A stretch of 64,000 nt of DNA from Adineta ricciae (taxonomy: Eukaryota; Rotifera; Eurotatoria; Adinetida; Adinetidae), in assembly GCA_905250025.1 (NCBI GenBank), contig CAJNOJ010000022.1:665268-729267 (forward strand), written 5' to 3'. The notes beneath the pieces were generated by a model. That model saw nothing but the letters and a program-made list of their open reading frames with translations, did no database searches and had not been told where the DNA came from. Positions 1 through 64,000 of this stretch are shown piece after piece; position 1 is the stretch's first letter; every line of letters starts with the position of its first letter. A program made the position numbers and the translations under genes.

Positions 1-160
1 TTCTGGCCTTGAACAAACAATGGAAAAATCAGCACGGGCTATTATGGAAACTGCTCAAAAATTCAATTTAGGTTTAGATTTACGTACAGCTGCTTATGTC
101 ACTGCGCTGGAAAAGATTTATAATACGTATTCATCTGCCGGCATGACCTTTGGTGTTTAG
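1..160 (+). CDS. Glutamate dehydrogenase, 3' end of the upstream tandem copy (partial)
   Basis: This is the last coding stretch of a glutamate dehydrogenase whose body lies left of the window. The frame entering at base 2 reads [12 protein letters not shown], then [14 protein letters not shown], and stops with TAG at 158-160. It aligns without gaps to the C-terminal helix of the complete copy at 335-2400, with about a dozen substitutions in some 50 residues. The enzyme family interconverts glutamate and 2-oxoglutarate in mitochondria. The stop is only 174 bp from the next copy's ATG, so the pair is a head-to-tail tandem duplication. Confidence 0.93.
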
Positions 161-334
161 GTTGTTCAACCAATATCATAGACAAAGAAATATTGTCAGC
201 AAGACATATCAAAGTTTTGTTTTAAGAAAATCTCATCGTTTTATTTGTTGTCTTTTGTCCAGATATTCTACGAATGTGACTAATTAATCCAATTTCGAAA
301 AAATTTACTTTTAGATTAAAAACGACAGGAGGAA

Positions 335-2400
335 ATGTTAAAAGTCGCATTACGCAATAATCATTCGTTGTATCAAATTTCAAGTCACTCTCTTGTGCGT
401 CATTCTTCACATGGATCGGCAACAACACAGCAACAAAGTGGACCAGGACATTTCGGGTTTTATCGTCAAGTCGAACTATTTTACGATCGTGCTGCGAAGA
501 TTCTCGAAGATAAATTAGTCGATGATATGGTTAAATCAAAACTATCCGACGACATGAAACGCAAAAAGGTGCGAGGAATATTGAAAATCATCAAACCCTG
601 TAATCACGTCTTGGAAATACGTTTTCCTGTGCGTAGAGATAACGGAGAACTCCATATTATCGAGGCATATCGTGCTCAGCATTCTCAACATCGAACACCA
701 TGCAAAGGTGGTATTCGATATTCTATGGATGTCAATCTCGATGAAGTCAAAGCCCTGGCCGCCCTCATGACGTATAAATGCGCCTGTGTAGATGTTCCAT
801 TCGGTGGTGGTAAAGCCGGTGTCAAAATCAATCCTAAAGGTAGGACTAGACGATATTCTTCAATATAAAGATTCACTTTGGATGTTGAACAGAGTGGTCG
901 GAAGCTGAATTGGAACGTATTACACGACGATTAACTGTGGAATTAGCAAAGAAGGGTTTCATTGGACCTGGTATCGATGTTCCTGCACCAGATATGGGTA
1001 CTGGTGAGCGTGAAATGGCATGGATTGCTGATACCTATGCATCAACAGTTGGTTGGGAGGACATTCATGCTAATGGTTGTGTCACCGGCAAGCCGATTTT
1101 GGTTGGAGGTATTCATGGTCGAACATCAGCTACCGGTCGAGGTCTTTATCATGGTGTGGACAACTTTATTAACGAAGCTTCATATATGTAAGAGTCAGAG
1201 GTGAGTTTCGATAGAATTTTATAAAATCTATTGACTATTTCAGGGGAACTGTTGGTCTTCTACCTGGTCTTGCTGGCAAAACGTTCATTGTACAAGTATG
1301 AGAAAGAAACTGATATAGAGGAAACGACTGATTGCTTTCCTTTTAGGGTTTTGGTAATGTCGGCCTTCATTCGACGCGCTACTTAACTAGACATGGTGCA
1401 AAATGCATCGGCGTACTAGAATGGGATGCTGCAATTGTCAATCCAGAAGGCATCGATCCCAAAGAATTAGAAGATTACAAACTAGAACGTGGAACAATTA
1501 AAGGCTTCCCCGGAGCAAAACCTTATGATAAGCAACCGAAAGAAGAATTGCTTTGCGAAGAATGTGATATTCTTGTGCCAGCTGCAAGTGAACGACAAAT
1601 CACATCAGAAAATGCAGGTCGTATCAAAGCTCGAATTATTGCCGAAGTAAGCCGTATACAAATCTTCGTATCACATATCAACAAATATATGTGTCTAGGG
1701 TGCTAATGGCCCAACGACACCAGAAGCTGATGTTATTCTTATGAAAAACAATGTTCTTGTCATTCCAGGTATGACTAGAAACGCTTCTCGTCGAGCATCG
1801 TGAGAAATACGCTATTTAGATTTATATATCAATGCTGGCGGTGTCACTGTTTCGTATTTTGAATGGCTGAAGAATTTGAGTCACGTTAGTTATGGCCGAT
1901 TAACATTTAAATATCAACGTGATACAAACTATGCTCTACTTGGTATGTTTCCAGACGATTCTCTTTTCAAAGACTCTCTCACTAAACTTTCATGTAGATT
2001 CCGTACAGAGGTCATTAGAATCGAAATTTGGGCGAACGGTAATGAAATTCCTTACCACTATTTAATGTCTATCTTCTTCATTTTCCTATTTGTTTCTTCA
2101 GGGTGGAAAGATTCCAATTGTAAGTAGAAGAATAATATATTTGCAAAGCACATATCTAAACTTATCTATTAATCAAAACAGGTTCCTAGTGAAAACTTCT
2201 TCAAACGTATGGCAGGTGCTTCCGAGAAAGACATCGTACATTCTGGTCTCGAACAAACAATGGAAAAATCAGCGCGAGCAATTATGCAGACAGCCACGCG
2301 TTATGATCTCGGTCTCGATATCCGTACAGCCGCTTATGTAAATGCGATTGAGAAGATTTATAAAGTTTACGTTAGTGCTGGTATCACATTTGGATCATAA
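335..2400 (+). CDS. GLUD1: Mitochondrial glutamate dehydrogenase, complete (9 exons)
   Basis: Oxidative deamination of glutamate to 2-oxoglutarate with NAD(P) in the mitochondrial matrix. Exons 335-839, 893-1187, 1244-1295, 1347-1646, 1699-1768, 1820-1942, 1998-2038, 2102-2119 and 2182-2400 join to 540 aa; animal precursors are about 550. Visible are a basic, Ser/Thr-rich N-terminus (probable transit peptide), the substrate lysine motif PCKGGIRY (about residues 125-132), the [12 protein letters not shown] segment, the dinucleotide-binding GFGNVG at the start of exon 4, and [19 protein letters not shown] near the end. Exon 8 is only 18 nt. Introns are 45-65 bp. A splice-acceptor-like TTACTTTTAG ends at 314, about 20 nt before the ATG, although no upstream exon is apparent. 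Confidence 0.95.
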
Positions 2401-3833
2401 ATGATCATTTCTCGAGACGATGACTGGTTGCTATAAGAAAATTTTGTTTTTTTTCTGTCTCATTGTATCAGATTGTTTGTTTCCAGAAAAATCTCGAATT
2501 TTCAATCCGATATAGCTCTACTATCCAGTAATAATAAAGATGACCTATGTGTATGAAATCTGTTGTGACTGCCACAAATCAAATCACACATTGATGGAAA
2601 TTTCTACTGCCACAAGGCGACGAATTTACATTCGACATTCATCAGTCGCGTTTTAAAGACAAAATATTGATGTAATTAGATACATTTGCATGATATTCGA
2701 TAATTTAATAACACGAATTCTGTGTCAAAAATGACGATGTTATCTTTGTGGATGTTTACCAACATTTATCAAAGTAACTAGACATGTTCTTGTCTGTCAT
2801 TTATCACAATTCAACTTGTTGCTTTCTTCAGTAAACGTCTGGTACTTGATAGAAACCCATCATCATCATCACTATCAAGGTTATCACTAATAGCCATTTA
2901 TTTTAGAATTAAGTCAATAAAAACAATTGGATAACTTGCCATTAACAGATAATAGTTGCTATCTATCAAGATATAACATATTAGTCAAGCTGCAATAAAC
3001 ACTTCGCACGAGAGTATAAAATAAACACAATGAGAATACCGACATGACAATGTTAAAAGATATCAAGTTGGATTGATAATTATGAATATGCGTCTTCGAA
3101 ATATTTCGAAGATAATATTCAACTTATATAATTCATGCACAAAGGGTCTACCAATCCCTATACGAAATAGATAATGAGTTTCTTTCTCTCTTTGTATTGT
3201 GATTATCAAGTGTATTATGATGTAATCGAAGCAAATGAATACTAAGTATGATGATGATTATGCAAATAGTCATTCATATTCAAAAAAAAGAATGAGAACC
3301 TACTATCATCAATTGTCGTACGTGTTGATAGTAGTTCAATATCCTATATAATCTCATCGATATGTCTACGAGATTAATGTTGAACAAATCTGATTAGACA
3401 AGAAACAGAAGAAGAAAATGCATAGATTATTTGACAGTCTATTCAAGTCAAGTGATCTATCTGATCAAATCATTTCTATACATATATAAAGTGTGCAAAT
3501 TTGTTCCATGCTTGGTATTTATTAGAATATGACGAGTACGAGAATTTTCTTCATACAGAAATAGAAGAATAAAAGCAAGAGATTATATTGCAGAGCTATT
3601 TCATGAGAAGAAGAATAAGAAGAAAAGAATGAGAACAGGTAGACAAACGTACAATGAGTAGTGAGATATAGGATTCAAATAACAGCCACAGGACAAAAAA
3701 AAACAAACAAACAGTGTTGTGATATTCACCGGTGATGGCTGTTCGTAATAAATGAATTTGTTATGAGATAATTAAAACAAATAAGCAAACAAACAGAACA
3801 CTAGTCTACATAGGTTTATGAGAATTTTAATGT
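2401..3833. other. Intergenic, GDH to four-pass protein
   Basis: About 1.4 kb without a supported gene. AATAAA-type hexamers near 2532, 2932 and 2994 could serve the GDH transcript. The rest is AT-rich with purine-rich patches (3540-3660), and I see no conserved coding frame. Confidence 0.6.
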
Positions 3834-4936
3834 TCATTCATCATATGGACTTGTGTGAACAATAACATACTTCTTGTTATTGACATGTATACGTAATTTA
3901 GATTTGTCCGATTGTAAAGCCCAACAAAAACAACAACTGAGTGTTGTTGTTAACAGATTTGCGCTGATAGCAGCAACTGCTAACCAAAAAGCTAAACCAA
4001 AACGTTCCACATTGATAATCCAAGGATTAAATGCTACAATCAATGCTTCAGATTGTCCTAATTCATAAGTATAATCAGGTCGATAGAAACGATCTCGTGT
4101 CCATTCGTACAGGAAGATTCCTAAGCCTCCCGCGCCACTGAGAAACGATGCGAAAGAAAATAAACTAATAAATGCAAATGGAATTGAATAAAATCGATCA
4201 ACACAATTTATACACAATAAGATTAGTAGGGCCATAAATGTTAATAATGGCGAAGCGATGAAGAGAAGTATCATAACCGAATGACGGATACGTTTCAAGT
4301 CATTGTGTCGATCACGTGATGATGGTGTCGAAGAGGAGAACTTGAATGAGAAATAGTCTTGAACACCTTGGAGATCAATCGAAATTGTTTGTCTCCAGAT
4401 ACATTTCTCATCTTTTAAATAGTAATGTGTACGATTGAAGATATGATCACACATTTCTTGATCGATATAAGATGGACACAATGGAGCATCATCACATCTT
4501 TTCACCTAAACAAACCAACAGTTAATATTCGGAACACTTAAGAACACTCAAATTAAAATCATACGCAAGATTTTGTTTCAGGACAGTAAACAAATGAGCT
4601 ATTACATAATTCAGGAGAGAGAATGGAGTGGGATTCCATCTGACCAAGATCATGCTTGTCACTATTGATTGTATATAAATAAATCCATTTATAATCAAGA
4701 CAATAACCAAATAAGCTTAATTGTGAACGAAATGCGTGTCGGAGGAGACGTTTTTGCAATTGAATACTTTGATTATTCATTACTAAATATTCTCGTTGTT
4801 GATTGGTTAGATTATGTTTAATAATTGCATTGTGATTAATCGAAGTCCAACGAGAACTTAGCAGTGCATAACAATACAAACCAATTGATACAGTCATTGG
4901 AAGAACAATATTAATAACTAAAATACTGACCTTCAT
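3834..4936 (-). CDS. Four-pass membrane protein with a large cysteine-containing first loop
   Basis: Not assigned to a named family. Exon 1 (4936-4565) and exon 2 (4505-3834) join at GTATGATT...TTTAG to give 347 aa. There are four hydrophobic segments: residues about 4-28, then three in the second exon (starting VMILLFIASPLLT, SIPFAFISLFSFASF and FGLAFWLAVAAISAN). The first extracellular loop is about 190 aa and has around nine cysteines and N-glycosylation sequons (NQS, NSS, NRT). The layout (short N-terminus, long loop 1, three clustered helices, short tail) resembles claudin, clarin or CACNG-type tetraspan proteins, but the loop is much longer than in claudins. A membrane or junction role is inference only. 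Confidence 0.7.
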
Positions 4937-5404
4937 CGTGAATATTTTTCTTCTATCTAGAAACAGAAATAAACAATAAAGACAAACGACAAATAATGAT
5001 CGACATTCCTGCTGAGTAGACTTCAGTTTTCAGTGAATGTGACATATTAGCGTTTGTATAAATGAGGTTTACATTCTTTCTCTTCTGCTGTGATGAGATA
5101 TTTTTCTTCGATAACTTTAGAGTGTTAACCTTTTTACTCTCGTTTATCTGACGTGTTTCGTGTTCGTAGAATATGTACAATCATCGACTGATTTCTTCAT
5201 CGGACGTGTTCAATAAATCTACACTTCAACTCAGAAGAAAAAACATCTGCTAAAGAAACAAGCGGTTGCTATAATGCTACTGTTCCTGCTCAATCAAGCA
5301 CTTAAACAAAAGAAGAATACATAAATACCCGCAACACAGGCGAATAATCGTGTATATATGTAGGCGTGCCTTGACCCCCCACCGGCTGGTCGTCACATGC
5401 ATAC

Positions 5405-5413
5405 ATATATAAA
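5405..5413 (+). promoter_or_regulatory. TATA-box-like element
   Basis: TATATAAAG lies 54 nt upstream of the ATG at 5467, with an initiator-like TCATTCA about 25 nt downstream. Spacing fits a focused core promoter. It is uncertain because the downstream product is only a 30-codon frame or a lone first exon. Confidence 0.3.
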
Positions 5414-5466
5414 GTCGATTACGTATTCATCATTCAATATTAGAACGTCGGCACATACAAAACACA

Positions 5467-5559
5467 ATGAGTGGTTCATCTAATTCATTTGTGTATGCTC
5501 AACCCTTCGAGACCGGTGCATTTGTATACACATACGGATGTGTAGAAAAGGTAATTTGA
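5467..5559 (+). CDS. Short reading frame or orphan first exon
   Basis: ATG at 5467 opens a 30-codon frame (begins MSGSSNSFVYAQPF) ending at TGA 5557-5559. A possible splice donor, AAG|GTAATT, lies at 5550-5551, so this may be the first exon of a gene whose remaining exons I could not find downstream. No family recognised. The TATA-like box is the main reason to list it. Confidence 0.2.
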   Translation: MSGSSNSFVYAQPFETGAFVYTYGCVEKVI

Positions 5560-6886
5560 CGCAGACTGAGAAGAAATATAAGCGAGAAAGAGCGTGATCA
5601 TAAAATTCTTTATTCGTACGATGAAAGACGGAAATCTGATGATGATGAATTGATGAAAAAATATCGAATGATTGAAAAAATATCTTTTCAACGTGTGCTA
5701 ATATCATAATTCTTCTTCGAATGTCAGTCGAAGGAATACATAATAATGAAAACTGAATGCCTTTTGATGATAAATATGATAACATGAAAAACAAACTATA
5801 CATACATATACACAGACAGATAGACACAGATAGAAGAAGCGATCGTGAGTAGTCAGCTGCAAAAGCACTGAAAAGAATGAATGAGTGATGAAAGAAAGAA
5901 AAAAAAGAAAGAGAGCCACAGAGAAGGAGAGCAAGAGAGAAAGAAGAAAAGAATCAGATAAAGACACTAATCGAAACTATGTGAATAAGAATTGACATAT
6001 ACGATAGTGATGATACTGTTATCATAACGTTCCAAATAGTAAATATCTTTTTTCCCGCCTCGAGGAAGAGATTATTAGATTAATTCTAATTACATGCAGC
6101 GCATGTTCAACACTGATTTCAAGGGAAATCGCGAAGAAAATTCTACCTTTTTAGTAATTCAACAGACATTGATCGGATCGAATTTTGATAAATTGTTGAT
6201 ACAAAAGTCAAAGTTTCTGATTATCATCAGTACAAGATTAATGCTAACCTTGATCATGCCACACTAGACATCAAGTAATTCAATGATCAATAGCACGATA
6301 ATGAGAATAACCGACACGACAGCAATGCAAGGAACATACTATGATATATTCTTCAATTGTATATATAAATACACATTTAATCAAAGAAGAAAGGTTGAAT
6401 AGAAGCAAAGAAAGAAATCTATTTCTATTTATTTAAATAATCCTTGATGGAAATCAAAGTATGTAGTTATTAGTTAAAAGATTTCTCAAGTTCAATTTTC
6501 ACTCTGCCCTTAAGATCAAAAGAATATTTGAATACACATCGGCCAAACTTTAATGAATTGCAATCTCATGGAAACAGGATACTTTTAACCTTGAAATCAA
6601 TGCGAATCTATTTTTATTTCGAGCAAATCAATACCACTTTGGTGACATGAGTAATTTTCGCTATTGAATAATAGTGTATTGTTTTATCGTTTCGAAGAAG
6701 TCATTATCAATTGTTTGTGTTTGTTAGCTAGCGCCGTCTGTTGATTTCATTATCGGTTTGGACAGACGAACACCTCTAATATTTCAAGGAAGAGAAAAAA
6801 AAAGAAGAAGAGAAGGAGTAAAAGACAATCGGTCATTCATCGTTCTTTTTTATTTACGTTTGTCAATCAAGTTAATTTTGGAAGAA

Positions 6887-7265
6887 ATGACGGATACGCG
6901 AACCCTTTCATCGTCATCTTCCTCGACAACAAACCATGTAAATGGAACAAATTCGACACCGTCACTACCTTCTGATTTAAATAATGTCAATGGTTTAACC
7001 ACTTATGTAAACACTGGCAAATTTGTTAAATTTTACTCAACATGCTTTTTTTCTAATTAAGGTGAATACGATCTTCCATCAAATGGAAGAAAAATTTCTA
7101 GCTGCAAGCGATCAAGTTATGAATCGTATGAACGAATTAGGCCGCAAGATTGATACGTTAGAAACGAGTCTTGGTGATATTATATCTCATTTACCAGCAG
7201 AAGAGTCAGCAACATCAAACCCATCGCCAAGCGCTATCCCAGTACAACAACAAACCAAATCATGA
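6887..7265 (+). CDS. HSBP1: Heat shock factor-binding protein 1 (HSBP1)
   Basis: HSBP1 is a small coiled-coil protein that binds the trimerisation domain of HSF1 and dampens the heat-shock response. Exons 6887-7006 and 7062-7265 flank a 55-bp intron (GTAAAC...TTAAG) and give 107 aa. Exon 2 carries the family core: FHQMEEKFLAASDQV followed by MNRMNELGRKIDTLE, a heptad pattern matching the QMQDKF...SDQIIGRIDDM core of animal HSBP1. The protein is longer than the usual 75-80 aa because of a Ser/Thr/Asn-rich N-terminal extension of about 40 residues. AATAAA at 7361 fits its 3' end. Confidence 0.9.
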
Positions 7266-7790
7266 TCAGATTGTCAACGTTTCTGTTGTATTTTTTATCT
7301 TCACAATTAGAACGTCTTCTTCTCACGACGTAGAAATGTTATTTCATTTGTAAACTATAAAATAAACAGATATAACCTAGCTATCAAATGTTTCATTTTT
7401 GCATAACAAAACTCAACCACAGAACAACACATTTGCTCACTTGTATTGCTATTAGTCATTCAACATTCTCACACAAATAAATAATCCGTAAAAAACTAAC
7501 TTCACTGTGCATGTTCACGCTTTACCAGTATTTTAATCTATCTGTAAGCTTTCTGACAAGTCAGTTGACCTTCTTTCATATAATAGAATTTATCTCTACC
7601 TGTTAACTTTCAAACAAAACTTCTCATCTAAACAAAACAAACGCGGTTGTATCAAATGCTTCTCTCTTATCTTTGAGTATATATACTTACCTTTCTCATA
7701 ATCTATTTCGCTTCAGACATTTCAGTTCGAGAATATAGATCACACAATCCTTACTTCATCACTTTAGCTAAAATTAGAAACTTTTTTCAG
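7266..7790. other. Intergenic, HSBP1 to GH38-like gene
   Basis: About 520 bp containing the HSBP1 poly(A) hexamer (7361). It ends with a pyrimidine-rich CTTTTTTCAG that abuts the next gene's ATG. Nothing else seen. Confidence 0.6.
7361..7366 (+). terminator. Poly(A) signal of HSBP1
   Basis: AATAAA 96 nt after the HSBP1 stop codon. Confidence 0.55.
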
Positions 7791-10674
7791 ATGTTCTTGA
7801 AGACTTTATGTATTGTCATATCGTTTCTAACGGTATCGGCCCATGCCCGCCTCATAGATGACGTACCGAATTTACGTGGGAATTATTATATGCCAATTCC
7901 AGGCAATGGTAATCAATATGTATTCAACATTGATTGGTCATATTCTCTCGATGAATACGTTGTTACTGTTACCGGACAATCGTTAGCTTGGGCTACTGCG
8001 ACATTAAGCATAGTTAATGATACTTCAGTTAACCTACTCTGTGATAATGGCATTAGTATATCGGGTGTTATAAGCTACTCGACAGATTTACCGACAATTT
8101 GCTGGCCGACGTTCAAAGATTTTACCTGTTGGAAACATCTTCTTTCGAATATAACACGAATTCATGTGATTAATATGTAAATAAATTATTTCCTTGTCTT
8201 ATAATCGACATGAAACTCAACAATTCGTTTGAATTCTCTTTAGGAATCATTTAGATGTCGGCTACAATGGCATTCCCATGACTGGTTTCATAAACAACAT
8301 TCTAAATATCTATTTCCATCAATACTTTCCTCGTGCCGCTCTTCTAGCCGAACAAATTCGTCAAATATCTCCTGAAGATACATTCGTATATACAACTCAT
8401 CCTTGGTTACTCAGTATGTTTTTCGATTGTCCATCAGATTTTGTGCTCGCTGGTATTCAACTGAAATGTCCATCGAATAAAGAAATGCAATTGATTGAAC
8501 GAGCTATACGAACAGGTGCAATCACCTGGCATGCTGGCGCGATGAATATGCAATATGAATGGATGGATGAACGAGCATTAAATTATTCGTTAGATCTATC
8601 AGTGTCATTGGCAAAACGTTTTAATGTTCCTGTTCCATGTGTAGTCAGTGTTCGCGATGTTCCAGGTGTTCCGATTGCGATTCTCAGATCGTTAAATCAA
8701 TATTTTTCGCAGTATTGTTCGTTCAAACCTATGGTCACCGTTGGAGTTAACCCTGGTAAATAGAAATTTGAAGTATTCTTCCAAAAATTCAAATTTATTT
8801 TAGCGGTTACTGATGTCGATATTCCCAATGGTTTATTTCGCTGGGGAACAAGTGATGATTTAAGTATATTGGCAACATGGCATGTATATGGTTCGCACAT
8901 ACTCGAAAAATTCGTGTATAAATCATAAATTTCAGGCTATCCAAACAATCCTGGCTCGACATTTGGTAATCCTGGTGGTTTATCGATTGACGATATTGTC
9001 ATCGTACCCGAAACAGGTGTTGGTTTGGCATTCGCATTCCGTACAGATAATCAAGGTAATATGGCCGACTTCTATACGATTGTGAACACACACAATGCAA
9101 GTTTCTAGGTCCACCAATGTCTGTTGCTGAAATTCGTCAAAATCATGAAATCATTCGGCAATCATATCCAAGTGCTCGAATCATCTCGTCGTCATTTCAA
9201 CATTTTCTGGAAGATGTTGCTGGCGTTGCACCAGAATTAGAACTATTCGATCGTGATATATCCGATTCATGGTTACAAGGTATCGGTTCAGATCCAAAAC
9301 GTGTTCAACAATATCAAGCATTGCAAAGAGCATTGGCAACATGCTTCGATCGTAAACTATGTTCAACAGATGATGATCAATTGAAAAGTGCAAGTCGATA
9401 TCTTGTTAAAATTCCAGGTACGAGTCAGTAATCTTCTTTCAATGAAATATTCTCAATTTTTTATTTAGAACACACATGGGGTTTGCCGTCAGTATACGAT
9501 CAAATTAACTGGAGTAACAAACAATTTGAAGTAGTGGTTAATACAGCCCAATCGTACAATAATTGTCGATCAGCATGGCTTGAACAACGAGCATTTTTCG
9601 ACGTATACTTAAAAGCTGTTCAAGATCATCCACTTCATAATATAATTCAAGAGGAACTTCGTTTAGCCTTTGACAATGTCAAACGCCCTAATCTAGATGA
9701 TTTCAAAACTGTTTCACCGACGGAAACATTCGTTCTATTTCGCAAATCAGCAAATCCAATTACTGTTTCATTCGACAAAAATCTCGGTTCCATCTCCAAT
9801 CTATCCCGAAGCGAAACAATCTATTGGACTGATGAAAATTCTCAATTAGGAACCTATGTTTACATAACCTACAATGAAACAGACTTTATCCAATTGTCAA
9901 ATACATATGGCAATCCAGGTATGATACTTCGAACTCGATGTATGGATGAATCAATTATGTATATTTAGGTTATGATAAACCAAATTCGACGGTTAATGCA
10001 AATCCCGATTCACGCATTTGGTTACCATCACTGAAACGATTCTTTCGATCCCGTAACGATGAAAATGTCTTTCTCGCTCTATTAAATCTCGACAACGAAG
10101 CTGTAGCTACTTATGGTGGTTTCAATGAAACATGGTTATTGTATAAGTTCATCGACGAAACATCATTTAGTCTCGAGTGGCTTGGTTTAGATAAGACAGC
10201 AACACGACTTGCCGAAGCATCAATGGTGAAATTTCTACTTCCGAATCAACCATCATGCTCGCTAATCCAATACGATACTGAAGTTGATGTTCAACAAGCC
10301 GCAACAAAATCGTCATACTATCAACGAGGCGTCGATGCTTTTTCATGTCAGGCAAGCTTGTCATCGAAATGTTTTGTCACCCTCAATGTTAAATCATTGG
10401 ATGCACCCATAGGTCTGTTGAAATTTTCATTTCTCCTCGCTCAAGTTTCTTTTTTCTGTCGTTCCGAATTTCAGCTTGTCCAATCCTGAAAGGTAAAGAA
10501 CCAACAGCCCTTCCATTTCCAGCACCTGGCAATTCTCCACCATTGGACGGAATGGCTTACAATTTACATAATAATGTTTGGGATACGAACTATATTTTCT
10601 GGTATCCATTAGTTTCAGGTGACGAATCATGGCGCGCTCGATTTATAGTCACATTTGATGGATCATGTAGTTAA
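7791..10674 (+). CDS. Secreted glycoside hydrolase family 38-like (DUF5054-type) protein
   Basis: Exons 7791-8176, 8244-8755, 8804-8890, 8936-9055, 9109-9417, 9469-9918, 9969-10412 and 10475-10674 join to 835 aa. The N-terminus (FLKTLCIVISFLTVSAHA) is a signal peptide. IHVINMNHLDVGYN at about 124-137 matches the HxD metal-binding start of the GH38-like alpha-mannosidase N-terminal domain. It is followed by a TTHPWLL segment and by GAITWHAGAMNMQYEWMD. The overall shape resembles DUF5054 proteins of fungi and bacteria more than lysosomal mannosidases. A sugar-cleaving extracellular role is inferred, and the substrate is unknown. The ATG directly follows a CTTTTTTCAG acceptor, suggesting a trans-splice site or a spliced 5' UTR. 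Confidence 0.75.
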
Positions 10675-10782
10675 ATCATTCGACTTCTTATCAAAACACG
10701 TAGTGATACATTTATTCTTTCATTCTTGTTGTAATTTATTTCATTTATTCTGTGAACAGTAGTTTGTTTTCGACATGCTTTC

Positions 10783-10788
10783 AATAAA
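10783..10788 (+). terminator. Poly(A) signal of GH38-like gene
   Basis: AATAAA 109 nt after the TAA at 10672-10674. Confidence 0.5.
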
Positions 10789-10966
10789 CGAATCAATAAT
10801 AGCAAAAGGAATTAGTGTCATCTATATCTCATTGATTTTGTTTTCTTTCATTCGGAGACTTAAAAATCATATCGAATATCTCTTCATGATTTTCGATTGG
10901 ATAGAATGAAAGAATTTTCGATATATTTTCTTTGCCACGTGCTACTTTTCTCATTAAATTTTTACT

Positions 10967-12717
<1,751 letters not shown>

Positions 12718-12758
12718 AATGACGATAGCATTTCTTTCTCTTTGTATGTTTTGCTATT

Positions 12759-13373
12759 CTATTTGGAATAAAGTGACGCGTCCGTAGAAGAAGATAAATG
12801 ACTTTTTCGTGTTCGTTCATGATCATCTTCACATAAAATTTGATTATTATATAAGAAATATCGATCACCAACACAAAATCTAGAACATTTTCCTTTATCT
12901 TCAAATCTGACGACAAAAATCCACTTACTTTTGTTGACATTCATAACACGAAAAGCAATTCAGATGATAAACAAGTTCACCACAGCGCATTACTAAATCA
13001 AATGCCGGAACTACAAAACATATTAGATTTGAATCCAAAAACATTCTATATCTCCTTACTTAGTCGTTGACAACTCGCACAATGACCAGTCATCCCAAAC
13101 AATCGTAGATAATCGCGTTTACAAAGTATCAAATTTGCTTTGAGATATAATGTCGAGCCCGTTTCGCCAAGACGACAATCGCAACAAGCACATTTCAAAC
13201 AGTCTTCATGCCACATCTTATCCAATGCTAAATGACCGTGAAGAAAGAGAAATGACTGAATTTGAGAATGAATTAGTGTTCGTACCTTGCAGCATATAGC
13301 GATCATTAATAATTTGGTTGCAATTAGCACAGATATAACTTTTATTTGTCGAGAGATTGTTTGTATTAGTCAT
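12759..13373 (-). CDS. LMO: LIM-domain-only protein (LMO/rhombotin/Beadex type)
   Basis: LMO proteins are LIM-only transcriptional adaptors that bind LDB/Chip and GATA or bHLH factors. Exons 13373-13286, 13227-13060, 13010-12929 and 12879-12759 join to 152 aa. LIM1 runs from [14 protein letters not shown] through [18 protein letters not shown] to [16 protein letters not shown]2 runs from [19 protein letters not shown] through [14 protein letters not shown] to [17 protein letters not shown]. The zinc-binding Cys/His/Asp pattern is complete and closest to LMO1/LMO3. The 20-residue tail is Ser/Thr-rich. A CTTTTCAG acceptor lies about 45 nt upstream of the ATG with no obvious upstream exon. Confidence 0.93.
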
Positions 13374-13466
13374 TTGCAAGAAGCAGAAATGACAGAGATG
13401 AAATCTCGATTTGTCTGAAAAGAAAAAGAAGAAAATTTGATTAAACTGGTAGACAAAGCAGCGAAA

Positions 13467-13492
13467 GAGAGAGAGAGAGAGAGAGAGAGAGA
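13467..13492. repeat. (GA)13 microsatellite
   Basis: Uninterrupted GA dinucleotide run upstream of LMO; CT on the LMO sense strand. Confidence 0.95.
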
Positions 13493-15578
13493 AGAAGAAA
13501 AAAAGAATAAATGATGGCATTCAGAGGGGGTCCTGTTTTTAATTAAAATAAGTGTGTATAGGTGTGAGGATTCCATCACGGTCAATTAAGAAAAAAAAAG
13601 AAGAAGAATGAACCATCTGTCGCACATAGTATATTCCAGTGAACATTTCAATTTCTCTCTCTTCCTATAAATGATGACAGTAGAGAAAATAAAAAAAAAA
13701 GGTAATAGAGATGACAAATTCATCTGTCACTTTCATTTTATTTTATATCTTTCAGATATACGATCAGCATGTCCTATGGATCATTGTGTCGGCCATATTG
13801 TCATCTCATCCAATTTCTGCTGCTGCTGCCGTTACTTCTTCGTTTTCCTTTTCCCTCAATTCTCATGAGGCATATTCTCTTTTCTTCTTCTTTCGAACAA
13901 CTAATTAGAAAGAAAAGCACAATGATGGGCAAACGATGATAACTGCACCGTATGTGAATGTTATGCCGGAGAGAAATTGGAAACGACGTCCATCAATGAC
14001 AGAAGTACCGGGAGCAGAAGTTCGAATGGATAGCAAAGAAAGATAATTCATTCTCACAAACCAATTAACGATTAGATTGAAGAACTAGAAAGATGATTAC
14101 TTATTGCCTTTTAACAGCAGACGTGCGTGTGTAAAAGAAGATGAACGAGACGCGTGCTACACGCAAGAAAACTAACAGGCTAATTTTCATTAGAATATCA
14201 GCGAAATAAACTCGACAGCAGCTGGTCAAGTTCAATTGGATTTTTAATCAATGCAGAACATGTGAACAGGAATGCAAAAATAATTGATTAAGAAGTTAAC
14301 AAATTTGCTCATTTAAGTAAAAGATATCATGCATGAGTCATCCATTGCACGTTTTTCGGGAAAAAGCTTTTGACATTGATACTGTCATCAAATCGACTAT
14401 TCAGATATTCGATATAATGTACGTGAAGTTGGCAAGAGATTTGAGACTTTTGGAAATGTATTCGTTTCACACGATATGTCACTTGTCCTTCGTTATGGAA
14501 TAGGTAAGCGAGCTCTATCGACTTATTTTAGAGTATGTGTCGCATCTAAAATCGATTTTACTGAACTCTAATTGGAAAACTATCGGATGCTATATTATTT
14601 GATACCTATAGGTAAATAAACGTGCCTTATATGCTTCTGAAAGTTATTTGTAAACACGGTATAGAGATCACACGAATACTTGTATTCAACACAAAGTGCT
14701 AAAACTTAATAAATATCGAATAGATTTATCGTTAAAAGCATTGATTTCGGTTGAGTTATCAATGTGTGATTCAAGCACTAAAATGAGCACAAGTATCAAG
14801 CGAGAAAAAGACTCATAAATTAAAATTGCGATTCAGTGGCAATGTCTTATTACTCGTTTTCCAGTGTCTCACGGGTTAGCTTAACATTTTATTATAATAT
14901 TTTGTGGTATATGAACTTGAAGGCGCGCTGAAGTGCGATGGGTAAAACTGTACATCAATACTTATTTCTCTCCTTCATGAAAGACATGAAAAACTTACGA
15001 GTACACGTTACGATCCAGTGAATATTTTCGCAAAAATGCTTGAGCACTGACTGAGAGACGAAACAAATTTTATTTTTTTAAGGCAATCGCTATTACGCGT
15101 TTCATACTTTTGATCCCGTAGGAATTGCGCTAATGAATTTCTTGAAGTAGCCAGATATTCCACTTTCCAAGAAAAGTTTAGGAGGGGAACAAAGTCCAAG
15201 GTTAAAAGATTAATATTGCGTCTATCAACTTGTCATTGTCGGAGAAAAGCAGAGTGGTCTCGTTCTATTACTGTCCTCTCGCTGTTAGTGAAAACAGTCT
15301 TGTTCACATTCATGTTCATAAGATATACATTTGTACGGATCTTGAGATCGAAGACTACATATATTCATACCTAAAAACTATCATAACACCTGTTTCTTTA
15401 CTCCATTCCATCGGATTGAGAAGCGTGTGTATTGAGTCACCGTTTAAGACGAAGAAACTACGTTACAGGTTTTATATTGAATGTAAAAACTTATTAAATA
15501 CGAATCAAATATGGACAATCAGGAAATAGAGTCGTCACCACACCTCATTTTCTGTTGATAAGCTTGCACAAAGCTTCC

Positions 15579-15630
15579 TTTAATATCAGATGTTAGAAAC
15601 AGCAAAGCCCTGTTCTTATCTGATATTTAA
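15579..15630. repeat. Imperfect hairpin
   Basis: Arms beginning TTAATATCAGAT and ending ATCTGATATTTAA pair with small bulges over about 20 bp around a roughly 7-nt loop. It is shorter than a typical pre-miRNA stem, and its function is unknown. Confidence 0.35.
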
Positions 15631-16444
15631 TCGTGATCCAACGGCTATTATGATCACAACCTGTCGAAAAAAATTTTTCTGCAGCCATCATATATACATA
15701 ACCATCATATTCGAAGAGATTTTCGATAGTTTATTGCAATGTGTAGTTTCAGTATTGGAGAGGTAAATGAGTCGAAGCGGCGAACCGTACTGGTTTATTT
15801 CACTAAACTGAAACAAGTGATTGATATAGGAGTAAAGTACGAACTGGTAAAATATTATCGAAATGTGAATCAAGATGGAACAGTTCGTCTAACCAGAACT
15901 ATCAATGTATTCAATGTTAGACAATATGGAGCAGATAAACAGAAATACACTTACATCATATGACTAACAGTAACTATCTGCAATGAATAAATATCAAGAG
16001 TTTCAGAAGCATAATTCTATGCCGGTCTGACATTCATAGACATCAAATGTCGTTGTCCGCGGTCATGAAAGCACGTAACTCGTTTTTTTAAGACAATGAT
16101 TTCCGCTTGTAACTAATTGTACCGTTGTACTTGAACTGGTGTCGAATCATCGAATGGCACTGTTATGAGCTGATCCAATTGAAACACCTTCCTAACAACA
16201 TCGAAAGTTAAATGGTTTTTCTAAAGAAAACAAATAAGAGAACAACGATAAATCAGATATCATCGAACAGTAGGAATCAATATTAAACGTGGACGTGGAT
16301 CAGGAGAAGAAATCACCACTTCAGAAGAAAAACCAGCGATTTTGTGTTTTAATACTATGTGTGTGCAACTTTTATACAATCGACGTCTTTGTTAACTATT
16401 TCTCTTTGAGGAGTAGCGTACTTTTGTAGCGACAGAAAAGAAAA

Positions 16445-16451
16445 TATAAAA
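16445..16451 (+). promoter_or_regulatory. TATA-box-like element
   Basis: TATAAAA 87 nt upstream of the ATG at 16538, in front of a frame encoding a signal-peptide-like sequence. Confidence 0.25.
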
Positions 16452-16537
16452 CAGACGATATCGGTCACTGGTTCCTTCAGTTAAATTCTAAACGGAAAAT
16501 ATACGCTTTTGTGAGCGATACTATTTGTGAAAGGAAA

Positions 16538-16672
16538 ATGACCGCTACGTTGTTTACTAGTGCGTCATTTATTTATATCTTCTCTCTACTTTTATCTACC
16601 ACATGCTACATACGATCATTTTCTTTTGATTTGTCCATATACAAAGCAAAGTCAATTTATTTAATTCGATGA
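16538..16672 (+). CDS. Possible short secreted peptide
   Basis: This is a 44-aa frame starting MTATLFTSASFIYIFSLLL, which looks like a signal peptide with a hydrophobic core, then STTCYIRSF, and a short basic C-terminal part ending SIYLIR. It lies 87 nt downstream of a TATA-like box. No family match is recognised; it could equally be a chance frame or a first exon. Transcript evidence is needed to call it a gene. Confidence 0.2.
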   Translation: MTATLFTSASFIYIFSLLLSTTCYIRSFSFDLSIYKAKSIYLIR

Positions 16673-17126
16673 AAATTTGCTAAGAAGTGTTAGAATCTCC
16701 AATACAGAAATCCATCAGAAGTTTATCAAATGCCAGATTCTAACTGGAGTCTATCGAGTGAAGGCAAGTTTGGATGTAGTACACATTTTAGAACGCGTCT
16801 GCATAAGAAATCGATGCTTGAAAGGTATAATGCAACATGTGAATCGTCAGAGCTAGTTGAGTTCTACCTGTTGCATGACAAAGGACAAGTGACATATTGT
16901 GTGAAGCAAATGCGTTTATGGGAAACTCATCTCTCTCGCCAACTTCAAGTACATATATTGGAATTATTCTTTGTACTTGATTTCACAAGCCAAACAATAT
17001 TTTCCCACTTGTACCATGACGCACTCTGAATAATGTTATTACGTAATAACACCGAAATCACAGGAATATAAAAGTCGTTCGTATGTTATTTCATTTATGT
17101 TAGTATCATTTACGTTAAAAAAGTAA

Positions 17127-17804
17127 ATGGCGTCAGCGTCGACTAGTTCTATACAACGGCAAAAGTACGATTATTTTCTTGTTTTGGACTTTGAAGCAAC
17201 ATGTGATAACAAAAGCAAACTTGATCAAAATGAAATCATTGAATTTCCAGTGTTAAAAATCAGTGGTCGTACATTTGAATGTGAATCAATATTTCATACA
17301 TGTGAGTTCGATTTTGTTTTTAAATAACTCTTTGAACGTTATTTTCTGTCAGATGTCACCCCTACATTGAACCCACAATTAACCAAATTCTGTACAGAAT
17401 TGACTGGTATAACTCAAAGTCAAGTAACTAATCAACCAGTTCTCGCTGATGTTCTCCAAAGTTTTGAAGAATGGTTGAGAGAAGAAAATCTGCTCAATCC
17501 AAATGTGAATTTTATTTTTGTTACTTGTGGCGATTGGGATTTATTTACCATGTTACCAAGTCAATGTACTCATTTCAATCTCCAACGTGCGGCTTATTTT
17601 GATCGATGGATCAACATTAAGAAATCATTTAAGAGAGTGACAGGTAAATTCGCAAATAGTGGCATGATGGGTATGCTGAATGACCTTCATATACAACATC
17701 AAGGAAGACATCATAGTGGCATTGATGATTGTAAAAATATCGCTGCGATTTTAAAAGCATTGGCTGAACGTGGACATGTTTTTGAGGAGAACAGAAAGAA
17801 ATAA
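17127..17804 (+). CDS. ERI3: ERI3-like 3'-5' exoribonuclease (DEDDh)
   Basis: ERI1-family nucleases trim RNA 3' ends; ERI3 is the prion-interactor paralogue. Exons 17127-17301 and 17353-17804, split by a 51-bp intron, give 208 aa. The DEDDh residues are all present: DFEAT (Exo I), CGDWDL (Exo II) and HHSGIDDCKNIA (Exo III). NEIIEFPVLKISGR, QLTKFCTELTGI and FDRWINIKKSF match ERI3 closely, and the SAP domain typical of ERI1 is absent. The protein is shorter than human ERI3 and covers essentially the catalytic domain. AATAAA is at 17816. Confidence 0.92.
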
Positions 17805-18365
17805 ATATTTTGATGAATAAAATCTGGAGGAAAGATTTAATTCGAAGAAAATCTCATAGATGAATAAGTTTTACTTAAATTCACAAACATTGTTTTATTG
17901 CGTTGTGACTCGAGTGAATGTTAAGGTATTGACCACACTCTAAACAAATTTTATTCTCGAATGATTTATTAAGCTGTAACTACGGTGATTTACCTACATC
18001 AATCTTATGTATACACTGTTCGTGAAAAAATGCAGCGAAAGTGTAGTCTTAATCTCATAAAACAATGCTACAACAACAATAGCAATACGAACAACCGAGC
18101 GATAAAGGGTAAACGAGTTAGAAATTGATAGAATAAACACAATCACACTAATCCTCAAGACAATACTATCAAGCGATCGAATAGTAAAAGCTTCCGTTCT
18201 CTTTCTTTTCGTCTATTTTTACGTCAAATTTTGACCGATTTATATCTTTAATCGGCGTTTCGTTCATGTTTCATCATTATTCTAATCGAAATCGAAGCCA
18301 TTTTATATAATGTTGTATACAGTTTAAAATTATTGATCTTGATCAGAACACAATAACGCATCATA
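17805..18365. other. Intergenic, ERI3 to chitinase
   Basis: About 560 bp with the ERI3 poly(A) hexamer near its start. AT-rich, with no other feature seen. Confidence 0.6.
17816..17821 (+). terminator. Poly(A) signal of ERI3
   Basis: AATAAA immediately downstream of the ERI3 stop. Confidence 0.5.
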
Positions 18366-21300
18366 ATGCTTCTCACCAGATCTTTTCTATTCATATGCTT
18401 TATCAAAAGTAATTTTTTCGTTTCTCTTTACTATAATCAATAAGCTACTTGACAATTTAGTTTCGATTCTTCTCGCTGCTGAACAAAAATTCAAAATTGT
18501 CTGTTACTTCGCTAATTGGGGTAAGTCGTTACCCTCGCTATTCCTTCGTGATTTGAACATAGGTGAGATTTTGCAGCGGTAAAACGTCCCGGTGGAGGCT
18601 CAATGACCCCTGAAGATATTGATCCGTGTCTATGTACCCATGTTATCTATGCTTTTTCGGAAATGGATAATAATCAGTTAACACCCATGGAAAAACATGA
18701 TCTGAAAGATGGAAATCAACCAGGTAGCGTTTAATAGTACGTTAAAATGAACAATCAGATCTTTTGGTTCTTTTAAGGTTTTTTTGAACGATTTAATGCT
18801 TGGAAGAGTGTAAACAAGAATTTAAAAACGCTATTAGCTGTTGGTGGTTGGGTACGATACGATAGAGAGAGAAGATAGTATTTGTAGAGTTTGCTCCATT
18901 TCTTTGTAGGATATGGGAATGAAGGATTTCGCAGGTAAGATAATATTCATAGTAAACGATAGCAGCATGCTGCCTTCTCTGATCATTCTCACTTTATCGA
19001 ATGAATGTTATAAGGTATTGTGAAGTCGGAAAAGACAATGGTGAAATTCGCTGAATCAGCTATAAAGTATCTACGAAAGCATAAATTCGACGGTCTTGAT
19101 CTGGGTGAGTAGTTAACTCAAAAAATTGGTCAGAAAAAAAGAAGTTTTTCTTTACTTTTTCAGATTTTGAATATCCAGGTAAGAATCTATCGATGAATAG
19201 AATATTTTGCATATCTCAGCATACGACGAATAGGAGTTGACTGGCGAGACAGTCCCAAAGAAGATAAACAGAAGTTTACGAGAATGTGTGAAGTAAGGAT
19301 AGTACTTAGAAATAGTGAAATTTTCAAATTTTACGCTTAGATTTTGTACGAAATGTTCGAAAAAGAAGCGGAAAAAACTGGAAATGAACGTCTTCTTCTG
19401 ACAGCAGCTGTTGCAGCTGCTAAAGTCAACATCGACAAAGCGTATGAAATAGACAAACTCGTTCCGTAAGTAACAAAACACTTTTACTGTAGTAAAAACG
19501 CCGAATTATCCACATGTTCTTGATTCGTAGAGTAATTGATTGGTATGTAGAAAGCAAGTTAGCCACTTGAATTGATCTGTTCTATTGTATAAAAAAAAAC
19601 AGGTTCAATTTGATGACTTATGACTTTCATGGATCATGGGATCAGAATCGAGCGCATCATTCATCTTTGAATAGCAAAGATAATGAAAAAGATGATACGA
19701 TGTACACTGTACGTACTAAGAATGTTGTCGTTCTACAACCTACTTAAACAATTTTAGGATTTTGCTGTGAAATATTTTCAAAAATTAGGTATGCCTTCTA
19801 ATAAGATGATGCTAGGCATCGGTACATATGGACGAGGTGATACTCCCGCGATGCCGTATACAGGATTCAAAGGTGAAAGTGGTTTTGTTGCGTATTACGA
19901 AGTAAAATAATCGGAGATTAGTATATTGTTTTTGAGCATGAAACGTTTGTCTTTAATAGAGCTGTATTCAAATTGTGTGTGAGAATATGAAAGAAACTTG
20001 GGATGCTAAACAACTTGTTCCATACATTGCTGGTCCGTATAATCAACCAAAAGCAGGCGTGGAGAATGTTCGAAGTATCAAATATAAAGTAAGAGAGCTG
20101 TAGATAGATGATGAATATGACGGTTTGTTTGATTTCAAGGCAAATTATATCAAACAAAATAATTTGGGCGGTGCAATGATTTGGACACTCGATATGGATG
20201 ATTTTCGTGGTCAATTTTGTTGTCAGGGCAAATTTCCTCTAATTAAAACAATCAAAGCTGTTCTTCATGGACAACTAAAATTGTTGCCAAAGGAGAAAAT
20301 CTGTTCAACTTGTCCAACGAAAGAATATAAAGGTATGAAGTTCACGAAAGATTTGATTTGAAAACAAATGTGGATTTAGACTTTAAACCTAATTCACAAT
20401 CTCAACCACAAACGACGGCGAAGCCAACCAAGAAGCCAAAGAAATCGAAACGTGATGCCGAGGGACCAAGTAGAGTTTGTTTGTTTTCATGGAAAGAGAC
20501 GATAAGTCAAGTATTTTATTCTTTAGCACCAGAAGATGTGTGTGAAGAACTGAAAGATGGACAATGGCCAGATCCATCCGATTGTAAAAGTTATTTTCTT
20601 TGCCGCGGTGTAGGCAGTCAATGGGGAGAACAAAAACGTGAAATGTGCTATGCCGGTAAGATTTCTATTGAAATAAATAACATTGTATGTCCAAGGATCT
20701 TTATCACCACCCTAGGTTCCTATTTTGATCCTAATGATAAAACATGTAAATGGGTTGGTGCAGATAAGGTTTGTTATTGTCTTTCTGACTGATATGACTA
20801 GAAATTGATTTTTAGATAAATTGTGAAGAACTGATCGAAGGTTATGAAAATCCTGTGGCAGGCGTCACTGGAACTCCGGACAATGAGGAAGATGAAGATG
20901 AAGATATAACAGGTGACATAGGTACAGTATCAAATAAAAAGAGTAAAGCAACGTCGTCATCCAGTAAATCAATGGCAATATTGAGTCGATCGATATCTGA
21001 ATATGATACCTGTGCACCTGAGAAATCGGTTGAATTCGATCCCGTACAAGGTAATCAAAACATTTCCTTGATTTTTTTGTTTGACGTGACTCGCTTCATC
21101 TTCTATAGCATTCTATAGGTATGCTTTGCTACTCTTGCGAAAGTCCGAAGGAGAACAGCGAATGTCAAATCAGTCCCAATCAGACAACGACGATGATGTG
21201 CGAATCGAAACAACACATCTGTTACAGCAAAAAAGTCACAAACGGCGTCGGTAAACAAATGATTTGAACGAAATTCTCTCGGTTAATCTTCTCATCGAAT

Positions 21301-21628
21301 AAATCATTTAGGAAAACTAGTACAGTTCATTCGTGGTTGTATAACTCCTCCATCGTCGACGGGCAATCACACTCAACAATCACAATGTCTATCAAACAAA
21401 GTCGAAGGAAAAACTATATGCGTGAAATATTGTCCCACCAGCTTGTGCAACAATCAGGACATAAGGTCGATCGATATTCTGCAAAAGAAATTTCAAACAA
21501 TTTATTTGTTTCTTTTCCTTTTTTTTAGCGATGGCGCTCCGGCACTCATAATCAATCGACTGACATCCGTCGTTTATTACCTTTTGGCACTGGTGTTAGT
21601 AATCGTCCGTTCACAAAATCATTGTTGA
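18366..21628 (+). CDS. GH18 chitinase with CBM14, Ly6/uPAR-like domain and probable GPI anchor (21 exons)
   Basis: Hydrolyses chitin beta-1,4 bonds. Exons 18366-18408, 18461-18520, 18577-18723, 18778-18851, 18910-18934, 19015-19104, 19164-19178, 19234-19292, 19341-19465, 19531-19542, 19603-19708, 19758-19901, 19960-20088, 20140-20332, 20380-20469, 20527-20655, 20716-20768, 20816-21050, 21119-21250, 21312-21465 and 21529-21628 give 704 aa. Order: signal peptide; GH18 (30-400) with FDGLDLDFEYP and its catalytic Glu; Lys/Pro linker; CBM14 with six Cys (about 438-505); acidic Ser-rich linker; ten-cysteine LU-like domain (576-670) opening CYSC and closing KYCPTSLCNN; hydrophobic tail VVYYLLALVLVIV. 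The LU domain and tail suggest a cell-surface GPI-anchored enzyme, unusual for chitinases. The exon 13 acceptor (19959) is the least certain junction. Confidence 0.88.
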
Positions 21629-22439
21629 TCATCACATTCTCATCAGTTCTTCTACTGTACATTTAAACTATTGAAAATTTGTTTTGTTTCTTATTCGTCT
21701 ATCGTTTTTTTTTGTTCAAAAATAAATTCGTCATTCATATGTCAGATGAAAATAGTTGGTAATCGAACAAGTTCGAGAAGATTTGTACAATCTATCACAT
21801 TTTCTTTCATATGTCAAAAAGAAAGAGAATGTCATTTATCTAAAGAAACTCATTAACTTTTGTTATTTTATCTTTTTCATTAGTAGACTTTGTGGTTTCA
21901 ATTCTTTCCTCCCTCGTTTTCTTTCTTAATACACTTTCACTGGGTAATAGTGAACATTGAGTATGTCAGGAGATTCAACGGTAACCAAGTCTTTCTTCGT
22001 TTTCTTTCCGTTCGTTTTTATTTAAAAAAAGTACAAGAAAAAACGAACGAAATATGTCCTTTACCTCTTTAAATACATACGTGCGCAAGCCTGTAAAACG
22101 GCTGATGATTACCTTTTGGCCTTGTCCCTTTTGTAAGACACTTCACCTCGCAAACTTCTTCTCCAAGAAAAGAAGAACAAGAAGAAAAAAGAAAAAAAAA
22201 CTAAAGACGGTCTTTGAATGTAAAAAAAATCTTATACAGTGTCATACATTTTCTCTCAAATGTATCTAGTTTATTTCTTTGACAATGATCTGATGTTTTT
22301 TTATGACTGTCCTTTCATTTGTCTCTTATGCAAACAGTTTTTATTATTATTTATCAAATACGCTATATACTATAGATAATTCATGTGTCTATCACGTTAA
22401 TAATTATTTTATTCGCTGCTCGAACAAGAAGATTTCAAC
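21629..22439. other. Intergenic
   Basis: About 800 bp, AT-rich with A/G homopurine patches. Several short frames without recognisable content. Confidence 0.6.
21721..21726 (+). terminator. Poly(A) signal of chitinase
   Basis: AATAAA 93 nt after the chitinase TGA. Confidence 0.5.
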
Positions 22440-23172
22440 ATGTCGATGGGTGAAATTGATACTACTGCATTAATTATGTAAGTATTCAGGATACGAAGAG
22501 ATTTATTTATGAGAACGGACCATTTAGTTCGATCTGCGTCGTTATCCCAGCAGTTATTGCCATCGGTATATGTGTAATCATCTATTGTTCGCATCGAAAC
22601 AAAGATCAAAAGTTAAATCGTCAAATCAGTACGTATTTTATTGAAGTTTATATTACATTTCCAGCACTGAAAAAAAAAGGTATGACATTTGCATAAATAC
22701 GGCAATAAAAAAAACGTATGTATTCTGTGAGTCTTTGGTTAAAACACTCAATCCAGGGAGAGATATTATAAATATTGATGAACAACTTAGCTTTTCATTT
22801 GTTGAAAATTATCACAGTTCTGTCTTTGCTTTAAATCATGCATAACATCTATATTTAGATAGATCAACTCTATATGAATATGAGTTTCCACGAGAGCGGC
22901 AATCTCGGGAGGCTTATATAATCGACTTTTCGCGTACTAGCCGTTCTCAACCGCAATCGCGTCGACGTGAACCGCCGCCGATATTCGAGCAATCCCCTCC
23001 AGCATATGACACAACCATTATTCCAACACGACGGCAACCGCCAACATTCTATCTACCACTCCGCAATGGAGCTCGTCAATCTCCATCCACAATCACAACA
23101 TCTGCATATTCGGCAATGCCGCCATCTTATGCAGAGATATTCCTTACACCTCAAACTCTATCAAATGAATAG
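22440..23172 (+). CDS. Small single-pass membrane protein with PPxY motifs (cluster member A)
   Basis: Exons 22440-22477, 22528-22628 and 22859-23172 join to 150 aa. A 13-residue N-terminus without a signal peptide is followed by one transmembrane helix (SICVVIPAVIAIGICVIIY) and a basic-flanked tail of about 110 residues. The tail carries PPAY and PPSY motifs, the ligands of WW domains such as those of NEDD4-type ubiquitin ligases. The helix is encoded by a 101-nt exon bounded by a phase-2 and a phase-1 intron, exactly as in cluster member B at 27258. A membrane adaptor role like that of WBP1/Shisa-type proteins is inferred. No specific orthologue recognised. Confidence 0.7.
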
Positions 23173-23448
23173 ATCTTCTTCTTCTTTTTTTTACTTTGTT
23201 TATAAAAAGTCTGATTGTTGTTTTTATATTTTTTATATTCTATCTCGTTCCTTTCTTTCCTTCTTTCTTTTTCACATTTACATAGACGTAATTTCGAAAA
23301 AACAAAACAACGATAGAATTATGCTGATTGAATATGAACTGTTCCTTGATTTTGATTCGATGAATATTTTATTACATTCGATCGAAATGAATTTTCACGG
23401 CAATACGAAACCTAAAATGATTGTAAATCCGGGTATTTAATCATTTAT

Positions 23449-24034
23449 TTATGCGATACTCACTACACGAACTATTGAACAAACGAAATCGATAAGAGCT
23501 ATTGTAGACGCGATGTAAAATACGAAGAACGACCAGTCTGTTCTCGAATAACTTGGATGCAAACTGTTAATGATCCCAAACAAACAGAAAAGGCCAGCAG
23601 GGGCAAGAAATATTAATGTTGTCAGCAGTGAAATTTCCTCTACAAACAAATGGACCAAAAAGAAAATCATCTCGAACGATTTTGTTTCCAAATTTACCTA
23701 GGATCAGATTAATACGTGCTCGAGTTCGTTTCCACAACAAGAGTACATTCAATAATTCGAAAATCAAATTCAACGAAACTACTCCACAGAAAAACCACAC
23801 AATCTTATGCCCGTGGTTATATTGGTAACAGTTACTACCATACTGAAAACATCTCATACGAAGTCCTACGGAAAAAAAGATGTTTTTCGACAAATAGATT
23901 GAAAATCTCCTACCTTTATGACCGGCTTCGTCAACGTCGCGAAACCAATAATGAGTTAGCGTTGCTACGAACACAGTAGTACACACCATGAGTTTACAAC
24001 TGACGATATAAGTGTTCAAAAGTAGCCGCGGCAT
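23449..24034 (-). CDS. Claudin-like four-pass membrane protein (D)
   Basis: Exons 24034-23914, 23865-23698 and 23639-23449 join to 159 aa. Four hydrophobic helices are visible: residues about 4-27, 64-88 (KIVWFFCGVVSLNLIF), about 96-122 (ISLLTTLIFLAPAGLF) and 132-158 (SFFVFYIASTIALIDFV). Loop 1 has GLRMRCFQYGSNC, resembling the GLW-x-x-C / C pair of the PMP22-claudin superfamily. Size and intron phases (both phase 1) match the neighbouring gene at 24467-25072, so the two look like old tandem duplicates. A junction or membrane-organising role is inferred from fold only. Confidence 0.68.
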
Positions 24035-24466
24035 TTGTTCGATCTATGCTTTCGTATGTTCGATGAAGATTGATATTTGTTTGTTTATAAAGCGAAGTTT
24101 CTCTCTTCTTCCGATAAGCGTCCGATTACAAAACATGAATCCAATTTAATCATTTCGTGATCATATAACATTGAATTAAATTTAATGTGTTTTATGAAAT
24201 CATATCTGATTCTAGATTTCCTATCGAACTACTTACATTCGATCAACGAAAGAGAGCATGTCATTTTTCTTTCGTCTGCTTTTATTGAAAAAATAGCTTT
24301 AAAAAGAACTCATTTTGAACATGGAATTGAATCAGTTTAAATATCACTATTGATCACGGATTTCTGTCGATATTTATGAACGTGTTTCGCTTGATTTCTC
24401 TGTTTGTACTGACAATTATTCATCTAAACATTGTAGAAAAGATTAGCATGTGACAGAAAACAAATT

Positions 24467-25072
24467 TTAACTGACCATTCGTGCGATTGAGCAAAGACAA
24501 TCGATGGGAAGGAGAACAGTCACTAATCCAAAAGCAAAAAACGTCCAATTTAGTTGAATTTGAACGATTTCAATAGCAATACGTATATGAACAGCACTAA
24601 CCCAAGTACAATGAATTGTAACAGCAAATGATAGCGCTATACAAGTTTGTTCTAAACGACAACATTACAAAAGATACTCAGTCAATCAATTGGGAAGGAT
24701 TTACCAAGAAAAAAGTTTAAAATTGATCGGATATGATAATCCGAAAAGTACAATAAACTAACATCGATTGTTTCTAATAAAAGACTGATGAACGCCAAGA
24801 TACATGGCAAGACGACAATCAATCGAGGTAACGGCATCGGATCTTTCGTATCACAAAATGCACCATAAGACATACATAATTGTCCGAGTAGTTGTCTATC
24901 GACTAGAATAAAGAAAAAAACAAGGCGAATATAGACGATTTTAATTGAAGTTCATTTCGGAACCTGTTCGAATATCGAGTCGAAACCATTGATACCAATA
25001 AATCGATACGAGTAAACAAATTAATGAAATAGTTTTACAGGAAAGTATGGTAATAGATAAAAACGAAGCCAT
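24467..25072 (-). CDS. Claudin-like four-pass membrane protein (E)
   Basis: Exons 25072-24964, 24902-24705 and 24651-24467 join to 163 aa from the MASFLSITILSCK start. An in-frame ATG at 25129 would add 19 residues, but the downstream start puts helix 1 at the N-terminus as in the neighbour. Four helices are visible: TM1 SITILSCKTISLICLLVSIY, TM2 RLIVVLPCILAFISLLL, TM3 IALSFAVTIHCTWVSAV and TM4 WTFFAFGLVTVLLPI. Loop 1 has W residues and LCMSYGAFC. Both introns are phase 1, as in gene D. Same superfamily inference as D. Confidence 0.65.
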
Positions 25073-27257
25073 ATATGATTTTCGTTCAGAACAAACAAAA
25101 ATAATTAAGAAACGTTGTTGTTTCAACAATTGAAAATTATTCTAAACATACCGATTGAATTACCTAAAAAGAATATATATATATATATAAATATACATGA
25201 AGAATAATTACAGTTCGATGAACTGAATAAACTTTGAAGGAGAGAGAAAGGAAGAACGAATACGGAAATATTTCTTCCTATAAAATAAATGTAAAATGCG
25301 ATTTGTCATGACAAAACAAGATTGTTTCTCAACGATCATGAAAGCGAAGTGAAGTTTTCCTTCTTAGAACATGTTTTTTCTAAGTAGTCGTCAACATCGA
25401 TGTCGTTATATCGTAGTTGAATTTCAAATTGACGAAACTCGGAAAATCAATTATTTGTCATCTAGTTCGACGTGTTTTCCCTAAGAAAAAGCAATTTCTA
25501 TTTGTCACGTTTGTTCTACGATCACTACAAAAGAGAAAAACAACTAAAAAACTACCAGCTGTCAGTGATCAATCAAATAAATACGCATGTCATTTGACAA
25601 TTTCCGACTAGTTTGCGTAGCGTGTTGCTAAGTTATATGTAACTGAAGAGGAATGTTGCTAAGTTGTGTGACATGATACATTTGTTATGTCTGTCATTGA
25701 GATTAATCTAATGTCAAATGCGGATCTATTATTGTCTTTGTACAAGCTCTGATTTGTGAGAAACGATGAAATGAGTTGTTTCCCTTCGAAATTAAATAAA
25801 TATTGAAGGAAAGACGAACAATATTGATTATCCACTTACGGGAAAAGATGTTTGGAAAGAATATCGGTATGATTTTTGTGTAAGGAAAAGATTAAAATAG
25901 TTGAGCGAATATCTATGGAAGAGAAAATGAGAATTAATTTGGTGTTTTCATCATATAGTTTGAATAATATAAGTCATATTTATGTGATGACTATTCTGAC
26001 AAAAAAAGAAAACGTTCATAGAATATTTATAGCAACACTATTTCCGGATTAGTTTGAGAGAGAGAGAAAGAAGAAAAAAGAGAAAAGAAAATTAATGCTT
26101 TAGCAACTAAAAACGTTTCAAAAAGCGATTATTATTAAATGATTCTCTTCTTTTCATTTCTTTGAATAACAATCGAAAACAATTAGGTTATACTGTAGAA
26201 TTTTTTGAAATATAACAAAGAACAAATCATTGATGTCATTGAATAAAGTCTTTTTGATTGAAAAGATTTCGACAAGAGAAGAAATCCGTTTATCTGAAGG
26301 AAAAGAACGACGTTACCTCACAGTTGATTGAATCCATGAAGGGATCAATAGGAAATGAGGTAGTACGTTTGCAAGCTTACAGATAAGAACAAGATATACA
26401 GAATAAATACAAAAAATAGGCTGTCAACGCATGGCGAGATGAGAAGAAAAACCTTCTGTAGAATGACTAATGAAGAAACCAAAGAAAGAGAATGAAAAAC
26501 TATGTTGAAAACGGACATTTTTGGAAAAATAAAGATGCAGATATATGTTAGTTTGTGTTATACGTAATATTGACGTTTATTTTCTTTTTTGTTTCATTGT
26601 TAGAACAATTCCATGAATTTCTCTGTTGAAAGAGAAAGATCCTGTTCGTTCTTTCAATGCATTCGTCTATATTTTAATGACCCAAGAGAATTCTTATTGA
26701 TCAATGAGTTTGTTAATACTTTCATCGTATCAGAAAATAACAAGTTATGTCAGTTAATGAATTAGGATGTCGGTTGACTTCTAACGAGTCAATTTATAAT
26801 GCGCAAAAAAAGAACTCATTTCGATGAATGTTTCAATGTCCTTTTTTTTCCTCGCAATGTCGATGTACTTTATCCTCGATCTTTAACCATTTCCTCTTTA
26901 ACCTAAGACTGGCACAATTGATCGATAAAAAGTACATCGAAACGATCGATATATATGTGGAAATAATTATAAAGCATCGTTGATATTGCGACATCGTCGT
27001 TCGCATTTCAAATATTTCTTGAACAAAAGAAAATAGAAAGTTTTTCATGACATGGCAGACTAGTTTTCACTGACTACGCTTATGTATGTTTACAGGTGTA
27101 TCGGGTAGTGTTAGTCAAAGAACTGACAGATGAAAGAAAAAAGAGAAATTCATAATTGATGGTAGTTAAATATATACTTTCGTTTTAATCCATTCATTCA
27201 TTCGATCCTACTAGACTTTTATCGAGCGCACAATTTTAGACGAAAAAAGGTACAAAT
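25073..27257. other. Intergenic with AT microsatellite
   Basis: About 2.2 kb between divergent genes. It contains an AT dinucleotide run at 25173-25189 and purine-rich tracts near 26060-26095. A minus-strand frame at 26833-27048 has one hydrophobic segment but no other support. Confidence 0.5.
25173..25189. repeat. (AT)n microsatellite
   Basis: About 8.5 AT units. Confidence 0.9.
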
Positions 27258-27804
27258 ATGCACAAACCCGAAGATATAAAACCGGACATGTTTCACGAAT
27301 TATTTTCACATTTCAAACACTCACACATGTCAACGTCATTTGATTTTCCATATCAAGATTCTAAACCACGCCCTGGCGACGGCGACAAGATGCCATTGAG
27401 ACCTGCAGTAGTTCATGGCGACGCAGCAATATTAATGTAAGACAAAACTATTTTCGTACTTATTGAACTGTTATGAAAAGTTTTTCTGTAAATTCTATAG
27501 ACCACTTATTATCATTATTCCAGTAATCTTTGTTGGTCTGCTATGTTTCACAGCATTCTACATCTATCGGTGTCGAAAACGACGAATGCAACGAAGAGCA
27601 GGTAAACAAAGACAATCCTTTAATAAAGACATATCTTATACTTTGAATTTATCAGAAAGCCTCGGTGAAGAAAATAATGATGTATCAACAATGTCCTACA
27701 ACATTCTACACAATTCAGCAGAAAAAGAAGAACTACCTCCACCATATATGGTCATTTCCGAAACAAAAGTAGATCTCCCAGCAATCATACAAGATACGAA
27801 ATAG
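27258..27804 (+). CDS. Small single-pass membrane protein with PPPY motif (cluster member B)
   Basis: Exons 27258-27436, 27501-27601 and 27656-27804 give 142 aa. The 60-residue N-terminal part has no signal peptide, then comes a helix (PLIIIIPVIFVGLLCFTAFY) followed by RCRKRRMQRR as a stop-transfer, and a tail with LPPPY. The segment 27602-27655 is 54 nt, starts GTAAAC, ends TTTATCAG and contains no stop, so retaining it would add 18 residues. I treat it as an intron because paralogue A has a phase-1 intron at the same place. The TM exon is 101 nt, phase 2/1, identical in design to gene A. WW-domain (NEDD4-type) binding is inferred from PPPY. Confidence 0.7.
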
Positions 27805-28509
27805 TACGAAGAACTTGCAAGGGTAAGACATCAAAATCGAATCGATGTCTAACCCAGCAACATGTAGTTCACATCAGACCAATCCAGTTCCATGGAAAAA
27901 CATCTGAACAGCAAGAAAATGCTTTTTTTGATAATCTTCTTATATTTATTGTACAAAAAATAAACTTTTTATGTTCTGCGATAGAGAACACTATTCTCCC
28001 TTGTTGTGTAAACATTGGTTCGCTCCTTGACAAATGTTTTCGACTTCGATGTCCCTATAACAAATAATGTATCCGTTTGAAATAGTAAGCAACGTTCTTT
28101 CGTGCCACTTTACGTGCATGCACTATAACTACAAAAAAACTCCATTTCATTTACTTTGTTGAATTCATTTTAAACCAATCTTAATAAAAAAAATATTTCC
28201 TGAGTTTTCTTCCTCTTGTCACCGACGTGAAAATGTTAAAATAATGAATTCTTCTGTTTATATTCCTTTTTTAGTTTCTAAAGACATCGAATATATGAGG
28301 GAAAAAAAAAGAGAGGAAAAAAAAACTTAAGTATTAAAAACGAGAGAACTCAATCGTTTGCCAGCGTACTTTTCTTTTCCGTCACTTAAAAGTACAATCA
28401 TGAAAACGTGCATGAAATAGAAGACAAAAAAAAAACAAACGAGTTTTATTATTTTTTCCTTGATAATTTCAAAGCAATAATTACCTTGAAGTCGTTCTTA
28501 AGATCTCAA
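27805..28509. other. Intergenic, PPxY genes B to C
   Basis: About 700 bp. AATAAA near 27959 could end gene B. A-rich tracts around 28300-28330. No gene seen. Confidence 0.55.
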
Positions 28510-29303
28510 ATGTTACCAATGAACAATCATATCGGTTCATCTCTGTATATTCTACTGATCCAACAGATTTTTCATGTAAAAACTTTTGGTTTATCTCGAA
28601 TTTTTCACTTAATCAATTTCTTTTCAATAGATTCAAACAGCCGATATGTGCTATTGGCGAAATCAATCGGCGATTGTGATGATCAAGTGTGTTCTAAGAC
28701 CAACTCGCGAATGAATATTTTCGTTTTTCCTTTCAAAGTTGTGATGATTCTTGTTGTATGGGTATTGCTTCATCTCCTGAATCAGCATGTTGTTCCAGCA
28801 CATCGTGGAGTACATTGTAAATTAAGGAAACCTTTTGATCTCGGTGAAAAACTAATAAACATGTTTTTTTTTCAGAGCAATACCAATTCTGATAGTTATT
28901 GGTATTTGTCTGCTTGCAATTTGTTTCGTATATTTTCGACCGTTACTGAAAACTTGTTGTTGTGGATGTCATCTTCCATGCGCGCATCGAAGTCGAAGTA
29001 ATGATGTTTTATTTGTTCGTATGCTGATCCTAATAGTTCATTTGTTTGAAATTAGTTTCTTCAGCCAACTCAACATCGCCACACATGAATCATGTTTATC
29101 ATATAAATAATGATGATCTACCAGATTATGAAACAATTAGCAAAGATTCACAGCGTAAAGAAATTACACCACCGCCTTATAATTTTGTTACGACCCATCC
29201 AACTGATTTCGGTCTCGAATCACGTGTTCCTAGCGCTCCGCCACAATACCGTTCGCGAGCTAACTCAGCTATAGTAAGTCCTATAACACCTGTTCAATCC
29301 TGA
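28510..29303 (+). CDS. Shisa/WBP1-like cysteine-rich single-pass protein with PPxY motifs (cluster member C)
   Basis: Exons 28510-28575, 28631-28686, 28739-28816, 28876-28997 and 29056-29303 join to 189 aa. Features in order: a signal peptide (SSLYILLIQQIF); a short lumenal part with MCYWRNQS and CDDSCCMGI...ACCSS; a helix (AIPILIVIGICLLAICFVYF); a palmitoylation-type cluster CCCGCHLPC; and a tail with DYETI, TPPPY and APPQY. The C / C-CC / CC pattern before the helix plus cytoplasmic PPxY motifs is the hallmark of the Shisa-WBP1-VOPP1 superfamily of transmembrane adaptors, which recruit WW-domain ubiquitin ligases. Intron phases around the TM exon (2 then 1) match genes A and B. A continuous frame through this region in another register is not the gene. 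Confidence 0.72.
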
Positions 29304-32300
29304 TAAATCACAAACTGTTTATACGGAAATTCCATGTTTGGTGCTCGCTTGAAACTGGTTTTTTTTTAAATACAATAAATCGCCTCTGAGAATTTTATTT
29401 TCTACATGAATTTGATGTATCTTCTGTGTTGATTCGACGTATTACTTCTGCATCGGTACTCCTTCTTATGTGGTCAAATATAATATCGATAATCTCGTTA
29501 TTGATAGTGCGGCACATGTGCTCGGTTAAAAAATCAAATGATATGTAAAGCGACGGAAGACGACTTGTATTTCTTCTGGCTATAGTGATACGAAGCACGA
29601 AAACGAGAAAGAATATCAAAGTAACTGTTGATGGAGAACAATTGAAGAGTAGGCAGAGGTGCGAAATCAGAAGAAAAAGGAGGAAGGAGGAGAAGCAAAC
29701 AGCATTAATTCCCAATAGAGGAAGTACACTATATCTTTGATCGACAATAATCAGCTTGTCGCATTTGACACATCCGCCTGGTCAATCGCTCTGATCATCA
29801 TTGATTAGTCTCATGAGTTACTATCAAACGGAACTACGCTAGTGATTTGTTCACTTTTGAAAATATTCAAATGACAAAGTTCAACTTTCGATCCGTTTAC
29901 TTCAATCTGACACCTTCATAGACGCGTGCTTGACGCACCTGACAGTTGTATTCTTTCGCTTCTTTTGATTTTTTTCCTCTACTCAGCAATCTTAAGTATT
30001 ACTTTTCTAATGCTTCTAGTAGTAAAGTCAACATTGAACTCATCAATGTACTTTCTTCTTTGATGTGACCGATTCTTTGTATTTCGATTGATCATATTGA
30101 ACGAAAGACATTGAATACATATCGACATGAAACGTACCATAAGACACATTTGAATCGATCGATAGAACAACAACTAATCAAATTGAAGTGCTATAAAAAT
30201 CTTCGACATTATTCATAGAACGGAAATGAAGTTTGTTGTTCTATCATTTATCAATGCAAAAACATCATCGTGTCTGTTTATCCTTGCTAATGATAAACTT
30301 GTAAACAATGTATATACGTGCGCATGGCTTATTTCATACAGACACATCGACGCCTATGACATGCTGTTTACAAGAGAAGAAAAACGAAAATAGATAATGA
30401 TAATAGGGGAGGAGATGATGATATTTATTCGTCGCGACAATTTATGAGCACCTGCAGTCGGCGCCGATCGATATGACTGGCGCCAATATGCAATTACAAC
30501 CGATTCTCTTTGTATATATCAAAAATATACACAGTCGCCAATTGTTATTTTACTTTGATTTCAAATGAAGTAGTCAATTTTCTCTATTCCTATTTGCTAA
30601 TGAATACACACAACTTCGATCAGTCCCTATTGGATACAGTGTCTAGTCATCATCTAATCGGCATCTCTTTGAAATCATATACAAATACATGCATTGAAAA
30701 GAGAATAAGTTGAACGTGTGGCAGTTTGCAAACATTGACAGGTATATAAAATGAATGCGGAAAAATATCAAATGAAAGAAATAGGGTCAATTGAGACACG
30801 AAATTCGAATGAATGACTGACGATAAGATCATCTGTCTGGATTGATCTCTTTTAGTAAAAGAGAACAAAGCCAAAGAGAAAATAAAAAGAAGGTGAGAGT
30901 CTTTTCATTGAATAGCTCATTGTTTTACACTATCCAATCTATTCATAAGCATTCATGCATATGTGTACCGTATTGTTTGTTATTCATCCATTCATTGACT
31001 AAACGCTAGACAATTGAATCGAGATACCGTGCTTTCGAGAAAGAAAAACAACAGGAAGTGAGAGAATTCAAGATGAAATTGAATCAATTACTCCGCCTAT
31101 CAACATGATCGATTGCCATTTCACGTGTCTAACATATTCGTGTGAATTAACATAGGAAAGGTAGAGAAAATAGTTAATCCTTTTCTCAGCTCATTCGATA
31201 ATTAATTCAATTTGCTAGAAAAATGATCGATGATATGAGACATCGATTTCACTAGCGTGTACAAGATATATTTACTTTTCACTCATTCAATTTTAATGCC
31301 AAAGCAATTAAACTAGGAAAAAAATGATGAGAACAATAAGTGTCATAGACACGTGTCTTCACTTCAATGATTTCATTGATCACTTGCACCTGCATTAAAA
31401 CAGAAGGAAAGAGATAAAATCAACAACAATTGAATTCTTCTCCAAAGGAAAACAACACACTACTGACAAGACGATAGGCATGAATAAATGACTGAAAACA
31501 TCACTTTGATATTTGATCGAAGAACATTAGCTAGCTTTTTAACGCAGCATGATTCTATCTAATGTATGTGTATAGTAACCTGATGTATAAACATTTCCAA
31601 GATCAAACATATCGATTGTATATTCTTTTCTTTTCTTTTTTTGATTATTGAAAATTTAATGGAACATTTTTTTTAGTACCATCATCAATCCATCAATTGA
31701 TTCTTGATTAACATTCCATTTGATTCACTTCATTCACATATGTTCCTCCCTTGACACATACTTTATCTATTCTACTTAACAGTCAATTATCTTTTCGTCA
31801 GCATTCTCAGATAACATAGCTAAATGTTTTGTTTCACTTTGTAAACACTAAAGGGATTACTGGTTTCTATTCAATGATTCTATTTGATACCATTCTCTAT
31901 TGTTGACTGAATGATTCTATTCATCATCGTTGAATAATGATGATGTAAGAGTATTGTTTTGCGATACCACTTCTGATAACAATATGAACACAAGAGTACA
32001 CACTTGTATGTGACATGAACAAGAAATCATCGTATTCACACGTCTATGTCAATTTCACAGACATGGAAAAATGGTAGTAATACACGTATGAGAATGGAAT
32101 GATGTCATCGATGGACACTTGAAAGATCAAATACGTGAAAAATAGTCTTGGTGGAAGTTTCTTTTCCGGAAGAAAGGATTCGAATCGCTATAGTAACATG
32201 ACTTAGACTGGGATTAATCAGATTGATTGATTGGCTTTGTTCATTTACGAATCCTTATGACTCTCTCTAGTCAAGGAGCGAGAAGGGAGAAAAGACGCAC

Positions 32301-32839
32301 ATATTCACAGATGGGGGGCGACATCAGACTAGTAAGCAAGAGGGAGTAAGTAGCGGTCAAGTTGAAGTGACGCCAGTGAATAATTATAAGGAAAAAGGAG
32401 GAGAAAGAAGGGAAAGGAAAGGAAAGCAAAAGGTATTATTAAAGTAGCTTTCCTGTTGCCAGACGACGCGTGCGTCCGAAAAGTTGACCTCAAGGAAAGT
32501 ATAAGGAAAGGAACGAAAAGTGCTTGGTAACCGCGAAGCTGAAGGAGAGGCGACCTCTCTCCGTCTTCTTATGTTCAATATCCGATCATATCAAGAGAAA
32601 GAGAACGTAAGAGAGAAACACACATACGAATAGAAAAGGAAAGAGAACACAATTATAGATTGTTTCTCTCGTCGTCGACAAACATAAATTAGAGAGTAGT
32701 GACCCTCAATCAGTCATTCTATCAAAAACACGATTGCTTATCGGACACTTTTCCTCTTCCTTATCGTTCGTTCACGAGCGACACATTCACATTTCGATAC
32801 ATTGCACCATCTACACGTGTGAGGCCGCTACTCTACCTG
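29304..32839. other. Gene-poor interval
   Basis: About 3.5 kb with AATAAA at 29376 for gene C. Two GGCGCC hexamers lie 13 bp apart at about 30455-30480, followed by an AT-rich box. A purine-rich tract with GGAAAG repeats runs 32390-32430. Apart from the doubtful minus-strand frame at 29395-29715, no gene is supported; the right-hand end probably contains the promoter and 5' UTR of the BH3-like gene. Confidence 0.5.
29395..29715 (-). CDS. Hypothetical protein with hydrophobic N-terminus
   Basis: An uninterrupted 106-aa frame with two adjacent hydrophobic stretches (FSSFLLFLLISHLCLLF and TVTLIFFLVFVLRITI), then a polar tail. An A/T-rich hexamer, AATAAA on the minus strand, overlaps the region just after the stop. 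No domain or homologue recognised, and it could be a chance frame opposite the 3' flank of gene C. Confidence 0.25.
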   Translation of the reverse strand: MGINAVCFSSFLLFLLISHLCLLFNCSPSTVTLIFFLVFVLRITIARRNTSRLPSLYISFDFLTEHMCRTINNEIIDIIFDHIRRSTDAEVIRRINTEDTSNSCRK

Positions 32840-33347
32840 ATGGCTAATACAATCATTCTTCCTTACACTATCATTACAAGTCCTCATACGTCCAAGCGAC
32901 GACACTGGCGTCGTTATACGACCACCACAACTGCCTATTCTCATCAAAAGCAGCAATCCTCATTGACACATTTTGTACATAATTCCACATCTCATCTACC
33001 TGATATTGTCAATGATTGTCAAAATCGACAAGAGAATTTAAATCATACCAATGAAGAAATCAAATTAACCTGCAAACAAATTGCACATTCCTTGCGACTT
33101 GTCGCTGATCAAGTTGATCATAAATATTGTCAAGTAAGTGTGAAATACTTCTTCTTTATCTCCATTGATCTATTTATATTGTTTGTCTTTTCTCGTTTAG
33201 GATGCCGATTTTAATCGAAATCTTAATTACTTATCCGTACGCTTCATATTCCATCCAGCACACATGCGAACCATTCTTTATACATTATGGACGCGATCAT
33301 TTCTACCATTGATCCTACTGGTTTTCAACACAAAAACATTCTTTTAA
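32840..33347 (+). CDS. Candidate BH3-only apoptosis regulator
   Basis: Exons 32840-33133 and 33201-33347 (intron GTAAGT...CGTTTAG) give 146 aa. Residues about 80-97 read CKQIAHSLRLVADQVDHKY, which lines up with the BIM-type BH3 helix pattern: hydrophobic residues at the canonical spacings, the invariant Leu, a small residue and the invariant Asp (L-R-x-x-A-D). The rest lacks BH1/BH2 signatures. The C-terminal 35 residues contain a hydrophobic stretch (TRSFLPLILLVF) that could insert in the outer mitochondrial membrane, as in BIM. The N-terminal half is basic and Thr/Ser/Gln-rich. BH3-only proteins bind groove-containing BCL-2 proteins to promote apoptosis; that role here is inference from one short motif plus architecture. 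An upstream in-frame stop at 32690 supports the ATG used. Confidence 0.5.
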
Positions 33348-33696
33348 GTCGAACAACAACAATTACGATAATGATTGCAATATGGTTTTAGTCATTCTGT
33401 GCGCACCCGTGTGTGTTGCTGATTTTATCGACATGATATATAAAAGATATACTTTTCATGCTTGCGAAACACTTATTTGTTTGTTGTTCGAAGAACAGTG
33501 TGTGCTGTATGTTTGTATTAGTTTGAATAACAAAATATCCGAGAAGAATACATGTGAAATAAACAACTAATTATGAAAAATTCGTCTTTTGCTGCATTGA
33601 TAACGGATGAATATCAACAACATTGAAATGACTATTCTTGACATGTATATTTTGTAAATAACAATCATTTGATAGATTTATATTTCTTTCAATATA
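33348..33696. other. Intergenic, convergent
   Basis: About 350 bp between the BH3-like gene and the tail-anchored gene. Nothing recognised. Confidence 0.6.
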
Positions 33697-34750
33697 TCAC
33701 ATGAGTAAATAAGTACAGAATACACTAACACCGAAGACAGCTAGCTGCGCAAGTCGTTTCAATTTACGTTTTCTTCTCTGAGAATGATCGTTCGCTTGTG
33801 CTAGAGTACTCTCCGAACCTGAAATACGATCATTTTCATTAGATAGAATCTTCGATGGATTACGTTTTGATAAGTTTTGTTTTGTTGTTAGTTGAATGTT
33901 GAAATTGACCGCATGTAAAACCACTGGATGAGCCGATGATATGAAAGGAGGGGAATATTGAGTTTGTGACGGTGATAACAGACAATTCGTTGGTACAGTT
34001 TTTAATTGATCTTCAAAAGCGCTGAAAATGATGTCAACAATAGGCTGAACCATTTTCACAGCTACTTCCATTGTTGGAGACGATGTGATCTCAGGTGAAT
34101 CTAGTTGATTGATATCAATAGTATCACTGTCCATAGATAAAGGATCCTGTGTGATGATTGAATTATTAGTAGAGGGTCGTGCTTGTTTCGTAAGATTTGA
34201 ATCATCTAAAGGTACAAGATAATTCATATCATTCGACAATCGATCTAAAACTGAACGAACGTATGAGTTGTAGTGTACTAGAACTTCTTTCATCGTTTGG
34301 AATAGCTAACAAATCAGATGTTTTCGTTGGTGACGAATGACACAAGCGACTATCCCAGGAGGGTGTTTGCCCGTTTCTTTTTCTTTTGTCGACATTCAAT
34401 GTTGTCACCTGATTATTATTCAAATCGGTTACTGATTGCATTGATGTATTCGATATTGACGAACAATAAAAAACACTTTCAGTGACGCAACTTTCGTGCT
34501 GTCTTGCATTCGTATCTGGTAGAACCGAGTAACGATTATGATTCAGTTTCATTGGATAGGTATAGATTGTTGATTTGTGGAGGGTTGCACTTGAATCTTC
34601 ATTATCTGGAGATCCAGTAGGTATCTGTTTACGTTTGAGTTGTATTCGTGGTTGTTTCCATGAGCGAAGACGTTTACGATATGTATCATCGGAATTTGTA
34701 ATGTTTTGTTCTGAAGGAGGACGGTCTTTCGCATTGGATTTCCGTCCCAT
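33697..34750 (-). CDS. Unrecognised protein with C-terminal membrane anchor
   Basis: Exons 34750-34409 and 34305-33697 join in phase (GTGACA...TTGTTAG) to 316 aa; the donor is the least certain part. The protein is polar, Ser/Thr/Asn-rich and probably disordered. It has basic patches near the N-terminus (KRLRSWKQPRIQLKRK) and a final basic-then-hydrophobic tail, RRKRKLKRLAQLAVFGVSV, ending CTYLLM. That ending is typical of tail-anchored ER or mitochondrial proteins. A central helix-prone stretch (VAVKMVQPIVDIIFSAFEDQL) may be a binding segment. No family recognised. It is convergent with the BH3-like gene. Confidence 0.55.
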
Positions 34751-34935
34751 TAAAATGCTTCGCTTTTATCAAAATATGAATTTTAAGGAGGAAAAAATAA
34801 TAAGTACAATATAGATAAGATGGCGGGAGAATAGCATCTAATCGTTATGCAAATCAGTTATTTGACAAAAGAGAACTATCAAAAAACTTTTATTATCGAA
34901 TAAAAAAATTTGAGTGTGCAATAAAAAAAAGTACT

Positions 34936-36014
34936 CTAATGTGAGACCATACTTCGTTCGATTCCTTCACTTTGCCAATGGCGTGCATGTTCAAAACCGT
35001 TCTGGCATAGTTGATAATCCTCCATAGCTTGGCGAATTTCTAGGAGACAAAAATCAAAAGATAAGTTTCTTCTCAATGAACAAAATAGTAGGATGATTAC
35101 ATACCTTCCGGGGTATTCATTACGAATGGACCGCGTTGAACGACAGGTTCATTTATCGGTTGTCCAGCGATGAGAACAAATCGACAATCAGCAGTGCTGC
35201 TGGTATTTCGAAAGTCAAGTCCATCGCCATTTGCTGAGAGAATAAGTACATGATGAGCATCAGCATGCGTCTTTTTCGAGCCGAATTCAGCTTCGCCGGT
35301 AAGGATATACACAAATGCATTCCATCCACTTGGAATGGCTTGAGTAAACGAAGATGAATTTGGTTTAAGTGTAAAGTCAAGATACATTGTTGGTGTACGA
35401 GTATACACAGGAGATTTGACTGACATAGATTCACCGGCACTAAATTAGACAACAGAATGAAAAGCTTTTCTTCTTGTTTCTATATGATTAAGAATACATA
35501 CATAATCTTTACTTGTACTGTGCCATCCGATGTTGCTGTACGAGGAATGTCTTTATCTAACAGTTCTTGATAGTTAGGTTCAACCATTTTATATTTTTTA
35601 CTAAGATTCACCCAAAGTTGAAGACCATGGCATTCGCCACAGTTGGCGCCTGGCATTTCACAATGAACAATACCACGGCCAGCAGTCATCCATTGAAGAT
35701 CACCTGGATTGATAACACCTCGTCGTCCTGTGAAATCTTCATGTTCTGTACTTCCTTTCATCATATAGGTGACAGTTTCGAATCCTCGATGTGGATGATC
35801 AGGAAAGCCAGCGGGTGCAGAAAGACGAAACTCGTCAAGCATCAGAAATGGATCGAAATTTCGCACCTGAAACATTAGTAATAGATATTTGTCTCGAAAA
35901 GGAGCACAATAATTCTACACATACTTGTGAAGTTCCAATAGAACGTCGTACTCGTGCACCAACACCTTCGCTTTGTTCAATACTAAGAATCTTCTTTTCG
36001 ACGTATCGTGTCAT
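34936..36014 (-). CDS. PIR: Pirin
   Basis: Pirin is an iron-binding bicupin protein, a nuclear redox cofactor for NF-kB/Bcl3 and in some species a quercetinase. Exons 36014-35925, 35866-35502, 35439-35105 and 35039-34936 give 297 aa (human 290). N-terminal EQSEGVGARVRRSIG, FDPFLMLDEF, FPDHPHRGFETV and PGDLQWMTAGRGIVHCEMPG carry the His-x-His and His/Glu iron ligands (HPH, HCE). The C-terminal cupin shows VYTRTPTMYLDF, FVLIAGQPINEPVVQRGPF and FVMNTPEGM. All key residues are intact. Confidence 0.96.
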
Positions 36015-36500
36015 TCTTGTTCGTATTTTGTTTGTTTGAGTTATGGATGAACGTAGAATTTTGAGCAGTATTTATATGAAAGACTTACATTCATGCTAGC
36101 GTGTGTATGACGCAGCAGAATGTTGCATGAGTCATATACTGAAGTTGACAGTGCAAATGTTTGACTCATATATTATTCAATGACCATCTGAGTCAATAGA
36201 TGACTCTCTCATCGAAAACCGTTCTATACGTACGGAAAACTCTGAAATATCGTTATTCGCATTTCATGTTGCCAACAAAATCATGAACTACCTAGTTCAA
36301 GTTCGAATATATATATACATCCAAAGACGTGTTATATCTTCGAAAATAAATGAAGAAAATGACAACTAAAACAGTAGTATATGGTATGTACAGCCAGATG
36401 TAGTTTGGCGTTGATTCGTTCATAGTTGCTTTGTACGTTCTCCTGTACAAATAAAAGTCTTTACTGCATCTAACTATAGCTCCAATATAATAGCATATCT
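36015..36500. other. Divergent promoter region, pirin / INTS2
   Basis: About 490 bp between head-to-head genes. Contains AT-rich segments (36305-36320). No distinct motif called. Confidence 0.55.
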
Positions 36501-39500
36501 ATGGCTGAGTANAAGAAAATGTTTGATGATATTAATCTAGTATATTTATTAAGTTCAACTAATCCGAATGAAATAGCTCAGAAACTAAATGATCAACAGA
36601 TTCGTTCGATTTTGCCATCATTGACTTGGCTTGGATTACAACAATGTCCCAAAAATCATCGTTTGACTATCTCAGCTCAAATTTTACAAATTGTTTCACG
36701 TTTTCATGACATGGACACAATTATTGAATTATTCGAGATTGACTTTCATGCATTGAATCTCGAAGTCAAACGTCTACAAAAAATTAAACAAAAAGTTTCT
36801 GAAGGAGGTCAACAGAATAGTAACGCATTGATAAATCAAGAAATTATCGCATTTGAACAAGCAACCATCAGAGATAGATGTAGAATTGTCGCGCAAATTC
36901 TCTTTGATGATCACGAAAAAGATCAGCAATTGTTAACAAGTAAGATTTTCGCTTTTATTTACTTGATTCTTCGATGGAACATACCAAATAAAAAGACAGA
37001 CGTTTGTAAACATTCTCAATAGTATGTGACGGAATGCAAAGTGCCTTCTATTCAAAGAATGTCTATCGAACGTGTTAGAATCTAAAATATGCATCGTTCG
37101 AATTTTGTTTTCAGGTCTACTTAACGAGTCCAATCATGTTCAAATCGTTGGTGATGTTCTCTGTGTGCTGCTCCTTCATTTATCTCATTCATTTAAATTC
37201 GATATACTTATTTCGAATCTTCTTCATTCAAAATATGCTTACGATTACCTAATCCGTCTTATTCTCAACATTCCAACGTTAAAATTAACATTTGCAGAAC
37301 TTATCATACGTTGTCCAACGAATGATGATAGTCGATATCATATACTTCGAACATTAATTAAATTATATCCAATACACAAATTACATGTTTTACGTCTATG
37401 TCATCAACGGCAAACACTTCTCTCGTTGATTCTTGATCTACTCGATCATTCAACAATGAATATTCTTCTTCAAATCCTTTCCAATCCCAAGCAACGTGCG
37501 TGGTTTAAGAAATGTCAAACAGAAGAACTTGTACATAATCTTATCGCTAAACTCTTCGAACTTCATCGGCAACAACAATGTTCAGCACATACAATTTTAA
37601 AACTAACCGCAATTTTACATGTCCATTGCAATATCAAGTAAGATATCAATGAAAATATTTGCGTGCTCTTACTGTACATTCTTCAATGTAGATTTTCATT
37701 CGATGAAGTTCACCATCTACTTAAATTGTTACTTTCACGAACAATGGACGTTATATTAGGTCTATGTTATCTATTTATGGTTCCATCGTTAGTAGAACAT
37801 AATGAACAAAGAATAATTGAATGGTTAATACCGACGATGTCATCATTAGAAACCGACGATAGGTTATTAATGATTGGACTTTTTTGTATGACGAATTATT
37901 ATGAAGTAAGAAATGCTTTTCATGCGCATTGTTCATATTTAATCTATTTTTTAGCCATTAAATGCCTTAGTTTCTTCGACACTAGACTTTCCTTGTCGAA
38001 TCGATCCGGGTCCATTTCATCATTCACGTCTTTTACTTATTCAACGTGTTTTTACAAATGATTTACTCGTTCAACGTTTTGCTACGATACAAATTACACC
38101 GAATCTCAACTCAACAATGACACTGAAACATCTACCTGCACATTTCATTTGTTATCTTCTGACAAAGGGTCTTTGCAATCAACATCATGTAGAAATGAGT
38201 CCATGGGTCTGGTCGCAACTTTTACAGTGTGTTACACCAATCCATCCAATTATGTTAACACTTATTAATGAACTAGTTACAGCTATCGTCGATGCACGCT
38301 ATACTTGGCATTTAACACCAATCGACAATCAAACAATACATGACTATTTAACTTCGGCATCATCAAATGATCGTATTCCAACAAAAATGTTAATTTTACT
38401 TTATTTATTGACGTTAAATGATCAAGCGAACGGCGAGATAGCTACACAATATCAGCAATCCGCTCGAGTACTTTTTGATCTATTACCATTACCATACCTT
38501 GTAGAACAATTGACAGGAAAATATTATGATGCCATAGCTCCTCAATTGGGCAGGTAGGATTAACCCTCAATGAAGTTGTTTACAAATTTTGTTTCATGTG
38601 GAGGTTGATGATGGAGCAATTACCACAAATATTTCTTGCTGATCATGCACTTTATTTGGAAACCGGTTCGTTTTTTATTCATTATCAATAAGAATACAAA
38701 GAAATGTTTTGTCTTTCATAGAAGATTCTCAATTGATTTCATTGCATCATTCTTATAAAGCTGACACAGTCGAAAGTCTAGTAGATCAATTGAAACAAAC
38801 ACTCGTTCATGGTATATCCCGAAAGCAGGCTGATGAATGGCGTCGACGATGGTTTCGCGTTTATGCATTTCGTGGACAATTGTAAATGAGCATCAATCAT
38901 ACTTCATCAATTTTTCTAATCCTTCCTTTTTTTCTTTCTCCGAATAGATTAACTTTAAAAACAGCTCAGATATTATTGGAGAATAATCAACTGACCTACG
39001 ATGATCTGCGTGCTGATCCTCACTGCTTATTGCGTTTTCCATTTCAATTGTACAAGTAATCAACAAGTATTTTTCTGTTTCTTCTCATTCGACAGTCATA
39101 ATCTTTAGTTATCCATCCGTCATACAAATCATCTTGTTCATTATGCGAGAGTTGTTGATTGCTAGTCGACATTGTTTTGAACAGGCTATCAAAGCAAAGC
39201 AGCAACCATCTCAAACAACAGGTAGAACAAGAGTTAGGTAATATTGTCATAAGAATTTCGATTCTTTCTTTAGATGTGATTGCTATGCAGGATGTAAAAA
39301 CCAAACAATTACAAGAAACATTGATACATGCACAAGAAGCTCTTGTAATTCAAATTTTACTCGACGCTTTGCATCAATACAAAAAAGTTTGATTTGATCT
39401 TTTGCAAATCTTATCATCTATTCAGTTCATTCTTCTAGACAGCATGTATCCCTGCGTACCGTGAATTACAAGGTGTCGTATGCTCATTCGTTCATCAAAT

Positions 39501-40248
39501 GTTTATCACAAATCCTATTCTCGCTAAACTTGTTCACTTTCAAGTAAATTTCTATCAGCCATGTCGATGAATATTTGATAGAATTCTTTTGTTTTAGGGC
39601 TACCCATCAGATCAAATAAAACCTTTAATCTATAGCGTACCATCTATGCACATCTGTCTAAATTTTATTCCACAAATGTTGGCAACCAGTGAACTAGACA
39701 CTCAAGTATGTTGAATGTTTGGTCATTTTTCATTTTACTTCTTTTGAAATAAGAGATCAGATCTTTCGATTATCAGTTGTTCAACTTTTCTCTTCGTAGA
39801 CGACCATAAAATATTGTGATAATTCTAATTTAGATCTTTGCCTTTGAATTACTCACTGATCTTTCATCGTTCTATCCTATTCGAACAGCACTACTTGTAG
39901 TGAAACTTGCTTTACAAGTGTATGCAACACTTCTGCGAGGTAAACTAGTCGAGCTGTTTAACCTAATTCGCATTATCATTTCCTTGTCTTTCTAGTTCTT
40001 TCAAATGAAGATCGTCTTCGTTTTTTCTCACGTACATACAAATTTCTCACTCATATGAGTTCCACGTTTCCTCCATTGACACAAAATTCAGTTTATGTTC
40101 TTCAACAAGCGATACGTGCATGTTCACTGGTAAGTGTTTTTGTTTGTTGACCATTCTCTAAGTCTGTTGTTTCTAGTCACCTTCAAACCTACCACCATTG
40201 AAATGGACATCAGATTCTCTCGGTCGGCCACGACAGATTGATATTTAG
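36501..40248 (+). CDS. INTS2: Integrator complex subunit 2 (INTS2)
   Basis: INTS2 is a helical-repeat scaffold subunit of Integrator, the nuclear complex that cleaves snRNA 3' ends and terminates paused RNA polymerase II. Fourteen exons (36501-36939, 37115-37637, 37692-37905, 37955-38553, 38604-38665, 38722-38881, 38948-39055, 39109-39221, 39274-39386, 39439-39543, 39598-39705, 39834-39939, 39996-40129, 40177-40248) close in frame to 951 aa (human about 1200). Identity rests on the conserved C-terminal part: HAQEALVIQILLDAL, FVHQMFITNPILAKLVHFQG and VPSMHICLNFIPQML. The N-terminal SVDFHAL-like IDFHALNLEV also fits. Codon 4 contains the only ambiguous base (TAN at 36510-36512): if it is a stop, translation would start at ATG 36519. 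Confidence 0.9.
36512..36512. other. Ambiguous base (n)
   Basis: Third base of the fourth codon of the INTS2 model (TAN): Tyr if C/T, stop if A/G. An assembly or consensus uncertainty. Confidence 0.99.
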
Positions 40249-40300
40249 AAAACGGAATGAAAGAGGAAAAAAAATGATATTATTCATAACTGTTAATTTG

Positions 40301-40306
40301 AATAAA
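40301..40306 (+). terminator. Poly(A) signal of INTS2
   Basis: AATAAA 53 nt after the INTS2 stop, inside the short gap to the convergent ANKAR gene. Confidence 0.55.
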
Positions 40307-40373
40307 AACACTTTAAAATAAAATTTAAGAATAAAAATCAAAAGTAAAGAAGTCTGATTCTCTGCGTTTTGCT

Positions 40374-43300
40374 TTATGTTTGAGCGGTTTTTGTCGGTGA
40401 AGCTGAGCGTCGTTTACCATACAGAGATGGAGTGACTGATTGTAAACGACTCTGCGCAGTTTTGACACGAGACAAAGGTTGATGTGTGCTCGTTGGTGTT
40501 TGATGATAGACTTCAGATAAACAAAAGAAGAATCTACACGTGAGCTTTCTAGTGCAGTCGAAAACATACCTGAAGATGTTGGTCGAGATGACGAGAGATG
40601 CCGTTGCGTAGGAAAACTATTTCGAAAACATTGAGAAAAATACCGAGTGTTTACTTGTGTCTACCTGTCTGTTGGTAAGCCTTGAGCTCGTTCACTTTCG
40701 AAATAAAGCACAAATTCAGGCGACATGCATGAACGTTGCCCATATTCAACGATTTTATCATAGAGTTCTGAAGATAGAACACTGAAAGTCAGTAGAGAAT
40801 ATTCGACAGTATCTTACTTGGATGGCGACGAACGCAGTTATAAAGTAGACGAAACGCTGTTTTATTGTAGGTTAAAGTACCGATTGCTACAGCGCAAGCA
40901 CGATACATTTCATCTGCATCTCCTGCATCTTCACTGCTTTGCGGAAGAGTCGGTGCATCAAGTTTTTCGATTAAATGTTTATGAATGTCACATGAAAGAA
41001 ACGCATCGGTTATACCTGTTCGAATTCGAGCCAACGATGAAACATATTTTGCTAAAAAGACAAAATGATTTAGACTTAATAATCATCGATTATCGCTGTA
41101 GTATACTTACCAATTTGTGTTATTAAGCTTGTGTTGTTTTCCAGTAATAGATCGGAAATCTTTTTAATCGCTGCTGCTGTCAGTTCGACTTGCTCATCTT
41201 CTGTTTCGGCGATTACGCGCGTGAGAACAATCATCTACGTGAATAATCGATCGGACGCGGTCGACTTTGATTTATCGAGAGAAAAGAATGGTCTCACCTG
41301 AAAACAAGCCGTGGCCACGTGAGCTGAATTAGATGATTCCATGAATGGTCGAAATGAATCATAAAGAATCGCATTCGTTCGTTTTAAAGTCGATTGATTT
41401 TCCAAATTATTGTACCCATATAACGTTAAAGCTAATAAAGCTCGTAATTTCAAACTGGGTTCAATGATATCAATAAATTTGTAAATAACTTCTTCAATGT
41501 CGAATGCATGCGATAAATGTTGCTGATTTTCACCATTATTTAGCACAATCTTTGATAGAGTCAAACAGCACTCAACCTATCAATGATAACTCAATCCACA
41601 AAGTCAGATTCACGTCATTCGCTGGCTTTACCTTAACATCGATAAATGCTGTGTTCAGCAAGATATGTATTGTTACAGTCATAACATCTTCTTCTACTAC
41701 AGCATTTTGTAACAACGTATTTGGTACAAGTGCCACACCTTTGAACGCATAAAAATGGTTTTGTAAAAGAAGATATGTCTGAATTCAACTATACCTATAC
41801 ACAGTACGCCGAAAACTCGGATCAGCACGAGTAGAACTCGGTGCGATAACTGATCATATTGTTTCAGTAATCGAAACAGTGGTGTCAGAATATTTTCATT
41901 ATATAATCTTTTTTGATTGTGCTCATCTTCTTCAGTTAAAGCAACGATGGCATTTAATGCCACGTACTGCAGTTTTTCCGATGGTGATAATAACATTGTT
42001 ACTATTTGTGGTATGCCAATGCATTCGGCAACAGAGCGTTGCTGAGTTTTAATTTGACCACCGAGTGCCCATAAGGAAAGTGCAGCTTGTTCACGGATTT
42101 CTAATGACCATTCTCCAGAACTGCGGATCTAAATTGATGAAAATGAAATAGACGATTGATAGTGAAAAATCGAAGTGATTTGAAAGAAGCAAAACAACGA
42201 CATTCGTGTTTAGTTGTGAGATATTCAAACGAAAACTGTGTGAAATGCACTTACGGTAGCACCAACGTAGTACATTTTCTGTAAAAAATAAAGTATTTAT
42301 ATCAGCAGTCTTAACAAAACTACGGCGATTTGTACGAATCTAGATTCAACTTGTCTACTTTCTCATTGAAATTTTCAATTACCTCCATTAATTCGTTCAA
42401 TGGTTTATGTGTACTAAGCTTTTTCGATAGAAACTCTCGTTGATTATCAACATTGTTCATTGCCAGAGCTTCAATGGCCAATGCTGCTTTATATCTTATA
42501 CCGAATTCACGATCTTTCATAAGATCAACTGTTCGCTTCAATGCTCCCATCGATGCTGCCAACATTTGATTATTTCGATTATCATATGTCATTGATGCTA
42601 ATGCAGAAGATACGGTTCCCTGCAACACTTCTAAATGATGACAATGTATGTAAAAGTGACTTTTTTCTAAATTCGGTCTGGCTCACTTGAGTCGAGTAAA
42701 AGTAAATCTGTCAATTGTTTGATAATTCCATATTTAGCTAGTTCATTCTGCATGTATTCATTATTACGGCAAAGTAAATCAATCGCATTACAGGCATTGA
42801 CAAGAACATCTTCAATCGAAGAATTTAACATATTGGACAATGCAGTAATCGCATTTGATTTAAGAAAACGCTCCTAAAATGTAGAAACAAGATTTTCTAT
42901 TGTTTCTTTTCCAGATCTGTCTTTACTTGATTGGATGGAATAAAGCAGATATCGGCTATTAAGATCGCTGCTTTGGAACGTATCTCATCGACATTGGAGT
43001 TCAACAGATTTGAAAGTGTATCACTTAAATCCTGATCGGCATTAGAGATTTCTTCGCGGACTTCAATATTGGTTGATATATTGCACAGAACAGATAAAAC
43101 CAATAGTAATAAATTATTGTCAGTCATCTTAAGTAAAGTAATCAGTCGTTTAATACCGCCTATTGAAAGAAATAAAAGAAAAAACGTAAGGGCGAATGTG
43201 AGAGGTTTATCCTGCAAAAAAAAGAAGCATACCTGTTTCCAACAGAGGATACCAAAATTCTTTGCCATGGGTTGTCATCTCATGTAAACACTGTGCTAGA

Positions 43301-46222
43301 GCTCGTTTCATAGCTAGATCTGGATGAGTGATTAAATCTTTACATAATCAAACAATTATTTCAGGTCAATAAAAAGAGAATAATCAGTATTACCAACAAG
43401 TATTCGCCATGTCGGTACAAGTGGATCGTTTAATTGAATGAAATATTCAATGATATTTGTATGTACATGACTAACAGCTAAATGTATTACTGTATGTGAT
43501 GATGTATCTTTATAGGCAATATTGGCACCCAATAAAACCAAGCATTTGCAAGCATCTAATGCACCTGATGTAGCTGATAATAAAAGTGGAGTAGATTCAT
43601 GACTATGATCAAGAAAATAATCAATCGATGATGCTGAGCAGGTGTTGAATTTCAACGACTAACCTGTCCTTGGTTGTTTGTTCTAATAATTCCGAATATT
43701 TGTTAAACAGAAGCCGTACAAGTGGTACATGATCACAATAGGCAGCGTGATGAATAGGTGTCCATCCTACATAACAAAATACCTTCTAGACAAGCTGTAT
43801 GGTACATACAAACATGTACCTATATGATCGGGTTGAATTGCTGCCATATTTCCCAGCAAACATGACGCAGCATCGAGACTTCCATGACGACAAGCAGAAT
43901 GCAATGGAGTTCCACCTAAAACGAAATTCTCGGTAGAATAGCTCTTTCCAATTAATAAATTTCATCATGTATAATCTACCGATAGCTGTGTAGTTGACTT
44001 CTGCTTTGGAATTCACATCTATACCTAATTGTAACAGTATACCAATAATAATTGGACGATTATGGATAGCCTAAGAATCATGGTCAAAGTCACATTGTAG
44101 AAAACGTTCTCTAGTTGAAAAGACAATTCTTACAGCATAATGTAAAAGTGTGAGACCATCGCGATGATTCGGTTTGCTCAGAGCAGATGCCGGTGTTTTA
44201 CGTGTCAACGCCTGGAAAATACAGGTGAGACCTCGCTGAGCAGAAGCTCGTAAGCCATGTTCAGGATTCTATATGTGAAGAAATATGTATTTGTATAAAA
44301 ATAGACGTGGAAGTGTTTCGATGAAAAGCTTTACTTTGTAATTTGTTGCTTTCTTTCGACCAAAATATTTCTTATAAGTCTCATAAATAACTGTTTCATT
44401 CAGAAACTTTTTCTTTGCAGCATCTTCTAACGGCCTTTGAATAACACGCAACCATATCGGATGTAAGCCATAGTACGGTTCAATATCAATAACCAAATGA
44501 TAATATCTATCGAATAATCAATATCAAAGCGTTTCTCTTTCTGATCATTCTCATAATTTGGAAATACTACTTTTTTCCATCGATCTCTACAATTGGTAGA
44601 TGATATTCTTCATTCAATGGTGTATTTGACAAGTCTAAGTACCCGTACAGAAGTTGTCGCGATGCGTCCAACAGTCCTGGACTTTTGCCGTTCAATAGTC
44701 TTCAATTAAACAAGAGAAAGAAATCTTTTGATAGTTTATGTTTATGACCATACTGAGGAAGTTTGTCATTTAATGCTGCCGTTTCATATTCAAACTGGAT
44801 ACCACCGTGTAAATGAAACATGGTTTCACTTTCAATTGGAAATATATTTTTTGATGCGGAATTTTTGTAATAAATAAATGGTGGAAGTTCGCGTTCAGTA
44901 CGGACTTCATCTCCTGAAACACAAAAATTTTTTGAGAGAGATTTTGTTATAAGAACGAAATCGAACCAGTAAGCATTGGCAGTAATCGATTCATGTTCGG
45001 AATTTTCTTCATTCGCCGTTTCAAAGCGATCAGAATGGTAAATAAGAAGCAGACAAGTTCGAGAAGATAAATATATTTTCTAACTTCACTTTTCAATGAA
45101 AATGTCTTTCGAAGATACTTTTCATGTACTTGAAGTAGAGCTTTCAATCGTTGAAGTTGTTGATTATCTAGTCTATCTTGTGTTGCTTTCACTTGAGATT
45201 GTATGATATGATTTCCATGAAACATCAAACAGTTCTTCCATTGAGATAATTCATCAGAATATAAGGTTAAGACCATAGATAAATCGTCGATAAAGGAGAG
45301 CAGAAATTGTTCATCTGATGCGACTTGTTCTTCAGATTTAACTTCAGGACAAAATGCTTTCTTCGCATCGGCATAATCAGTGTCTTGACTTAGTTCTTGT
45401 AATCCTATAAAACAATGATTGACTCGTTTCATTCTTCGAAATAGTATCGTCATACCTCCAATTTCATATTCGTTAGGTAACGAACGTGTACACGTCGGAT
45501 CAGAGAAATGACGCCAGCGGTCAGCGAATTTACTTCGTTTTTCTCTTGGCATGAAAATCCCATGCCAAACTGATTTAAGCCAAGAATCACAATTGATCAT
45601 GATCTGTCCCAAACGAGTATCAATATAAGCTAAATAACAAACATTACGCTCCGTTTAGATTCACAGCATATGTACCTGTCGGCATTTGACATGTTGAACT
45701 AACATCAAAATTTGCTTCGAGACTTAGAACTGGATGTGCGTTGAGTGAATAGACACCGATTGTTAATTCACGTAATAATTGATGAATTTCACGAACGTCT
45801 AGATGTGCAACACTCTCATCAACAGGAAATAGAACATCGATGTAAGAGTCATTAAAAGGTTGTAATTGTCGAACTAAACCATTAGGAAGTTCACTTGGCA
45901 CCTCGACAACAAAAACAAACAATAGAAAATCAATTCGTGCTCGAAAGAGAGTTACTTTGTAAACATCTCCACTGGTCAGAAACCAATGTGCATCACGGGA
46001 TGCAAGTAAATCACACATTTCTAATTTATCATACTTCTCAAGAAAGCCAAGCGCATTTTTCACGGCTACATCATCCATTGATTGTGAAAGAAGAAGATCG
46101 GGTCTTCCATCTTCGGTCGTTGAGGACGAATCTAACCGTATGCGACTCGATCGCTTCGATGACAATCGACGCGGGACACTAATCGATGTGGATGGCCGTT
46201 GATTAGCAAGAGCTCCTTCCAT
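40374..46222 (-). CDS. ANKAR: Ankyrin and armadillo repeat-containing protein (ANKAR)
   Basis: Large multi-exon minus-strand gene running from ATG 46222 (start MEGALANQRPSTSISVPRR) to TAA 40374-40376; exon ends were not all fixed. The N-terminal 500 or so residues are non-repeat, with SLKSEVRKYIYLLELV followed by the hydrophobic CFLFTILIAL (about 45000-45070). Ankyrin repeats follow between about 44.25 and 43.35 kb (for example DGLTLLHYAAIHNRP, GGTPLHSACRHGSLDAASCL and GWTPIHHAAYCDHVPLVRLL). Armadillo repeats lie between about 43.2 and 40.75 kb (GGIKRLITLL, LLVLSVLCNIS, KLQYVALNAIVALTEED). The tail is basic and Ser/Thr-rich (KRRSASPTKTAQT). This order matches vertebrate ANKAR (about 1430 aa), whose function is poorly known. 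Convergent with INTS2, 125 bp apart. Confidence 0.85.
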
Positions 46223-46282
46223 AATTTTTAAGAAACTTGATCTTTACGTTTTCTTTTTTGATTTAACAACTCTCTATTGACT

Positions 46283-46297
46283 ACACACACACACACA
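46283..46297. repeat. (AC)n microsatellite
   Basis: About seven AC units upstream of ANKAR. Confidence 0.85.
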
Positions 46298-46838
46298 TCA
46301 AAAACTAACAATTACTTTCTTTTTCTTTCTTCTCTTTTCTTTTCTTTACTGTAACCATCTTGACTTCTTTCGTTCTGTGTTGAGCAGGAGTACCCTCTAT
46401 GTAATAATGGTGTGAGAGAATATACAAAAAGGACACACATACACATATACATCATTCATCACCATCTTTGCGTCGCTATTTTCGATTCTGAATGAGATCT
46501 TTCGATGTAAAATGAATTTCCTCTTCAAAATTCTAACCAATACCAGAATTCGTTCGCGAATAATATTGACGAATGTTATCATAGGAGAAATATGAAACTC
46601 TAACATATCGATGACATTCAGCTATATACACAAGAATTTAGTTTTTTTTCTTTTCGTGAAGTGCCTCGCATGCATAAATTTTCATCTGAAATATATCGAC
46701 TTTTTTGTAAACATAAACAAATCGAATCTTATGACGAAAAATAAAATTAGAGTACGGCAAGTGCAGATAAGAAGTCATAAAAAGACGAGTATTTCATTCT
46801 GTGAAATGCTATTCATTGGCGATCAGAAAAAGCTGCGT

Positions 46839-46888
46839 ATATGTTGTAGGCAAAATTAGAATTAATTCTAATTTTGCCTACAACATAT
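46839..46888. repeat. Perfect 50-bp palindrome
   Basis: The 25-nt arm beginning ATATGTTGTAGGCAAA (46839-46863) is followed without a spacer by its exact reverse complement (46864-46888), centred on GAATTAATTC. Bases just outside do not pair. Could extrude as a cruciform or be a terminal-inverted-repeat remnant of a small element. Confidence 0.95.
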
Positions 46889-48977
46889 GTATCATAATAA
46901 ACGATATTAACGTTGCGAAATGAATAGCGAAGAACGTATTTTAAATGTAAATTTCGTTGTTAGTTATCTTCTGACTGAGTTCTTCTCGCTTCTCTCGGAC
47001 AAACACGTAAAGTTGGGCAAGTTAAGTACATGGAACGAATAAAGCATAGTTACATCGTGTTGAACTAGTGACCGATACCAGAAGGTCATTCCTCGAATGT
47101 ATTAGACAAGGATTCTTTATATATAAGAGTGTAGATGATGATTCATGTAACATTGTCTAGTAGTTTTACAGCTGATACTCATATGTTATCGATACAGATG
47201 GTTTTAGTGAGCGAAAATCAGAAAAATGGTCTTAACATGATTCATTTAGATAGATCAAAAAGGAAAGGAAAATGTTCATCAATATCTGTCTACAATATAT
47301 CTCATGAATTTTCAGGCAAACTGACATAATGCATCGAAATATTCTTGCTCTTTATTTCGAATTTAGCCTCCATCTTTTATTTAATTTCAATCTTCATTGT
47401 CATAAGAATATCATTACAAAAAATATAATTAAATAAACACTTAGAAATTACAGATTTTCATAGAAAATGGTCAATTTGAAATTCTTCCAAATTGTATAGA
47501 TTGACCAAGGAAATCCGAGACCAAATCGATTTCTCAATCATGTTGTTTTATTTTATAGACCTATGTATCAAGTCAAATCTTTCTTTTCTTATCAATTGAT
47601 TCGTTTTATTTTTCTTCGCAAAGGTCTTTCATGCTGATGAATTATCGATTGTATCACCACGCATCATTACTTGATTGCCATTAACTTTGAATGAGATGCT
47701 TTCATTGATATTAAAACAAAAAAAATGAATAGAAAATCTTCTCTCTGGTCTTAATCAAATATTTAACATTTTTATGTCATTCATCCGCATTTTCTCATTC
47801 TCATACAACGAAACGAAATTTAGCCAACTATGTCAGACATATCCAATTACGACGTCATGTTCATTCTCTCGAGCAATAAATTCTGTTCGTCAATAAAAGT
47901 CTATCCACATTCTGTTTCTCCTTTTCGATCAGTCAAATGTATCAAGAAAGAGTTTTGAAAATAAAAAGTACTTCGAAAATATAAAATAGATACGAAGATG
48001 TCATGAATATTTTAAAAGAAAAAGGAGACAAAGTGTCGATTTTGTTGTGATCAATTCAAGAGATTTCAAGTATCGAAATCAACTTATTGACTATTTTTCG
48101 TCCTGACTTTCTTCAAGGATGGATATAAAGTTCTGATATTGCTTCATCGAAATCAATCTTGTGTTTCAAATATAAATCCTTATACCTATGTCTTTATCTG
48201 TTGACAATCGAAAAACATATATGTTGTTGTAAAATATAGTCTGTATATCTTCGTGTATAATATCGAATGTCGTCCGCATACCGTTTGCAATTTCTTCTTT
48301 CTCTTCAAATAATCCGAACAAGTTATTGACATGATAGATTGGTTTTAGATTATAGGACTATTCTCATTCAGTTTTCGTATTCAGACTTATACAGGAATGT
48401 AGTCATAAGGTAATGTTGTTGTTGTTACGCTTGTTCATTGTGGTTCTGTCACATTTTCTCTCGAAAAATAACCAGTTGCAAGTCACGTTGAGGTATCTAT
48501 GTGTTAATTTCTAAGATGTTGCGTTAGTTGTTCTTTCATTGAAAGAAAAGTGTCTGAAATACGGTTAGAAGGTTTATCAGACATTGATTATTAGAGTTAT
48601 ATGATCCATCTTATTTTTTCACCTTCATTTTATAAGAGTGAATTAAACGGCTTAATACATCTATCACTTTTTTTTTAAATTGTCTTTTTTCTCTGTTGAA
48701 TATCGACCTTGTCAAAAAGTGTCTTATACGAAACTTAATTTACTTATATGTCTAACGTATTCGGAGCAGTATCAGATTTTTTTGTATGCATCGAGAAACA
48801 AAGAACAAGATCCTGAATGTTTTCTCTCGCTCTCTACAGAATATCGACTTTTTTCCTCTATCTTCTTGCTCGTCTGTGCATGTATTCTTTCATTTTTGTA
48901 CTCTTTTCAGATCATAGATAGAAAGACAGAAATTGAAAAGGTGCATTAATTGTTTATGTCAATCAAACACTTCGAAA

Positions 48978-51900
48978 ATGAAGTTGAACAACATTTCTGG
49001 TTCTTTTTTATGTGTGTTTATCTTACTATTGGTCAAGGTTGGTTTTACAACAGGACAAACTGCTTCTACAGATTTAACCACAATAGGTACGCTCCAGACA
49101 ACGCAGCTAGATGTAATTTTCGCTTCTTTTCGATGAAACATTGAACATATGACGACAGATGGTTTCTATTTGTTCGTTTAAATTTATCGTACGTAGAGTA
49201 CTGTGTAATTTTGTATTATCAGCGAAACTTCTTTGCACTGGTTGTCAGATAATCCTTAGTGAAGGAAATCGCGTCTATATACATCTAACATAGGTCCAAA
49301 TGAGAGAACATGAGAGCCAACTTTTTCTCGAGGATATTTCTAACAAATCGCTTTTTCTGCTTTCTGTGTAGATGATGCGACAACGGATAACTCAACCACT
49401 GCTGTACCAGCAACAACACAGATAAATGATTCCACTTCAAATTCTGTGACATCTGACCTTGAAAAATTATCTACTACTAATCTGCATTCCGATTCAACAG
49501 TCAATGATTCGACTCTCCTATCTTCAACGAGTCCTTTTGGTGCGTCTTCCGACATCACTACTAGTACCCCAATCTCCCTTACGATATCTCTCGATCAATC
49601 GACAAGTTCAGCAGATGTTAGTACTACTTCTGCATCTTCAACTAGCCAGTCATCGGAGTCAACTGTAACAGACACTGCACAGCCTTCCGCCACGTCCATG
49701 GCTTCTGAACCTTCAACTAGCCAGTCATCGGAGTCAACTGGAATAAGCTCTACAGAGTCTTCCGCCGCGTCTATGGCTTATGAACCTTCAACTAGCCAGT
49801 CCTCGGATTCAACTGGAATAAGCTCTACAGAGTCTTCCGCCGCGTCTATGGCTTCTGAACCTTCAACTAGCCAGTCATCGGATTCAACTGCATCAAACCC
49901 TACAGAGTCTTCCGCCGCGTCTATGGCTTCTGAACCTTCAACTAGCCAGTCATCGGATTCAACTGGAATAAGCTCTACAGAGTCTTCCGCCGCGTCTATG
50001 GCTTCTGAACCTTCAACTAGCCAGTCATCGGAGTCAACTGCATCAAACCCTACAGAGTATTCCGCCGCGTCTATGGCTTATGAACCTTCAACTAGCCAGT
50101 CCTCGGATTCAACTGCATCAAACCCTACAGAGTCTTCCGCCGCGTCTATGGCTTCTGAACCTTCAACTAGCCAGTCATCGGATTCAACTGGAATAAGCTC
50201 TACAGAGTCTTCCGCCGCGTCTATGGCTTCTGAACCTTCAACTAGCCAGTCATCGGAGTCAACTGCATCAAACCCTACAGAGTATTCCGCCGCGTCTATG
50301 GCTTCTGAACCTTCAACTAGGCAGCCATCCGATGCACCTGGAGCAGACACTACACAATCTTCCACCTCATCTTCCGACATCACTCCTATTACCCCAATCT
50401 CAACTACGACACCTCCCGAACAATCGACAAGTTCGCCAAGTGTTGATACTACTGCGTCTACGTCGATTCCTACATCGTCTAATCCAGCAACATCCGTGAT
50501 AACGATAAGTGATACAAGTACGAATACAAGTGTATCTAATACTTACATATCTTCCATCTATGCATCCACCTCAACACCTATACAGACAACCAACACAACA
50601 ATAACAACAACAACAACATTTATCAGTCCTTTATTTTCGATTGGATCAGCTTCGTATGAGTATACAGTGAATCAAGCTGGTGAGCCGACTAAGCTACCGT
50701 GTACGAATATAAATGAGACAGCTTGTCGAAATAACTTGACTGATATGTTACACAATCTTCTTTCTCCATTATTCAGCAACATCAAAATTGATGATCTCAA
50801 TTGTAGCAGCGATCCTTGCAATCTATTATATACGGCGTCATTTGAAAGCTACAAACAATTCAATGATTCAGAAATACAAGCTTTCATTGTGAACAGGACG
50901 AGTCAACTGGGATCAGTCCGATCTACAGATCGAAAAGGCGGTAAACAACGATAAAATGTACTGCTCGATTTAACATTTTTTCCATTGATAGAACCGCTAT
51001 GCCGTGGTTATTCTGACAAATGGCCTAAAACTCAAGGTGCTTGTGTTTACTGTGGTACTGAGCGTCCATGTGCTGATTTTGATGAATCAACATGCGATCC
51101 AGGAGAGTATGGGAAACTTTTGGTATGCAGGTATGGACAGCTCCGACTCATTAGAAATATGATCTTCTTCTAACATTCTATCGTAGATGTGATCGAACAA
51201 AACACTTTTTCCGAACAAACTATGATTATGATGGAAGATGTAACCGTACAGCAACAATAACTTGGGAACAGATGCTGGCACTTTGTTTATTATTATTCTT
51301 CATACTTTTACTCCTTCTTGCTCTTCTTTTACTCCTATGTCGACGACGCCGAAAATTAGCTAAACAGTATTCTGTTGTTCTAATGAGATTCGTTTCATTA
51401 ACTTTCCTTGTATTTAGAGCAACACGAGAACCTGAAGTTCTAGCCAATGCACCACAAAAACCACGTAGCATGGAATCAAGCAATATTTACAATTCTGGTC
51501 GAATGCACTCGAATGATTATTCAACAATTCCACAGTAAATCCATATTGATATTTTCCTTTCTCTAAATTATTCAAACAAAAGATTCATGTGAACGGCAGG
51601 ATATTATCTTTAGATTAGAAAAGCAAAGAAATGACTAACATTTTCACACCATGCCTTATGTTTGAGTTCAAAAATATACAAATATTGATCGAACACAATT
51701 GATAATCAACAGATTATTTTGAAACTTCTCAAGTTTCATGATGCTCGATTAATATCCGTCAACCGAATAGAATAGCGAAACCTCGAAAATAACTCTATTG
51801 TTATTCATTTCAATAGAATATTCATCAAAAGACTTCTTCCGGTTTTTGTTGATTTACGATTTCCTTATTCTTATTTTCAGTTTACGCCGAGCGCCGCTAT

Positions 51901-52190
51901 TATATTCAGTACCTCCATCAAATGATTATGTTTATCAACCACGGTTAGTTCATTTCATTGAGAAGTACCAAGTTGAAATATGTTCTTTTAGTACAACACA
52001 AAATTACACATATCCGTCACGCAATTATCCGTACACGCATGGAGGTGCATCTCCAACGTATCTCGGTGAAACTGATGATCGACTCGGTGTTTTACGTGAT
52101 TTAGTTAATGAATACACTCTTGAAAATGGAGCAAGCGGACGTGTCAATCTTGCACGCGACCTTGATGATGATGATGAGATATATGTTTAA
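48978..52190 (+). CDS. Mucin-like type I membrane protein with 25-residue tandem repeats
   Basis: Exons 48978-49086, 49372-50940, 50992-51130, 51187-51366, 51418-51534, 51881-51943 and 51992-52190 join to 791 aa. A signal peptide (SGSFLCVFILLLVKVGFTTG) precedes an ectodomain of about 450 residues dominated by Ser/Thr. This includes eight near-identical 25-aa repeats (core EPSTSQSSDST...TESSAASM), expected to be heavily O-glycosylated. Next come an SEA-like region with N-glycosylation sites and a Cys-rich module (CVYCGTERPCADF, LVCRCDRTKHFF), then a very hydrophobic helix (LCLLLFFILLLLLALLLLLC) with RRRRK stop-transfer. The cytoplasmic tail is Tyr-rich (PPSNDYVYQP, NYTYPSRNYPY). Reading through the donor at 51535 gives an earlier stop at 51536-51538, a possible shorter isoform. 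Surface or adhesion role inferred. Confidence 0.75.
49701..50300. repeat. 75-bp coding minisatellite, eight units
   Basis: Eight head-to-tail 75-bp units, each 25 codons, inside exon 2 of the mucin-like gene, flanked by degenerate copies (about 49626-49700 and 50301-50375). Units differ mainly at three places: S/Y in A(S/Y)EPS, D/E in SS(D/E)ST, and GISST versus ASNPT. Units 4-6 and 7-9 (counting the left degenerate copy as 1) repeat the same three-unit order, implying a 225-bp duplication. Confidence 0.95.
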
Positions 52191-52495
52191 GAGATTGTTG
52201 TGCTATTTTCCTGCTCTTAATCGTTCTCCGGTGATATAATTTAACAAGAATTCATTATTAATCTAAGATGACTTCATGATATTGCTTTCATCTTATATTC
52301 TACATGCCTTGCTTCTTGCTGAACAAGTGATTTGATTTCAATAGAAAACAAATGCGTACACTTCTACTTATCATTTTCTTTCTTATTTTTTATTCTAGAC
52401 ATGGCTCTTTTTTTACATATGTAACAGTATCTATTTTTAACACAAAAGATAATTACAAAACAAAACCTTAGCACCATCTTCTCTTGTGTCTTGAA
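52191..52495. other. Intergenic, convergent, mucin-like to GPCR
   Basis: About 300 bp, AT-rich. No feature called. Confidence 0.6.
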
Positions 52496-53806
52496 TTAGA
52501 TCTTTAATACTAATAATTGTTTGCCGTTTGTATATGTGTACAAATTGAATTTTTGATCAGATTTACTTGGAGAAGCTTTCTCGTCAGTTGAGTTGCATTC
52601 CGCATCTGTGAATAATGGACTGGATTCTTCAGGAATAGTTGTTGGTATCAATACGGCACTATGTTTCGATGTCTCGGAAGGAACTCCTTGACTAAGTTCA
52701 GTTGATTTTCGCTTGGAAATTGCCGATTCAGATGTAAGATTGTTCGATGTTCTTGTTGGTCGAGAGCCTCGCGTTTCACTATCGGCTAGTTTGGAAATTC
52801 GGGAGTGTAAATTCGTTTGTTTACTCGGATTTAAAAATAAGTTGAAAATGAATCGAACTAATGTTTTACGAAATTTTTCTCCAAAGAAACAATACAACAA
52901 GAAATTCGTCGAAGTATTGCAAACTAATAACAATATTCCAATAGTATTCAACGAGTGAAATAGTATACTCTCGGACGAACCGTGAGAATCAATCGCATGC
53001 CAAGCGTTCAATACTAACAACGGCATTTGACATAAAACAAAAACGATAATTACAGCCACGAGCATCAAGGTTATGTGATAATCCGCTTGCTTCTTCTTAT
53101 TTGTTTTGGCAGCCAAAGATTTCTTCCGACGTTTATTAGCCACTAAATTAATAATGATAGATATATTTATACATGTCAATGTTGTAAACGGTATCAAGTA
53201 AACAACGGGTATGTAAATATAGATCCGAGTGTATTTGTAGATCTTCCTCCCGATGTGAGTCAAACGGCATTGTTTCAGTTCAGGTTTATACTCTTGCTCC
53301 AGCCAGTAAGGAATACAATAGAGAATAGAGAATGAGTATATTAATGCAATGGCAATCATTGTCGTGCGTGGTGTCAAAATTTTTTTCGCTTTCAATGGAA
53401 CTTTCACTAAGATTAGACGATCCATCGATACTGCTATCGTTAAATAGATAATCGAAAGCGTAATCGTATTATATATGGGTGTTGTAGGTAAACGTGTAAG
53501 TAAAAGTTCGAATGCGAATGGAGGTTGATTGGTGATATATAATCGATAGCCTATTAAATATCTTATCGAATACGATGGAATAAAAATGAGAAGAAATAGT
53601 ATATTTGAACATGAGATGGCTGTTAAATAGATATTTGTTGATGTTGTGCGCATCGATGGTGATATAAGTACGAGAATCGTAATGATATTTCCGACGATAC
53701 CGAATAGACTCAGCACCATTCCAACGTAACCCCATACGATCAAACGAAAGAGAAGAATGTAATCAAGACCATTGTTATGATCAATCAAAGATGAATTATT
53801 CGACAT
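52496..53806 (-). CDS. Rhodopsin-family (neuropeptide-type) G protein-coupled receptor, intronless
   Basis: A single 436-aa frame with seven hydrophobic helices. TM1 has GIVGNIITILVL (conserved Asn), TM2 NIYLTAISCSN, and TM3 ends in AVSMDRLILVKVPLKA, where the usual DRY is DRL. TM6 has FVLCQMPLLVLNAWH. TM7 has CNTSTNFLLYCFFGEKFRK, the N-x-x-x-NFLLYC form seen in FMRFamide/myosuppressin-like receptors. N-terminal NNSS is a glycosylation site, ECL2 has the Cys (KQCRLTH), but no Cys is evident at the start of TM3. The long Ser/Thr-rich tail suits kinase regulation. Ligand unknown. It is intronless, unlike most neighbours. Confidence 0.88.
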   Translation of the reverse strand: MSNNSSLIDHNNGLDYILLFRLIVWGYVGMVLSLFGIVGNIITILVLISPSMRTTSTNIYLTAISCSNILFLLIFIPSYSIRYLIGYRLYITNQPPFAFELLLTRLPTTPIYNTITLSIIYLTIAVSMDRLILVKVPLKAKKILTPRTTMIAIALIYSFSILYCIPYWLEQEYKPELKQCRLTHIGRKIYKYTRIYIYIPVVYLIPFTTLTCINISIIINLVANKRRKKSLAAKTNKKKQADYHITLMLVAVIIVFVLCQMPLLVLNAWHAIDSHGSSESILFHSLNTIGILLLVCNTSTNFLLYCFFGEKFRKTLVRFIFNLFLNPSKQTNLHSRISKLADSETRGSRPTRTSNNLTSESAISKRKSTELSQGVPSETSKHSAVLIPTTIPEESSPLFTDAECNSTDEKASPSKSDQKFNLYTYTNGKQLLVLKI

Positions 53807-56800
53807 GATGCATATGTTGTCTTGATTTGTAGTTTATAGAGATCTAAGAGATGACAAGAAAAAAGATCTTCGACGTACGTGAATCGAATGGCGAATATCT
53901 ATACGTATGTTCTTTTTAAAACAAGTAGTACAGGATTTATTGGGATGAAAGATCGATCGTTTCTACGAGAATAGCGGATGTTAATATCCGTCTGGTAAAG
54001 AGAGAACGCGCGAGAGATTAACATTTTTGCTGAAAATAGAAGCAGAACAAAGAACGAAAGCTTGTTTGCTGTGTAATCGATCAACTGTATGAACTATTTA
54101 CATGGACAAAATCGCTTCTCACGACTGCTACTGACAATGCCTGTAAAAGTGATAAATTATTCAAATTGAAACGGAGATCTTCGCGACTATGTCGTCTCGT
54201 TTCTAGTCAAACAACGCTCGAATACACATTATGCTTCTCTCCTTCTCTGTCTATCTTTGTAAATCTACACATCCATTAATGAACCAGAAGATACTATGCG
54301 CCTGTTATAAAGTAGTAGTTTGTTGCTTCTGCTCCTCTCTTCAATACTTTAAACTAAAAGAAGAGATTGTCATTCTTCTTTTTTTCTCATACACAATAAC
54401 TTTAACAATTAACTGATGCTTCTACATTAGACACGAACAAATGGGATAAGAGATTTTATGTTCTATGTCTTACCGCGTAATGAAATGAAAAAACATCTAT
54501 GTTATTGTATGATGGAAAAAAAACTGGTGATGGTGAACGCCTAAGCATAGGCGCTAAAACTAGTAATTCGATAAATGGAATCGACGAATGTTGGATCCAT
54601 CAATATATTTATCTAGAGAGAAAGAAAGAGCAGAGATGTGAAAAAGATCTCTGTGCCCTTCGAAGAGCTAATCATGTCTGATGAACAATTCATTTGTTCG
54701 TGATTTTCGAGATAATATCTCGTACGATATTAATGAATGACTACGTAATGTATCTTCTTATCGCATCGTGCGTTCAAGATGTTTTTTGCTACAGGAAATT
54801 AAACTCACTAGTTTTTCCGCTTTGTCAAATCTTTACACGTTTTGCCTGCTGGATAAAAGATAGAGAGAACAAAAAAAGAGAGAATGATATTATTTTCTTT
54901 GAGTTTTCATTTGAGAAGAAATAGTTATCTTCTCTTTCTCTTATATGATTAGCTTAATTATAAAAGGAAACCAAACCGTATCGAATAGATAGATCAGTAC
55001 TCGGGCAAAGGAGAAGACCTTATGTTCTGATAATGCTAATTGAAATAGATCTAAATGACTTCTCAACATATGCTTCAATCCTGTCATCGATCTAACGCCT
55101 GTTTCAATGCTAATGATAATGATAATAAATGATTTGATTGCATCTTGTTGACTTACTCCGAACTGAACTGGTTAAGATTGCTGATGTTGATTTCTTATGT
55201 TCGAGACATGTTCTGCGATCGAAAAGAAAAACAAATGGATCGAACCGAGAAGGTTGCTTAATGTCATCGGGCGAATATACGGAGAAAAAAGTGTTTTCAT
55301 CATGTTTTTTATCACTAATATACACATTTATTCTGAGAGAAATAATTATCAAGAGTTTTCTTTGTATGTTCGAGCACTTCTCATATTCTTTCCTTATGCT
55401 TTTCCTTCTTCTCCTTATTCTTCGTCTTCATCATCAGTTTTTTGTTTGCTCTATGCTTTTGCTCCTATTATTACACTGTCAACGACAGATAAAGACTGTT
55501 CAAATAGATGTGTGAGAAAAGATAGAAAGAATGACAGTTCTGTCTTTAGCTACGTATAGAAATACGAATCAAATCTTCATTTATGTCTTTCAGACATGTT
55601 TGTCTTTGTTATTTAAACATCTAACAATGCCTGTTTCTACTGAACTTGTCAATCAGATAATGATGACGAAAAGCCAATGACAATTGCCATTTTGCATTTG
55701 CTCTCAAGCGTTCCTTTTTTGCTTTTTCTCAGTCAACCTACTTAACCGGAAAGCGAACGGCGACCTAGATTTACCAGAAATCGTCAACGGAAAATATTTA
55801 CCAACGATCACTCTCATGTCAAGAGAGAGAGTCTATTCTCTTGATTAAAGTAAACGACAGATCGATCGTTTCTTTGATCTGTTCGAAGTGTACATATGTG
55901 CATGTCAATTTTGGTAGTTTAATGATCGCCGACTGTGTTTACAATATGATCAGATCGGTCGGAATTCTCTTCTCCTGCCTTTTGGCATCTAAAACGTGCT
56001 TTGAGGATTATCTCATTAGCTGTGTTTACTCAGCGATCACATGATGAATACCTGATTATGAAGATAATATTGAATCTCTGACATTTTCACTGGTTTATTA
56101 AGCATAAAACATGCGACATACTGCAGTTCATTAGACGCTGTGTGTACTTTGTAAAGCTGGTTATTCAATTTAACATACTGAATAGACGTTCACTTGAAGT
56201 ATGTAAGAAAACATCCACTAATTGTAAATATTCGTTAATTTACACGAGAGAAGAAGAAAAAAAACATGAGAAAATCTAATTTTGATCAGAACTCTTGAGA
56301 TGTTTCGTATGTTTGTCTGCAGTTAATCAAAACAACGTTTTATTATTAATGAAGAGTTTACTGTCGTTCGATCGCTCTGTGACGGAGACTAACTGAACAG
56401 AATCCAATGAAACTGAAGCTAATTCAGACGGATTTGAATAATTATTTAACGATAAATGTCACAATCCGTTCACAAGACTATCGATGATCTGCTCAATCAG
56501 CCTTTAAGAGGAAGTGCGTTTCGGCTACGAAGAAAAGCTGTGTCACATTGAAGTTTTTTTTCCTTTTCTAGAGTTTGAAGAGTTCGAGTCAAAACCAAAT
56601 GACTTCAGATAGAAAAACTTCTTCTAATAGTCTAACTGCTCGTTTTTTAAGATCTCAATGAAGAAGACGTGTAGCAAGCTCTTTCTTCTTTCTTGACGAA
56701 TATTATTGTTTTCCCATTTGACAGTATTAGCATACCCATATGATGGAAAAGTTCCTTCACTGTATCTGGCAATGACATCGACACAAAACAGTTTCAATAC

Positions 56801-57892
56801 TCGCCCAATCGAAAAACCATTAATGGTAAACTTGAATCTTATATTTGACACACAATGAGACAGACTTTATTAGAAATACTATTAAGAAAAAGAATGCGAT
56901 ATTTCATCAAAGATTTCTCGCCTATCCGCTTATCCATTATTGGTTTCTTTTGTAAGAAAACAAAATGCTAATAATACTTACATTTCACTTGTTTCTCATA
57001 ATCTCAAAGAATATTGTTAAGGAGTATTTGTCGATAAGATCAGATCTTACTTGAAGAAGAATCGTTATTAATAGATGAAAGAAAAGCAGCACGTTGATTG
57101 CCTTCCTTCCTAAAAGAAATTGACTCAATTCGATGTTTATATTGCTATTCAACTTATGCATGGCATAGTTGATGAGGAAACATCTTTCTCAGTATGCAAA
57201 AAAAGAATCCTAGTTCTTCTTTTTTCAAGCCAGACACATGACATTATCGCAAATCTTTCGTCTTCATTTTTTTTCTGTATGATTAAGTGCATACAATAGA
57301 AAACTTTTCTTTCTCGAAGTCTCTGATCAATGATAGATGATTAACTTATAAATGATAGTCATTACCAGAAATATGCTAATAATATTCCGAAAAAGAGCCC
57401 ATGATATCCATGCATGAATTGCTAATAAAATAATGCAAAAGAGAAGCAATGATATTTTCAAATGCTAGATGACAATATCTCAGATGTGATGCGAAGGATG
57501 ATCGTCAACTCGATGATATGACATGTTTAGAGATTGACGGGAGAGAGCATGTTTAATAAATGAACAGATTTCACTTGAAATTAGAAATCCTATTGTTGAA
57601 ATAGAAACTAATAGAGCATGATATCTATTCGAGGGTAAAAATAAATTTAGCATGAAGTTGTTATTTGCTGGATGTGGAATGATAGAAGAAGTTCGATTTT
57701 TTTCTGCGAGAAGATAAATAGTATCTGTGAATTCTGATGTAAAATGATATGTACTGATAAATGTCAGGAAGTTTATGCGGAGAAAACAATTCAGTTATGG
57801 CAAGTTAAAGTTTTATTAGATAAAAGCTCCGCGAACTATAATTGTCAAATGGTGATTGACAGAATGAGAGGAAAAGGAAGAAATTGACTGCG
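53807..57892. other. Gene-poor interval
   Basis: About 4.1 kb between the GPCR start and the ACOT13 3' end. Short frames on both strands (for example 55138-55515 +, 56624-56851 -) show no recognisable motif, conserved cysteine pattern or splice-linked partner. No transposon signature seen. Confidence 0.5.
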
Positions 57893-58476
57893 TTAACTAA
57901 GAAATTTTGTGTGTTTGCCCGTTGCTAACAATTCATTATTTTGTTTGTTGCGAAATTCTACGGAAAGAAATGCCAACGTTCGACCCAACTTCACCGTTTC
58001 GGCATCGATCACCAGTGTTTCACCCTTTTTTGCTGCTTTAAGAAAACTTGAGAAAAATCATTCGATGATTTATCAATTCGTTATCGACTTACGAAACACT
58101 CAGTTCAACCGATGCCGATTTCGACGGTTTTCTTTCGTTGGTTTCAAGTGCTAATGTCGATACACTGTCTGTCAATGATGTCAGCATTCCGCCGTGCAAA
58201 GTATCTTGGAAAGAAGAGAATTTGATTGCAGTGAACATATGAGTTATGGTAGAATTTACCATTTCGATTTAAATGTTTTTCATCGATATCAAGTTCACAT
58301 TGAATATGGCCTGGCTTTCGAGATGCCACGACTCGAATCTGAGATTAGAAAAAAAATGAGTGGTGAAGGATGAACTCTCAGCTTACTCCATCAAATATTC
58401 GATTGAATTTTTCAGTTTTCGGTCCCAATGTTATGAGATCTTGTAAAGTACGAAGAAGATTTCTACTTGCATTCAT
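57893..58476 (-). CDS. ACOT13: Acyl-CoA thioesterase 13 (ACOT13/THEM2), hotdog fold
   Basis: Hydrolyses medium- and long-chain acyl-CoAs to free fatty acid and CoA, mainly at mitochondria. Exons 58476-58387, 58338-58260, 58204-58093 and 58046-57893 give 144 aa (human 140). DTLHGGMLTSLTDSVSTLAL carries the HGG motif and the catalytic Asp of this hotdog clade. GRTLAFLSVEF and the C-terminal TGKHTKFLS match family signatures. The ATG abuts an acceptor-like CATCTTCTAG, and the gene starts 144 bp after the PDSS1 stop on the same strand, as for a downstream cistron. Confidence 0.93.
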
Positions 58477-58620
58477 CTAGAAGATGCACCTTGGACACGG
58501 TTGTTTTTTGTTTCGAATTTAATAACCAAAAAAGCAAAAATAATAATATAACCGGAGGGGTTAACAAACATGTGAGAAAGAAAACTCTATTGAAGTATAG
58601 AAAAACAGAACAGATTTCAT

Positions 58621-60939
58621 CTAATGTCGACGTTTCAAAGTCGACTGTGTGAGATGGGTCAGTAAGTTTAAGAATACATTCGATTCATTGGACGATTGTG
58701 GAAAACTACTAAGTATTCGGCATGCTTCATTTGCATACTGCTCTGCAAGGTGAAATGTTCGAGCTTTTCCATCGCTCTAAATAAATTCCAATGAACAGTC
58801 TAAATTGTCTCTTTGTTTTAATGAGATTTTACCTGATCGATTAGCTCTAACGCTCGTTCGATATCACCAGACTCAGAAAAACGTCTTAGTATAAGATTTT
58901 GCAATTCTGGGAACTAGAACACGAAAAATTCAAGTCATTATTCAACGCATTCGATTCATTTCGAACCTGTTGACTAGCAAAAAGTACAGGCGCGGTAGAC
59001 AAACCCAATTTCAAATCTGCTGTCGCCGGTTTTCCCAAATCAGCATCGGTGGACGTTACATCCAAAAGATCGTCAATTAATTGAAACGCCATGCCAAAAT
59101 TTTTACCAAATTCATAAGCCAGATCTGCACATTGATTAGCATCAACATTGGAAATATTTCCTAACAGTGCTACCTAAAGTAAATCGTTCTTTCTTACGAA
59201 AATCAACGCAAATGCATTCGAAGACATACCGCTTTACACGTGTTGGCAAATAGACTAGCAGTTTTACAAAATGTCTTGTTTAAGTAATCTTGAAATTGTT
59301 CAGCATCACTCTCCTTGGTCGATAGCTGCATGAATTCTCCTGAAACATGCGATCAATCATGAAAATATTGAAAAGATTCCTCTGCTAAAATAGAATACCT
59401 CGCACAAGATCTTGAATAACACGAGAGAGAAGTAATATAACTTCACTGTTCCCAATTTGTGCAAGCAGTACCGATGAAATACCGAGAATGTAATCACCTG
59501 CTAGTACAGCCTAGACAATATCCATTCATCAGATGATTATCAGTGAAAATACTAAAAATTTTACTTTCTTCGGCCCCCATTTGACAGCTGCAGCTGGTTT
59601 TCCTCGTCGTCGATCACTTGAATCGACCACATCATCGTGAATTAAACTAGCAGTATGGATCATCTCACCAAGAGTTGCTACACAACGTTGATTTTCATGC
59701 AAGAAACTATAAAAGCAACAAGAAAACCATTGAACCGTTTCTGCTCACAATGATTCACTTGTCTTGCTGTTGATTACAACTTCTTGCTATTGTGCATATG
59801 ATCATCGGCCGAATGAGTTTGCCTTTCGCATCGAAATGATACTTCGCTAGGTCGTTCAATTCTTGTTCGAAACATCCCAAATGCTAAAAACAAAAGGAAA
59901 AATGACTGACAATTACTGCACATGTGACATTTGATAAATAAATAATTAAATAAATGACATGGAAAAAGAAAAGGTGCACATCTACACATATATAAAACGG
60001 CGAGATTCTCAATTAAAATTGCATCCAATTGGATTCAGAATGATTAGTTGCTTGTGCTGGTGGTGGAACTGACTTTGGAGTCGATGTGCCCGGTGGTGGT
60101 AAAATACCAGGTGTAAAATGCTCGTTGGAAGTTTTGACTGACTTTTTCGTATGCTCTTCTCCTGTCATACTACTTTTCAGATTGATTTTAATCGTCTGAC
60201 CTTGTTTAAAACTTAAATCAAGTTTAGGTTGCTGTTGTGCAGAAAGAGAATCATCATTTGTAGACTTTTCTTCTTCTTTGATCTGCTTGGCTTGTTTCAA
60301 ATATTTGAAATGATCTTGTAAAGCAACGTTGAAATCGAATGAATCTGATCGATCGCCAAACCCAATGCCTAAGAACGCCTGCTGGCCGTTTTCATTTTGT
60401 ACGCGTATGACAAAATATCGCGTAGAATCTTCAACGGTTTCTACAGCGATCGAGGGATAGCTTTCGATCGGACACGTTGCAAAATGTGCGCCTGTATTTC
60501 GGTCTTCTAATCGAATTAGACATTTGTCACCTTTGGAAATGATTTTCAAACGACAGATGAAATTCGGCGAATCTAATTTCCAATCAGCTGCACGATGTTT
60601 ACGTGTTGTTGATTGCCGCGGAGGAATGACGTAAACATTGACTTCAGGTTTGACAAGGCCTATAGATTCGTAACTTTCATCATTCGCTACACATAATGAA
60701 GCCATTCTCATAGAAAAATCTGAAAGATGAACGAAGTGTTATTGAAGAATTGTTTTACTTACTTGTAAAATATCACGATGAATTAATTGGAGATCGTCTT
60801 TGATGACGCTGATTGTTGATTGATATTTTTCATTTTTCATTTGAGCATTTGCAGCACCAACGGTTAAATACCGGCAAGAACATCGAAGTATCTTAGTTCG
60901 TGATAGAAATCGATTTGAAAGACAGCGAACTGCAAACAT
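58621..60939 (-). CDS. PDSS1: Polyprenyl diphosphate synthase subunit 1 (PDSS1/COQ1)
   Basis: Builds the isoprenoid side chain of ubiquinone in mitochondria, with PDSS2 as partner. Exons 60939-60763, 59883-59759, 59706-59565, 59510-59399, 59339-59230, 59173-58967, 58913-58833 and 58776-58621 join to 369 aa (human 415). The N-terminus is Arg/Ser-rich and looks like a transit peptide. [19 protein letters not shown], the first Asp-rich motif in [33 protein letters not shown] and the second motif FQLIDDLLD are all present. Intron 1 is 879 nt, against about 40-65 nt for the others, and contains the whole NECAP gene. TTTTCTAG ends 13 nt before the ATG, a possible trans-splice acceptor. Confidence 0.92.
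60013..60711 (-). CDS. NECAP: NECAP endocytosis-associated protein, intronless, nested in PDSS1 intron 1
   Basis: NECAPs bind the AP-2 adaptor and regulate clathrin-coated vesicle formation. A single 232-aa frame (human NECAP1 275) shows the PHear-like domain: [59 protein letters not shown] and [16 protein letters not shown] Pro-rich tail ends SNWMQF, a form of the WVxF AP-2 ear-binding motif. It has no introns, although surrounding genes are densely split. A CATCTTTCAG acceptor ends 8 nt before the ATG. No AATAAA is visible on this strand between its stop and PDSS1 exon 2. Confidence 0.94.
   Translation of the reverse strand: MRMASLCVANDESYESIGLVKPEVNVYVIPPRQSTTRKHRAADWKLDSPNFICRLKIISKGDKCLIRLEDRNTGAHFATCPIESYPSIAVETVEDSTRYFVIRVQNENGQQAFLGIGFGDRSDSFDFNVALQDHFKYLKQAKQIKEEEKSTNDDSLSAQQQPKLDLSFKQGQTIKINLKSSMTGEEHTKKSVKTSNEHFTPGILPPPGTSTPKSVPPPAQATNHSESNWMQF
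60720..60729 (-). promoter_or_regulatory. Splice acceptor (cis or spliced-leader) before NECAP
   Basis: On the minus strand CATCTTTCAG lies 8 nt upstream of the NECAP ATG. It could accept PDSS1 exon 1, whose donor is at 60762 only 43 nt away, or a spliced leader. Confidence 0.5.
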
Positions 60940-61525
60940 TAATTGTTTCGATCTAGAAAACAGAATATAAACTATTGAATTGATCTTGTCACACATGCAA
61001 CAAAATCTCTTGGCCGATCGCATGGTATGGCATCAAAGCTATTCATTCGTGCGTGCGGTTGATTTTCATCAGCTATTCGCGTGATGGTTACCGACGAAAA
61101 CCAATAACGTTCTTGAGAGAAACTTCGGGTTTACCGATAGATGGCGCTTGATTCCAATGGCGAAGGGAAAACAAATCTATTCGAGAATTCCGGTACTAAA
61201 GAGTGTAAAGGATAATCTCATTCGATTCATTACAATTCAAGAGGCCGCGGAACAATGAGTATGACTAATCAAAGAGTGTATAAAGTTTTGGTGTATCTAT
61301 TGACTTTCCGCTTGATCGATTAGGAGTGTCGTCTTCCCTTTTTCGTCTTTTTTTATGTACGTTTTACACCTACCGAAGCCTGACTTTGCTATCACGACAA
61401 AAAAAAATCAATCGTTTTCTTTCTCTTCTTTATACCCTCTAACGAAGGCCATTAAGTGAGTAATCAAGCAAGCGCTCGACAACAACAATCAACTAAAGTT
61501 TTTTTGCACTAGTCTTAACGACAAC
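60940..61525. other. Divergent promoter region, PDSS1 / myosin
   Basis: About 590 bp between head-to-head genes. TTTTGCACTAG ends at 61512, 13 nt before the myosin ATG (acceptor-like). Pyrimidine-rich tracts around 61330-61440. No other element called. Confidence 0.5.
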
Positions 61526-64000
61526 ATGTCAACAGTAAGTCGAATATTACTACCTATGTGAAGCTTAGCGGTAAATATCTATCTTTCTAGACTGCATATA
61601 TTTGGTTACCACCCGATAAACAGGGTGAGTTCGATGTGGAAATTGGTGCTCGTGTCATTGATGTCAATCAAAGTCAATTGAAAGTAGTCGATGATAATGG
61701 CAAAGTTTGTAAAATGATTTATCTATCATCTTAACTATGACGAAATTCTGTTAGGAACGAACTCTCGCCAATAATCCAGCGAATTTCAAAAAGATGCACG
61801 CTACTTCCTTTACCGATATTCCCGATATGATTCATCTAGGTGATTTGACTGAAGGAGCTATATGCCGTAACATTCTATTGCGTTACAATAAAGATAAAAT
61901 TTATGTAAGTTGATTCTTGAAATTCTCTCCAAGAGAAATGAATGTGCTCACTTCAGACGTATATTGGATCGATTTTAATCGCAGTGAATCCATATACGCA
62001 ATTGGATTTATATAATCAACAATATTTACGTTCGTATCGAAATCGAAAGTTTGGTGAATTAGAACCGCATACTTTTGCGATTGGTGACAATGCTTATCAA
62101 AATATGCTTCGTGAACGAACAGATCCGAATGCAAAAGTTAATCAATGTATTATTATCAGGTTCGTGACGAAGAAACTCACAATTGTTGTTCGATTGAAAT
62201 CTTGATTAATTTCGTTTAGTGGAGAATCAGGTGCCGGAAAAACAGAATCAACAAAACATATTCTTCAATGCTTAGCTGCTATAAGTGGAACAAAGAAGAA
62301 TTCCAGTATTGAACAACAAATTCTCGAAGCAAATCCGATTATGGAAGGTAAGACTTAAAGAAGAACGTCATTCTTTACTTTCATGATATTCTTTGATATG
62401 TAGCATTTGGAAATGCAAAGACAATTCGAAATGATAACAGTAGTCGATTTGGAAAATATATAACAGTGAATTTTGATAGTAATGGTGCAATTGCTAATGC
62501 CTATGTCGATCAATATTTATTAGAGAAGATTCGTATTGTGTCACAAGTAAATAGATTTGTTTATATTGATAGATTCTATCAAAATGTGCTTCTAGGCTAA
62601 AGAAGAACGAAATTATCATATATTCTACTGTATATTAGCTGGTTTGGGTAATGAAGAACGGAATAAGTTAAAATTAACCAAAGCAACTGATTATGCATAT
62701 TTAAACAAAGTAAATTACCGAAAGTCGGAGATGATATGGCAGATATATTGTTTTTCTAGAGCACGCCAAAATGTGATACACGTAATGATGCAGAAGAATG
62801 GAAAGCTATTCGACATGCATGCAAAGTTTTGATGTTTACCGACGATGAACTCTTCGAGATCTTACGGATTTTAGCAGTCGTATTACATCTTGGAAACATT
62901 CAATATGCTGGTAAATGTCGAATTAAAATTCTCAGGAAAATCTCTTCACGAGTAGAATACTTTTTTCATCTTTCAGCACAAAGCGCAAAAGGAATAGATA
63001 GTGTAGCCATTAAAGATCCTAAATTGGTCGAATTCATTGCGTCATTATTAGAAGTAAGGCGTACTGTACTAGCATGCTAGAAATCAACTAATGTTTTTCA
63101 TTAAGGTTGATGCAAAACGATTGTCAACTGCATTGATAACGCGAACACTTGAAGTTCACGAAGGCAAAGTTGCAAGAGCTTTGAATGCATCATCTGCTGC
63201 TGATGTTCGAGACGCATTTGTCAAAGGTTTATATGGTCAAATGTTCGAATGGTTAATCGAACGAATTAATGTAGCAATGAATAACAAAAACAATGCGAAT
63301 CGTCAAAATCCTTCGGAGGAGAAGTTTCGATCTGTCGGTGTTCTCGATATTTTCGGCTTCGAAAAATTCGAACAAAATAGGTATGTTAATGTGTCAAAAT
63401 CGATCAACTTTTCATTGATGAATATCTAGTTTCGAACAATTGTGTATCAATTATACAAATGAAGAATTGCAACAGTTTTTCGTTCATCATGTCTTTAAAC
63501 TTGAACAAGTAGGACACGAAAAGTAGCACGAATGATTCGTTGAATGAAAGATTCTAGGCTGAATACGAAAAAGAAGGTGTTAACTGGAAGAAAATCACAT
63601 TTATTGATAATCAGGATATTATTGATCTGTTAGCACGTGGTCGAATGAGTATTATCTCAATGATTGACGAAGAAATGATTGTGCCACAAGGCACCGATCA
63701 AACTCTATGTGCTAAACTTCAACAACAACATGGAAAAAATAAACATTTCATCTCTCAGTCATCACGACAAGTACAAAAATCACTTCTCTTCGGTGTGAAA
63801 CATTTTGCTGGTCCTGTTTCATACGATTGTCTTAGTGAGTGATCCATCTAACTCGTATGGTATATTCCACCATCACATCTTGACTATTTTTTAGATTTTC
63901 TTGAGAAAAATCGAGATACATTCAGTAACGATTTGAAGCATGTCTTGGCGAAAAGCAACAATCGATTGATAAAAACAATATTTCCGATCGAATCGTTGAA
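61526..64000 (+). CDS. Unconventional myosin heavy chain, motor domain (class VII-like), 5' part
   Basis: ATP-driven actin motor, cut by the window end. Exons 61526-61534, 61591-61704, 61755-61904, 61957-62159, 62220-62347, 62404-62546, 62596-62709, 62760-62910, 62977-63053, 63106-63380, 63430-63508, 63558-63834 and 63895 onward close in frame. Visible are [34 protein letters not shown], the P-loop [11 protein letters not shown], switch [16 protein letters not shown], switch [21 protein letters not shown] and [20 protein letters not shown]. The short N-terminus and VVDD segment resemble myosin VII of the MyTH4-FERM group rather than muscle myosin; the tail outside the window would decide. The first coding exon has only 9 nt (Met-Ser-Thr). 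Confidence 0.9.

Follow-up and report, generated by a model that had tools for sequence, protein, structure and literature searches.

A NECAP gene nested on the same strand within the first intron of PDSS1 in the rotifer Adineta ricciae

Introduction

At the cholinergic gene locus, VAChT (unc-17) has the same orientation as ChAT (cha-1), both products act in one pathway, and the 5' exon that the two genes share is reported as non-coding. VAChT is there a single exon within ChAT intron 1, an arrangement that PMC3053374 describes as conserved in nematode, Drosophila and mammals. A second kind of compact same-strand arrangement is the operon resolved by spliced-leader (SL) trans-splicing, known from nematodes, tunicates, flatworms and chaetognaths. 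For rotifers, a 2021 account gives operons as not reported (PMC7986045), and a 2025 account lists the group among lineages with trans-splicing and operonic transcription (PMC12460157).

In this study, we describe a locus of Adineta ricciae in which a complete NECAP gene lies within the first intron of PDSS1. The window, by which we mean the whole stretch of 64,000 nucleotides that was analysed, is the end of contig C22 in an assembly of 130 Mb and 1033 contigs. A search of the literature on rotifer operons, SLs and nested genes, outside which most subscription papers lay, found no report of the PDSS1/NECAP locus.

Results

The PDSS1 gene model has eight exons on the minus strand, running from an ATG at 60939 to a stop at 58621, and reads as 369 uninterrupted amino acids when the exons are joined. 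The layout is as follows.

60763 to 60939, minus strand: PDSS1 exon 1, 59 aa, ending HRDILQ (gene model and alignment across the junction)
59884 to 60762, minus strand: PDSS1 intron 1, 879 nt, phase 0 (gene model)
60013 to 60705, minus strand: NECAP coding sequence, intronless, 230 aa, ending WMQF (open frame, PF07933, PDB matches, ohnolog alignment)
58621 to 59883, minus strand: PDSS1 exons 2-8, separated by six introns 52-59 nt long (gene model; PF00348, 1.1e-65)

Intron 1 reads gtaagt...tttttag from 60762 to 59884, and exon 2 begins at 59883 (HLGCFEQ). The remaining six introns measure 52, 54, 59, 56, 53 and 56 nt, within the range of about 40-65 nt that an earlier, sequence-only reading had given. 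The protein matches the Pfam profile of the polyprenyl synthetase domain (PF00348, 1.1e-65), and DDVVD and DDLLD motifs can be read by eye in exons 2-8. Its best solved relatives are solanesyl diphosphate synthases, to which residues 41-350 align without a gap at the join of exons 1 and 2 (residues 59/60), so that the previously proposed phase-0 join over 879 nt is borne out by both frame and alignment. Removal of exon 1 lowers the score against 9kcy_A by 8.4 bits, from 206.8 to 198.4, and shifts the start of the match from residue 41 to residue 70 of the full protein. Exon 1 therefore appears to be part of PDSS1, on evidence that is modest but contiguous. Its N-terminus resembles a presequence, with 6 basic and 0 acidic residues among the first 33 (counted by eye), and is followed by the first conserved helix.

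NECAP is contained in a single open frame (60738-60013, minus strand), where it occupies 60711-60013 without introns. It matches PF07933 at 2.9e-56 and has 3 PDB-sequence matches in total, to human-named NECAP2 and NECAP1 entries; the profile and PDB-sequence matches of the two genes uphold their earlier identification as PDSS1 and NECAP. An in-frame ATG is present at 60711, where the start had been placed, but the likely start is the ATG two codons downstream at 60705 (ATGGCT), which is homologous to that of the ohnologous copies. A complete and constrained NECAP coding sequence thus lies wholly within one intron of an intact PDSS1, on the same strand as had been read, and the gene models with their PF07933 and PF00348 matches confirm the nesting as a layout that looks real.

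Two further NECAP loci are found in the assembly (C34:87917-88564 and C26:332746-333393), both intronless and at 80% protein identity; contigs C34 and C26 are themselves 94% identical over 19.9 kb. Between the nested gene and the C34 copy, dN is 0.059 and dS 2.07 over the PHear region, and dN is 0.129 over the whole gene, where synonymous sites are saturated. The nested NECAP is under purifying selection against its two ohnologous copies, as a functional gene would be, and for that reason we rejected a dead retrocopy. The sequence-only reading had taken the lack of introns as consistent with a retrocopy. The single open frame agrees with it as to the introns, but each of the three NECAP copies found lacks them, and on this ground a recent retrocopy was also rejected. 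On reading the flanks, no poly(A) tract or target-site duplication was noticed. Since the other two loci are intronless and the ohnologous contigs carry NECAP and a GPCR gene in collinear order, the intron loss is, as far as these copies tell, old and uninformative on whether NECAP jumped into PDSS1.

All 7 blastn matches between the window and C34 are collinear, NECAP and the GPCR gene among them. Because the position of NECAP relative to the downstream genes is common to both ohnologs, this argues that NECAP was in place before the ohnologs, and that PDSS1 was either lost from C34 and C26 or built around NECAP later. PDSS1 was located on C22 alone, the 7 other matches listed being distant prenyl synthases of 23-36% identity. 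One of these, at C53:336850-337551, is 36% identical to PDSS1 and lies in an intronless open frame of 503 aa, perhaps of foreign origin. At the ohnologous place on C34 and C26, tblastn for PDSS1 and ACOT13 remnants gave chance matches only (best E 4.3), and of 7 DNA alignments tested against dinucleotide shuffles, 6 were at chance. The remaining one, of ACOT13 with C34, scored higher than all of 60 shuffles, but in a set of 500 its score was reached by 9, and that of the comparison with C26 by 78 of 300; we treated it as chance. Given that dS is saturated, erased remnants are unsurprising. Directly upstream of the ohnologous NECAP, on the same strand, we noticed a methyltransferase-like gene, TRMT2-like by eye (L022:8522-8821 on C34, and on C26), which was found only on these two contigs; its 79-aa fragment gave no Pfam match.

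On its other side, PDSS1 is preceded by a myosin-head gene with a 90%-identical copy on C279, beside which there is no PDSS1, and PDSS1 sits between two blocks with relatives on different contigs. Comparison of 61518-64000 of the window with C279 shows quite different DNA upstream of the myosin-head copy, a structural difference right beside PDSS1. C279 also carries two near-identical open frames (NDSDWNTMVIPLKF..., phosphatase-like by eye) at 2992-3456 and 6664-7128, 3672 bp apart, a tandem duplication. An assembly artefact that wrongly joined NECAP into PDSS1 might be suspected here, as the window lies at a structural difference, the homologous contig C279 (90% over 2486 bp) lacks PDSS1 upstream of 61518, and no second PDSS1 was found. 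The split of PDSS1, however, coincides with a phase-0 intron whose sites fit the consensus, and all eight exons read through; NECAP and the downstream genes keep the C34 order in the collinear matches; and the C279 difference starts within the myosin gene or next to it, and so not in the nest. It is unlikely that a misassembly would set a complete gene so exactly within a phase-0 intron, and we regard an artefact as highly improbable on these grounds.

Splice sites were scored with a weight-matrix model that trained itself from 9 PDSS1 and ACOT13 introns (intron 1 excluded) to 169 candidate introns. The same training on reversed sequence gave 36 junctions, so that perhaps a fifth of the 169 are false, and the set is slightly circular in that 1 of the 169 junctions uses the NECAP acceptor itself. 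Its median intron length of 56 nt and the G+C content of 35.1% are close to the 55 bp and 35.6% given for Adineta ricciae in PMC5916493. According to the same source, a minority of introns form a class of far greater length, so that 879 nt is not odd in itself. Three sites lie between exon 1 and NECAP.

60757 to 60762, minus strand: main exon 1 donor, CAA/gtaagt, score 10.8, which equals or exceeds all 169 training donors
60753 to 60758, minus strand: second donor, TAA/gtaaaa, 4 nt downstream of the main donor, score 7.52 (54th percentile)
60720 to 60734, minus strand: NECAP acceptor, tcgttcatctttcag, score 9.11 (75th percentile of training acceptors)

The exon 1 donor faces two good acceptors, that of NECAP at 43 nt and that of exon 2 at 879 nt. 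Among 11,715 AGs, for which the two strands of four stretches were scored, the former ranks within the top 0.85% and the latter (8.36, 66th percentile) within the top 1.5%. The NECAP acceptor lies 14 nt before the ATG at 60705, and the acceptor-like CAG that had been noted 8 nt ahead of the ATG at 60711 indeed ends at 60720. The 43 nt between this acceptor and the main donor correspond to the 5th percentile of intron length in the training set (10 of the 169 introns are no longer than this). Splicing from the main donor to this acceptor appends IFL and a TGA to the 59 codons of exon 1, a 62-codon frame that ends within three codons, as anticipated; this TGA shares letters with the first NECAP ATG (ATGA), and 2 nt separate its end from the second.

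These sites raise the alternative that NECAP is expressed by a choice between 3' splice sites in cis, exon 1 being spliced either over 43 nt to the NECAP acceptor or over 879 nt to exon 2, and NECAP being translated by leaky scanning or reinitiation after the 62-codon frame. A top-scoring donor, a good proximal acceptor and a normal intron length are consistent with such a choice, as are the overlap of stop and start and the weak context of the PDSS1 ATG (caattaATGtt, as against agaATGgc at NECAP). The upstream frame is long and by eye contains further ATGs, so that it would nevertheless be expected to lower NECAP translation; the ATGA overlap may be due to chance, and the ohnologs have no such upstream frame. 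On balance, we consider cis choice unlikely.

With the second donor, the same acceptor would close a 39-nt intron and fuse exon 1 to NECAP in frame, giving 295 aa. From the main donor, an in-frame fusion was rejected, as all 9 acceptors that score above 3 in the NECAP stretch are off frame, leaving the second donor as the sole route. In the donor region GTAAGTAAAA, two 5' splice sites stand in tandem at a distance of 4 nt, and the region could then act as a three-way switch, the first site leading to PDSS1 or to a dicistronic exon 1-NECAP mRNA and the second to the fusion. We hold this to be very unlikely, because introns as short as 39 nt are rare (2 of 169 in the training set, one of them the second-donor/NECAP junction itself) and because agreement of frame is by itself to be expected about 1 time in 3. 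If it were true, the fusion would put the mitochondrial presequence of PDSS1 on a whole NECAP, a mitochondrion-directed endocytic adaptor, and host and nested gene, in an SL organism, would have a protein N-terminus in common as well as a precursor.

The published rotifer SL, as given in Table 1 of PMC3795323, has 0 exact matches in the assembly. A form changed only at nucleotide 1 has 41 copies, among 46 places with at most 3 mismatches, as against 0 for a reversed-pattern control, and a gtaa donor directly follows the SL in 12 of the 12 distinct copies read. SL RNA genes are thus present in the genome, in agreement with the rotifer and SL setting that had been supposed. Together with the short introns, the G+C content and the occurrence of homologous as well as ohnologous copies, they fit a bdelloid rotifer. 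Rfam gave no match within the window at the gathering threshold. The SL RNA genes often form divergent pairs, arranged head-to-head with a spacing of mostly about 153 nt (contigs C6, C8, C43, C77, C79, C99 and C146). Two further features bear on SL use at the locus.

60940 to 60952, minus strand: candidate SL acceptor of PDSS1, with 13 nt between the acceptor ctgttttctag and the PDSS1 ATG (score 9.9)
57896 to 58476, minus strand: ACOT13-like thioesterase gene, four exons (4HBT, 1.2e-15; gene model)

The ACOT13-like gene follows the PDSS1 stop by 144 nt on the same strand, and its ATG stands immediately after an acceptor (8.66); it is a candidate for an SL-processed downstream gene. Splice-quality acceptors lie 13, 14 and 0 nt ahead of the PDSS1, NECAP and ACOT13-like ATGs, and an equally good acceptor within 40 nt is found for 1.3%, 2.2% and 3.0%, respectively, of 2862 ATGs in the window. 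Since no good donor lies 38-90 nt upstream of either the PDSS1 or the ACOT13-like acceptor (the best for PDSS1 scores only 3.32), an SL-processed same-strand cluster of PDSS1, NECAP and the ACOT13-like gene is plausible.

Against SL use at NECAP in particular, its acceptor has the best possible cis donor (10.8) 43 nt upstream, with which it would bound an intron of a length normal here. In the ohnologs, the acceptor has a fair donor (CAA/gtacta, 5.7) 48 nt before it, which also weighs against SL use and because of which the NECAP acceptor may serve an ordinary 5' intron. PMC5832876 states the premise that a cis donor disfavours SL splicing; the same source reports SL addition at internal acceptors despite a cis donor in Schistosoma, with 43% of SL acceptor sites at intron/exon boundaries.

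The 3' end of NECAP was also considered.

59884 to 60012, minus strand: stretch from the NECAP stop to exon 2, 129 nt, terminating in the exon 2 acceptor

Within these 129 nt, as within 401 nt after the NECAP stop, a search for 14 poly(A)-signal hexamers found none, which speaks against a separate NECAP 3' end; both ohnologs have AATAAA 105 nt past the stop. The absence is uncommon but no proof, as all 14 are likewise missing from 122 of the 875 AT-rich stretches of 129 nt in the window. Because no hexamer was found there, NECAP messages from the nested locus may run on into the PDSS1 exons.

Discussion

We propose, with about even confidence, that NECAP is SL trans-spliced at 60720 in competition with cis splicing of a shared precursor. 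A promoter upstream of PDSS1 exon 1 would probably read both genes, in a compact same-strand cluster with the ACOT13-like gene. Splicing of exon 1 to exon 2 across 879 nt would turn the precursor into the PDSS1 message, while addition of an SL RNA as 5' partner at the acceptor, with a 3' end before exon 2, would yield NECAP mRNA, so that the two fates would compete for one precursor. A translatable NECAP mRNA would be easier to obtain in this way, because a cis-spliced exon 1-NECAP mRNA puts a 62-codon frame ahead of NECAP. The sequence-only reading had allowed two routes, alternative cis splicing or SL trans-splicing; the pair is incomplete, as the in-frame fusion and an internal promoter are additional.

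In the case of the internal promoter, NECAP would be transcribed from its own promoter, situated within PDSS1 exon 1 or a short way upstream of it, whether or not an SL is added, and the nesting would be transcriptionally independent. VAChT-specific promoters in ChAT intron 1 are named in a title in the reference list of PMC3053374. Moreover, since NECAP is kept at the equivalent place on C34 and C26 without PDSS1, its expression there is independent of PDSS1. However, only 51 nt separate the donor from the first NECAP ATG, so an internal promoter would have to overlap the PDSS1 coding sequence, and no similarity between the upstream sequence and that of the ohnologs could be detected. We consider such a promoter unlikely, and retain SL trans-splicing from a shared precursor as the preferred reading. 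The further suggestion that the locus couples ubiquinone synthesis to endocytosis finds no support here; two further NECAP loci lie outside PDSS1.

The locus is a compact natural setting in which to test how cis splicing across a long intron, splicing of a 43-nt intron and SL trans-splicing compete at one donor, in a phylum for which the 2021 account gave operons as not reported. The single PDSS1 locus found would depend on the NECAP acceptor being skipped. If the nesting is common to other bdelloids, it could be dated against the ancient tetraploidy.

Compared with ordinary same-strand nested genes, the locus is alike in holding a complete gene in a long intron, but differs in that the PDSS1 intron barely holds NECAP, and the host donor and nested acceptor by themselves delimit an intron of normal size. 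With SL-resolved operons it has in common compact same-strand genes, acceptors directly before the ATGs and SL RNA genes; unlike in those operons, one cistron is nested in an intron of the other rather than placed after it. The closest likeness in layout is to the cholinergic gene locus, in that a single-exon gene on the strand of its host lies wholly within the first intron of an enzyme gene, and the splice sites would allow a first exon and promoter common to the PDSS1 and NECAP messages. Unlike the cholinergic 5' exon, PDSS1 exon 1 encodes the N-terminus of a protein, and the PDSS1 and NECAP products have no known link. The topology therefore has a precedent in VAChT/ChAT, and the splice geometry is unusual.
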